Shown piece after piece: positions 1-35,291 of a DNA stretch of 35,291 bases (position 1 is the stretch's first letter; the number at the start of each line of letters is the position of its first letter). The position numbers were made by a program, and so were the translations under genes. Origin of the DNA: a virus; the IMG/VR virus record IMGVR_UViG_3300036782_000027, positions 1 through 35,291 of that record; one strand, 5' to 3'. The notes beneath the pieces are model-generated. The model was not told the origin of the DNA. It worked only from the letters and a program-made list of their open reading frames with translations, and did not search any database.

Positions 1-71
1 ATTTCTACATCAGTATTACCGAATGCCATCTTATAGTCAAGTTTGCCGGTTTTGGCGGGAGCGATACAACC

Positions 72-329
72 GTGCCCAGTTTGCGGCTGATCGAGCGGAT
101 CGCGCAGGAACTCGCAGGCCCAATCTGTGATCGCCCGTACGCGTCCGTACGGCGCGAGGCGGCCGACATCCTTTCGGAGGCCTTCGATGTGGTGGAGTGG
201 CGATTCGGGATCGTGATCCCGTGGAAGGTCGAACGCCTAGCCGTCGAGCTGGCGCGTCACCACAGGGGGCAGCGGTTGAAAAATGTACCCTTTGCTGTCG
301 ATGACAAGCAGGGCAAACTGTGCCTGTAG
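72..329 (+). CDS. Hypothetical protein, 85 aa (doubtful)
   Basis: This GTG-start frame encodes a mixed charged/hydrophobic 85-residue protein with alternating Arg/Glu and Leu/Val that could form helices (for example RREAADILSEAF). A purine-rich GGCGGGAGCG lies about 9 bases before the GTG. No domain is recognised. It is the only plus-strand gene candidate at the left end and it faces the minus-strand tail operon. It may be a real small gene or a chance frame; the protein composition is not obviously that of a shadow ORF, which is the main reason to keep it. Confidence 0.4.
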   Translation: MPSLRLIERIAQELAGPICDRPYASVRREAADILSEAFDVVEWRFGIVIPWKVERLAVELARHHRGQRLKNVPFAVDDKQGKLCL

Positions 330-338
330 GCCAGCGGT

Positions 339-427
339 GCGTCGCGAAAGACGCGTCTGGCGATTCTCGAACGTCCGAAGCGAAGGACGGGGCGGCCGAG
401 CCGTGTTGAGGCTAGATGTGCCGCCCC
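339..427. terminator. Hairpin cluster between convergent genes
   Basis: Three inverted repeats lie in the gap between the plus-strand frame ending at 329 and the minus-strand gene ending at 430: GCGTC/GACGC (339-343 with 350-354), CGTCC/GGACG (372-376 with 385-389), and an 8-bp GGGGCGGC/GCCGCCCC pair (389-396 with 420-427, 23-nt loop). None has a U-run, so intrinsic termination is not shown. The position after the last minus-strand tail gene makes a transcription-end function plausible. Confidence 0.35.
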
Positions 428-429
428 AC

Positions 430-567
430 TCACTCCACCGGGACGATCTTGAAGCCGTGCATCCAGAGCCGGGCGAGGATCGCGTCGATCGCCGCGACCA
501 CTTCGGGCGTCAAATCGAGCCCTAGCTGATCAGATACCGCCTGTAAAATAGCCTCGCGGGCGCTCAA
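430..567 (-). CDS. Hypothetical protein, 45 aa, TTG start
   Basis: Last gene of the tail-fibre operon. The frame is open further upstream, but that part is antisense-like over its neighbour. The best start is TTG at 567, whose bases overlap the TGA of the preceding DUF3309-like gene, giving a product beginning MSAREAILQAVSDQLG. It looks like a short amphipathic helical protein (DLTPEVVAAIDAILARLW). No family is recognised. The coupled stop/start overlap supports a real gene translated after its neighbour. Confidence 0.55.
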   Translation of the reverse strand: MSAREAILQAVSDQLGLDLTPEVVAAIDAILARLWMHGFKIVPVE

Positions 568-746
568 AAGCGGTAGCCGGTCAGCAGCAGGATCAGGACG
601 ACGATCAGGATGAGCCCCACGACGCCCATCCCGCCATAGCCCACCCCATAGCCCGTCCGCCACGGCATCCCGACGTACGGCCCGCCGAGGCCGCCGACGA
701 GGATCAGGACCAGGACGATCAGAACGACGATCGCGATCGGGCTCAA
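564..746 (-). CDS. DUF3309-like small membrane protein, 60 aa
   Basis: Two strongly hydrophobic segments (about residues 3-20 and 42-57, rich in Ile, Val and Leu) flank a Gly/Tyr-rich loop (GMPWRTGYGVGYGGMG). This hydrophobic-glycine/tyrosine-hydrophobic layout, at about 50-60 residues, is that of the DUF3309 family of small bacterial membrane proteins of unknown function. The start ATG overlaps the stop of the upstream gene by four bases. Its location after tail-fibre genes, rather than beside the endolysin, argues against a main holin role, but a lysis or membrane-modifying role cannot be excluded. Confidence 0.75.
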   Translation of the reverse strand: MSPIAIVVLIVLVLILVGGLGGPYVGMPWRTGYGVGYGGMGVVGLILIVVLILLLTGYRF

Positions 747-934
747 TGCTCGACCTTCTCAGCGCCCGAGTTCGACCGCGGCGGCGGGCGCGCGTCCGGG
801 TCATCCTTCTGTTGCTGCGCCCGGAGCTGCTCGCCGATCTTCATGATCAGCGGATTCGCAATGTTCCAAGGGGCTTGCGAAAGCACCTGTAGGAGCTGGT
901 TCCACTCCTGCGGATCGAGCCTGACCTCAACCAT
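743..934 (-). CDS. Hypothetical protein, 63 aa
   Basis: Small protein with an N-terminal helical part (LDPQEWNQLLQVLSQAPW, then NPLIMKIGEQLRAQQQ) and a charged Pro/Arg-rich tail. No known domain. It overlaps the end of the glycine-rich tail protein by 8 bases and the next gene by 4 bases, so it sits inside a translationally coupled run. Similar short Gln-rich helical proteins are common next to phage tail-fibre genes; the function is unknown. Confidence 0.7.
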   Translation of the reverse strand: MVEVRLDPQEWNQLLQVLSQAPWNIANPLIMKIGEQLRAQQQKDDPDARPPPRSNSGAEKVEH

Positions 935-1712
935 CGAACCCCCATTGGCCCGGCGGGCAAGCCGGAACGTTGACCATGCCGCCGCTGCCGCCAGCGCCCG
1001 GGGCGACCCCGCAATACTCGGTGACGATGCACAGCCCCGAGCCGCCCGAGCCGCCGTTGGCCTCGCCGCTGAACTGGTTGACCACCGCGCCCGTGCCGCC
1101 AGCCCCGGTGTTTGGAGCGGCGTTGGGAGCCCCGCCAGCCGCGCCCCAGTTCACGTCGTTGGCCACGTTGCCGCCGAACAGTGAGCCGCCCAGCCCGCCC
1201 GGCATGGCGTTGGGGACAGACGCCGCGTAAAGCACGTAAGGCCCGGTGATCCCGCTCGCCCCCGGCATGGCCACGTCGCCAACCCCCGCCGTCGCGCCCT
1301 TGCCAGCCAGTCCGTAGATGCCTCCGGCTTCGGCGTTGCTCATGCCGCTTTGGCCGCCATTGGCCACGCACAACGCCCCGAAGCTCGTCGCCGCCGCGAG
1401 CGGTTGTGAGGAGCCGGAACTGGAGCCCGCGCCCGCGCCGATGGTGACGGTGACGCCGCCCAGGACCAGCGACGCCGGAACGTATTTCTTGGAGTAGCCG
1501 CCCGAGCCGCCGCCGCCGCCCGACACGCTGACCGTCGTGGCTCCCGAGGCCGCGCCGCCGCCACCGCCGCCGCCGATGCACTCGACCACCGCCGTTATGA
1601 GACCCGGCGAAGGCTGGTAGACGCCCGAGGCGGTGAACACCTGAACGAGGACGCCGCCAGCCGGAAGGTTGCAGACCGGCGGCGGACAGGGGGTGCAAAA
1701 GGGAGCGTTCAT
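927..1712 (-). CDS. Glycine-rich tail fibre / receptor-binding protein, 261 aa
   Basis: The N-terminus has a Cys/Pro motif (FCTPCPPPVCNLPAGG), followed by a beta-type segment (VLVQVFTASGVY) and then long Gly/Ala/Ser runs with repeated GGAG-, GGSGG- and GGGGG-like motifs to the end. This matches the glycine-rich domains of phage tail tips and adhesins, which are thought to form polyglycine-II-like host-binding tips. The start overlaps the stop of the S74 fibre gene by 4 bases (ATGA), so the two are co-translated. The C-terminal Cys residues in LCIVTEYCGVAPG are notable. The assignment to adhesion is by family resemblance. Confidence 0.75.
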   Translation of the reverse strand: MNAPFCTPCPPPVCNLPAGGVLVQVFTASGVYQPSPGLITAVVECIGGGGGGGAASGATTVSVSGGGGGSGGYSKKYVPASLVLGGVTVTIGAGAGSSSGSSQPLAAATSFGALCVANGGQSGMSNAEAGGIYGLAGKGATAGVGDVAMPGASGITGPYVLYAASVPNAMPGGLGGSLFGGNVANDVNWGAAGGAPNAAPNTGAGGTGAVVNQFSGEANGGSGGSGLCIVTEYCGVAPGAGGSGGMVNVPACPPGQWGFDG

Positions 1713-4156
1713 GCCGTCACCTTGGCTTCAAGCGCCGCGACGCGCTCTGTCAACTGCTGCACCCCACGCCACAGCGCGGCGATCAGAAGCAGGGGGTGCA
1801 GGGAGGAATAGCCCTTCTCAGGCGGCTCCATGTAGGCGGCTGGCATGACCGCCCGCACGTCGTCCGACAGGACGGTGAAATCCAGATGCTCGCTCTTCGT
1901 CGCGGATGGATGCCGGTAGTCGCATTCGTAGACGACGACGTCGTTGATGAGCGCGAGCGCATCCTTCGACGGCGCGGTCAAGCGGGACTTGAGCGCCTGA
2001 TCGCAGGCGAAGGTGGAGAAGCCGAGCGATCCCCCGAGCGTATTCGCGTTCATCTGTGTAAGGCCTGCGAGGGCGATCATCGACAGCGGGGCGTAGCCCG
2101 TACCAGTGACCGAATAGCCGTACATGAGGAAGGCGTTGGCGAGACTTTGGGCGGCGACGGTAATGCCTCCGAAGCCGCCGCCAGCGTTGGTGGTGAAGCC
2201 GAGCGCAATGCTCGAGCCCAGCCCGCCCGAGGATGTTCCTCCGGTCGTCTGTAGCCACGCGCATGTAACGAGGTTGGAGGCGGCAAAGTTGACGCCGTTG
2301 AGCGTGCCGGTGAGCGTGCCCCCGGACAAGGGCAGATAGCCAGCCGCGACCGCGCCGACGAACGTGGTGTTGGCCAGCGTCGTGTTGCGGGTCGCGGTCG
2401 CCTGTGTCGGCGCAGTCGGGTTGCCGGTGAAGGCGGGGCTGGCCAATACAGCGCCCCCAGCCGCCGTGATGTCGTTGTTGGTCAGAGTGACCGCCCCGGT
2501 GCGGGAATTGAAGCTCGCCACCCCAGCGCCAGCCAGCGCGCCGCCAGCCCCGGTGATGTCCGCCGAGGTCAGGACGACTGCGCCGCCGCGCCCGTTGAAG
2601 CTGGTGACGCCGATGGTCGCGCCGCCAAGCTCCGTCAGAACCCAAGCGCAAGTGGCGATCTGATTGGTGTTGGTCGCAGGCGCGGGCGCCGGAGCCAGAG
2701 GCACGCCGCCAAACGACGGCGAGTTGAGCGGAGCGCCGTTAACGCCGGTCACGTCGGCGAGGGTCAGGCTGACCGCGCCGCTGCGCCCGTTGAAGCTGAC
2801 CACGCCTGTGGCGACTGCCGCCACCGCCGCCTCGACGAAGGCGCACGTCGCCAGTTGGGTGGTGGACACGCCCGGAGCCGCAGTCGGAGCGGTGGGAACC
2901 CCGCTCAAAGCCGGGGACGGGTTGACCAAGGCCCCTGCCGCCGACACGTCGTTGGCGGTCAGGCTGATCGCCCCCGAGCGCCCGTTGAAGCTGGAAACGC
3001 CCGCCGACGCCGCCAGCGCGCCACCCGCGCCAGTAATATCGGCGGCAGTGAGCGTCACCGCCCCCGACCGGGTGTTGAAGGTCGTGACCCCGGTGTTGAG
3101 CGCCGCAATGGCGGCCTGAACGAATTGGGTGGTGGCGAGGATGCCGCTGGAAGTCCCGGCGACGGCTGTCGGAGCGGTCGGGGAGCCGGTGAACGCCGGA
3201 CTCGACAGCAACGCCCCGCCTGCAGCCGACAGATCGGCCGAGGTGAGGATGACCGCGCCCGTACGAGTGTTGAACGAGCTGACCCCGGCGACGCCAGAGG
3301 CGACGGCGGCCATGACGAACGCCGTGGTGGCGAGCTGCGCCGTGCTTGAGCCGGGCGCGGCCGTCGGAGCGGACGGAACGCCGCTGAAATTCGGCGAGGC
3401 CAAGGTCGCATACGCGGCGCTGACGCCAGCCGCCAGTTGGTTGACGACGTTGACGACGAAGGCGGTGGTGGCGAGGCGACTCGAGTTGTCGGTCGGCGAG
3501 GTCGGCGGGGTGGGCGCCGTCGGCGTCCCGGTGAAGGCGGGGCTGTCGAGCGGGGCAAAACCGGACACGGCGGCGTTGGCGGTCGTCACGATCGGATAGC
3601 CGCCAACCGTGGCGGTCCCGTTGGGGACGGCGAAATTGCCGTCGACGATCAGCGAGCCGACAGTGGCGAGGTTGGAGACGTTGAGGTTCGCGGCGTCGAG
3701 GGTCTGGACGACCGTGGCATAACCGGCCGTCAGTTGGGTCTGGACGACGGCGCTGGCCATGTTGGCTGTGCCGCCCACTTGCATGTCGCCAGAGACGGCC
3801 AGCGTCCCCGCCTGCGCCGACGCGAACGACGCGGCAGTCGCGGTCAGGTTGCCGATCGTCCCCCATGTCGCGGTCAGGTTGTCGATGCACGCCGTCTGCG
3901 CGTTCAGGAGGGCGATGGCGGCATTGGAAAACTGAACCGAAGCGGCTTGGATCGACGGCGCCATGAGCTGGCCGCCGATCGCCATGTCGCCGCCGGTCGA
4001 CAGCGCCGTGCCGACGAAGTCCGCCGCGTCGATCGACAGGTAGGGGCCACCGAGCCCGCCGCGCTGGATGACGACGGCGTCGTTCGAACTCGCGCTCGTC
4101 GCTGGCGGATAGCCGGTGATCTGGCGGACGTTGAGGATCAGGTCCGAGCTGGGCAT
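1709..4156 (-). CDS. Tail fibre/tailspike with C-terminal S74-type chaperone domain, 815 aa
   Basis: The start is ATG at 4156 (MPSSDLILNVRQITGY), in a TGATG overlap with the upstream gene. The frame stays open to 4315 but that part is antisense-like. An N-terminal particle-binding part (about 1-200) is followed by about six copies each of two fibre motifs, SPAFTGxPTAPT...LATTAFV and SFNxRxGAVxLTxxDI. The C-terminal about 100 residues (CDQALKSRLTAPSKDALAL onward, then a final coiled coil QLTERVAALEAKV) resemble the peptidase S74 intramolecular chaperone domain that trimerises fibres and then cleaves itself off. A catalytic Ser/Lys dyad was not pinned down by eye. It probably forms the host-recognition trimer. 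Confidence 0.87.
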   Translation of the reverse strand: MPSSDLILNVRQITGYPPATSASSNDAVVIQRGGLGGPYLSIDAADFVGTALSTGGDMAIGGQLMAPSIQAASVQFSNAAIALLNAQTACIDNLTATWGTIGNLTATAASFASAQAGTLAVSGDMQVGGTANMASAVVQTQLTAGYATVVQTLDAANLNVSNLATVGSLIVDGNFAVPNGTATVGGYPIVTTANAAVSGFAPLDSPAFTGTPTAPTPPTSPTDNSSRLATTAFVVNVVNQLAAGVSAAYATLASPNFSGVPSAPTAAPGSSTAQLATTAFVMAAVASGVAGVSSFNTRTGAVILTSADLSAAGGALLSSPAFTGSPTAPTAVAGTSSGILATTQFVQAAIAALNTGVTTFNTRSGAVTLTAADITGAGGALAASAGVSSFNGRSGAISLTANDVSAAGALVNPSPALSGVPTAPTAAPGVSTTQLATCAFVEAAVAAVATGVVSFNGRSGAVSLTLADVTGVNGAPLNSPSFGGVPLAPAPAPATNTNQIATCAWVLTELGGATIGVTSFNGRGGAVVLTSADITGAGGALAGAGVASFNSRTGAVTLTNNDITAAGGAVLASPAFTGNPTAPTQATATRNTTLANTTFVGAVAAGYLPLSGGTLTGTLNGVNFAASNLVTCAWLQTTGGTSSGGLGSSIALGFTTNAGGGFGGITVAAQSLANAFLMYGYSVTGTGYAPLSMIALAGLTQMNANTLGGSLGFSTFACDQALKSRLTAPSKDALALINDVVVYECDYRHPSATKSEHLDFTVLSDDVRAVMPAAYMEPPEKGYSSLHPLLLIAALWRGVQQLTERVAALEAKVTA
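2440..3560 (-). repeat. Tandem protein-level repeats inside the tail fibre gene
   Basis: Within the fibre gene two modules alternate about six times: a collar-like SP[AS]F[TGS]GxPxAPT...ATTAFV unit and an SFN[TGS]R[TSG]GA[VI]xLT unit. At the DNA level, similar strings such as cgcccgttgaagctg recur near 2583, 2787 and 2976. Such arrays are common in phage fibre shafts and expand or shrink by recombination between repeats. Confidence 0.75.
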
Positions 4157-4473
4157 CAGCTTGTGTCCGCACAGAGGACGAGCGCCGTCCTGGGCCAGAC
4201 GTTCCCCGCCGAATCGGTCGCCGTCCACTTGATCTGGTAATCGGTGCCGGAAACGCCGCCGCTGAAAGTGGCATAAATCGCGCGGCCGCGCACGCCCACC
4301 GCGCCGATCGACCACTGCGCCGTCACGTCGACCGGAGGCGCGGTGTTGGTTAGTACCCGGACTGTTCCCTGTTCGACCCCAACGCCCACGGGGATAATCG
4401 GCGAAAAGTCAAACCCAAACGAACAGCTTTCCCCCGGCGCAAGCTCCGGGGTGTAGCGGCGCGACAGCGGCAT
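4156..4473 (-). CDS. Fibre-tail adaptor-like protein, 105 aa
   Basis: Predicted all-beta protein: MPLSRRYTPELAPGESCSFG, then VTAQWSIGAVG, YATFSGGVSGTDYQIKWTAT and a terminal VWPRTALVLCAD strand. The order of strands, ending in a 'characteristic of the medium then rate-of-change' type domain (GTDYQIKWTATDSAGNV), resembles the phage fibre-tail adaptor family, in which a small beta-domain links fibre to tail. It lies directly before the large fibre and overlaps it by TGATG, which fits. The family match is from memory of sequence style, so confidence is moderate. Confidence 0.6.
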   Translation of the reverse strand: MPLSRRYTPELAPGESCSFGFDFSPIIPVGVGVEQGTVRVLTNTAPPVDVTAQWSIGAVGVRGRAIYATFSGGVSGTDYQIKWTATDSAGNVWPRTALVLCADTS

Positions 4474-4679
4474 CAGCGTGACGCCGAGCGCGGATAATAG
4501 CGGTCATAGTTGCGCGGCCTCGAGCGCGGCTGGCCGCGCCAGTTGCCGCGCGGCAGCGGCCGGAACACCGGACGGTCCTCGCGGTCCTGCCGGAAGAACC
4601 GCGACGTCGTGTCGAACGGACGGGTGTTATCCCCCCAATCGTCCATCCGCCCGGCGTATGTGCCCTCGATCCGCGCCAT
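4473..4679 (-). CDS. Hypothetical basic protein, 68 aa
   Basis: Short, very polar protein rich in Arg, Asp, Tyr and Pro (FFRQDREDRPVFRPLPRGNW; ending YDRYYPRSASR). No domain is recognised and it is probably largely disordered. It starts with ATG at 4679, three bases after the stop of the upstream gene, and its stop touches the adaptor-like gene start at 4473. Its place in the fibre operon suggests a virion or assembly role, but nothing in the sequence shows this. Confidence 0.6.
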   Translation of the reverse strand: MARIEGTYAGRMDDWGDNTRPFDTTSRFFRQDREDRPVFRPLPRGNWRGQPRSRPRNYDRYYPRSASR

Positions 4680-4682
4680 GCG

Positions 4683-4967
4683 TCACCAGCCGATTCGCCG
4701 GGTGTCTTCGACGAAGCGCGCCGTCAGCATCCGGCTCACCCAGACCGCAGGCTCGCCGATGAGCGCGCCAGACGGATCCGCGAGGTAGGCTGCGCCGGGA
4801 TCACGGACAACGGTCGGTGGCGATAGCAGAGTGGGTCCCGGATCGAGCGGCAGCGCAGACAGGACGCGCTCACGGCCAAGAGGATTGGGGCGGCCGATCG
4901 GGAGGCCGAACCCCGCCGGGTCGACGACAACCGAGGGTCTAAGGCTTGGGTGTCTGAGGTGTTCCAT
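4683..4967 (-). CDS. Hypothetical protein, 94 aa, first gene of fibre operon
   Basis: Protein rich in Pro, Leu and Arg with a C-terminal part that looks folded (AYLADPSGALIGEPAVWVSRMLTARFVEDTRRIGW). No family is recognised. It is the first minus-strand gene left of the plus-strand early module, so a promoter for the fibre operon would be expected in 4968-5081; none is clear there. No good Shine-Dalgarno precedes the ATG (the bases before it are CGCTAGTGTC), so the exact start is uncertain. Confidence 0.6.
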   Translation of the reverse strand: MEHLRHPSLRPSVVVDPAGFGLPIGRPNPLGRERVLSALPLDPGPTLLSPPTVVRDPGAAYLADPSGALIGEPAVWVSRMLTARFVEDTRRIGW

Positions 4968-5081
4968 GACACTAGCGGCGCCCCATTTGCGCGGGTGCGC
5001 GGCGAGCGTAGCATGGAAAGGGCGGCGCTTGGAACGCCGCCCAAACCACCGAGATGCCAGATCACGACGAATGAACGGGCG
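4968..5081. other. Divergent intergenic region with strong GC hairpin
   Basis: Gap between the minus-strand fibre operon and the plus-strand vapE module. It contains a perfect 8-bp stem (GGGCGGCG at 5020-5027, CGCCGCCC at 5035-5042) with the 7-nt loop CTTGGAA. There is no T-run on either side. It could be a structured leader, a rho-type terminator or an operator. No consensus -35/-10 pair was found by eye. Confidence 0.4.
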
Positions 5082-5462
5082 ATGGCAAATGTAAGCGACA
5101 ACTCCTTCCCCGACAATCGATTTGATGAATGGGCGCGCTCCCTCGACGCGCTCGAACGCGAGCCCGCGCCGAAGCAGCGCGAGCTAGGGCCGCCCTACCC
5201 GGGCGATCATCCCTGCGAAATTGCAGGCTGCGGCGCCAACGCCCCGTTTGGTTTCGCCGCGATCCCCCGCCGCGTCTGGTTCTGCAAGAAACACATGGAG
5301 GAATTATGCCCGCCGACACAACCGAGGTTTTCAAAGCCCTCTGCTGGAGCCGAGCCTACCGTTGGCGGGAACGGGTCTTCGACCCCGGCGAAGACCGAGA
5401 CGACATCCTCGCCTTCGCAATTGACCCTCTTCAACAATGGGCCGCCGACCACGGGCTCATAG
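5082..5462 (+). CDS. Small zinc-finger-like protein, 126 aa, with overlapping tail
   Basis: Starts MANVSDNSFPDNRFDEWARS. The core holds a Cys/His arrangement CEIAGCG...VWFCKKHMEE (C-x4-C then C-x2-H) typical of a small phage zinc-binding module. From about residue 76 the protein becomes low-complexity (Ser, Thr, Pro, Gly), and this part overlaps the next gene out of phase for 157 bases. The frame is open back to 4950, but 5082 is the start that fits the folded part. Either the tail is real overprinted coding, or a stop codon has been lost. Function unknown. Confidence 0.6.
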   Translation: MANVSDNSFPDNRFDEWARSLDALEREPAPKQRELGPPYPGDHPCEIAGCGANAPFGFAAIPRRVWFCKKHMEELCPPTQPRFSKPSAGAEPTVGGNGSSTPAKTETTSSPSQLTLFNNGPPTTGS

Positions 5463-5518
5463 ACGCGATCGGCCAAGACGCCGTGCAAGCGATCATGGCG
5501 GAGGCGTTCGATGGCTAG
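5306..5518 (+). CDS. Hypothetical protein, 70 aa
   Basis: ATG at 5306 is preceded by GGAGG at 5297-5301, a well-placed ribosome binding site inside the upstream gene. The protein (MPADTTEVFKALCWSRAYRW, then ILAFAIDPLQQWAADHGLID) looks like a compact helical acidic protein. It ends with an 8-base overlap (ATGGCTAG) with the vapE start, implying coupled translation. No family is recognised; being directly before vapE it may be expressed with replication functions. Confidence 0.72.
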   Translation: MPADTTEVFKALCWSRAYRWRERVFDPGEDRDDILAFAIDPLQQWAADHGLIDAIGQDAVQAIMAEAFDG

Positions 5519-6749
5519 AGGTCCGACCGTCGTCGCGTTTCCCGCCCGCTATCCGTTCCGCACTCAAGGCCGGGCTAACGTCGTCATCCCCGACCTCGCG
5601 AACGTGATGATCGCCCTACAGCACGAACCGGGCTTCGCCGTCGCCTTCGCCTTCGACGAAATGCAGCAGGAGACAATCCTGCGCGCCACGCCGCCGCTCC
5701 CCCCGAACGCCGACGCGGGCGACGTTTTTCCACGGTTCGCCGACGAAGAGGACATCACGCGGCTGCAACGGTGGATGCAAATTCACATGCCCAAAGTCGG
5801 GCGCGAGCATATCCATTGGGCGCTTGAGGAGTTCGCCCGGTCGAATCCGATCCACCCGCTGCGCCTTTGGCTCAGAACCCGCGAAATCGGCGTCCGCCAG
5901 CCGGTCCTCGAAAACTGGTTGAGCTTCGCCTTGGGCGTCCCCAACGACGCCTATCACCGCGAAGTCGGGCGCCGATTCGCGATCGCGATGGTGGCGCGCA
6001 TCTTCGAACCCGGCTGCCAAGCCGACTACATGCTGGTTTTGGAGGGGCCGCAGGGCGAACTGAAAAGCCAGTTCTGCCGCGCCCTTGCCGGGGCCGAATA
6101 CTTTTCCGACCACATCCCGTCGCTCAACGCCGATCAGGTCCGCGTCTCGATGCACATGCGGGGCAAATGGCTGATCGAAATCTCCGAGCTCGCCGCCTTC
6201 AACAAGGTCGCCGACGTCGAAACGCTGAAAGCTTTCATCACCCGGCGCGAGGAAATCTTCACCCCGAAATACGGGCGCAAGGAGCGGCGCGAGCGGCGCC
6301 AGTGCCTGTTCATCGGCACCACCAACACGGACGATTGGATCAAGGATGAAACCGGAGCGCGCCGCTTCTGGCCCGTAAAAGTTGTGTCCGTCAACCTAGA
6401 GTGGCTGGAGGCCTACCGCGACCAACTGTTCGCCGAAGCCGTCGAAGCCTACGACGCTGGCGAGCCGTGGTGGCCGACCAAGGACTTCGAACGGCGGGTC
6501 ATCTCACCCCAACAAGAAAAACGACAAGCCTTTGATAACTGGACCGATCGCGTGCTTGAGCTAGCCGCATCGCTGACCACCGTGACGATCGCCCTACTCT
6601 GGCAGGGCATGGGTCCGATAACAACCGGCGGCGACCTGTCCCGCTTGGACATGAACGCGCAGAAGCGAATCGCCGCAATTCTGCGAAAGGGCGGTTACGT
6701 CAAACATCGCGGCGGACCCGGTCGCGTAGAGTGGCGAAAACCCGAATAA
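5511..6749 (+). CDS. VapE-family P-loop ATPase (replication helicase-like), 412 aa
   Basis: Matches the virulence-associated E / phage primase-helicase C-terminal family. A Walker A region is at residues 179-186 (GPQGELKS), a Walker B-like strand with acidic pair is WLIEISE (220-226), a sensor-type FIGTTN is at 267-272, and an arginine-finger-like RRFWPV at 284-289. The usual last glycine before the Walker A lysine is Leu here; related VapE proteins with GARKS-type loops are known, so this is probably a subfamily trait. No primase (TOPRIM/AEP) domain is present at the N-terminus. It likely supports phage DNA replication initiation. The repeat-rich 6750-7185 region follows directly. Confidence 0.92.
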   Translation: MARGPTVVAFPARYPFRTQGRANVVIPDLANVMIALQHEPGFAVAFAFDEMQQETILRATPPLPPNADAGDVFPRFADEEDITRLQRWMQIHMPKVGREHIHWALEEFARSNPIHPLRLWLRTREIGVRQPVLENWLSFALGVPNDAYHREVGRRFAIAMVARIFEPGCQADYMLVLEGPQGELKSQFCRALAGAEYFSDHIPSLNADQVRVSMHMRGKWLIEISELAAFNKVADVETLKAFITRREEIFTPKYGRKERRERRQCLFIGTTNTDDWIKDETGARRFWPVKVVSVNLEWLEAYRDQLFAEAVEAYDAGEPWWPTKDFERRVISPQQEKRQAFDNWTDRVLELAASLTTVTIALLWQGMGPITTGGDLSRLDMNAQKRIAAILRKGGYVKHRGGPGRVEWRKPE

Positions 6750-6750
6750 T

Positions 6751-6864
6751 ACGAACCCACGAACCGTCACGAAGCCTCCACCCTACTAACGCCCGCACAC
6801 ACATGTGCGCGAGATGAATATTGCTCTATAGGACGGAGGGTTCGTTAGGGTTCGTACGGTTCGT
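6751..6864. repeat. Two opposed triplets of an ACGAACC motif: candidate origin/iterons
   Basis: Directly after the vapE stop are three copies of ACGAAC(C)/ACGAAG on the plus strand (6751-6757, 6759-6765, 6769-6775). About 65 bases further on are three copies of the inverse, GGTTCGT (6839-6845, 6849-6855, 6858-6864), spaced about 10 bases apart (one helical turn). The enclosed spacer includes a CACATGTG palindrome and an AT-rich stretch (atgaatattgctctata). Iterated sites next to a replication ATPase suggest a replication origin or a binding platform; this is inference. Confidence 0.4.
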
Positions 6865-6869
6865 CGAGG

Positions 6870-6889
6870 CCCGAACTCGGGATTTTTTT
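6870..6889 (+). terminator. Candidate intrinsic terminator after vapE
   Basis: A short stem CCCG/CGGG (6870-6873 with 6878-6881, loop AACT) is followed by A and seven Ts (6883-6889). The stem is short, but the T-run is the clearest downstream of a plus-strand operon in the window. It lies 120 bases after the vapE stop. Confidence 0.4.
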
Positions 6890-7185
6890 CCAAAAGGAAA
6901 ATGGGTTAATCGTTCCCGCTCTGGTAAAAACATCGGACCTGCTGCGCAGGCGATCCGCACAGCCGACCCAGAGACGTTTCGGAGAATCCGAAGTTCCTTC
7001 ATGGTCTTAGGCCTATCAGCATCCGAGGTATAGTGAGGGCGCCGCAAGTAACGCACAAAGCAACGTCAAGTAAAGCAATCGCACTATACTGTGCGACTAC
7101 TGCGGCTTTACTTAAGCGGGCATCCGGGGTAGAGTGAACGCGCCTCTGCTACCGTGGGTTGATGACAGGGGAAGGCGGTTCTCGA
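6890..7185. other. Non-coding region between convergent operons
   Basis: No convincing gene. A plus frame at 6821-7033 and a minus frame at 6826-7056 overlap each other and have neither a good ribosome site nor a recognisable product. The region carries the duplicated 25-base element and nested dyads listed separately. Nothing else is evident in 7145-7185. Confidence 0.5.
7019..7144. repeat. Duplicated 25-base element flanking a nested dyad
   Basis: Two imperfect direct repeats start at 7019 and 7120 (101 bases apart; 21 of 25 bases identical; shared core GCATCCG.GGTA.AGTGA). Between them is an exact 9-bp inverted repeat AAGTAAAGC/GCTTTACTT (7068-7076 with 7105-7113), which encloses a second inverted repeat TCGCAC/GTGCGA (7079-7084 with 7091-7096) around TATACT. 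The repeats contain TATAGT and TAGAGT, which could serve as -10 boxes; TTTACT at 7107-7112 is 16 bases before TAGAGT. A control region or origin part is likely. Confidence 0.5.
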
Positions 7186-7398
7186 TTATGTGCTGATCTT
7201 AAATCCCCACCACCGTTCCATGCACTTGTCACAGAAGCGGACTGTCCAGCCTTCGGCATTGGACATGATCAAGGGCACGCTTTCGTCGGGGATCGAAGCG
7301 GAGCAGTACGAGCAGAGGACGGACGGCACGCTGTCGGGGCGGCCCCACGTCAGCTTGCGGGGATCGAATCCGGGCTTGGGTTCGAGGGTGGCTGCCAT
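7186..7398 (-). CDS. Small zinc-ribbon protein, 70 aa
   Basis: Two CxxC pairs, CSYC and CDKC, about 29 residues apart, form a zinc ribbon (VLCSYCSASIPDESVPL then VRFCDKCMERWWGF). The start at 7398 (MAATLEPKPG) is chosen because the open frame upstream of it is antisense-like; it overlaps the preceding gene by 49 bases. It is the last gene of the leftward regulatory operon. The DNA- or protein-binding partner is unknown. Confidence 0.75.
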   Translation of the reverse strand: MAATLEPKPGFDPRKLTWGRPDSVPSVLCSYCSASIPDESVPLIMSNAEGWTVRFCDKCMERWWGFKIST

Positions 7399-7571
7399 TC
7401 CAAATCCTCGCGTCTGGTTCCCTTGGAGTGACGGTCTGAGCCGTAGCGCACGAAGACGAAGTCCTTGGTGAACGTCGTGATTACACCCCACTCGACGAAC
7501 GCGGGGTCACTTGTGCCGTGGGCGCGATAGATGACTGCCCGGCCGATGTCGGCTTTCGTCGGTTCGATCAT
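7350..7571 (-). CDS. Small conserved phage protein, 73 aa
   Basis: The product begins MIEPTKADIGRAVIY and continues with an SH3/tudor-like beta pattern (WGVITTFTKDFVFVRYGSD ... SREDLEW-type ending), a widespread phage small-protein type of unknown function. A GGAGG lies 6 bases before the ATG at 7571; the earlier in-frame ATG at 7577 is directly adjacent to that GGAGG and so is unlikely to be used. The C-terminal tail (PPSNPSPDSIPAS) overlaps the next gene out of phase. Confidence 0.78.
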   Translation of the reverse strand: MIEPTKADIGRAVIYRAHGTSDPAFVEWGVITTFTKDFVFVRYGSDRHSKGTRREDLEWQPPSNPSPDSIPAS

Positions 7572-7719
7572 GGACATCCTCCAGCGTGTGCGGATCGACA
7601 AGGGTCCACCGGGAGGCGCACCACTGGCATCCTTCGCCTTCGCAGCGGATGAGGCTTCCGGCTTTCCAGTCGCGTGGATCGTAGGCGACCGGCCAGCGGT
7701 GATAGGGCAGCTCGCTCAT
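7507..7719 (-). CDS. Hypothetical protein with CxxC, 70 aa
   Basis: The product starts MSELPYHRWPVAYDPRDW and includes IRCEGEGCQWCASRWTLVD, with closely spaced cysteines that could bind a metal. The last about 20 residues (His/Arg/Ser-rich) overlap the following gene by 65 bases and may be non-functional read-through. The start overlaps the upstream gene by 4 bases (ATGA). No family is recognised. Confidence 0.65.
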   Translation of the reverse strand: MSELPYHRWPVAYDPRDWKAGSLIRCEGEGCQWCASRWTLVDPHTLEDVHDRTDESRHRPGSHLSRPRHK

Positions 7720-7925
7720 GCTCGCGCCTTGCGCGGTTCGCTGCGCGCTCCGAGGTCAGCCGCCAGTTCGCTTACGCACCTTTCGAAGCACTCGGCTTCG
7801 CTTTTGTGCAGCCACCACTCGGCGCGGTCCACTTCCTCGTCCAGTTCGTCCATGCACTGCCGATGCTGCTTTGCCGCCGCCCGCCAGTTTTGCAGCCGCC
7901 TTACGAGGCGATCCTCCAGTGTCAT
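7716..7925 (-). CDS. Hypothetical helical protein, 69 aa
   Basis: Predicted helical, charged protein (MTLEDRLVRRLQNWRAAAKQ, then MDELDEEVDRAEWWLHKSEAE). Start chosen at 7925, because GGAGG lies 6 bases upstream; an earlier in-frame ATG at 7931 abuts the GGAGG. Almost all of it (7756-7925) overlaps out of phase with the C-terminal tail of the helix-turn-helix gene. Function unknown. Confidence 0.68.
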   Translation of the reverse strand: MTLEDRLVRRLQNWRAAAKQHRQCMDELDEEVDRAEWWLHKSEAECFERCVSELAADLGARSEPRKARA

Positions 7926-8214
7926 GCCCATCCTCCAAATCCCGGATATGTTCCGCCGGGACGCCGGTCAGTTTTGAAATCCGTTTGGCGACCGCCGGAG
8001 CGGGCCGGAATTTTTCGTCCGTCCAGATGTACATTGTTTGACGCGACACGCCGATGGTGCGGGCTCTGTCGGCGATGGTGTCGCCGGGGACCTTGGCGAG
8101 GATGTCGCGCATGGGGTAGCGCAGCTTATGGATGAGCGCGCGGAACTCCTGTTGGAGCGCCGGGATCGTGACCGCTGCCGCGAGCTGGTCGAGCTGGTGA
8201 TTGAAGTCTTCCAT
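7756..8214 (-). CDS. Helix-turn-helix DNA-binding regulator, 152 aa
   Basis: Residues 1-33 are helical. A helix-turn-helix lies at about 46-66 (TIADRARTIGVSRQTMYIW) with a following KRISKLTGVPAEHIRDL segment typical of Cro/CI-like phage regulators. From about residue 96 the sequence turns into a basic Gly/Ala/Arg tail (58 residues) that overlaps the next gene out of phase. It heads the leftward operon and faces the ERF operon across an 83-base divergent region holding a perfect dyad. It is therefore the likely repressor or switch for both directions; the binding site assignment is inference. Confidence 0.8.
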   Translation of the reverse strand: MEDFNHQLDQLAAAVTIPALQQEFRALIHKLRYPMRDILAKVPGDTIADRARTIGVSRQTMYIWTDEKFRPAPAVAKRISKLTGVPAEHIRDLEDGHDTGGSPRKAAAKLAGGGKAASAVHGRTGRGSGPRRVVAAQKRSRVLRKVRKRTGG

Positions 8215-8241
8215 AGGGTTGCCTACCTGTCGTATGGGGCG

Positions 8242-8270
8242 CTTGACACGTCAAGTGAATTATATACGCT
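8242..8270 (+). promoter_or_regulatory. Divergent control region: dyad operator over a -35 box
   Basis: CTTGAC-AC-GTCAAG (8242-8255) is a perfect 6-bp inverted repeat with a 2-base centre. It contains TTGACA (8243-8248), a consensus -35. A TACGCT at 8265-8270 lies 16 bases downstream as a possible -10, in an AT-rich stretch (gaattatatacg). It reads toward the ERF operon starting at 8298. The half-site ACGTCAAGT occurs again at 7063-7071. A repressor bound here would block the -35; this regulatory link is inferred. Confidence 0.5.
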
Positions 8271-8297
8271 GTCCACAGTGAGCGAGGAAGGTCCGCC

Positions 8298-9056
8298 ATG
8301 AACGACGAACAAGGCGAAGGCCAGATCATCCAGCGGATCGAGCGAGCCGCGCCAGCGGAGGGCTTCGCGCAATTCCTAATGGAAGCGATGCGCGATCCAA
8401 ACATCCCAGCCGACAAGCTGGAAGTGATGATGAAGATGCGCCGCGAGGTTCTGTCGGACCAAGCGCGCGAGGCGTTCCAAGCGCACTACGCCGAGTTTTC
8501 AGCGGAGCTGCCGCAAGTCGAGCGCGACGGCACGGTGACGCTGGTCAAGGATGGCGTGGCGAAGGGAAGCTATCCGTTCACGACAATCGAAGCGATGGAC
8601 GTTGTGATCCGGCCGCTTCTGGCCAAGCATGGATTTGCGATCAGCTTCACGTCGCGCGACGACAAGGACTCCGTCACGATCACCGGCACGCTGTCGGGCT
8701 GGGGCTGGGAGCGCAATTCAACCTACACGCTGCCGCCTGACGTCGGGCCGGGCCGCAACGCGCTACAGGCGCGCGGCTCGTCGCGCCGCTACGCCAAGCG
8801 GTACATCACTGACGACCTCTGCAACGTCGTTCGCAAGGGCAAGGACGATGACGCGCGCGGCTTCCAAGAGGCGTTGATCGACGCGGTTCAGCAGCAGCAT
8901 TTGCTCGACCTGATCAGGGAGACGAACACCGACGAAGTTAAGTTCGTCAAGATGATGGTGACGGGGGAGGTGGAGTCGCTGGGTGACATTCGTCAGCGCG
9001 ACTACAACCGCCTCGTCCTGGCGCTCAAGGACAAACAACGGAGGGTGAAGAAATGA
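8298..9056 (+). CDS. erf: ERF-family single-strand annealing protein, 252 aa
   Basis: The central part has the ERF hallmarks: a region with helices and acidic residues (QAHYAEFSAELPQVERDG), then FTTIEAMDVVIRPLLAKHGFAIS and the beta strands of the fold (VTITGTLSGWGWERNSTYTL), then the GSSRRYAKRYITDDLCNVV segment, which is highly typical of the family. ERF proteins anneal complementary single strands during phage recombination and circularisation. It is the first gene after the divergent promoter and is followed by a YqaJ-type exonuclease five genes later, forming a two-component exonuclease/annealing system. The stop overlaps the next start by 4 bases. Confidence 0.9.
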   Translation: MNDEQGEGQIIQRIERAAPAEGFAQFLMEAMRDPNIPADKLEVMMKMRREVLSDQAREAFQAHYAEFSAELPQVERDGTVTLVKDGVAKGSYPFTTIEAMDVVIRPLLAKHGFAISFTSRDDKDSVTITGTLSGWGWERNSTYTLPPDVGPGRNALQARGSSRRYAKRYITDDLCNVVRKGKDDDARGFQEALIDAVQQQHLLDLIRETNTDEVKFVKMMVTGEVESLGDIRQRDYNRLVLALKDKQRRVKK

Positions 9057-9379
9057 GACGGCGACTGTTGTGGATGGCGGTTGCCGTCTTAGCCGGTGGC
9101 GCGTCTGCGAGGGAGGCGCAGGCGTGCCATCGGTTTTCCGTCTGGAAATATCCGGCGCCGCAACGCTGCCGGGTGTTCAAGCAGATGCGCGCCGAGGCTC
9201 CTCTGCCGCAGGATCGGAGCTGGTCCGTCGAACTTACCGCCGTGCCGCCGCTTGGCAGTCAGGACGAAGCTGACCAAGCGGAGCATGACGCCGCGGTGGC
9301 GGCGCATAAGGACGAGCTGAACCGGCTCTTGAACGAGCTACACGAGGACGCGCGCCTCAATCACATGAGGATTCCATGA
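9053..9379 (+). CDS. Small secreted protein with signal peptide, 108 aa
   Basis: The N-terminus MRRRLLWMAVAVLAGGASAR is a classical signal peptide (basic start, hydrophobic core, small residues before a likely cut near AQA). The mature part has two cysteines about 14 apart (CHRFSVWKYPAPQRC), which could form a disulfide in the periplasm, and an acidic helical C-terminus (HKDELNRLLNELHEDARL). An exported protein inside a recombination operon is unexpected. No family is recognised; superinfection exclusion or envelope interaction are possibilities only. Confidence 0.72.
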   Translation: MRRRLLWMAVAVLAGGASAREAQACHRFSVWKYPAPQRCRVFKQMRAEAPLPQDRSWSVELTAVPPLGSQDEADQAEHDAAVAAHKDELNRLLNELHEDARLNHMRIP

Positions 9380-9597
9380 AAGCCGAATGGACCGACAACG
9401 TCGACAAGGAACGCTGCCTATGCTGCGGCCAGCCGGTCAAGGAGCCGGTCGTGATGCGTTCGCCGGAACAAGCGGCGGCGACGTTTGCCGCGCTTCATAT
9501 GTTGGGTTTCACCCGCGACAGCTTGCTGACCAAGCATCGGCATCAGATCGACTACCAGACGCCGGGCCTCGCTGCATGGCTTGAGGATCACGCATGA
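9376..9597 (+). CDS. Hypothetical CxxC protein, 73 aa
   Basis: Contains CLCCGQPVKEP near the N-terminus, a single zinc-knuckle-like cysteine cluster, then a helical part (EQAAATFAALHMLGFTRDSL). Overlaps both neighbours by 4 bases (ATGA), so it belongs to the coupled ERF-YqaJ operon. Function unknown. Confidence 0.72.
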   Translation: MKAEWTDNVDKERCLCCGQPVKEPVVMRSPEQAAATFAALHMLGFTRDSLLTKHRHQIDYQTPGLAAWLEDHA

Positions 9598-9782
9598 CGC
9601 TGTTTCACCGTTTCAGGAACCGTCGGATGCCGTGGCTCGATCCGAAGGTGGGCTATCGCAACGATCCTGAATATCAGCGGCAGCGCGCGGTCGCGAAGCT
9701 GACCGGCGACGAGGAGGCGGTCGAGAAGCGGTGGTCGGCGCGGTGGCAGCAAAAGCTGGCGATGAAGGAGTTTCGTAAGTGA
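9594..9782 (+). CDS. Hypothetical basic protein, 62 aa
   Basis: Arg/Lys/Trp-rich helical protein (MTLFHRFRNRRMPWLDPKVG, later EKRWSARWQQKLAMKEFRK). Overlaps its upstream neighbour by ATGA and the following gene by GTGA. No recognised domain; the charge pattern would allow nucleic-acid binding. Confidence 0.68.
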   Translation: MTLFHRFRNRRMPWLDPKVGYRNDPEYQRQRAVAKLTGDEEAVEKRWSARWQQKLAMKEFRK

Positions 9783-10504
9783 AATTCTATCCCGTCGATC
9801 AGGGCTCGGTGTCTTGGTACGAGGCGCGGCTCGGCATTCCAACCGCGTCGAACTTCCACCGCATCGTGACGCCCAAGGGCAAGCCGTCGGCGCAGGCTGA
9901 CGTGTACATGTACAAGCTGATCTGCGAGCGCCTGCTACGCGAGACGCAGGACGACGAAATCGGGTTCGTGCGCTGGGTGGCGCGGGGCAAGGAAATGGAG
10001 CCCGCCGCCGTCTCGCATTTTCAGTTCGTCAACGAGGTTCAGCTCGAACCGGGCGGCTTCGTCACGACTGACGACGGGCGGATCGGCGCTTCGCCGGATC
10101 GGCTGTTCAAGGGGCATCGCGAGGCTCTGGAGGTCAAGGTTCCGGCTCCCCACACGCACATGGGCTATTTGCTCGACGGGTTGGGCGACGATCACCTGAT
10201 CCAGTTGCAGGGTCAGATTTTGGCTGGCGGTTTCGAGGGCGTTCATTTCCTGTCGTGGCACGGCCAGATGCCAGCCTTCCACAGGGTCGTGCTTCCTGAT
10301 CGAGGGTTTCAAGCCGTCTTGGCCAGCACGCTGAACGCGTTCTGCGATTTGCTTGACATCAAGACGGAGCGGGCGCGGGCGCTCGGGGCCTATGCGGTCG
10401 CGCGCCGTGTCGAGACTCCGGCCGAGGTCGCCTACAGCGACGAGCATGTGACACTCAAGCTGATCAACCCGGAAGAGGGGGACATGGGCGATGCGAGTGC
10501 ATGA
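9779..10504 (+). CDS. YqaJ/lambda-type 5'-3' exonuclease, 241 aa
   Basis: PD-(D/E)XK nuclease of the YqaJ/lambda exonuclease family. The family box QGSVSWYEARLGIPTASNF is at residues 8-26, an acidic E73 follows in ARGKEMEP, D107 is in GASPDRL and E118-x-K120 in LEVKVP, corresponding to the catalytic residues of lambda exonuclease, with the following DHLIQLQGQI helix also typical. It resects double-stranded DNA to give strands for the ERF annealing protein encoded upstream. The GTG start at 9779 overlaps the previous stop. The length is usual for the family. Confidence 0.92.
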   Translation: MKFYPVDQGSVSWYEARLGIPTASNFHRIVTPKGKPSAQADVYMYKLICERLLRETQDDEIGFVRWVARGKEMEPAAVSHFQFVNEVQLEPGGFVTTDDGRIGASPDRLFKGHREALEVKVPAPHTHMGYLLDGLGDDHLIQLQGQILAGGFEGVHFLSWHGQMPAFHRVVLPDRGFQAVLASTLNAFCDLLDIKTERARALGAYAVARRVETPAEVAYSDEHVTLKLINPEEGDMGDASA

Positions 10505-10703
10505 GTTTGTCTGCACCGATTGCAAGACGGACGTGTTCAGCTTCGGCGGCCCGCCTGACGAGACGCGTTGCGTGGGCTGCAACACGGTTCGCGAATTGAT
10601 GCCGATGCTGCCGGAACGCGAAAGGCAACTTCGCGACCTTCTCGGCTGCCAGCTCCCGAAGGATGACGATGCCCTACGCGCGACGGACCAAAGTCCCGGT
10701 TGA
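10491..10703 (+). CDS. Small zinc-ribbon protein, 70 aa
   Basis: Two CxxC pairs, CTDC and CVGC, about 17 residues apart, form a zinc ribbon (VHEFVCTDCKTDVFSFGG, then DETRCVGCNTVRE). It overlaps the exonuclease end by 14 bases and the next gene by 35 bases. The last dozen residues may be overlap read-through. Many phages carry such ribbons beside their recombination genes; the partner is unknown. Confidence 0.72.
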   Translation: MRVHEFVCTDCKTDVFSFGGPPDETRCVGCNTVRELMPMLPERERQLRDLLGCQLPKDDDALRATDQSPG

Positions 10704-11058
10704 CAAGACGCGGCTCGAAATCGAGCGGCTGGTGAAGCGGTTTGGAGCCAAGGGCTTCGCCTCCGGGTGGAGCGGCGCGTCGGCGCGCGTCGAGTTCTTC
10801 TGCCAGAACCGGCACATTCGACTGACCGTCGCGGTCCCTACGTCGGATCAAGCGGAGCGCGAGAAGTGGCGAGCCCTGTCCTTGCTGGTCAAGGCGAAGC
10901 TGGTCGCGGTCGACGCCAAGATTGCGACGTTCGAGGAGGCCTTCTTCGCCGACATTGTGATGCCGGAGACGGGCAAGACGGTTTGGGAGACGGCGCGCGA
11001 GCCCGTCAAGCTGGCCTACGAGGGCGGCAAGGGCGTCAAGCTGTTGGGAGGGTTCTGA
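10669..11058 (+). CDS. Conserved phage protein of unknown function, 129 aa
   Basis: Start at 10669 (MPYARRTKVPVDKTRLEIER) because GAAGG lies 6 bases upstream; an earlier in-frame ATG at 10663 abuts it. The N-terminal helix (IERLVKRFGAKGF) is followed by strands (SARVEFFCQNRHIRLTVAVP) and a helix (EKWRALSLLVKAKLVAVDAK), then FFADIVMPETGKTVWE. This layout is a recurring type in alphaproteobacterial phage recombination operons, without a known function. Confidence 0.8.
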   Translation: MPYARRTKVPVDKTRLEIERLVKRFGAKGFASGWSGASARVEFFCQNRHIRLTVAVPTSDQAEREKWRALSLLVKAKLVAVDAKIATFEEAFFADIVMPETGKTVWETAREPVKLAYEGGKGVKLLGGF

Positions 11059-11610
11059 ATGATCCGTCCGTACATCATCCGGCCCACGCCCCGGCACTTC
11101 GACTATGCCGACGGCGTCGGGTTGATCCGGCGCGGCGTCGGGCTGCGCGAGGGCAAGACGAACACCAACGGCTGGAAACCGTCGTTTGAGCTGGCGCTGT
11201 GGAAGGACCGGCAAAGCGCGCGGTGCGAGATGGCGGCCAAGCTGTGGCTGGACACGGTATGCGAGCGCGACGTGGAGTGGAACGAGCTGGACCTGAGTGT
11301 GAAGTGGGACTTGGCTGGCTTCATCGACGTGAAAGGGGTGGAGGAAGCCCACCATCGGCTTGGCGTCCAAAAGAACTTGCCGCCGCAGTTCGCCTACTTG
11401 CTGGTCGATAGCTGGAACCATCCCGACTACGCGATCGTCGGCTGGATGTGGGGGCACGAGGCCAAGCAAACGAAATGGTGGGAGGACCCCCAGCACGGCC
11501 CGGCCTTCTATCCGCCGCGCGACTTCCCGCCGATGCGGGACTGGAAAGAGCTTATCGAGGAGGTACGGAAACGTGAACTTATCCGAGGACAGACAGCTAA
11601 CGCCAAATGA
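11059..11610 (+). CDS. Hypothetical protein, 183 aa, possible nuclease-like fold
   Basis: Begins immediately after the previous stop. The centre, VKWDLAGFIDVKGVEEAHHR, contains a D-x-V-K that could be the core of a PD-(D/E)XK-type fold, followed by a conserved-looking QFAYLLVDSWNHPDYAIVGW strand pair and a Trp-rich end (KWWEDPQHGPAFYPPRDFPP). No family is recognised, so a nuclease role is only a possibility. Its position downstream of the exonuclease fits DNA metabolism. Confidence 0.72.
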   Translation: MIRPYIIRPTPRHFDYADGVGLIRRGVGLREGKTNTNGWKPSFELALWKDRQSARCEMAAKLWLDTVCERDVEWNELDLSVKWDLAGFIDVKGVEEAHHRLGVQKNLPPQFAYLLVDSWNHPDYAIVGWMWGHEAKQTKWWEDPQHGPAFYPPRDFPPMRDWKELIEEVRKRELIRGQTANAK

Positions 11611-11818
11611 ACGCCTGCGGGTCGGGGTCGCCGTTCTGATCAACGGGTGGGACACGCACAAGGTCGCCGCGCTTCTGGGGGTGGAGCCGGAGCGGGTTGC
11701 CGAGGCCGTGGCGAGCCTCAAGCTTTCGCTGGAAAATATGTCCACCGATCGGGTGGGCGCGCGGCTCGCCGGGCTGGAGGCGGTCGCCCGGTCTGTCGGA
11801 GGCCAATCCGATGGCTAG
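11573..11818 (+). CDS. Small protein with HTH-like segment, 81 aa
   Basis: GTG start at 11573, preceded by GAGGAGGT at a good distance and lying inside the end of the upstream gene. The segment LINGWDTHKVAALLGVEPERVAEAVASL has the helix-turn-helix character of a resolvase/sigma-like DNA-binding motif (residues about 22-50). The C-terminus (RVGARLAGLEAVARSVGG) is helical. A regulator for later genes is possible. Ends with the ATGGCTAG overlap to the next small ORF. Confidence 0.7.
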   Translation: MNLSEDRQLTPNERLRVGVAVLINGWDTHKVAALLGVEPERVAEAVASLKLSLENMSTDRVGARLAGLEAVARSVGGQSDG

Positions 11819-11918
11819 CGGTGGCGTCTGGGGCGTAAACCGCCTCTTGTGGCTATACCCCCACCGGCCAACCCAGAAAGTGGCTCCAGCCACAGCCGGA
11901 GGCTCGGGGCGTGGCTAG
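11811..11918 (+). CDS. Micro-ORF, 35 aa
   Basis: Begins at ATG 11811 in an 8-base overlap (ATGGCTAG) with the previous gene and ends in an 8-base overlap (GTGGCTAG) with the next gene, so it bridges two genes exactly. Product MASGGVWGVNRLLWLYPHRP followed by a Gly/Ala-rich end. It may be a real microprotein, or simply a translational coupling device. Confidence 0.45.
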   Translation: MASGGVWGVNRLLWLYPHRPTQKVAPATAGGSGRG

Positions 11919-12243
11919 TCTGGCGTATCATCGGGCCTACATGCGGGAATGGCGCAAGACGCATCCGATGAACGAGGAGCAGCGGCGAAGGGACAACTGC
12001 CGGTCCTATGCCCGACAGTACCTCTTGCGCGGCTTACTCAAGCAGTTGCCCTGCCGCGTCTGTGGCTCCGAGGCTTCCCAGATGCACCACCCGGACTACG
12101 ACAAGCCGCTCGACGTATTGTGGCTTTGCAAGAAACACCATCTTGAGTCGCATAAACTAGAGCGTGTAGACATCATTCTGCACACGCTAGAGTGCATGTT
12201 TCATACGAAACAGGTGAGCTGTAATGCCGTGGACGGACCTTAA
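11911..12243 (+). CDS. HNH/zinc-finger-like small nuclease candidate, 110 aa
   Basis: GTG start in an 8-base overlap with the preceding ORF. The core CRVCGSEASQMHHPDYDKPL, then VLWLCKKHHLESHK, gives CxxC ... HH ... CxxHH, a compact zinc module resembling HNH-type endonucleases and common in phages. The N-terminal half (YHRAYMREWRKTHPMNEEQR) is a basic helix likely to contact DNA. Whether it cuts DNA is not certain because a full HNH triad was not verified. Last gene of the plus-strand operon; it converges on a minus-strand gene 7 bases away. Confidence 0.7.
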   Translation: MASLAYHRAYMREWRKTHPMNEEQRRRDNCRSYARQYLLRGLLKQLPCRVCGSEASQMHHPDYDKPLDVLWLCKKHHLESHKLERVDIILHTLECMFHTKQVSCNAVDGP

Positions 12244-12250
12244 AACCGGG

Positions 12251-12628
12251 CTAGCGTCTCGACGACAACCACGTCAGCGGGCCAACGATGATGACCGAGT
12301 AAATTCCCAGCGCCGCAAGGCGAAGGAGGTCAGGTTCGCGGATCGCGATGACAGTGAGGTAGAACGCCCCGACGATCGCGATCAGCAAGATCAATCTGAC
12401 CGCCAAGACAATCGCTAAAACATTGATTGCGCCCAGAACGCCAGCGCGCCACGCGGCTCGATGTTGGAACTCGGCGGACGGCTGGCTAGGCGGCGTCGTC
12501 GCCGCCGTCGTCTTCATCCCCGAAACCAGCCCCGCCAGATCCGGCGTGGTCTTTTCCGCCACTAACTGCATGGGGGCGCGCGAACGCGGCGGAGTATTTG
12601 CGGACGGCTGACCCGATTGATCCGTCAT
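12251..12628 (-). CDS. Small membrane protein, 125 aa
   Basis: The N-terminal 55 residues are polar; two hydrophobic segments follow (about 63-100: LGAINVLAIVLAVRLILLIAIVGAFYL) with another near the end (AALGIYSVIIVGPLTWL). This is typical of phage- or plasmid-borne small inner-membrane proteins of unknown role. It overlaps the previous gene out of phase for 143 bases, so its N-terminal part (MTDQSGQPSANTPP...) is either overprinted or it starts at the internal ATG about 19 residues in. It is the last gene of the internal-virion block. Confidence 0.68.
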   Translation of the reverse strand: MTDQSGQPSANTPPRSRAPMQLVAEKTTPDLAGLVSGMKTTAATTPPSQPSAEFQHRAAWRAGVLGAINVLAIVLAVRLILLIAIVGAFYLTVIAIREPDLLRLAALGIYSVIIVGPLTWLSSRR

Positions 12629-12875
12629 TGAAAGCCTGTTTCCGTAGGTTGGCGAACATGATCTGGACCCGGCCGACGGCGATCAGGGCGGCGATTCGCT
12701 GCGGCATCGTCATCGTCTCGTCCCGGTCGGCTGACTCAAGGTCGTCCAAGAGCCGCGCGATTTGACGGTAAAGCCTCGCGTTTACGTCGAGGGGATCACC
12801 GACTTGGGGTTTCGATGTAGTCGCCGCTGCCGTCGTCTTTCGTGACGCTATAGCCTGTTTTGTCGGTTTGCTCAT
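12486..12875 (-). CDS. Hypothetical helical protein, 129 aa
   Basis: AAGGAG stands 8 bases before the ATG at 12875. A basic Thr/Ala-rich start is followed by a helical domain (LYRQIARLLDDLESADRDE; MTMPQRIAALIAVGRVQIMF; FANLRKQAFNDGSIG). The last about 45 residues are Gly/Asp-rich and overlap the membrane-protein gene. No family is assigned. It overlaps the preceding gene by 80 bases. Confidence 0.65.
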   Translation of the reverse strand: MSKPTKQAIASRKTTAAATTSKPQVGDPLDVNARLYRQIARLLDDLESADRDETMTMPQRIAALIAVGRVQIMFANLRKQAFNDGSIGSAVRKYSAAFARPHAVSGGKDHAGSGGAGFGDEDDGGDDAA

Positions 12876-13641
12876 ATCCAGCTCCTTGCAAGGCGCGCTC
12901 GTAGCCTGCGCCTGCGACTGCCGGTTTCAGTTTGGATGCCGCCGCAGCCGTTCCTCCCACCAGACCACCGAGGCCGTAAGCGAGCCAGTGCGGTATCCAA
13001 TGGTGCCCGCCAGCCCTGTCTATGGCCAGCACTCCCCCGCCGACGGTGGCGCCCGCGTGAAGCAAATGCTTCATCGCTGGCGTCAACGCCTCGTAGGCCA
13101 TCCGCCCGGCCGCGAGGGTTGCGGATGACACGCCGCCCTCGACGGCGCCGCGCTTGGTGCGGTCGATGAACTGGTTTGGGTCTTTGACTTCCTCGTTGTG
13201 AACGGCGGCCTCACTGCCGCCGCCGAACGCGCCCTTGGCGGTGTCCTCGATCGCGCGGCCAGCTCGGGTGGCCCACGTCGCGGCTCGCGGTCCCACCTTG
13301 GCCGCGAGCTGCCCCAGCTTGGTGCCGACGCCCAGCTCGGGGACGAGCATGAACGGGGCGACGTTGGCGGCGATGTCACCGCCGGTTTCACCCCACTGTT
13401 CAGCTTGCGAGGTCGGGTCGCCCGGCGAGCCTGACCAATCCTTCCAGCCTTTCCCTTCGATGCTTTCGGGGATCATGCTGGCGACGCCCTTGGCCGCGCC
13501 GTAGCCCAAGCCCTTGCCAAAGTTGAGCGCACCTTGGACCGGAGGCGAGTACTCGTCGCCGCCGCCGCCGGAGCTGCCACTTTCGGCTTGGATGCTCGGG
13601 GCGACTTTTTTCCATTCCTCGTCGGTGAGGGCTCGGGGCAT
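12796..13641 (-). CDS. Putative internal virion/ejection-type protein, 281 aa
   Basis: Begins MPRALTDEEWKKVAPSIQAE, followed by a Gly/Ala-rich, mildly hydrophobic body (LNFGKGLGYGAAKGVASMIP; AIDRAGGHHWIPHWLAYGLG GLVG) that would allow membrane interaction. No catalytic motif. It follows the 665-aa protein directly (shared base at 13641). Such Gly/Ala-rich amphipathic proteins next to a virion transglycosylase are typical of podovirus ejection proteins, but this is inference from context. Confidence 0.6.
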   Translation of the reverse strand: MPRALTDEEWKKVAPSIQAESGSSGGGGDEYSPPVQGALNFGKGLGYGAAKGVASMIPESIEGKGWKDWSGSPGDPTSQAEQWGETGGDIAANVAPFMLVPELGVGTKLGQLAAKVGPRAATWATRAGRAIEDTAKGAFGGGSEAAVHNEEVKDPNQFIDRTKRGAVEGGVSSATLAAGRMAYEALTPAMKHLLHAGATVGGGVLAIDRAGGHHWIPHWLAYGLGGLVGGTAAAASKLKPAVAGAGYERALQGAGYEQTDKTGYSVTKDDGSGDYIETPSR

Positions 13642-15638
13642 CAGTCAGCCGCCATCCAGTTTTCGCGCGCGTCGCGGTCGATTTGGTTCTTGCCGGTCCA
13701 CAAGAGCCGCTTCCCGTTGTGAACGACGATGTCCTTCATTGGCCGCGCGCCCGTGACATAGTCCATGAGCTTGTAGTCTTTGATCGTCTCGAAAGCTTCG
13801 GCCGACGGGCGATCGTCGCCGCTCGGCAAGTTGTCGTCCTTGCCGCCGATCGAGCGCCACCGGCTGCGCACGGCGTCAATCATGCCGTCGACGCCGGACA
13901 TGTGGCCTTTGATGACGTTGCGATAGGTGGCGAGCGGAGCGATCTGCGGGATTGAGCCGCTGGCCGCGCGCGACCCGGACTCGGTGTGTCGGCCGCCGCT
14001 GACGATCGTATTGTACGCATCGTTGTAGGCGAGGAAGTCGGTGTGGAGCCCGACATATTTCGGGTCGCCCATGAAGTTTCTAACGATGGCGTCCATGTTG
14101 ACGTTGGACGTACTCAAGCCTCGCTTTTTGAGGTCGGCCTCGACAGTCCGCAGATCGGTGTTCAAACGATCCGCCATCGCGGCGAGGTCCTTCGTCCGCG
14201 CCAGCGTGGTCTGGGTGCTTACGTCGGTCCTGAACCGTTGCTGGTCCTGATAGAAACCTTGGTTCCATTTCGGGTCGACGAGCTGGGCGAGGTTGCGCAG
14301 CCGGTCGGAATATTGCCCGGCCTTGGTGCCGGGTGAGGCTCCGGTGCCGGACGTGCCGCCGGAGGCTGGCATCTTGTAGTCGAGGACCGATTTAACGTCG
14401 CTCGCCACGGACGGGTTGATTTGCTTGATCCGGTCCAAGACTTGCGCCGGGTCTTTCGGCGGATTGCGTTCGAGGTTTTCCAAGGCGGTGATTTGTTCAG
14501 CGCCGCGCAGCGTCCCCTCGCGCGCCGCCTTGGGGAACATCTTCATCATCGCGCCGTCGGGCTCGACGCCTCTGACGGTGGAGGTTGCGATCGAGTCGAC
14601 AGGGGTTTCCTCCGGCGTGGCCGGGTCCGTCGTGTCTGGTGCGCCAGGTCCGGCGACTTTATCGCCGGGCAGCTTGGCTGTCGGGGGCGCGGCTGGCGCT
14701 GGAGCGCCGGTCGTTGGATCGACTGCCGCCGCCGGAGCTGCGGGAGCTGCCGGAGCTGCGGGAGCTGCGCCGGGAGCTGCGGGCAATGGATAGGCGCTAG
14801 TGTCCTTCGTTTGCGCCGGGGTCAGGCCCCACCGCTTGTCGTCGACGGTGTCGTCGTCCATTGCCTGCTTGGTCTTGTGGAGGTCGCGCAATCGTTGGTC
14901 GCGATGCTCCAAAAATTTCTTCACGTCGGATGGCATGGCTCCGGCTTCGATCAGTTCGCCCAGCGAGCCGGGACCGATGTCGCCGATTTCGACAGCCTTG
15001 GCGTGGAGCGCATCCGTCATGCTCCTGCCCTTGATGCTGCGGCCGAGTGTCGGATCGAGCGCGCTATATTCCCCCCAAATGTCGGAGTACGCGGTCAATT
15101 GCTCCGTTGCACGTTCTTTCAGTTGCTGCATGTGCAGGGCGAGCTGTTCCTTGGCGGTCTTGGCGGCCTCCGAACGCCCTTGCTGGACGCCTTCAAGGAA
15201 CTGCCCGGCGTAAGGCCCCATCATCATCGCGATCTGGGCGAGGTTCGCGCCGCCGTTTTGGCTGTAAAACTTGCTCAAGCCCTGCGCGATTTGAGGAACC
15301 TCGAACGGTTGCGGCAATTGCGGGAATCGCTCCTCCTGCCCCCACTGGTGATGAGGGCGAGGGAGCATCGCGCCCGTGAACGGGGTGAATTGGGGCGTTG
15401 GCGGGGTCGGAGCGCCCGGTCTGAGGGCCAAATTTTGCCGTCTGGGCTGGTTCCATTCGGGCATCCGGCTCGGGTCCGGCCGCCCCGTGTCCTGCTGCTG
15501 CTGCTGTTCGAGGTCTGGCGGCGGGCGCGGGGCCGGGCTGCCTCCGAACATCGAACGGAACCGCTGCACCATCATCGGCAGCGGGCTGTACGTCTGCTGT
15601 GCGGCGGCTAGCGGATCATTCTGGAAACCGTCAGACAT
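13641..15638 (-). CDS. Large low-complexity virion-associated protein, 665 aa
   Basis: The N-terminal third is Pro/Gln-rich (for example PDLEQQQQQDTGRPDPSRMP) and a long Ala/Pro-rich stretch (about 285-350) links to a more structured helical C-terminal half (FRTDVSTQTTLARTKDLAAM; AYNDAYNTIVSGG; DGMIDAVRSRWRSIGG). No enzymatic motif is seen. Its size and position between a transglycosylase-containing protein and a Gly-rich protein suggest an internal virion (ejection) protein. The Shine-Dalgarno before the ATG is weak; a 34-base element (15640-15673) ends two bases upstream of the start. Confidence 0.65.
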   Translation of the reverse strand: MSDGFQNDPLAAAQQTYSPLPMMVQRFRSMFGGSPAPRPPPDLEQQQQQDTGRPDPSRMPEWNQPRRQNLALRPGAPTPPTPQFTPFTGAMLPRPHHQWGQEERFPQLPQPFEVPQIAQGLSKFYSQNGGANLAQIAMMMGPYAGQFLEGVQQGRSEAAKTAKEQLALHMQQLKERATEQLTAYSDIWGEYSALDPTLGRSIKGRSMTDALHAKAVEIGDIGPGSLGELIEAGAMPSDVKKFLEHRDQRLRDLHKTKQAMDDDTVDDKRWGLTPAQTKDTSAYPLPAAPGAAPAAPAAPAAPAAAVDPTTGAPAPAAPPTAKLPGDKVAGPGAPDTTDPATPEETPVDSIATSTVRGVEPDGAMMKMFPKAAREGTLRGAEQITALENLERNPPKDPAQVLDRIKQINPSVASDVKSVLDYKMPASGGTSGTGASPGTKAGQYSDRLRNLAQLVDPKWNQGFYQDQQRFRTDVSTQTTLARTKDLAAMADRLNTDLRTVEADLKKRGLSTSNVNMDAIVRNFMGDPKYVGLHTDFLAYNDAYNTIVSGGRHTESGSRAASGSIPQIAPLATYRNVIKGHMSGVDGMIDAVRSRWRSIGGKDDNLPSGDDRPSAEAFETIKDYKLMDYVTGARPMKDIVVHNGKRLLWTGKNQIDRDARENWMAAD

Positions 15639-15639
15639 A

Positions 15640-15673
15640 GTGTCAACCTATTCGTATGACACGCTACCCTAAC
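15640..15673 (-). promoter_or_regulatory. 34-base element, copy B
   Basis: On the minus strand the element reads GTTAGGGTAGCGTGTCA, then 10 bases, then TTGACAC, and it contains the dyad GTGTCA-N11-TGACAC. The first 17 bases match exactly, in opposite orientation, those at 29382-29398; overall 29 of 34 positions agree. It covers the last bases of the transglycosylase gene and ends just before the start codon at 15638. It could be a protein-binding site or a recombination site. Confidence 0.55.
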
Positions 15674-17573
15674 CGGCTCCGGCGTCGGCGGGCACGGAAG
15701 CTTGAGGCGCGGGCGTCGTTGCGGGCGTCGGAGCGGTCGCCTCCCGGTTGGGCGAGGCCTTGGAGGCGGACCATACTCCATAGCCGAGTTTGTTCATGGT
15801 CGTCTTCCAAGGCCCCAAGCCGCCCTTCTTCATGTGATCGAGCGCGTATTTCACCTGTTCCTGCCAATATTTGTGGTCCCACGGCGCGTGTCCGGTGTCC
15901 CGCATGTACTGGTTTCCCATCGCCTTGCCGTCCGGGGAAAGGTGGAGCTGGAAGCCGCCGAAGCTGGTCGGCCTGCCGTTTTCATAATCGCCGTAGATGT
16001 TCTGGCCGAAGCTGCTTTCCGTGGCGAGGACGCGCGAGACGACATCCGGGTCCAAGCCGATCTGTTGGGCGTAGTCGCGGGCGAAGCCGTCATATTGCGA
16101 GGCGCTGACGCCCGGCGTCCCCCTGTCCGTCGAGCCCATCGGGACCTTGCTGGCGTCATATTGCGTCTGGTCTGGAGGCGCTTGATTGCCGTCCTGGCCG
16201 CCGCCTGCCTGTCGCTGATTGTCCTGCCCTTGCTGGCTGTTGCCGAAGATCGCCTGCATGATCTGCGACGCCTGATCGTTGCCGCCGCTCATGCTTCGGT
16301 CCTGCATCATGCCGCGCATGTGGTGAGGATGGAGCGGCATCCAGCCGCCGCCCGGATGGTGGTCGTGCATCTGCCAGCCGCGCATCGGGTGGTGGTAAGG
16401 CCAATGACCTTCGCCGCCGTGATGAAAGCCGCCGAAGTGCCGGAAGCCGCCGCGTCCTCCCCGCCGGCCGCCGCCGCCGAACCCGCCGGACAGGAGCATC
16501 GGCAAGAGCATCCCCAACGCGCCCTGCGCGAGCTGGGCGAGGGCGGGAGGAACGCCTTGGCCGCCCGTGACATCGCGCATGATCGGGCCGGGCTCGGGCG
16601 GGAAGTTGGGCGCGGCGCCGGGCTTCTTGGTCGGCAGGACGCCGGGCTTCTTGGTCGGCAGGGGCACCTTGGTCGGCAAGTCTGCGTCTGGCGCCGCCGC
16701 TGGCTGGCCCTTGGCTCGGACGACGAGGTCGCGCCCCTGATCGTCCTTTGTCGGCGTCGGCTGGCCGCCGGTCGTCGACGGCCCGGTCGGTGTCGGCCTG
16801 CCCGGAGGCAGCGGCGTTTGGCTCGCGGGCGTGCCAGCCGCAGTGACCGGCTGCCCTTCGGCGTTTGTTGCGACGGTTCCGTCGCCTGTCGGCCCACCGT
16901 CGGGCGGCAGGGAAGCCTCGGCCGGGTCGGTGGGACTGAGCGGGCTGGCGGCGGGTGCGCCGGTCGGAAGGCCCGCGGTCATCCGCCCGGCTCGCTGGAT
17001 GCCTTCGGACTCGGCCGAAGAGGGCTGCGGCGACTGCGCGCCGGTTTCCCCCGGCTGGAGCGCGGGCAGCGGGGCTTGCGGCGCGGGCTGACCCGCGCCC
17101 ATCGCCTGCCTCAAGCCTTGCGTGTTTTGCGCTGCCGGAAGTTGGTAGGGATTTTGCTGTCCTCCCCCCTGCGCGAGCGCCTGAAGGGCTTTCTTGAGCC
17201 CTGCGACCGCGTCTGGAGGCGCGTATTGCTGGTTCTGTTGCGTCGGTGGCTGGTTTTGTTGCGGAGCGCCGCCGGATTGAGTGCCGCCGACACTCGATTG
17301 TTGATCGGCCGCCGTCCCGGCGCTCGGCGGGTTGATTGTCTCCTGCGCTCCGATCGATCCGGTCGGGTCGAAGGCCTGTTCAGCCGCGTTGGCTTGCGAA
17401 ACCGGGTTGAGCGCGTCCGCCACGCTGCTCAACGTGGAGCTAAGATCGCTCGGCGCGGCGCCCGCCGTCGTGGCGCCTGCGCTCCCGCCGAAAAGGGAAT
17501 TCAGGCTATTGCCAAGGCTGGAAAGCGGGTTGCCGCCGCTGCTCGAGGAGCCGCCGCCAAGCAAATCACCCAA
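15669..17573 (-). CDS. Virion protein with C-terminal lytic transglycosylase-like domain, 634 aa
   Basis: Residues 1-470 are low-complexity, rich in Gly, Pro, Gln and Ala, with a repeated LPTKKPG unit and a His/Gly-rich stretch (FHHGGEGHWPYHHPMRG, HDHHPGGG). The C-terminal about 110 residues form a lysozyme-like domain: YAQQIGLDPDVVSRVLATES carries the catalytic Glu (ATES), followed by SFGGFQLHLSP and a helical end (DHKYWQEQVKYALDHMKKGG). Such a domain would cut peptidoglycan during genome delivery. The long disordered part is unusual but typical of this genome's block of internal proteins. Confidence 0.8.
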   Translation of the reverse strand: MGDLLGGGSSSSGGNPLSSLGNSLNSLFGGSAGATTAGAAPSDLSSTLSSVADALNPVSQANAAEQAFDPTGSIGAQETINPPSAGTAADQQSSVGGTQSGGAPQQNQPPTQQNQQYAPPDAVAGLKKALQALAQGGGQQNPYQLPAAQNTQGLRQAMGAGQPAPQAPLPALQPGETGAQSPQPSSAESEGIQRAGRMTAGLPTGAPAASPLSPTDPAEASLPPDGGPTGDGTVATNAEGQPVTAAGTPASQTPLPPGRPTPTGPSTTGGQPTPTKDDQGRDLVVRAKGQPAAAPDADLPTKVPLPTKKPGVLPTKKPGAAPNFPPEPGPIMRDVTGGQGVPPALAQLAQGALGMLLPMLLSGGFGGGGRRGGRGGFRHFGGFHHGGEGHWPYHHPMRGWQMHDHHPGGGWMPLHPHHMRGMMQDRSMSGGNDQASQIMQAIFGNSQQGQDNQRQAGGGQDGNQAPPDQTQYDASKVPMGSTDRGTPGVSASQYDGFARDYAQQIGLDPDVVSRVLATESSFGQNIYGDYENGRPTSFGGFQLHLSPDGKAMGNQYMRDTGHAPWDHKYWQEQVKYALDHMKKGGLGPWKTTMNKLGYGVWSASKASPNREATAPTPATTPAPQASVPADAGAG

Positions 17574-18774
17574 CTGCGCCTCCCGCGACCATTCGAGCGA
17601 GCTGACTGAGGGTCGCCGGATTGAGCCCGCCTAGGATGTCCGTCAGAATCGATCCGATGCCTGACGTGGACCCGGCGATCTGGGTCGCCGACGGGGCGAC
17701 GTTGCCCGTATTGGTGGCGGCTGCGGAGCTGTCGGCGGTCGCGGGTCCGCCGGTCGAGGTCGCGGGGGCGGCCGTCGGCGAGGCGAAGGCTTCGGCGCTG
17801 GCTGGGATGCCGATCGGGCTTGGCGCGGGAGCTGCGGCGGGCGCGGCGCTGGCGGTTGTTGAGGGGCCGCCGCCCGGCGATGGTCCGGGCGAAGCTGGCG
17901 AGCCGCCGAATCCTCCCAAGCCGGGGCTCACCCCTTCATAGGTGGGGAAGCCCATGTTGGTTGTCGCTGGACCGCCCCTGAATTGCGCGATGAGCTGGGC
18001 GAGCGTCGTGGGTCCCGGCGCTTGGCTTGGACCTGTCAACGCGCTCAACCCTTTGTTGAGGGCGGCGATCTGACTTGAGCTGTAGCCGGGCGGGCCAAGC
18101 CCCGAGACGGAGACAGGCGAGGTCGCGGTCGAGACGCCGCTCAGAAGCCCCGGCGGCACGCCTAGGGAGGCAGGACCGGCGTTTCCGGTGCCGGTAAAAT
18201 CGAGCTGCGATTGATTGATCGCCGCCTGTAGCGCGCTGGTCGGGCTGGCTCCCCTGAGTTGGGCAAGCAGGGCGTTGAGGGCGGAGGTTGTGCCTGACCC
18301 GCCTGCCGCTGTCCCGGCGCCGCCGCCGGTCGCCGCCGCTCCGGGTCCGCCCCCGCCGACGCCTCCGGCTGGTCCGGCCGCGCTCGCGCCGGGTCCGGCC
18401 GCGCCGCTTCCTGCAACGCCTCCGACGCCACCCGCCGCCGCCCCTCCGGGGCCTGCGGTGGTGGCGCCCGGCGCGGTGACGCCTACCGATCCGCCAAAGC
18501 CGGTGGCGCTTGAACCGGACGCGGCGGCGGCGGCTGCGTCCGCTGCTGCTGCGTCGGCTGCGTCAGAGGACGTGCTTGTTCCGGCGGGTGCCCCGGTAGT
18601 CCCGCCTTGACCGCCAAAGCCTGCCGCCGAAGCATCTGCGGCTGCCGATGCGGCGTCACCCGCGCTTGTTCCGCCGCTGCTAGCCCCGTCGCCGCCGTCG
18701 CCGCCGTCGCCGTTGTCCCAGCAAAGGCCGAACCGCCACTGGTTGGTTTTACTGAGGGGACCGTTGGTCATCAT
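17566..18774 (-). CDS. Gly/Ala-rich low-complexity virion-associated protein, 402 aa
   Basis: More than half the residues are Gly, Ala, Ser or Pro. The N-terminus (MMTNGPLSKTNQWRFGLCWD) differs from the rest. Short structured islands are LNALLAQLRGASPTSALQAA and LAQLIAQFRGGPATTNMGFP, which resemble each other (LLAQLRG / LIAQFRG) and may be a degenerate repeat. Stop overlaps the next start by 8 bases. Probably an internal virion component by context; no enzyme motif. Confidence 0.62.
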   Translation of the reverse strand: MMTNGPLSKTNQWRFGLCWDNGDGGDGGDGASSGGTSAGDAASAAADASAAGFGGQGGTTGAPAGTSTSSDAADAAAADAAAAAASGSSATGFGGSVGVTAPGATTAGPGGAAAGGVGGVAGSGAAGPGASAAGPAGGVGGGGPGAAATGGGAGTAAGGSGTTSALNALLAQLRGASPTSALQAAINQSQLDFTGTGNAGPASLGVPPGLLSGVSTATSPVSVSGLGPPGYSSSQIAALNKGLSALTGPSQAPGPTTLAQLIAQFRGGPATTNMGFPTYEGVSPGLGGFGGSPASPGPSPGGGPSTTASAAPAAAPAPSPIGIPASAEAFASPTAAPATSTGGPATADSSAAATNTGNVAPSATQIAGSTSGIGSILTDILGGLNPATLSQLARMVAGGAVG

Positions 18775-18783
18775 GGCGTGACC

Positions 18784-19293
18784 TTATCCGAGAATTGCGA
18801 GCCCTTCCGCGACATCGGGACCCAAGGTGCCGAGTGCGTCCGTGGTGGCGGCGTCGCTCCCGGCTGCCGCTGCGGTCCCGGCGGTCCCGCCGCCTGCGCC
18901 CAGAGCCTTCCCGGCGAGCCCCGCCAGACTGCCAAGCGACGAGGAAGCCGTACTCTGGCCGATCTGCTGATTGATCTGCGGCTGCAAGGCCGGGTTGAGG
19001 GCGGCCTGCCCGACGTTCGAGGTCTGTTCCTGCCCGGTGAGGGCTTCCCCCTGCCCGGTGTTGCCTCCGGTGGCGGTGGGGATCGCGCCTTGGTCCTGCC
19101 CTTCCATCGTCGAGCCGCCCAGCCCAAGCTGGTTATAGCGGGCGTCGATCGACTGCGCGTTCTGTCCGGTGGCTTGGTCGATGGCCGACTGGTCGAATGG
19201 CGAGACGCCCCAGCTCCATGGCGCGTTGGTCCCGCCGCCGGTCACGTCGAACTGAGCGCCGCTGCCGCCCTTGGAGCTGCCGCCGATGCTCAT
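18784..19293 (-). CDS. Hypothetical low-complexity protein, 169 aa
   Basis: Begins MSIGGSSKGGSGAQFDVTGG and is rich in Gly, Ala, Gln and Ser, with NPALQPQINQQIGQSTASSS in the middle. It overlaps the upstream gene by 4 bases. The start MSI-GG/SxGG resembles that of the upstream gene (MSIPGGNKGSQ), suggesting two related small internal virion proteins. Function unknown. Confidence 0.65.
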   Translation of the reverse strand: MSIGGSSKGGSGAQFDVTGGGTNAPWSWGVSPFDQSAIDQATGQNAQSIDARYNQLGLGGSTMEGQDQGAIPTATGGNTGQGEALTGQEQTSNVGQAALNPALQPQINQQIGQSTASSSLGSLAGLAGKALGAGGGTAGTAAAAGSDAATTDALGTLGPDVAEGLAILG

Positions 19294-19688
19294 GTCGTAG
19301 CTCCGCCACTGGAGCCGACGAGCTTGCCTAACGCGGTTGCGTCGGTTCCCAAGGCGGCGGCGTTTTGCGTGTTCGTTGTGGCTTGGTTCGCCAAGCCTTG
19401 CAGCTCGTTGCCCACGTCGCCCTGATACATCGCATACTCGGCGCCTTGGTTGACATCGCTCATCGAGCCTTGCTGTTGGGCCTTGCCGAAGTTCGCGCCG
19501 CCAGCGGCTTGCGTCGCCATCGTCGACATGCCCGTGCCAGCTCCGCCGAACTCGTTGCCTGTCGCGTCGAGGCCTTCGCCGTAGGTGTATTGGGCGAGCG
19601 CGCCTTGCTCGGGCGTGATCCCGCCCGCGCTCATGAACGGCGGGATGTTGACATCCTGCGAGCCCTTGTTGCCGCCGGGGATGCTCAT
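19290..19688 (-). CDS. Hypothetical low-complexity protein, 132 aa
   Basis: Begins MSIPGGNKGSQDVNIPPFMS, then GGITPEQGALAQYTYGEGLD and a Gly/Ala/Gln-rich body with a helical part (AEYAMYQGDVGNELQGLANQ). Overlaps the acetyltransferase-like gene by 4 bases. Its N-terminus resembles that of the next gene. Likely structural by context. Confidence 0.65.
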   Translation of the reverse strand: MSIPGGNKGSQDVNIPPFMSAGGITPEQGALAQYTYGEGLDATGNEFGGAGTGMSTMATQAAGGANFGKAQQQGSMSDVNQGAEYAMYQGDVGNELQGLANQATTNTQNAAALGTDATALGKLVGSSGGATT

Positions 19689-20164
19689 CGGAGCCTCACG
19701 AGGTAGCGGGGCGGGCAGACATCGGCGGCGACTCGCTTGGCGATTGGCCCAAGGTCGTAGGCCGTTTCACTTGACATGTGCCATTCGGCGCAGCCGCGCG
19801 CCTTGGCCCATTCGATGCTTTCGCGGATCAGCGCCATCGCTTCCCACAGGTAGCCGTCGTCGGCGCAAACGAGGGCGACATTGCACTCCATGTCAACCGG
19901 CTTCCACGGGATGCAGGCGAGGATGGCGACGAGGAAGGCGTGATCGGTGCGAATCGGCAGGAACACCATCGGTTGCTTGAGGACGATGTTGCGGACCCAG
20001 CCCTCGGCCGATCGGATGTCGAAATTCACGGGGTAGCGCCGCTGCGCCAAATCGACCATCCACGGGCGAATATCGCCTTCGTGGATCAGCCGGATGTCTA
20101 TTGGTTTGGCTTCAACACCGTGTTCGCGATGTCGTGCAACAGTTTGTTGGATAGCCTCCACCAC
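19685..20164 (-). CDS. GNAT-like acetyltransferase family protein, 159 aa
   Basis: The C-terminal half has the order of a GNAT fold: a strand pair (ECNVALVCADDGYLWEAMAL), a helix (IRESIEWAKARGCAEWHMSS) and a closing ETAYDLGPIAKRV... PRYLVRL. Phages often carry such proteins at the start of the internal-protein block. The GTG start at 20164 overlaps the previous gene by 67 bases; GTG 20161 is equally possible. A canonical acetyl-CoA loop (Q/RxxGxG/A) was not seen, so it may be a structural homologue without activity. Confidence 0.68.
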   Translation of the reverse strand: MVEAIQQTVARHREHGVEAKPIDIRLIHEGDIRPWMVDLAQRRYPVNFDIRSAEGWVRNIVLKQPMVFLPIRTDHAFLVAILACIPWKPVDMECNVALVCADDGYLWEAMALIRESIEWAKARGCAEWHMSSETAYDLGPIAKRVAADVCPPRYLVRLR

Positions 20165-20442
20165 GCCCTCGATCCCTCGGACAGATTGAGGTCCACTAGG
20201 TCCACGTTAGAGGGCCATGTTATCGCAGGGAACGCGTCGGCGAAATCGGCGTGCGCCTGCGCGTGATTGAAATTCCACCATCCCGCCGGGATATTCGCGC
20301 CGACGATCGGGTCCAGTTGGTAGGGGAGCGCCGAATATTGGGTTCCCGCCGGAAGCGCGATGAACATCTGCCGGTGCATCTGGTCGTGATCGAAGTCGAA
20401 GCTTGGATCACTCAGCGGGTTTAGGAGGCTCGCGGTCGACAT
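20098..20442 (-). CDS. Hypothetical conserved-looking protein, 114 aa
   Basis: Begins MSTASLLNPLSDPSFDFDHD, then QMHRQMFIALPAGTQYSALP and AGWWNFNHAQAHADFADAFP, ending in a helical segment. The His-rich middle (DHDQMHRQMF; NFNHAQAHADF) might bind metal. It lies between the holin-like and GNAT-like genes and overlaps the holin-like gene by 35 bases. No family is recognised. Confidence 0.7.
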   Translation of the reverse strand: MSTASLLNPLSDPSFDFDHDQMHRQMFIALPAGTQYSALPYQLDPIVGANIPAGWWNFNHAQAHADFADAFPAITWPSNVDLVDLNLSEGSRAWWRLSNKLLHDIANTVLKPNQ

Positions 20443-20692
20443 GGGGTTCCTCCGGCGGCGGCTTCGGCTGTCTTCGGGCGCCGCCCACCATCAGCGCGAG
20501 CAAAATGTCGATCAGGCCTTTGACGTAGTCTTTGACGGCGTCCGCTGTGTCAGTCCCGAAGCAGGCGTGCGGCAGATCGAAGACGCGGCATCCGATCACG
20601 CTCGTCCCGATCACGCTGAACGAGACGATGATGACAAAGGCGAACAGCAAAAACGCGCCAGACTGGATGTCGATGTCGCGCGGGAGGAGCAT
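20408..20692 (-). CDS. Holin-like membrane protein, 94 aa
   Basis: One strong hydrophobic segment near the N-terminus (SGAFLLFAFVIIVSFSVIGT, about 11-32), then a polar loop and a second weaker hydrophobic helix (VKGLIDILLALMVGG), followed by a Pro/Glu-rich charged tail. It directly follows the endolysin gene (3-base gap). The size and layout fit a phage holin or a lysis-accessory protein. A strict holin family match could not be made by eye. Confidence 0.6.
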   Translation of the reverse strand: MLLPRDIDIQSGAFLLFAFVIIVSFSVIGTSVIGCRVFDLPHACFGTDTADAVKDYVKGLIDILLALMVGGARRQPKPPPEEPHVDREPPKPAE

Positions 20693-20695
20693 CGC

Positions 20696-21280
20696 TCATT
20701 TCTTGCACCGGGCGTAGGCCGCAGCCATCTTCTGATCGTACTTGTTGGCGGCGTAGGCGGGGCCGTTATAGCCGCGCGCGAATCGCGCCCAATCCTTTGC
20801 CCGCAAGTGCCCGTCGAGCTTGTTGCCTTTGATGAAATTGACGAACGCGTCGAGGTGCGCGCCAGCTCCCCCGTTCCACATGGCGTCAACGAAGCTCTGT
20901 GAGTCTTCGAAACCGCAAATTCGATGATTTTGACCCAAAATTTGAAACATGCCCCACGAGCAGGCCTTGTTGGCGGCGTCGGCGTTGTGCGCGCGGGCGT
21001 CCTCGTAGCGTTCGTGCTGCGCGGTCCCCGTCTTGCCGTAGAGCGAGCGGTTCCATTTCGAGCTGGACAGGGCGACGCCGCGGCGGTCCTTGGCGCTGGC
21101 GTGCCTGCCCTTGGTTTCGGCGTGGAAAATGTGCGCTTCGTAGAGGATTTCCGGCCTGCCATCGGGCAGGAAGCCGCGACCGGCGCTTTCGACTTCGGCG
21201 ACCGCCTTGATCGCGCAAACCTCGACGTTGAGGGCGTCAGCGGCGCGCTTGAAGTCGTCCTCGGTGAGCTGGGTCGTCAT
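20696..21280 (-). CDS. N-acetylmuramidase endolysin (DUF3380 type), 194 aa
   Basis: Full-length match in style to the phage N-acetylmuramidase family. The start LNVEVCAIKAVAEVESAGRG (likely catalytic Glu29 or Glu31) is followed by FLPDGRPEILYEAHIFH, the SSKWNRSLYG segment, CSWGMFQILGQNHRICGFED and a C-terminal LRAKDWARFARGYNGPAY. It hydrolyses peptidoglycan at the end of infection. It has no signal peptide, so a holin is needed; a holin-like gene follows. Starts in a 4-base overlap with its upstream neighbour. Confidence 0.9.
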   Translation of the reverse strand: MTTQLTEDDFKRAADALNVEVCAIKAVAEVESAGRGFLPDGRPEILYEAHIFHAETKGRHASAKDRRGVALSSSKWNRSLYGKTGTAQHERYEDARAHNADAANKACSWGMFQILGQNHRICGFEDSQSFVDAMWNGGAGAHLDAFVNFIKGNKLDGHLRAKDWARFARGYNGPAYAANKYDQKMAAAYARCKK

Positions 21281-21579
21281 TCTTTGCGCGTGCGCCCTCG
21301 CTCGAACTGAGCGATCAGGTCCGACTTGTACGGCGGCGGCGGCTCGCTGGTGCCTTTGTTGATTTCGTGTCCTGCGGTGCCGTCGATTCGATCCATGCCG
21401 AAGTCGCTCTGATACGCCCGGTCAGCCTTGACCGCAGGCCCCTTCGGGCCGACTTCGGGCGTCGTGCCCATGCGCAGGGGACCGGCGACTTCCCGATCGG
21501 AGCGATGATAGCCGTCCGGGCCAGCGAAATAGGCGTCGGGCTCGCGTTTGATGCGCGGCCATTCGGTTTGCTTCGCCAT
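21277..21579 (-). CDS. Hypothetical polar protein, 100 aa
   Basis: Begins MAKQTEWPRIKREPDAYFAG and continues polar and Pro/Gly-rich (KGTSEPPPPYKSDLIAQFER). The GGAGG ribosome site before the ATG lies in the last codons of the preceding Arg-rich microgene (21580-21654), so the two are coupled. No domain is recognised. Confidence 0.65.
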   Translation of the reverse strand: MAKQTEWPRIKREPDAYFAGPDGYHRSDREVAGPLRMGTTPEVGPKGPAVKADRAYQSDFGMDRIDGTAGHEINKGTSEPPPPYKSDLIAQFERGRTRKE

Positions 21580-21654
21580 TTACTTCCTCCGTCTCTTCCG
21601 GCGTCCCTTGCGGAGGTTGCGCCGTCGAGCCTTCTTCTGCGCCCGCGTTCCCAT
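21580..21654 (-). CDS. Arg/Lys-rich microprotein, 24 aa
   Basis: ATG at 21654 overlaps the TAA of the RuvC-like gene (TAATG). The product is almost entirely basic from residue 7 on (KKARRRNLRKGRRKRRRK), with 14 Lys/Arg among 24 residues. Its terminal CGG AGG codons supply the ribosome site of the next gene. It resembles the six Arg-rich micro-ORFs at 22468-23120. A nucleic-acid-binding role is plausible; alternatively it is only a leader for the next gene. Confidence 0.55.
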   Translation of the reverse strand: MGTRAQKKARRRNLRKGRRKRRRK

Positions 21655-22238
21655 TAGGCCCGCCCAAGTTTGGCGGCAATTTCCTCCAGGCTTAACGAGC
21701 GTCCGTCAACGATCACTTCATCGTTGACGCCGCGTCGGAGCGTGTGGAGCTGCACCACGTCGTTGAAGCGCAGGAGTCCGGCGAGGCCGATCAGCGCGGC
21801 GTCCGCCAGACCGTCATCGTTCTTGTGCGCGAACTTGCCAGCATGAGCTGGCCAGCGGCGAATCGCTTCTGCGCGTGCCGCATCTTTCGCGCCATCTTTG
21901 CCGGGAGGCAATCCGATGACGCGCTTCCATTGCGCGGGCTGGATGAACAGGGTGGGGATGGCGGCTGCGGCGAGTACGCCACGGATGACGCCCTTGCAAT
22001 CTCCGAACTGAAATGCTCCCACGGCGCCCTCGCCGGGACGCGGACCAACGCGCTCGACAAAGGCTCTTGTTGCGTGAGTTTTATATACCAGCTCGGCAAG
22101 GAGGGGCGCATTGATCGTCCGGCGGTTCTTCGGGCCGTCGTGCAGGCAGGGCATCTCGAACACGTCTATCAGCTCGCCCGCGTCGGATAGAAGACCGATG
22201 CCGCCGGTCACGCCGATGTCGACGCCAAGGATGCTCAT
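21654..22238 (-). CDS. RuvC-like Holliday junction resolvase, 194 aa
   Basis: Starts at 22238 (MSILGVDIGVTGGIGLL) in a 4-base overlap with the previous gene. RuvC-fold RNase-H-like acidic residues: D7 in GVDIG, E62 in AFVERVG, then D141/D142 and D146 in HKNDDGLADAALIG, with the family-type RPGEGAVGAFQFG and KKDAARAEAIRRWP-like helix between. It likely cleaves branched DNA before packaging. Its place among late lysis genes, rather than with the ERF/YqaJ operon, suggests late action. Confidence 0.88.
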   Translation of the reverse strand: MSILGVDIGVTGGIGLLSDAGELIDVFEMPCLHDGPKNRRTINAPLLAELVYKTHATRAFVERVGPRPGEGAVGAFQFGDCKGVIRGVLAAAAIPTLFIQPAQWKRVIGLPPGKDGAKDAARAEAIRRWPAHAGKFAHKNDDGLADAALIGLAGLLRFNDVVQLHTLRRGVNDEVIVDGRSLSLEEIAAKLGRA

Positions 22239-22471
22239 CGGTAAGTCCAGCCTTTGATGGCGTCCAACCGCTTTTGGTCTTTCTTGGACAGGTCGACATA
22301 CCAATCGTCGCCAAGCCATTCCTCGATTTGAGGGATGAAGGCGTCGATCGGCTTTCCTTCGCCGTGAGCGAGGATCAGCTTCCCCAAAATCTTCGAAATC
22401 GCCTCGACGTCCTTTTCGAGGTATTTCGCATAGGGAGTGTAATATCCTTCGTCGGCCGACAGGATGCTCAT
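22235..22471 (-). CDS. Hypothetical acidic protein, 78 aa
   Basis: Begins MSILSADEGYYTPYAKYLEK and continues as a helical acidic protein (VEAISKILGKLILAHGEGKP, then IDAFIPQIEEWLGDDWYVDL). Its start overlaps the upstream Arg-rich gene (ATGA), and its stop overlaps the RuvC start. An acidic protein directly after basic microproteins might be their partner; no family is recognised. Confidence 0.72.
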   Translation of the reverse strand: MSILSADEGYYTPYAKYLEKDVEAISKILGKLILAHGEGKPIDAFIPQIEEWLGDDWYVDLSKKDQKRLDAIKGWTYR

Positions 22472-22632
22472 CGCCGCCGACTCCTGACCGGCCCGGTTCG
22501 AGCGCCGGGGCGCGGCGATCCGCGCTTGCCCTTGCGCTGCGCCCGGCCCCAATCGTCGGGCCAAGCGCCGTCGCTCCACGGCTGCCGAACAGTTGGGCCT
22601 CTGCCGGGAGCCTTGAAGCGACGCGCTTTCAC
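22468..22632 (-). CDS. Arg-rich small protein, 54 aa
   Basis: GTG start at 22632 overlaps the preceding TGA (GTGA). The product begins VKARRFKAPGRGPTVRQPWS, has two Trp-Asp islands in the middle and ends GPVRSRRR; about a quarter of residues are Arg or Lys. Its TGA overlaps the next ATG by 4 bases. Part of the Arg-rich microgene run. Confidence 0.58.
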   Translation of the reverse strand: MKARRFKAPGRGPTVRQPWSDGAWPDDWGRAQRKGKRGSPRPGARTGPVRSRRR

Positions 22633-22775
22633 GGGTTCCTCCGTCCTCGTCGGCCGCGCCCGGTTCCATGCCGATGACCTCGAGCCCGCTTGATGCGGGT
22701 GGTCGGTCGCTTGGTTGGGAGTTTCCCGGCCGGGTCGACGCGGCTGCGAGGGCCAAGCCTCACGCCTCTTGCCAT
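22629..22775 (-). CDS. Arg-rich small protein, 48 aa
   Basis: ATG at 22775 is preceded by AGGAGG 6 bases away, an ideal ribosome site formed by Arg codons of the upstream microgene. The product, MARGVRLGPRSRVDPAGKLP then basic to the end (RGRRGRRNP), has about 17 Arg or Lys among 48 residues. Tiles exactly with both neighbours. Confidence 0.6.
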   Translation of the reverse strand: MARGVRLGPRSRVDPAGKLPTKRPTTRIKRARGHRHGTGRGRRGRRNP

Positions 22776-22895
22776 CTAAAGCCTCCTGCCTTTCCGGTAT
22801 GAGTTAAGGCGGGGGCGCCAGCTAGGCAGACGCCAGCTTTTCGGCTGCAACTGTCTGCGCAAGTTTTGAGTGTTGCGCAGACCTGTCCGACGCAT
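22776..22895 (-). CDS. Arg-rich small protein, 39 aa
   Basis: ATG at 22895 lies one base after the previous TGA. The product begins MRRTGLRNTQNLRRQLQPKS, then SWRLPSWRPRLNSYRKGRRL, with 11 Arg, 2 Lys and two SWR segments. Its penultimate AGG AGG codons are the ribosome site of the next gene, and its TAG directly abuts that gene's ATG. Confidence 0.55.
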   Translation of the reverse strand: MRRTGLRNTQNLRRQLQPKSWRLPSWRPRLNSYRKGRRL

Positions 22896-22896
22896 G

Positions 22897-22974
22897 TCAG
22901 CGTCCGCGTCTACGCGCTCTGATCCGTCGCGCGCGGCGTGTCATCCGCAGCGGACGTGATCGCTTCCAAGCCAT
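22897..22974 (-). CDS. Arg-rich microprotein, 25 aa
   Basis: ATG at 22974 is preceded by AAGGAGG with 5-6 base spacing, a strong site. The product, MAWKRSRPLRMTRRARRIRA then RRRGR, is about half Arg. Short, with no fold likely on its own; nucleic-acid binding is the natural guess. Confidence 0.58.
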   Translation of the reverse strand: MAWKRSRPLRMTRRARRIRARRRGR

Positions 22975-22988
22975 CGTCCCCTCCTTGC

Positions 22989-23069
22989 TTACCTCCGGCG
23001 GCCTCGGCGACGGCCACGGCGGCCACGGCGATCTTCGGTGAAATCAAGCCAGTCGAGTTTGGGGGACAT
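22989..23069 (-). CDS. Arg-rich microprotein with acidic start, 26 aa
   Basis: ATG at 23069 preceded by AGGAAGG. The first 13 residues are mixed (MSPKLDWLDFTED) and the second half is Arg and Gly only (RRGRRGRRRGRRR). The CGC/CGT-GGC repeats in the DNA produce this. The abrupt change from acidic to RG-rich is odd. Confidence 0.52.
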   Translation of the reverse strand: MSPKLDWLDFTEDRRGRRGRRRGRRR

Positions 23070-23081
23070 GGGGGTGCCTTC

Positions 23082-23120
23082 CTATCGGTAGTAGCGACGC
23101 CCTCGGCGACGCGATCGCAT
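23082..23120 (-). CDS. Possible Arg-rich microprotein, 12 aa
   Basis: ATG at 23120, then RSRRRGRRYYR and stop; 7 of 12 residues Arg. The upstream GGCAGG is a weak ribosome site. First in the run of Arg-rich frames after the tail hub gene. At this length it could be chance, but it shares the composition of the next five. Confidence 0.35.
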   Translation of the reverse strand: MRSRRRGRRYYR

Positions 23121-23168
23121 GGTCAGCCTGCCTTTCAGGTTGCTGTGCGCGGCCAGACTGCCACTAAG

Positions 23169-24800
23169 TCACGCGCCGAACAAGGTCCGCTCCTCGTGGG
23201 CTAGATGGAGCCGTTCGATCGTGAAATCAGGCGAAGTGGTTTGCAGATCGATAGCGCCCCAAATTCCGCCTCCCTCGATCGGCGCTGGGATGATCTTGTG
23301 GAGTTCGCCGGGCGCCAGATCGAAGGCGACGCCCTGCACCCCGCCGGGAACGCCGCCGTCGCCTGCCGTCACGGTGCCGGTGATTTGGACGCCCGCTGGC
23401 GGCGACATGTTGTCGTCGACCTCGCAATAGAGCCGCTTGAAATTCTTGATCGTGAGCTGGGCATTCCCCTGCCCGCGTAGCGCCTTGCTGGCGTATCGCT
23501 TGATCAGCGTCGGGTCCGGGTGGTCGAACAGTCGATAGAGATGGGTTCCGTCGGTCCCGTACGCATGGGGTCCGCTGTCCTGTTCGTAAGTGCCGATGTT
23601 CGTCAACTGGACCGTTTGACTGGCGACGGACCAAAATTCGTGGCCGCGCGTCGGATGGTACATCAGCAACAGATTGCGGGTGACGCCCCACGGGTCTGTG
23701 AACCGCCCGTTGGCGAGGACGACACGAAAGCCGTGCATCGTCGCGGTGGCGAAGGTGGGATAATATTGACTGGTGTCGAGCGTGTTCCAAATGTTCGTGG
23801 TCTTGTCGCCGATCGGCTGGGCGTCGCCGCCCTGCATCAGGAAGAACCCGGCCATGTTGAACATGAGCATATAGCGCCCGATGACGCCGACAGGACGCGG
23901 GAACCGCTGGCCGACTTGCGGATCGACATTCTCGTAATTGAAATTCGTGGTGTAGGGGCTTTCCGGCGTGCCCGCTCCGGTGAGCTGGATGTTGCTAATC
24001 AAATCGGTTGACGAGTCGCCGAAGACGAACATGTAGCCAGCGACGGCGTGCAAATCCATGTACGAGTAGACGAGCCTGTCACCGAAATAGCCGAATGATC
24101 CACCCCCGCTGGTTGTCGAGAAGTCCGCTCCGTTGGAGGGCGCTGAAAAACTGATCACGTCCTTCCCGGCTACCCACAACCGTGATTGATAGACTTCCAT
24201 TGCGTAAATGCCGGGTAAACCGGACGGCATAGGGGGGATCGGAGCGGTCGGGTCCGTCTCCGCGAGGTCGGTCAGCCAGTCGGGCGCCGGATCGCCGGGC
24301 TTGCTGAGTGTCGCTCCGTCCCATGCGTAAAGTCCCTTCGGGCTGCCGAACAGGACGCCCCCTTGCTGGCCAGCGCCCGATCCGTAGAACGCCGGGCGCC
24401 AGACTTTCGCGCTGGCCCAATATTGCGGGGCGATCGGCTCCCAGATTGCGCCAGCGGCGCGGAGCCCGGTGACGGTTGACGTGTTCAGGTCGACTTCTTC
24501 GATCGTGCCGTCAGACAGAAACATCCAACCCATAGCGCCAGGAGGAGGAGCGCCAAACTGAGCGGTCTGATTCCCGTAAAAGCCAAAGAATACGCGTAGG
24601 ATCGAAAGCCCCGCCGGGGTTGTGTATATGGGGGCAGATGGTCCCCAACATGCACGAAGATTTCCGGGGCCGATTGCGAATAGGTTTTCGTCCCACCACT
24701 CTTCGTTGTCATCGATACTCCCCCGCTTGGATTGCTGATTGAGCCCCTTCCATTGGTCGAGGGTCATCAGCTCGGGAGGATTACCAGACTGAATGGCCAT
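23169..24800 (-). CDS. Tail hub/nozzle-like structural protein, 543 aa
   Basis: Large beta-rich protein with repeated strand-turn units of the kind seen in propeller-like tail proteins (GVLFGSPKGLYAWDGATLSK; GIYAMEVYQSRLWVAGKDVI; RYMLMFNMAGFFLMQGGD; PHAYGTDGTHLYRLFDHPD). The short sequence-unit 'xRLWVAxK..' and the gene order right after the adaptor resemble P22 gp10-like hubs or podovirus tail nozzles. The assignment comes from architecture and position; no single motif proves it. It is followed by the run of Arg-rich microgenes. Confidence 0.68.
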   Translation of the reverse strand: MAIQSGNPPELMTLDQWKGLNQQSKRGSIDDNEEWWDENLFAIGPGNLRACWGPSAPIYTTPAGLSILRVFFGFYGNQTAQFGAPPPGAMGWMFLSDGTIEEVDLNTSTVTGLRAAGAIWEPIAPQYWASAKVWRPAFYGSGAGQQGGVLFGSPKGLYAWDGATLSKPGDPAPDWLTDLAETDPTAPIPPMPSGLPGIYAMEVYQSRLWVAGKDVISFSAPSNGADFSTTSGGGSFGYFGDRLVYSYMDLHAVAGYMFVFGDSSTDLISNIQLTGAGTPESPYTTNFNYENVDPQVGQRFPRPVGVIGRYMLMFNMAGFFLMQGGDAQPIGDKTTNIWNTLDTSQYYPTFATATMHGFRVVLANGRFTDPWGVTRNLLLMYHPTRGHEFWSVASQTVQLTNIGTYEQDSGPHAYGTDGTHLYRLFDHPDPTLIKRYASKALRGQGNAQLTIKNFKRLYCEVDDNMSPPAGVQITGTVTAGDGGVPGGVQGVAFDLAPGELHKIIPAPIEGGGIWGAIDLQTTSPDFTIERLHLAHEERTLFGA

Positions 24801-24817
24801 GTGTCAAGCGATCCGTT

Positions 24818-25552
24818 TTACGCTGATCGCAGCGTGGCCCCATATGGGTTCATCACCATCTGCGGCGCAACCACGGACGCGCACATGGGAAGGTCGGCCG
24901 CGAACAGTTCCGCCATCGCTTTCGCGTCATCCTGCCGCTGCTGCTGAAACAGACACAGGACCGCCGCCCAATAGCTGACGGCGTCGGTCCACGGGTAGGG
25001 GATCGGCTCAACGTCGTCGTCGGTCAGGAGCGGCGAGGGGATCAGCGTCAGGTCGACTTCAAGCGGCGAGGCGATGGTCGGGATTGGCGCGAGGTAGAGC
25101 GCGCCTAGCGGTCCTGAGCCGAACTGCGCATACCAGCCCGGCTGCGAAATGGTCCCGTAGAATGTTCCGCCATAGATGCGGAAGCGCGCCTGAAAATCGG
25201 TCCACACGATCCGCTTCCAAATCGGTTTCCACGTCCCCTTCTGGATCGACCAGATGCCGTCTGTGTCCTCTTCCCATTGGCCGCCGATGCCGATGGCGAG
25301 CGAGCGGCAGGCGAGGATCGACTGCGCCTGCGGACAGATTTGCTGGACGAGCGCGTTCCACTCGCTGAACGGATAGACCTCACGGCCGGGCTTGGTCTGA
25401 GTGCCGGGCGGGATGACGCGCAGGCAGCCTGACATGGCGGCGATGCGTCGTCTGGAACGATTGACGAAGCCGGTCAGTCGAGGGATGCTGAAAAATTGCC
25501 CTTGGCTGTCGTTCAGGTGCGACTGAACCTCGTCAATGTATTGGGCGAGCAT
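24818..25552 (-). CDS. Head-tail adaptor (SU10/P22 gp4-like), 244 aa
   Basis: The N-terminus is helical with basic patches (LTGFVNRSRRRIAAMSGCLR). The middle is beta-rich, and the C-terminal part, VDLTLIPSPLLTDDDVEPIP then YPWTDAVSYWAAVLCLFQQQ and a helix with DDAKAMAELF, is typical of the phage adaptor family that connects portal to tail. Position between capsid genes and tail hub fits. Confidence 0.72.
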   Translation of the reverse strand: MLAQYIDEVQSHLNDSQGQFFSIPRLTGFVNRSRRRIAAMSGCLRVIPPGTQTKPGREVYPFSEWNALVQQICPQAQSILACRSLAIGIGGQWEEDTDGIWSIQKGTWKPIWKRIVWTDFQARFRIYGGTFYGTISQPGWYAQFGSGPLGALYLAPIPTIASPLEVDLTLIPSPLLTDDDVEPIPYPWTDAVSYWAAVLCLFQQQRQDDAKAMAELFAADLPMCASVVAPQMVMNPYGATLRSA

Positions 25553-25558
25553 GGCGTG

Positions 25559-26419
25559 TCATCTAGCACGCTTCCGCGACGGGGCGCGCGGCGGGAGCGT
25601 CCCGCTTCCGCTCCGCACGATCCGCGCGGGCGGCTCCTCCTCCAGCGGCGGCTCGATGACCGGCCCGATGCTGTCGCTTTCGGCGCTCGTATCGCCACCA
25701 GCGCCGATCGCGGTTTCGAGCATGGAAATCATAAATCCCACGTCGGCTTGCACGAAGGTGTAGGTGGTTCCCTCCGCGTTGAAGATCGGCGAGCCGTTGC
25801 GCAGCCATTGGTAGGCGTAGCTCGTCGCGCCGGTCCAAGTTCCGGCGGTCGCTGTCGCAACTGACCCGACTTGAAGATCGGGCGCGGTCACGACCGGCGG
25901 CGCGGTGTTGACGGGTGGTGGCGTTGTGGAAACCGGCGGCCACGGCAATTGCGGGATGGTCGGCACAGAGGAGGGGACGACTGGCGGCGGGGTTTGACCC
26001 GGCGTCGACGGTGGGGCGACGGCGCCCATGTTGAAGATGTTGGCGAACAGGATCGGCGGGCTCGGCGGCGTGGTGGTGAAATCGGGGAACAGGCTGGCCG
26101 GGACGGTCGCGCTGCCGCCGGGCGCGAACTGCGGCTGGACGACGCCGGGGATGGACGGCGGGACGGCCGCGGTGCCGACGGCCGGGCCAACGAGCGGGCC
26201 GACGGGGACCGGGACCGGCGCGGTGTTTACGCCGGTTGGAGGGAAGACGGGCGCCGCAGCGGGATCCGCAAGGGTCGGCGGCGGGAAGACTGGCGTGCCG
26301 GTGATGTCGATCGGCGTCGCGGGCGTGGCGGCGTCGCCGGACTCGAACACGGGCTGGGGGATGCCCGCGATCGACGGCGGGACGGGCGCTGGTTGGATTG
26401 GCGGCGTGCCGTTGCTCAT
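25559..26419 (-). CDS. Pro-rich virion protein with C-terminal Ig-like domain, 286 aa
   Basis: Residues 1-170 are Pro/Thr/Val-rich with recurring PPSI(A/P)G-like and PVFPP units. About 172-255 forms an Ig-like domain (APDLQVGSVATATAGTWTGA, YAYQWLRNGSPIFNAEG, TYTFVQADVGFMISMLETAI), a common surface-decoration module in tailed phages thought to bind host glycans weakly. The C-terminus is basic (PPRAPSRKRAR). Overlaps the next upstream gene by 4 bases. Confidence 0.72.
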   Translation of the reverse strand: MSNGTPPIQPAPVPPSIAGIPQPVFESGDAATPATPIDITGTPVFPPPTLADPAAAPVFPPTGVNTAPVPVPVGPLVGPAVGTAAVPPSIPGVVQPQFAPGGSATVPASLFPDFTTTPPSPPILFANIFNMGAVAPPSTPGQTPPPVVPSSVPTIPQLPWPPVSTTPPPVNTAPPVVTAPDLQVGSVATATAGTWTGATSYAYQWLRNGSPIFNAEGTTYTFVQADVGFMISMLETAIGAGGDTSAESDSIGPVIEPPLEEEPPARIVRSGSGTLPPRAPSRKRAR

Positions 26420-26940
26420 ACGGAAAACGCCTGAATGATGGTGGCGAAGCCGCTGCCGATGACTTGGACGTTTTGGCCGTCGGCCAAGACCGTCCCGGCC
26501 GAGTTAGGCTGGATCATGGTCAGCGTGCCGGTGGGGATCGGCACTTGCATCCAGCCGAACCAATTTGGCGGCCGATGTCCGGCGAGCGGCCGGATCGGCG
26601 GATCGGTGCGTCCGGTCTTGCGCTGCCACGCGCGCCACGCCTCGAGGTAATCGTCGTAGCGCATGAACGGCGGCGGGGGAGGGGGTCCGCAGCCTGGCGG
26701 CGGCGTCGCGCATGTGGATTGGGGTGGTCCGCCGCGTGGCAATTGGCCGGTCCCCGGAGCCCGCGCCGGGTTGTAGCTCGGAACTGGAGGGACGAGCATG
26801 ATGACGCAATTCGAACTCGTCGAGACGACCCATGCGCCCTTTGGCAGGGTGTAGGGGAAGCGACCGATTTGACGCGGTTTCCCGAACGGCGACAGCCCTG
26901 CGCCGGGTGGTCCGGGCGGCCATGCCTGAACGGGCAGCAT
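26416..26940 (-). CDS. Pro-rich virion-associated protein, 174 aa
   Basis: Starts in a TAATG overlap with the major capsid stop. The first 95 residues are Pro/Gly-rich with a run of prolines (GCGPPPPPPFMRYDDYLEAW); a helical piece follows, then a beta end (GTLTMIQPNSAGTVLADGQN, VQVIGSGFATIIQAF). No family is recognised. Position directly after the capsid gene suggests a capsid-decorating or stabilising role. Confidence 0.65.
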   Translation of the reverse strand: MLPVQAWPPGPPGAGLSPFGKPRQIGRFPYTLPKGAWVVSTSSNCVIMLVPPVPSYNPARAPGTGQLPRGGPPQSTCATPPPGCGPPPPPPFMRYDDYLEAWRAWQRKTGRTDPPIRPLAGHRPPNWFGWMQVPIPTGTLTMIQPNSAGTVLADGQNVQVIGSGFATIIQAFSV

Positions 26941-27956
26941 TAGAAGGGTGCGCCTCCCGTTATGCCTTGGAGCTGGACCCCGGTCGATGGCTTAGAGCAG
27001 ACCAGATTGAGCGCAGTAAGCGATAGGCCCACGCTGGCAATCTGCCCTTGCGGGATGGTGGAGTACCAGCCGGTCCAGGCGAAGTTGGCGTCCTCGTGAA
27101 CGACGAGGGTGATGTACTTCGAATTGAAGCCATAGGCGGTCCCCTGCGGACAGTTAAGGTCAAAGAACAGCGGGGTGTCGCCCAATAGGAGACCTCGGAA
27201 GCCTGAATTGACAGGATCATCCTTTCCCCATCGGCTTGACGGGTCATTGTTGTACCTTTCGACCGACATGAAGTCGGTCAGGAGCGTCGTCCAGTCTTCG
27301 ACCGACATGACGACGAAATCGAGCGCCTCGCCGCCCGAATTTTTCACTGCGGCGAGCATTTTCGGGATGAACGTCGCCCGGGTGAGGATGGCGCCCGCCG
27401 CTGGCGTGACCAAGGCCTGCCAGTCGGGATAGGTCGCGCGCGACAGGCCTCCGTAGCTGGGAGCCGTGGCGGTGTCGCCGTAGGCGTCCTGCAAGGAAAA
27501 CATCTGCAAGACGTTGGTTGTCGGCGGCCCGAACAGGGCGCTCGACAAGGCCTGCAACGAGCTGTTCTTGAGGTCGTTCAGCTTGAGCATCAGGCGCGAG
27601 GCGACGGCGATCGCGTCCTGAGTGACGAGCTGTTCGAGCCCAAGCGAGCTGACCGGGGTGGCCAGACAACACATATTAAATTCGGCATTTACGGTCGCGG
27701 CCACGTCGGCGGGCAAGTTGAATTGGCCTGCCGGACCAATCCAGCTCGATTGGACGTACTGCCCGGTCTGCACGGGCTGGGTGTAGGGGCTCACACCGCC
27801 GCTGGCCCGGATCGCGTTGCGCAATAGCAGCGCGAGCAGCGGGTTTTGCTTGTAGATCAGGATGACGACCATCTGGGCGAAGACGCGCCGGACAGTTGCT
27901 TCAAGTTCCAGCCCAATGGGGCCGGATGGGATTAGGCCCGCGCCAAGAATCGGAAT
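26940..27956 (-). CDS. Major capsid protein (HK97-type), 338 aa, ATT start
   Basis: Capsid-type protein: an N-terminal helical part (NPLLALLLRNAIRASGGVSP), a central domain (LVTPAAGAILTRATFIPKML; SVEDWTTLLTDFMSVERYNN; RGLLLGDTPLFFDLNCPQG), and the typical beta end (NSKYITLVVHEDANFAWTGW then GQIASVGLSLTALNLVCSKP). The only in-frame ATG (27872) has no ribosome site, whereas the frame is open for 28 further codons up to an ATT at 27956 that stands five bases after AGGAGG. I therefore place the start at ATT, giving a product beginning with the residues PILGAGLIPSGPIGLELEAT after the initiator. It assembles the icosahedral head. Confidence 0.85.
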   Translation of the reverse strand: MPILGAGLIPSGPIGLELEATVRRVFAQMVVILIYKQNPLLALLLRNAIRASGGVSPYTQPVQTGQYVQSSWIGPAGQFNLPADVAATVNAEFNMCCLATPVSSLGLEQLVTQDAIAVASRLMLKLNDLKNSSLQALSSALFGPPTTNVLQMFSLQDAYGDTATAPSYGGLSRATYPDWQALVTPAAGAILTRATFIPKMLAAVKNSGGEALDFVVMSVEDWTTLLTDFMSVERYNNDPSSRWGKDDPVNSGFRGLLLGDTPLFFDLNCPQGTAYGFNSKYITLVVHEDANFAWTGWYSTIPQGQIASVGLSLTALNLVCSKPSTGVQLQGITGGAPF

Positions 27957-27961
27957 GGTAG

Positions 27962-27967
27962 CCTCCT
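27962..27967 (-). promoter_or_regulatory. Ribosome binding site deciding an ATT start
   Basis: Minus-strand AGGAGG at 27967-27962 followed by CTACC and then ATT (27956). It is a perfect anti-16S match in the 17-base gap between scaffold stop (27974) and capsid frame. No ATG, GTG or TTG in the capsid frame lies within reach, so it argues for initiation at ATT. Confidence 0.7.
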
Positions 27968-27973
27968 ATGGGG

Positions 27974-28513
27974 TTATCGTCCTCTGGCGCGCTCCGAATC
28001 TCGGTTGATTGCGCCTAGGATTTCTTTGCGTCCCCACGCTTCCGGGTCTTTGGCGATTTCCTTGAAGTTGGGCTCCTCCTCATGCTTCCAGAACTGGCTG
28101 TCATAAGTCGGCTCCGACGTCTGCGGGTTCTTAGCTGCCCTGTAGGACGCCGCGACCTCGTGATCGGCGACGGCGTGTTCGTGCATCCACTTTTCTAAGT
28201 CGCCCATCGCCTCGTCGGTGAAGCCGTATTCCTTCTTCACCTTGCTGCGGCTGGTATTCCAAGCGTCCATGTCGGCCTTGGTGCGGGCGGCCTCGGCTTC
28301 CTGTCGCTTGCGGTTTTCCTCGGCTCCCAGACGTTCGTCGATTTTTTGTTCCATGTCGTAGTCGGGGATGGCGAGATTCGGGTATTTGCGCTTAATGAGG
28401 CGCTTGGCCTCCTTGTTGAGCTGCGGATCGTTATAGATCGACTCGACGAAGTCAGCGGTCATCCTTTTATTCTGAAGAAATGCGTACTCTTCATCGCTGA
28501 TTTGTTTAGGCAC
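27974..28513 (-). CDS. Scaffold-like head assembly protein, 179 aa
   Basis: Highly charged, predicted nearly all-helical protein (RMTADFVESIYNDPQLNKEA; KIDERLGAEENRKRQEAEAA; MGDLEKWMHEHAVADHEVAA). It lies immediately upstream of the major capsid protein, the usual place of scaffolding proteins, and has the usual size and coiled-coil character. No protease domain is seen anywhere nearby. It overlaps the HNH gene by 8 bases. Confidence 0.7.
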   Translation of the reverse strand: MPKQISDEEYAFLQNKRMTADFVESIYNDPQLNKEAKRLIKRKYPNLAIPDYDMEQKIDERLGAEENRKRQEAEAARTKADMDAWNTSRSKVKKEYGFTDEAMGDLEKWMHEHAVADHEVAASYRAAKNPQTSEPTYDSQFWKHEEEPNFKEIAKDPEAWGRKEILGAINRDSERARGR

Positions 28514-28847
28514 TTGTGGCCTCCCGCCAAAACATGCCCCGCGCCGCGCCGCGCCTGACGTTTTCCTTGTGCGTCACAGCCTCAAGGTGGGGCTCGGCGA
28601 TGCAGTAGGGCACTCTGCAAAGATGATCTAGCTCAAACCCCTTTGGAACCGGCCCGTTTTTCAGCTCGTAGGAGACTGTCGCCGCCTTGCGCCTGACTTG
28701 GACGCCGGGCGCATCCGTACAGGTGATGCGGCCATATCCGTCCTTGTCCAGCGTCGCGAGCCATATCTGGCAACCCGACGGTGTTCTGAACGAAAGTCGC
28801 TCAAGCCTTTCGGCGAGCGGCTTGGGCTTGGGGCCGCGCTTGCCCAT
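28506..28847 (-). CDS. HNH homing endonuclease-like protein, 113 aa
   Basis: Starts MGKRGPKPKPLAERLERLSF, then the family pattern GCQIWLATLDKDGYGRI, a basic stretch, and FELDHLCRVPYCIAEPHLEA followed by HKENVRRG. The D-H in ELDHLC and the later N-V form the ββα-metal core of HNH_3-type enzymes. Such genes are usually selfish elements in phage late operons. The gene overlaps both neighbours slightly (start with the 61-aa gene, stop with the scaffold). Confidence 0.82.
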   Translation of the reverse strand: MGKRGPKPKPLAERLERLSFRTPSGCQIWLATLDKDGYGRITCTDAPGVQVRRKAATVSYELKNGPVPKGFELDHLCRVPYCIAEPHLEAVTHKENVRRGAARGMFWREATSA

Positions 28848-29032
28848 CAGCTATTGTTCGTCTTGCCGGTCACTGACGGCTGGAGCGGCACGCCGCCTTC
28901 CGGTTTCGGCACCACCTTGGGGATGGCGCCCCACTCGCTGACCTCGGACTGCACGTCCACCTGTAGGATGGTCCGGGGCGGTGTCTCGGGCGGTGTCGTG
29001 ATCGGCGGATCGTAAGATCGGTTCTGAGCCAC
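28847..29032 (-). CDS. Hypothetical Pro-rich protein, 61 aa
   Basis: Small Pro/Thr-rich protein (YDPPITTPPETPPRTILQVD; later WGAIPKVVPKPEGGVPLQPS). The stop shares a base with the HNH start (TGATG). No domain. Probably a small structural or accessory protein of the head region. Confidence 0.6.
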   Translation of the reverse strand: MAQNRSYDPPITTPPETPPRTILQVDVQSEVSEWGAIPKVVPKPEGGVPLQPSVTGKTNNS

Positions 29033-29044
29033 AGGAAGTCTCCT

Positions 29045-29362
29045 TTACTCGTCCTCTTCCGGTTTCTGCATCGGCGGCGGCTGACTTTGCCGGGGGCGCT
29101 GGCCTCCGCCCTGATCGCTGAGTGGCTGGCCTCTGGCGTCGGTTTGCGGATAGCCCGGCTGGCCTTGCTGGGAATGGTGCCTCGCCTGCTGGGTCGCGTC
29201 GTGGGCGCTGGTGCTGTGCAAGTGCGCGCTTTCAGCGTGTTCCGCCGCGTCCTCGTGCTGCTCGCCCTCGTGGGCTTCGGCCGCCTTGTGGTGCGCCTTC
29301 ATCGCGTCTTCGTGCTTTTGGGCCGCCGTACGGTGCTTGTCACCAGCCGGATGCTTGGCCAT
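29045..29362 (-). CDS. Histidine-rich protein, 105 aa
   Basis: Start at 29362 (MAKHPAGDKHRTAAQKHEDA) with GGAAGGA upstream; the frame is open to a TTG at 29380. The first 65 residues contain many His, Ala, Glu and Lys (KAHHKAAEAHEGEQHEDAAE; HAESAHLHSTSAHDATQQAR) and are predicted helical; the end is Gln/Pro/Gly-rich. Similar His/Ala-rich helices are known in bacteria and phages, with possible metal binding; role unknown. Confidence 0.65.
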   Translation of the reverse strand: MAKHPAGDKHRTAAQKHEDAMKAHHKAAEAHEGEQHEDAAEHAESAHLHSTSAHDATQQARHHSQQGQPGYPQTDARGQPLSDQGGGQRPRQSQPPPMQKPEEDE

Positions 29363-29381
29363 TTCCGATTTCCTTCCCAAA

Positions 29382-29418
29382 GTTAGGGTAGCGTGTCAAT
29401 CGTATCGATTGACACGCT
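29382..29418. promoter_or_regulatory. 34-base element, copy A, with perfect 13-bp palindrome
   Basis: Intergenic. Contains GTTAGGGTAGCGTGTCA (29382-29398) identical to the minus-strand copy at 15673-15657. It is also part of a perfect 13-bp inverted repeat, AGCGTGTCAATCG at 29390-29402 and CGATTGACACGCT at 29406-29418, with the 3-nt loop TAT. As RNA it is a strong hairpin between the PDQGLP-repeat gene and the His-rich gene, but no T-run follows in either direction. Confidence 0.6.
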
Positions 29419-29427
29419 GTCTTGTGT

Positions 29428-29955
29428 TTACGTCCGCTTCGGCTGCGGGGTTGGCGGCAAGCCTTGGTCAGGTCGGCCACCGGGCGCGATCGGATGCGAG
29501 GGCCGATGTCCGCCGCCGCCGCCTTCCGGCAAGCCCTGATCCGGCCGCGCGTCGGCGTCGATCACGACGTAGCGGTACATGGCGCCCTGCCCGCCACCGC
29601 CGATCAGGACGAGGGCGATATACTTGCCGTGGACGCCCGGAGGCAGGGGCGGCCAGATGGTGCCGGGCGGCAGCACGATCGGATGCTCGGGATGCTCGCC
29701 GCCACCGGAGGGCGGCAAGCCCTGATCGGGATGCTCGGGCGCCGGAACCCACGGATGCTCGGGGGTGAGCGGTGGCCAGATGCCGGGTGGCGGCGTCGGC
29801 AAGCCGATGTCGGGATAGCCGGGTCCCGGCCAAATCCCTACGCCTTCGTCAACCCCATAGTCGGGATCAACCGGACCCTCGACGCCGGGAAGCCCTTGAT
29901 CGGGGTGCCCGCCCCCGCGCTTGCGCAACCTTAGAAATCCACTGACAAACGGCAT
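29428..29955 (-). CDS. Pro/Gly-rich repeat protein with PDQGLP units, 175 aa
   Basis: Four copies of [H/R]PDQGLP (near residues 17, 75, 137 and 162) plus a variant YPDIGLP. A folded-looking strand block, VHGKYIALVLIGGGGQGAMY then YVVIDADARPDQG, lies between the third- and fourth-copy regions. It is preceded by a good ribosome site (AAGGAGG, 7 bases). Proteins of this repeat type occur near head genes of related phages; the function is unknown, possibly capsid decoration. Confidence 0.72.
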   Translation of the reverse strand: MPFVSGFLRLRKRGGGHPDQGLPGVEGPVDPDYGVDEGVGIWPGPGYPDIGLPTPPPGIWPPLTPEHPWVPAPEHPDQGLPPSGGGEHPEHPIVLPPGTIWPPLPPGVHGKYIALVLIGGGGQGAMYRYVVIDADARPDQGLPEGGGGGHRPSHPIAPGGRPDQGLPPTPQPKRT

Positions 29956-29985
29956 GAAATTTCCTCCTTCAATGAACCTGTTTAA

Positions 29986-30555
29986 TCAGGCGATGCCGGG
30001 AATATCACGCTTCCGTGAACGCGCCGCGTAGGCGAGGCCGCCCGCGCCAAGCAGCATCATCACCCATGTCGACGGCTCGGGGATCGCGCTCGACGCGACG
30101 AACGAGCCTGAACCGCTGATCAGGTCGCCTGCGCCTCCCGCCTGAGTGAACGACAGGTCGAGGACGCCAACCGTCCCGCCGGGGACGCCGGGGCCGGTCA
30201 GGATGCCGCTGCCGCTAAGGTCGAGTTCGTCGCCGACAAAGCTGGCGGAACTCGTCTTGGTGGTGTCGGAAAACGTGCCGCCATCCCACGAGATGGTGAT
30301 GAACCCGCCGATCGCGGTCGGAAGCGGATTGGTCAGCGTCAGCAGGGAGCCGCCCGCCAGACCGCCAAGCGGATCGACCACTTCGTTCGCCGTCCACGTT
30401 GTGACGCCGACAGAAGTCGCGCCGTCAAGAGTACTGTTCGGGTTGGCGGTGATCCCGGTGGCGTTGGCGGTGAAGTCCGTCTCGGTGATGACCGCGGCGG
30501 CGCTCGGGCTCGTCAAAGCTGCCAGAAGTGCAACTGATAACCACAATCTGTTCAT
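29986..30555 (-). CDS. PEP-CTERM sorting-domain protein, 189 aa
   Basis: Start at 30555 (MNRLWLSVALLAALTSPSAA), a clear signal peptide, with AGGAAAGGG upstream. The mature part is a Gly/Thr/Ser-rich beta-type domain (VITETDFTANATGITANPNS; FITISWDGGTFSDTTKTSSA). The C-terminal about 30 residues, beginning at about 158 with IPEPSTWVMMLLGAGGLAY and ending in an Arg/Lys cluster (ARSRKR), are a full PEP-CTERM signal: PEP motif, transmembrane helix, basic tail. This tag is cut by host exosortase in polysaccharide-producing Gram-negative bacteria. A phage-borne PEP-CTERM protein is uncommon. Confidence 0.85.
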   Translation of the reverse strand: MNRLWLSVALLAALTSPSAAAVITETDFTANATGITANPNSTLDGATSVGVTTWTANEVVDPLGGLAGGSLLTLTNPLPTAIGGFITISWDGGTFSDTTKTSSASFVGDELDLSGSGILTGPGVPGGTVGVLDLSFTQAGGAGDLISGSGSFVASSAIPEPSTWVMMLLGAGGLAYAARSRKRDIPGIA

Positions 30556-30556
30556 G

Positions 30557-30584
30557 GAGTGCCCTTTCCTGTGTCTTGGCACTC
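30557..30584 (-). promoter_or_regulatory. Hairpin holding the PEP-CTERM ribosome site
   Basis: GAGTGCC at 30584-30578 and GGCACTC at 30563-30557 (minus strand) form a 7-bp stem with a 14-nt loop that holds most of the AGGAAAGG ribosome site. The stem ends one base before the ATG. Folding would control access to the start codon, so translational regulation is possible. Confidence 0.45.
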
Positions 30585-30592
30585 AATGGCTA

Positions 30593-31168
30593 TCACGAGC
30601 CCGGCAAGGGCGTCGAGGGCATAGGAGCGCCCTGACCGCCGGGACTTGGGGTCTGACCGGGCCGCCCGCCGCCGGGTTTTTGCCCGAAGAGACGCTGCAA
30701 AAGCTGGTTTTGGATGGTCCGCTTCATCTGATCGCCCAGCATGGTCTTCTGCACGCCGACGGCCGGACCCATCCCGGCGCCGCCGCCGAGATGCCGGGAA
30801 AGCTGAGTGGCGGCGCGCAGCGCGTCGCGGTGGAGCTGGCTTCCGGGCTCCAAGCCAAGCGCCGCTTGCTGGATGAGCTGGACGGCTTGCTGCAACAGCA
30901 TCGAGGCGTCGGCTTGGTTGCCGGGGCCGGGCGTCGAGACTTGCGGCCCCATGCGTGAGCGCGCGAACGCCGCCAATCCACCGGGGCCGGGAGGTCCGCC
31001 GCCACCCGGTACGGGAGGAGGACCGGGAGACGGAGGCCCGCCGGGAGGTGCGCCGCTGCCCGGCGGCTGCCCCTGACCTGAATCGTCTTCGCTCGCGCTG
31101 TCGACAAACGACATGTTCATTGCCCCGGAGACCGCCCCCGGCAAGTTGCGGTTGGCGGGGGCGGTCAT
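30593..31168 (-). CDS. Portal-region structural accessory protein, about 191 aa
   Basis: Start is uncertain: ATG 31168 (MTAPANRNLPGAVSG), or 31120/31114 (MNMSFVDSASEDDSG). No clear ribosome site is present for any of them. A Pro/Gly-rich region (SGAPPGGPPSPGPPPVPGGG) precedes a helical part (ASMLLQQAVQLIQQAALGLE; ALRAATQLSRHLGGG; KRTIQNQLLQRLFGQK) with Gly/Pro-rich end. It follows the portal and homing-type gene, so a virion assembly role is likely. No known domain. Confidence 0.65.
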   Translation of the reverse strand: MTAPANRNLPGAVSGAMNMSFVDSASEDDSGQGQPPGSGAPPGGPPSPGPPPVPGGGGPPGPGGLAAFARSRMGPQVSTPGPGNQADASMLLQQAVQLIQQAALGLEPGSQLHRDALRAATQLSRHLGGGAGMGPAVGVQKTMLGDQMKRTIQNQLLQRLFGQKPGGGRPGQTPSPGGQGAPMPSTPLPGS

Positions 31169-31236
31169 CCCGTGTGTGCCTGTTGGAGGGGATTCCTGCC
31201 AGGACCGGGACGGCGGGAAGTTAGCGCCGCAGCGCG

Positions 31237-31698
31237 CTATTGACAAACGGACCTGTTCGCCACCTGCTGCTTTTGCGTCGCCCAGCGGCAATTTCCGGGC
31301 TCGTAGCCTCGCTCGTTGTCCTTGCGATCAATTGAAAGCCCTGTCGGCGGATCGCCCATTTCAGCATAAAATTCCTCAAAGTTCGCATAGTGAACCTTGA
31401 TCCCGCGCCCGCCATAGCGTTTGAAAAAGCGGTTCTTCGGGTTGTTGCACCGCTGAAGCATGTTGCACCAAATTTTATAGATTTTGCTTCCAGTTTGCCT
31501 GTGCGTGAAGCGCGATTCACGCCGCCAGCATCCGCAAGATTGGATAGCTCCGATCTTAAGATGGTTGGATAAAACGAGGGCTTGGTTGCCGCAGTCACAT
31601 TGGCACAGCCATTTTGCATGTTGGTCGCGGCCACTACCTTGCCGCTCTAGGGCTATGAGGCGTCCAAAGCGCAAGCCAGCGATGTTTGCAAAAGCCAT
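31237..31698 (-). CDS. HNH-type homing endonuclease-like protein, 153 aa
   Basis: The phage HNH-type pattern with N-terminal zinc module: KWLCQCDCGNQALVLSNHLK (Cys pair about residues 32/34), QSCGC, then KIYKIWCNMLQRCNNP, RYGGRGIKV and SIDRKDNERGYEPGNCRWAT near the end. These match phage homing-type endonucleases of the HNH/AP2-associated group. The usual C-terminal DNA-contact segment after the 'QQ..N' box is short, so it may be a trimmed or inactive copy. It is inserted between portal and the accessory protein. Confidence 0.8.
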   Translation of the reverse strand: MAFANIAGLRFGRLIALERQGSGRDQHAKWLCQCDCGNQALVLSNHLKIGAIQSCGCWRRESRFTHRQTGSKIYKIWCNMLQRCNNPKNRFFKRYGGRGIKVHYANFEEFYAEMGDPPTGLSIDRKDNERGYEPGNCRWATQKQQVANRSVCQ

Positions 31699-31715
31699 CC
31701 GCGCAGTTTAACAGG

Positions 31716-33452
31716 TCAGTGTTTGGTCTGACCAGCCCCCGACGCCTTGCGTCTGGACCCGCCGCCTTCTTTGATCCCCAGAAGCCCCTTGACCAGTTCT
31801 TCCTTCTTTTCCTCTTTGGCCGCCTCGGCTTGGGCTTTTTGCCGTTGTTTTAACCGGGCCAAAAGCAATTCCGCACCCGGCGGGTGTAACATGTGGATCA
31901 GGTCTTCGGCGTCGATCGCTCCTGCTCTAGCGAGCGCAATAGCCACTTGACGATTGTCCTCCGCGAAGGCTGGCGACGCGGAGTGGCTGTCGACTTGGAC
32001 TTGGAAGTTGCCGGGGAGCTGGCTGAGTAGGAACTCTTGCTGGGTGTCGGCGGTCGTGTAGACCAGCGCGTCCATGGCTTGCATGATGCGGAGGGCGAGG
32101 AAGCCGACATCGGCGAGCTGGCGCTCGATGCGCGCGGCTTGCTTGATAAGGTGGGGTGATGACGTTCTAACCAGAGTCTGAGCGTGGACTCCAGCGCGGA
32201 CTCCCGACTCGCCTTGTCCTGACATGATCGGGCTGAATCCAGCAGCTTCATCAAACAACTTGAAAACAAACTCAAGTTCTTCCAAGTAGTTTTCCGGTGG
32301 GGGGTCCAGTAGCTTCGACGCTTTCGCGTTGGGATTTGGGTCGTTAATAAAACCTCCCTCATTGACAATCTTATAGTATTGCTCCTCGGTGACGCTGGTG
32401 AATCCGCTGAAGACTTGAGGGGCATTGACATTGCGGTCCCACATTATTTTGATGTCGCGCAGCCGCTTGTTCAGCATGTCCTGCAACATCTGCACGTCGG
32501 CGATGCTGGAGCGGCCCCAGAAATAGCCGGGCGTCTCATGCCCCTGCACCTTGACGAACGCGTGCTTGCCGGGGATGCGCGACAGGTTGCGCCGGGTTTC
32601 ATCGCCTTCTATGACGATCGGGTCGTGACCGTAAAGCACTTGGATTGTCGTCCAGTCCTCCTCCCGGTCGCGATCCTTCACCCATAGCTCGCAGTGTTTG
32701 ACGGTCGGGGCGAATCGCCGGTTCGGGCGCCACGGCGTCGGAACGGGAAAGACGTTGACGATCCCGGCCGCAGAGGACGGCGCGTCGCCAACGTCTCCCA
32801 ACGGTTGCAGCCCGCCCACAACCATTTGGTGAAAGTAGGTCGATTCCTCCTCGTCGCGATCCGGCCCCGGATCGTCGTCGAGCTGCGCCATGATTTGGTT
32901 GTAGCGCGGATGATCGATGAGCGAGGTCCGCAGGCGCGACTTGCTCGGATAGCTGACGTGGCAGAACGCCTCTTGCTCGTCGAGATGCAGCGTCGTCTCG
33001 GACAGGACGCCGAAATTCTGCGGGTGAACTTGCGCCACCTTGAACGTGCCACTGTCGCCGTCAGGCAAAACCTTTAACAGGCCGCAGCCATTGATCAGGC
33101 TCCATGTCACGGCGTCGGCGAAGGTGACGTCGGCGTCGACTTGGCGGAAGTCGGCCGACAGCTTCTCGCCCACCAGCTCGGAGCGTTCGAGGACGCTGTC
33201 GTCCTCGCCGCTGTCATAGATCAGGCGCAGCCGGACATCGGTCGGCTGCATCAGGAAGCCAGCGAGCTTGTCGACGAAGGATTTGGTCTTGTTGTACAGG
33301 GCGGCGCGGCTGTCGGCCGCCCCGGTGTAATAATATTGGCCCGCTCGGGTGTAGACCATCCCGCGCTCGCTGGAGCTGGCCATGCACTCGTCGATCATCT
33401 CCTTGACCCAAGCCTGCATGGTGGCGGGGTTCGACGGGATTTTGAGCGCCAT
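31716..33452 (-). CDS. Portal protein, 578 aa
   Basis: Long portal-type protein: MALKIPSNPATMQAWVKEMI, a clip/wing-like middle (FADAVTWSLINGCGLLKVLP; GHETPGYFWGRSSIADVQML), the helical QDMLNKRLRDIKIMWDRNVN stem segment, and the crown-like C-terminus with AFAEDNRQVAIALARAGAID and a basic tail (KQRQKAQAEAAKEEKKEEL). The length and gene order (portal before scaffold and capsid) fit podoviral portals. It forms the dodecameric DNA channel at the capsid vertex. Confidence 0.86.
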   Translation of the reverse strand: MALKIPSNPATMQAWVKEMIDECMASSSERGMVYTRAGQYYYTGAADSRAALYNKTKSFVDKLAGFLMQPTDVRLRLIYDSGEDDSVLERSELVGEKLSADFRQVDADVTFADAVTWSLINGCGLLKVLPDGDSGTFKVAQVHPQNFGVLSETTLHLDEQEAFCHVSYPSKSRLRTSLIDHPRYNQIMAQLDDDPGPDRDEEESTYFHQMVVGGLQPLGDVGDAPSSAAGIVNVFPVPTPWRPNRRFAPTVKHCELWVKDRDREEDWTTIQVLYGHDPIVIEGDETRRNLSRIPGKHAFVKVQGHETPGYFWGRSSIADVQMLQDMLNKRLRDIKIMWDRNVNAPQVFSGFTSVTEEQYYKIVNEGGFINDPNPNAKASKLLDPPPENYLEELEFVFKLFDEAAGFSPIMSGQGESGVRAGVHAQTLVRTSSPHLIKQAARIERQLADVGFLALRIMQAMDALVYTTADTQQEFLLSQLPGNFQVQVDSHSASPAFAEDNRQVAIALARAGAIDAEDLIHMLHPPGAELLLARLKQRQKAQAEAAKEEKKEELVKGLLGIKEGGGSRRKASGAGQTKH

Positions 33453-34316
33453 CTATTCCGGCTCTTTGTCGAGTTCGCGCTCGACGGCGTCCTTGCCGTA
33501 GTGCGCCGCGCGCATGGAGGACGGCGCATAAGGGGACGGGACGATCTGGCCAGCCGCCATGTCGGGCGTGGTGACGGGATGCGGCCCGAAGGTCGTGCCG
33601 GGCGGGATGACCGGCAAGCGCGGATCGCCTTCCGGCACCGGCTGGTAGTTCGGGTGGTCCCTCGCCAGAAATTCGTCGACCAACGTCATGTCGTGATGGA
33701 CCTCGTCCCCCTCTGATCCGCCTTGGGTCTGGCGAATCATGTTCTGCACCGATGCTTCCTGTTCCGGCGTCAGAAGATGCGCGTTCGGCCCTCGAATGAC
33801 ATTCGTTGGCCGATCAGTGTTCGCGGGCGGACTAAAACCCGGCGGGTTGTTCGGCATGTGCAGCGCGTTGGCGACGCCGACTTGCCCAAGCGCCCGCGCC
33901 CAAGCCTGACTTTCCTCCGGCGTCCATCCGGGTTGTGACGACAGTTGCGTCATCATGTCGCGGACTCGAGACGGGCTCGTGGCGTCGGCGACGGCCGCCT
34001 TGCCTTCCGATCCGGCCCGCGCCCGGTCGGCCTTGCGGCCCGCCATCTTGGATTTCCAAGCCTCGGTGTTCGCCGCGTCCATTTCCTTGTCGACTGCACT
34101 GAGCCCGGCCGCGCGGGCTGTCTCCCCGCTGACGGTTGGCTCCTGTCTGCCGGTAGTCGCGCCCTCGACGGCCTTGAGCCCGGCGGCGCGGCCGGGCGCG
34201 TTCATCGGTGGCTCGACACGGGGGGCGGGGGGCTGGCCGCCGCCAGCCATGCGAGACAGCGCGCCGATGATGTCTTGGAGGCTAAAGCCAGCGCCGCTGC
34301 TTGTGTCGCCCATCAT
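33453..34316 (-). CDS. Hypothetical head/packaging-region protein, 287 aa
   Basis: Start at 34316 (MMGDTSSGAGFSLQDIIGAL), in a 4-base overlap with the previous gene. Gly/Ala/Pro-rich N-terminus, a helical middle (RAAGLSAVDKEMDAANTEAW; KSKMAGRKADRARAGSEGKA), and a C-terminus with many Pro (RLPVIPPGTTFGPHPVTTPD). The stop (33453) abuts the portal start. No domain is recognised; an upstream partner of portal or terminase is possible. Confidence 0.65.
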   Translation of the reverse strand: MMGDTSSGAGFSLQDIIGALSRMAGGGQPPAPRVEPPMNAPGRAAGLKAVEGATTGRQEPTVSGETARAAGLSAVDKEMDAANTEAWKSKMAGRKADRARAGSEGKAAVADATSPSRVRDMMTQLSSQPGWTPEESQAWARALGQVGVANALHMPNNPPGFSPPANTDRPTNVIRGPNAHLLTPEQEASVQNMIRQTQGGSEGDEVHHDMTLVDEFLARDHPNYQPVPEGDPRLPVIPPGTTFGPHPVTTPDMAAGQIVPSPYAPSSMRAAHYGKDAVERELDKEPE

Positions 34317-34516
34317 CTCAGCTCGTCGATCGCCGCGATCAGCGCCTCTTCGCCCAAGCAGAGCCAAGCCCGGTCGTGGAAGGCGTGATAGGCGAACGCC
34401 GCCTTGGCGTGGTCGAGGTCGCCAGCCTCGCGTTTGCACGTCGGCCACAGGATTTCGAGGTCGAGCCGCCGCATCCGCGCCCACCACCAGTTCGTGATCA
34501 GAGCGACTAGCGCCAT
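34313..34516 (-). CDS. Small conserved phage protein, 67 aa
   Basis: MALVALITNWWWARMRRLDL, then ILWPTCKREAGDLDHAKAAF and the ending EEALIAAIDELR. A WWWAR...LEILWPxCK...DLDxAkaAF pattern is a recurring phage protein type next to head-packaging genes. A single Cys-Lys motif and helical predicted structure; the function is not known. Starts one base after the previous stop. Confidence 0.78.
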   Translation of the reverse strand: MALVALITNWWWARMRRLDLEILWPTCKREAGDLDHAKAAFAYHAFHDRAWLCLGEEALIAAIDELR

Positions 34517-34517
34517 G

Positions 34518-34979
34518 TCACCAGACCTTAATCGCCCGCCTCTTGCTGGCCTCAATTAAGTCCGGTTGCGCCCCGCTGGCAATCCCGCGCTTGAGCATGT
34601 CCAGCCCATCCATGCCAAACTCGCGACGGTTCTGCTGGCCGATGCCGATGGCGGTTTGCAGCATCGCCGCATGGCCCGCCGCCTGCCACTCGGAGGGCAG
34701 GACGGAGGCGGTTTGGTCCTTGTAGCGGACCTTGGACGTGCCGCCTTGCCGGTTGTCAAACTGGATGTTGGCGACGTGGTAATCGTTGGCGATGATGTCC
34801 TCGGCGAGCGCCCTAGCCTTGCCGCCGATGCTTCCGCCGATCGCCGGGGGGCGGAACTCCTGATTCATCCTCTGATCGCACGCTTCGCAACTCGGCGGGG
34901 GTTGATCCCACTGATCCTGCGTCAGCGATTGCTCCATCCGGTGGTTGCACTCCGGGCAGTGATAGGTCCGCATGATCAT
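34518..34979 (-). CDS. FmdB-type zinc-ribbon phage protein, 153 aa
   Basis: The N-terminal zinc ribbon CPEC...CEAC (YHCPECNHRMEQSLTQDQW, then PPPSCEACDQRM) resembles the FmdB-like putative regulatory ribbon found in phages. The rest contains AIGGSIGGKARALAEDIIAN and a helical end (MLKRGIASGAQPDLIEASKR). It sits among packaging-side genes, often near the terminase. The exact role is unknown. Confidence 0.75.
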   Translation of the reverse strand: MIMRTYHCPECNHRMEQSLTQDQWDQPPPSCEACDQRMNQEFRPPAIGGSIGGKARALAEDIIANDYHVANIQFDNRQGGTSKVRYKDQTASVLPSEWQAAGHAAMLQTAIGIGQQNRREFGMDGLDMLKRGIASGAQPDLIEASKRRAIKVW

Positions 34980-35088
34980 CGTCGAGCCCCAGATGTTTGA
35001 GGACGCGCGCCATGTCGGTTTCGAGCGCCGCGATTCGGTCCTCGGTTTGCGCGGTGCGCAGCATCATCGGCGAGCGCGGCGGGGTCAC
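34813..35088 (-). CDS. Small coiled-coil protein, 91 aa, with overlapping tail
   Basis: GTG start at 35088 overlaps the previous TGA (GTGA). The folded part is MMLRTAQTEDRIAALETDMA then RVLKHLGLDDDHADLSL, a short helix/coiled coil. The last about 55 residues are polar, and the terminal 167 bases overlap the zinc-ribbon gene out of phase, so they may be overprinted or read-through. Function unknown. Confidence 0.6.
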   Translation of the reverse strand: MTPPRSPMMLRTAQTEDRIAALETDMARVLKHLGLDDDHADLSLPGVQPPDGAIADAGSVGSTPAELRSVRSEDESGVPPPGDRRKHRRQG

Positions 35089-35291
35089 GCCGTGATCCCC
35101 TTCACCGCCCACATGACCGCTTCCTCGATCTTGGTCTTCGCCAGCGATGTCTCGCGGCCCGGATGACAAAACTGGTCGAGCGTTTCGAGGAACGCTGCGC
35201 CCGCGTCCTTGACCGCAACCATCGCCTTCTTTTCCGGCTCGGTCAGAACCCGGTACTGGTGTCGCACGTCGTTGTTGACAGTGCGTTCGTC
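35085..35291 (-). CDS. Acb2/Tad1-like anti-defence protein (5' end outside window)
   Basis: The sequence RHQYRVLTEPEKKAMVAVKD, AGAAFLETLDQFCHPG, RETSLAKTKIEEAVMWAVKG-ITA matches the Acb2/Tad1 helical-hairpin family: YRxLTExEKxxMxxVKDxGxxFxxxL, then REx-SLAxTxxExAVMWAVKxIT. Characterised members bind cyclic nucleotides and block CBASS or Thoeris defence. The GTG at 35267 could start it, but the frame is open to the window edge with NND before the GTG, so the true start is probably upstream. First visible gene of the late operon, GTGA-overlapping the next gene. Confidence 0.75.
   Translation of the reverse strand, partial: DERTVNNDVRHQYRVLTEPEKKAMVAVKDAGAAFLETLDQFCHPGRETSLAKTKIEEAVMWAVKGITA

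Follow-up and report, generated by a model that had tools for sequence, protein, structure and literature searches.

The window analysed here is the whole 35,291-nucleotide stretch of the IMG/VR virus record IMGVR_UViG_3300036782_000027. Read from an ATT codon, its major capsid protein gene lies on the minus strand at 26940..27956 and has 338 codons followed by TAA, and its relatives align with it from residue 1. In a profile search the protein hit PHROG 9953 ('major head protein', E 9e-23), and its AlphaFold model, with a mean pLDDT of only 59, is similar to phage capsids of the HK97 fold (best Foldseek E 1e-7, TM about 0.45). Judged by family profile and predicted fold, it is thus likely to be an HK97-fold major capsid protein. 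The nearest named phages by capsid are two uncultured 'Manatee Spring' phages (36% identity) and the Myxococcus phages Mx8 and Mx9 (26-27%), and a search for capsid relatives in 84,980 genomes, made to find the host, returned none. In some relatives (L080, L134, L164, L175, and L184) the capsid C-terminus carries a proline-rich extension, which reaches about 75 residues in L080. The capsid stop codon TAA and the start codon ATG of the following gene overlap (TAATG, 26939-26942), suggesting that translational coupling operates downstream too.

The ATT initiation codon occupies 27954..27956 on the minus strand. It follows a perfect Shine-Dalgarno (SD) sequence, AGGAGG (27962..27967, minus strand), with the 5-nt spacer CTACC between them, as the first-pass annotation had described. 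An in-frame TAG (27966..27968, minus strand) overlaps the SD sequence as TAGGAGG and is the upstream limit of the capsid frame, four codons ahead of ATT. When the minus strand was translated from 28040 to 26940, the capsid frame after this TAG read GAG GCT ACC ATT CCG ATT CTT GGC, in which GAG, GCT, and ACC are the sole codons between the stop and ATT. There is no ATG, GTG, or TTG in the frame before the ATG at 27870..27872 (minus strand), which is codon 29 and encodes an internal methionine, Met29. The first-pass annotation had also held that capsid-like sequence extends 28 codons upstream of the first ATG and that ATT is the only usable start-like codon there, and both statements agree with the frame as translated.

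Directly upstream of the capsid gene is a putative scaffold gene of 179 amino acids with a GTG start (27974..28513, minus strand), whose stop codon TAA (27976-27974) is 17 nt before ATT. It had no PHROG or Pfam match, and the scaffold role is suggested by its position, which is conserved in relatives. An HNH endonuclease gene of the HNH_3 type (28506..28847, minus strand; PHROG 826, E 1.5e-25; Pfam PF13392, E 1.7e-9) overlaps the scaffold GTG. This GTG (28513) follows a GGGAGG within the HNH coding sequence, and the close relative L002 has ATG at the same place. The structural gene block contains a second endonuclease-like gene from another HNH family (31237-31698; PHROG 374, E 1.6e-53). A VapE-like/DNA helicase-primase gene (5511-6746; Pfam PF05272, E 3e-70) is on the plus strand, opposite to the structural genes.

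The first-pass annotation had proposed that homologues be aligned to look for ATG at the ATT position. In all of the 80 nearest IMG/VR relatives the tblastn alignment begins at residue 1, and the start column is ATG in 69, TTG in seven, and ATT in four. Across the 127 distinct IMG/VR start contexts listed, window included, the starts fall in one alignment column throughout, with at least 108 ATG, nine TTG, four GTG, and six ATT; the ATT of the window therefore shares its column with the ATG, TTG, or GTG starts of 121 other contexts listed. The ATG count is a sample, while the scans for ATT/ATC/ATA and for CTG/GTG/TTG are complete for the pattern used. A scan of IMG/VR for the conserved N-terminus preceded by ATT, ATC, or ATA found six contigs, all with ATT and none with ATC or ATA; the commonest isoleucine codon inside these capsid genes is ATC. 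The corresponding scan for CTG, GTG, or TTG found sixteen contigs. Since ATT sits where more than 100 relatives carry ATG, TTG, or GTG, chance is not a reasonable explanation.

The N-terminal stretch ranks among the best conserved parts of the capsid protein, even in relatives at 35% identity, and P2, G5, G7, P10, G12, P13, G15, E17, L18, R23, and R24 do not vary among 30 diverse members. In the six ATT genes, pN/pS was 0.134 for codons 2-28 and 0.132 for codons 29-130, and in the clade of the window the values were 0.074 and 0.078. Codons 2-28 are under purifying selection and are therefore translated, beginning at or just before codon 2, where the window offers no candidates but ATT and the still less plausible ACC, GCT, and GAG. 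A start at Met29, with the upstream codons untranslated, is very improbable. This ATG is the first in the frame and is the start reported by an ORF finder limited to ATG, GTG, and TTG, but the residues that such a start would discard are some of the least variable in the family, codons 2-28 are selected as strongly as codons 29-130, and the ATT column is ATG in most of the nearest relatives. It would also cut the predicted first helix (residues 13-37 in a low-confidence model). The start column is homologous, purifying selection extends from AUU to the first ATG, and a strong SD sequence is suitably spaced. We therefore consider, from these comparisons, that the major capsid gene is very probably initiated at AUU 27956-27954, with a probability of about 0.9. 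This is the start that the first-pass annotation had favoured, and it now stands on a homologous column, selection before the first ATG, and its recurrence in several contigs at more than one place in the capsid tree.

Besides the window, ATT starts were found in L002, L003, L004, L057, and L184/L200, six other contigs of which L200 is L184 in a second sample. These contigs come from the IMG samples 3300036822, 3300036845, 3300036828, 3300036791, 3300036833, and 3300036834. In L184 the in-frame stop is again TAG, four codons upstream of ATT. In a capsid tree of 113 genes, built with the first 20 codons left out, the ATT genes were at three places: the window with L002, L003, and L004; L057; and L184 (also L200). 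The nearest tree neighbour of L057 is an ATG gene, and so is that of L184. ATT thus needs at least three changes on well-supported branches, and a single ATT clade was rejected (cost 306 log-likelihood units, AU p 1.9e-5). The spacers of the ATT genes also differ (CTACC/CTACA, CTCAC, and ATAAA). Recombination among viruses could have spread a start-region cassette, though the differing spacers have to be set against this. The capsid bodies do not form one clade, but the start region may have its own recombination history, and how many times ATG mutated independently to ATT is thus hard to tell.

The window comes from a metagenome assembly, and ATT might be a sequencing or assembly error for ATG. 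We regard such an error as extremely unlikely, because six other contigs from three parts of the tree share ATT in the same column, each with AGGAGG at 5 nt, and one ATT clade was rejected; an error would not follow the SD sequence. Equally unlikely is a passage of ribosomes from the upstream gene into the capsid frame through frameshifting or stop readthrough, with AGGAGG as the stimulator and no initiation at ATT. Frameshifting in prfB and dnaX is stimulated by SD-like elements, and in L004, L162, and L175 the HNH gene before the capsid gene is in the capsid frame with only TAG between them. However, the upstream gene ends in differing frames among the ATT viruses (offsets of -17, -18, -9, -10, and -1), two stops intervene between the two genes in the window, the scaffold TAA and the in-frame TAG, and most relatives have a plain ATG at the column.

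The start codon was closely associated with the SD sequence. AGGAGG at exactly 5 nt precedes 6/6 ATT, 8/9 TTG, 1/4 GTG, and 2/108 ATG starts among the contexts listed, while AGGAGG at 6-8 nt was found before ATG starts only (seven of the contexts listed). Among the listed genes that have AGGAGG, the spacing is 5 nt in 15 of the 15 with non-ATG starts compared with two of the nine with ATG (p 1e-4). When AGGAGG at 5 nt was searched for irrespective of the start codon, 20 contigs were retrieved, and three of them (L087, L095, and L281) are ATG by elimination against the ATH and CTG/GTG/TTG scans. When ATT or TTG genes were compared with ATG genes in phylogenetically independent contrasts, all eight contrasts went with AGGAGG at 5 nt (p 0.008).

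The first-pass annotation had suggested that ATT could limit capsid output relative to the scaffold, which captures only half of the sequence pattern. Since ATT is tied to the strongest SD sequence at one fixed spacing, compensation or balancing seems a better description than a simple damping of the capsid gene. From these sequence associations, a strong SD sequence and a weak start codon are probably kept in balance by selection, which would hold capsid translation in a workable range. Compensation and simple tolerance, in which the codon drifts behind a strong SD sequence, predict nearly identical patterns, and our choice of balance is a preference. Tolerance would mean that AUU initiation is real but near-neutral, with the perfect SD sequence allowing TTG or ATT to arise by drift and no selection for balance at work. 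It predicts the same SD association, and selection on start codons has been described as weak but significant (PMC5622118). Nevertheless, ATG is nearly absent from the AGGAGG-5 nt class (2 of the 17 distinct contexts listed), scarcer than relaxed drift from ATG suggests, and ATC and ATA never occur in the ATH-start scan. We therefore favour the balance of SD sequence and codon, and consider drift rather unlikely.

Other explanations for the ATT start were also considered. RNA structure as the main explanation was rejected because the start regions of ATT and ATG genes are similarly accessible: accessibility of the start codon was slightly higher in ATT than in ATG genes (0.66 vs 0.47), and that of the SD sequence was not (0.35 vs 0.43). 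A phage tRNA reading AUU as a start codon was rejected because there is no tRNA in the window, and the only tRNA calls in its ATT relatives were tRNA-Pro and tRNA-Phe, in L184 and L200. Elsewhere in the window, AGGAGG or GGAGG followed by ATT heads no supported gene, so further ATT starts were rejected as well.

The start codon is also associated with HNH genes. An HNH gene is found between the putative scaffold and capsid genes in 11 of the 127 contexts listed, sporadically and scattered over the tree. The upstream gene of L004 matches Pfam PF13392 HNH_3 (E 2e-10), and the others (L057, L184, and so on) carry HETVHHKNG..DNRPENLELW or close variants. Half of the ATT genes sit behind such an inserted HNH gene. 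With contexts counted regardless of kinship, non-ATG starts were found in 7 of the 11 HNH-preceded contexts vs 12 of the 116 others listed (p 1e-4). Counted in the same way, the 11 HNH-preceded genes divide completely: the five with AGGAGG all start with ATT or TTG, and the six with a weaker SD sequence all start with ATG or GTG (p 0.002). The HNH genes of L004 (ATT), L162 (TTG), and L175 (TTG) end in TAGGAGG, and thus their stop codon forms part of the capsid ribosome-binding site (RBS). Those ending in TAGGAGA (L126) or TAGGAGT (L235) are followed by a capsid gene that starts with ATG.

Genes with the same motif are also found directly before the scaffold gene in L003, L048, L051, L053, L187, and L242, with stop and start codons overlapping or a few bases apart, so that one HNH family has two neighbouring insertion points, one before the scaffold gene and one before the capsid gene. 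In L048, L055, and L058 a conserved scaffold-capsid gap of 58-60 nt precedes a TTG start; in part it is similar to HNH ends, and it may be what is left of an HNH gene.

No HNH gene directly precedes the capsid gene in the window, L002, or L003, which nevertheless keep TAGGAGGCTACC. In L004, which is closely related to the lineage of the window, the HNH gene is present together with TAGGAGGCTACA, and GTAGGAGGCTAC is common to L003 and the HNH-bearing L004. We put the derivation of the capsid RBS from HNH genes at about even odds, and the TAG at 27966..27968 of the window is possibly a remnant of an HNH gene end. Loss of the HNH gene with the RBS left behind would be the simplest account for the window, L002, and L003. 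The putative scars of this loss in the lineage of the window amount to 12-13 matching bases with the SD sequence itself included, and since the shared SD sequence inflates the scores, the alignment is only suggestive.

Taken further, mobile HNH genes may repeatedly insert before the capsid gene and swap its RBS for TAGGAGG-N5, which would force or allow AUU or UUG as the start codon. A major virion protein would then depend on initiation that is non-canonical and IF3-sensitive, and this state would persist after the HNH gene is lost. We regard the full scenario as tentative, at somewhat less than an even chance. The neighbouring HNH genes also raise a different reading of the weak codon, namely that AUU initiation is real and the codon marks immunity of the capsid start to cleavage by the HNH endonuclease, not translational balance. 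Free-standing homing endonucleases act near their own gene in intronless homing (PMC2988022), and the enrichment of non-ATG starts beside HNH genes would fit. Target immunity does not predict, however, that ATT or TTG tracks SD strength exactly in the HNH-preceded genes (5/5 vs 0/6), and where HNH genes precede the scaffold gene, its start has mostly stayed ATG. We consider target immunity improbable and retain the balance of SD sequence and start codon as the preferred reading.

Under this balance, the fMet initiator tRNA would start the capsid protein at AUU, and a product beginning fMet-Pro-Ile-Leu-Gly is expected. AUU would mispair with the CAU anticodon at the third base; IF3 disfavours such complexes in characterised bacteria, and sensitivity to IF3 is presumed here. 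The perfect AGGAGG at 5 nt would grip the mRNA just past the stop codon of the upstream gene, so that ribosomes finishing the putative scaffold, or loading directly, may be captured at AUU. Methionine before proline is removed by the usual aminopeptidase rule. The initiator methionine is thus probably cleaved before Pro2, exposing the N-terminus PILGAGLIPSGPIGLELEATVR, and the mature capsid protein should therefore equal that of the ATG relatives. The RBS itself probably arrived with HNH genes that inserted at the scaffold-capsid junction and ended in TAGGAGG; the lineage of the window would later have lost the HNH gene but kept the RBS and ATT. In E. coli, re-initiation appears to use 30S subunits and is inhibited by excess IF3, less so with an SD sequence (PMC2268962). 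By analogy, this behaviour would fit the gene arrangement of the window.

AUU starts have been described in cellular genes. E. coli infC has an AUU start like the capsid gene, a weak codon open in principle to discrimination by IF3 (PMC5472188), but in infC it serves feedback control of IF3 itself, while in the window it heads a virion structural gene. In E. coli pcnB, AUU is given as a start that limits translation (Binns and Masters 2002, as cited in PMC13009471); pcnB encodes a cellular enzyme, whereas the capsid gene is a structural phage gene with a perfect SD sequence. Staphylococcus aureus cvfC1 (AUU), ccpN, and citZ (both AUA) also have non-canonical starts, and those of cvfC1 and ccpN are directed by strong SD sequences and conserved in relatives (PMC13009471). 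These are cellular genes studied by ribosome profiling and reporters, while the start in the window is predicted from sequence comparison, and their SD sequences are extended whereas the capsid family has the hexamer AGGAGG. With strong extended SD sequences, the S. aureus AUU and AUA starts reached about 10% of the output of AUG when the medium was poor (PMC13009471), and a similar relative output would be low for a capsid protein.

Compensation between SD sequence and start codon is found genome-wide in prokaryotes for GUG and UUG (Belinky et al. 2017, PMC5622118), weaker start codons going with stronger SD sequences as in this capsid family. That study covers GUG and UUG and omits AUU, and in the capsid family the SD sequence and its spacing hardly vary, so that the association comes close to being all-or-none. 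The HNH genes resemble the free-standing HNH homing endonucleases of phages, which are likewise sporadic genes between conserved structural genes that overlap or abut the next start. What differs from known HNH homing genes is that here the HNH end provides the RBS for the gene that follows and goes along with changed start codons; these HNH genes are putatively mobile.

AUU starts (infC, pcnB, and cvfC1) and the rescue of a non-canonical start by a strong SD sequence are thus already known. We found no report of an AUU or ATT start in a phage capsid gene in the open-access literature, and the apparent tie between the capsid start codon and HNH endonuclease genes was unexpected. So far AUU starts have been described for a few regulated genes of bacteria; recurrent AUU initiation in a phage major capsid gene, tied to a single SD sequence and spacing, would mean that even a start codon among the weakest can head the gene for a protein required in large amounts. 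Gene callers limited to ATG, GTG, and TTG would strip 28 conserved residues from the capsid protein. One orthologous gene with ATG, GTG, TTG, and ATT starts and graded SD sequences provides a natural series for the trade-off between SD sequence and start codon. Furthermore, these associations suggest that mobile endonuclease genes may rewire the translation of the gene behind them.

Follow-up and report, generated by a model that had tools for sequence, protein, structure and literature searches.

The window is the whole of an IMG/VR record of a soil phage, 35,291 bases without a tie to a host genome, and on its minus strand, at 29986–30555, lies a gene for a 189-residue protein of the PEP-CTERM kind. 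The gene sits between the portal gene upstream (31716–33452, minus strand; 29%–30% identity over 90% to an annotated portal homologue, MW202825/MW202753) and the major capsid gene downstream (26940–27872, minus strand; phrog_9953 major head protein, E 1e-20). All three share a strand, and the PEP-CTERM gene is separated by 37 nt from the gene that precedes it and by 30 nt from the next; the operon position between portal-region and capsid genes that an earlier note on this DNA had assigned to it therefore stands. A scan of 29300–31800 for promoter-like sites, covering the sigma-70 type only, found none.

Two invariant genes, present in all 90 of the distinct related loci collected through portal and capsid searches, bound a variable slot: one upstream at 30593–31135 and one downstream at 28847–29032 (both minus strand). 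Besides the PEP-CTERM gene, the slot in the window encodes a proline-rich protein with PDQGLP repeats (29428–29955, minus strand), homologues of which adjoin PEP-CTERM genes on other phage contigs and lie directly upstream in 9 of 12 loci; this protein may be a functional partner of the PEP-CTERM protein. A small His/Ala/Lys-rich protein, MAKHPAGDKHRTAAQKHEDAMKAHHKAAEAHE... (29045–29365, minus strand), occurs in 4 of the 90 loci; similar proteins are encoded at the slot in further loci. Two further genes on the same strand are likewise accessory: an HNH endonuclease gene (PF13392; 28506–28847) found in 12 of 90 loci and a gene with a zinc-finger-like Cys pattern (31237–31698) found in 8 of 90.

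The PEP-CTERM gene begins with ATG, a few bases upstream of which stands AGGAAAGG, and its translation reads MNRLWLSVALLAALTSPSAAA^VITETDFT...SSAIPEPSTWVMMLLGAGGLAYAARSRKRDIPGIA. Residues 1–21, MNRLWLSVALLAALTSPSAAA (30493–30555), form a putative signal peptide, called by eye from an n-region MNR, a hydrophobic core, and an AXA-type end. The passenger follows at about residues 22–157 (30085–30492): 136 residues rich in Gly, Thr, and Ser, with one Lys and neither Arg nor Cys. The protein ends in a sorting tag, IPEPSTWVMMLLGAGGLAYAARSRKRDIPGIA (29989–30084), composed of a PEP motif, a transmembrane helix, and a basic cluster. PF07589 matches at 33.1 bits (E 5e-8; gathering cutoff 20.7) over its whole 24-position profile, at residues 157–182, and TIGR02595 matches at 21.9 bits (cutoff 16); together with the signal peptide, these scores bear out the bipartite export tag described in the earlier note. 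Three narrower families fall below their cutoffs: PEPxxWA-CTERM (NF035944) at 29.1 bits against 35, the window tag reading WVMM; NF038129 at 33 against 65; and the FxDxF PEP-CTERM family (NF038126) at 27 against 50.

AlphaFold2 places only two helices in the protein, at residues 3–14 and 161–184, with no other transmembrane helix between the putative signal peptide and the C-terminal tag. The passenger itself is modelled as all-beta with moderate confidence (mean pLDDT 66); the model had no match in the PDB at E < 0.001, and profile searches for an enzymatic or polysaccharide-binding family matched none. Cys is absent from both signal peptide and passenger, so the lipobox cysteine of Llp/Cor-type lipoproteins is missing. 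Codon use is ordinary for the genome (GC3 0.79), and the recent transfer that the earlier note had raised is ruled out by this likeness to the phage's own genes.

Portal identity is 77% or higher throughout the close clade, which comprises 38 loci with the window counted in. Homologues of the window protein in related phages are 52%–81% identical to it, and 33 of the 38 loci carry a slot gene with signal peptide and sorting tag; because the same architecture is kept so widely, the window tag is far above chance. A signal peptide is present in every tag-carrying slot gene of the clade. The motif reads PEPSTW in 20 of the 33 genes, PELSTW and PEASTW in four each, and PEARTW and PEISTW in two each, so that PE-x-[SR]TW is retained in 32; the tag is therefore not degenerate in all homologues, and the refuting outcome named in the earlier note did not occur. 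The third residue differs (PEA, PEL, PEI) in about a third of the clade, the Pfam PEP-CTERM model matches 22 of the 33 genes at E 0.001, and some relatives pass the PEPxxWA-CTERM cutoff of 35 bits (35.5 and 39.1). A single slot gene, in locus L364, has VPGPVVGAGLPG in place of the motif. In that locus, passenger B (one of the three passenger types described below) at 1339–1995 carries the tail VPGPVVGAGLPGVIVGCGFLVLLAMTRRKARGLVV where a PEP tag would be expected, and this tail is possibly another sorting signal.

The tagged slot gene is absent from five close relatives and from nearly all distant ones. Among distant loci (n = 58), the slot is mostly empty, measuring 5–482 bp in 54; L059 and L120 are distant loci with a slot gene. 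Where the gene is present it is under purifying selection, with a median whole-gene dN/dS of 0.34 for type A, 0.21 for type B, and 0.37 for type C; within type B, the passenger stands at 0.16 and the tag at 0.35.

These types are defined by the passenger: A, as in the window; B, beginning LQIEVFDNG...; and C, beginning SVENIGSI.... Profiles of A and B align in the 34-residue tag only. Those of B and C align weakly over their full length with a high profile probability, which they owe at least in part to their common signal peptide and tag. Types B and C also score 40.8–48.2 bits with the FxDxF PEP-CTERM family, just under the cutoff of 50; taken with the weak alignment, these scores make it possible that both types stem from PEP-CTERM proteins of hosts. 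The structure prediction for passenger B is poor (mean pLDDT 45).

On the portal tree, the passenger labels require at least 12 changes. The course of such a change can be followed between locus L041 (type B) and locus L031 (type C), from two nearly identical phages. Their flanking DNA agrees at 92% upstream and 94% downstream, and within the gene the signal peptide is 75% identical, the tag 84%, and the passenger 46%. Only the passenger has been replaced; homology persists in the signal peptide, in the tag, and on both flanks. The main point, which was absent from the earlier note, is that, as read from the sequences, passengers are swapped inside a conserved frame of signal peptide and tag in several phage lineages.

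Passenger B is found at 69 viral loci. In about 50 distinct loci it is 82%–100% identical over 161 residues, and a few distant copies are 57%–59% identical. The signal peptides and tags attached to it vary in sequence, the architecture being nearly always the same; since sequence is conserved in the passenger more than in the parts around it, selection seems to act on the mature protein. Contigs with passenger B reach 80 kb and have different neighbours, among them helicase, lysis, and tail genes, with passenger B often on the opposite strand. Tagged proteins reach further still: a tag-only scan of viral contigs gave 128 confirmed matches, and on each of five contigs of another phage lineage (L012–L016) a pair of PEP-CTERM genes stands in tandem, the tags reading PEPSTWVMMGGGFALL...RKRR and PEPSTWAMLIAGFGLL...KKRG. 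Provirus record L258 holds four PEP-CTERM genes within five kilobases (9452–14359), beside a terminase-like gene; in the family sample, this second isolate prophage gives a partial match only.

The nearest bacterial tags, from a scan (A2) that returned mostly tag-only matches, belong to Bradyrhizobium, other Hyphomicrobiales, and Sphingomonadales, and an exosortase is encoded in six of eight genomes of the groups concerned. The earlier note's proposal that a host exosortase cuts the tag is upheld in part by this: the enzyme is present in the bacterial group with the nearest tags, but the host of this phage may lie outside that group and lack it. Among 61 sampled Bradyrhizobium genomes, PEP-CTERM proteins occur in nine of the nine with an exosortase versus 5 of the 52 without (Fisher P 1e-7). 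The five exceptions (G414, G421, G425, G431, and G442) have PEP-CTERM genes with no exosortase detected and could reflect incomplete assemblies, other enzymes, or mobile elements.

A prophage offers a view of tag and enzyme in one genome. Over 3,053 bp, IMG/VR provirus L270 matches the B. erythrophlei GAS478 genome without a difference, and at 9458–10700 the provirus carries two PEP-CTERM genes inside its tail module, on the strand opposite to the tail genes (the flanking sheath and assembly chaperone genes were recognised by eye). Two prophages of 80% identity align to L270 outside this pair only. Both prophage tags exceed the PEPxxWA-CTERM cutoff, and elsewhere in the GAS478 genome, away from the prophage, an exosortase V is encoded (324 bits; cutoff 313); it shows the Cys, Arg, and His motifs that Haft et al. 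reported (PMC1569441). That XrtV is the partner of the PEPxxWA-CTERM tag is deduced from the shared genome and from adjacent accession numbers. The window tag appears to resemble this class, though it scores below the cutoff. The GAS478 case supports, rather than proves, the use of an XrtV-like host enzyme by the window phage.

The phages themselves seem to bring neither the enzyme nor a means of integration: no exosortase was found in 16 phage records and no integrase in 12, records which may be fragments. GTDB genomes yielded no capsid relatives and no provirus of the window clade, and since integrase, phage exosortase, and provirus are all missing from these sets, the clade is probably virulent and dependent on a host exosortase. 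No portal relatives were found in 385 alphaproteobacterial genomes, passenger B is absent from 297 genomes of the order scanned, no close bacterial homologue of the passengers was found, and P0001 had no match in phage or plasmid records. Candidate hosts were not separated by tetranucleotide correlation.

These observations suggest that phages borrow a bacterial surface-sorting machine to alter the surface of the cells they infect. The protein would be made late, along with the head proteins, to judge from the position of its gene. It would then cross the inner membrane by its signal peptide, presumably through Sec, and be held there by the C-terminal helix until a host exosortase—by tag class probably XrtV-like—cuts at the PEP motif. 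The passenger would thereby be released or attached, either on the outer surface or within the exopolysaccharide, and the change in the surface would most likely stop related phages from adsorbing and keep released progeny from being wasted on debris or on the cell that made them. Of these steps, exosortase cleavage, surface location, and exclusion are ones that we infer; the sorting appears well supported by sequence, so that the earlier note's idea of a host exosortase holds up at that level, while function is the weakest step. A host-exosortase-dependent surface protein that excludes related phages or protects progeny is the reading we favour, with a chance that we put at nearly even.

Exclusion is preferred because frequent exchange of a displayed protein fits competition between phages. 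T5 Llp, a lipoprotein, gives a precedent for keeping progeny from adsorbing to debris and to cells already infected (PMC9586334). Llp, however, is an early protein, and the late expression proposed here suits protection of progeny better than early exclusion. The window sequence holds no pointer to a receptor. Surface blocking, receptor masking, and biofilm modification, which the earlier note had put forward, are candidate roles.

The main rival keeps the same sorting route and puts the passenger to work on exopolysaccharide or biofilm, where it would loosen or coat the matrix and help progeny to get out and spread. In bacteria, PEP-CTERM proteins and exosortases do work in exopolysaccharide association, flocculation, and biofilm formation (PMC1569441; PMC12188702), and types B and C nearly reach the cutoff of a bacterial PEP-CTERM family, the FxDxF one. 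Against this stand the profile searches, which matched no enzymatic or polysaccharide-binding family, and the rapid exchange of passengers, which suits competition or variable targets better than a single task in the matrix. We regard a matrix effect as rather unlikely, if still worth serious consideration.

Less probable again, and on balance doubtful, is an ordinary membrane-anchored periplasmic phage protein whose PEP tag serves as a tail anchor only, in a host without exosortase. Such a protein is unlikely to retain PE-x-[SR]TW in 32 of 33 genes or to pass the PEP-CTERM model, and in Bradyrhizobium, PEP-CTERM genes track the exosortase save in the five positive genomes in which none was detected. 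In favour of a plain anchor are the drift of the third motif residue in some relatives, the different C-terminal tail of L364, and the scarcity of exosortases (just 9 of the 61 sampled Bradyrhizobium genomes), an enzyme that the host may lack.

That the protein is a decoy, occupying the host exosortase so that the host's own surface proteins are not delivered, is very unlikely. It has a complete substrate tag, and none of the 16 phage records encodes an exosortase; for a decoy, however, the tag alone would suffice, yet the passengers are under purifying selection (dN/dS 0.16 for passenger B), and it is the passenger that different phage lineages have in common. Use in the virion, which the earlier note had offered as an alternative, draws on the place of the gene within the head gene cluster and is highly improbable: the signal peptide would export the protein from the cytoplasm, where heads are assembled, and the gene is missing from the five close relatives and nearly all distant ones. 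This role was rejected on the genomic context of passenger B, which in other phages lies away from head genes; its neighbours there are helicase, lysis, or tail genes, often running in the other direction. Passive capture of a host gene of no benefit to the phage, to which the resemblance of types B and C to a bacterial PEP-CTERM passenger family (below its cutoff) might point, is the least credible of all, given purifying selection, retention in 33 of 38 loci, spread across phage lineages, phage-like codon use, and the failure to find a close bacterial passenger homologue; it would show as a dN/dS close to 1 or as haphazard decay among relatives, which the data already contradict.

The favoured reading, that of a surface protein sorted by the host exosortase, can be extended beyond the window clade. 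Several lineages of soil phage may share a cassette, with a fixed or host-tuned frame and a swapped passenger, and use it to fight over surfaces by way of the host exosortase; this wider proposal is tentative, with the balance lying somewhat against it. T5 Llp and phage proteins like it that act on the envelope are lipoproteins, and if the favoured reading is true, phages would have in the exosortase route another means of remodelling the surface of exopolysaccharide-building bacteria. Research on exosortases would gain natural competing substrates and a direct test of the division of work between tag and passenger. The tag ought to fit an exosortase of the host, and so it would also help in predicting hosts for a large group of soil phages that are uncultured.

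Literature on PEP-CTERM proteins or exosortases with phages, prophages, or viruses, covered mainly through titles and abstracts and including few subscription journals, reports no phage PEP-CTERM protein. The nearest known system is that of bacterial PEP-CTERM proteins (PF07589/TIGR02595; Haft et al. 2006, PMC1569441), with which the window protein shares the signal peptide, PEP motif, transmembrane helix, and basic cluster, as well as a mature part without a known domain. The bacterial genes, however, form single-gene operons behind a large intergenic region, whereas the window gene is phage-encoded and lies in a late gene cluster after a gap of 37 nt, and phage passengers are exchanged inside a fixed frame. 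The PEPxxWA-CTERM/exosortase V pair (NF035944/NF035943) is similar in its PEP-STW[AV]M tags, and some relatives and the Bradyrhizobium prophage genes pass its model; the window tag, with WVMM, falls short of the bits needed.

With regard to function, the lytic-conversion or superinfection-exclusion lipoproteins of the T5 Llp type are likewise small exported phage proteins in the host envelope. Llp, however, is expressed early and is a lipoprotein; the signal region of the window protein lacks Cys, and the protein relies on an exosortase tag at its C-terminus. The accessory slot resembles that of prophage morons, accessory genes by which a prophage changes the lysogen's surface, as does the GAS478 pair, which runs against the strand of the tail genes. 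The window phage differs from their carriers in having no integrase in its record, and its gene, accessory in its presence, runs in the direction of the head genes and showed no promoter-like site of its own in the sigma-70 scan. The parts are of known kinds; their combination appears to be new.
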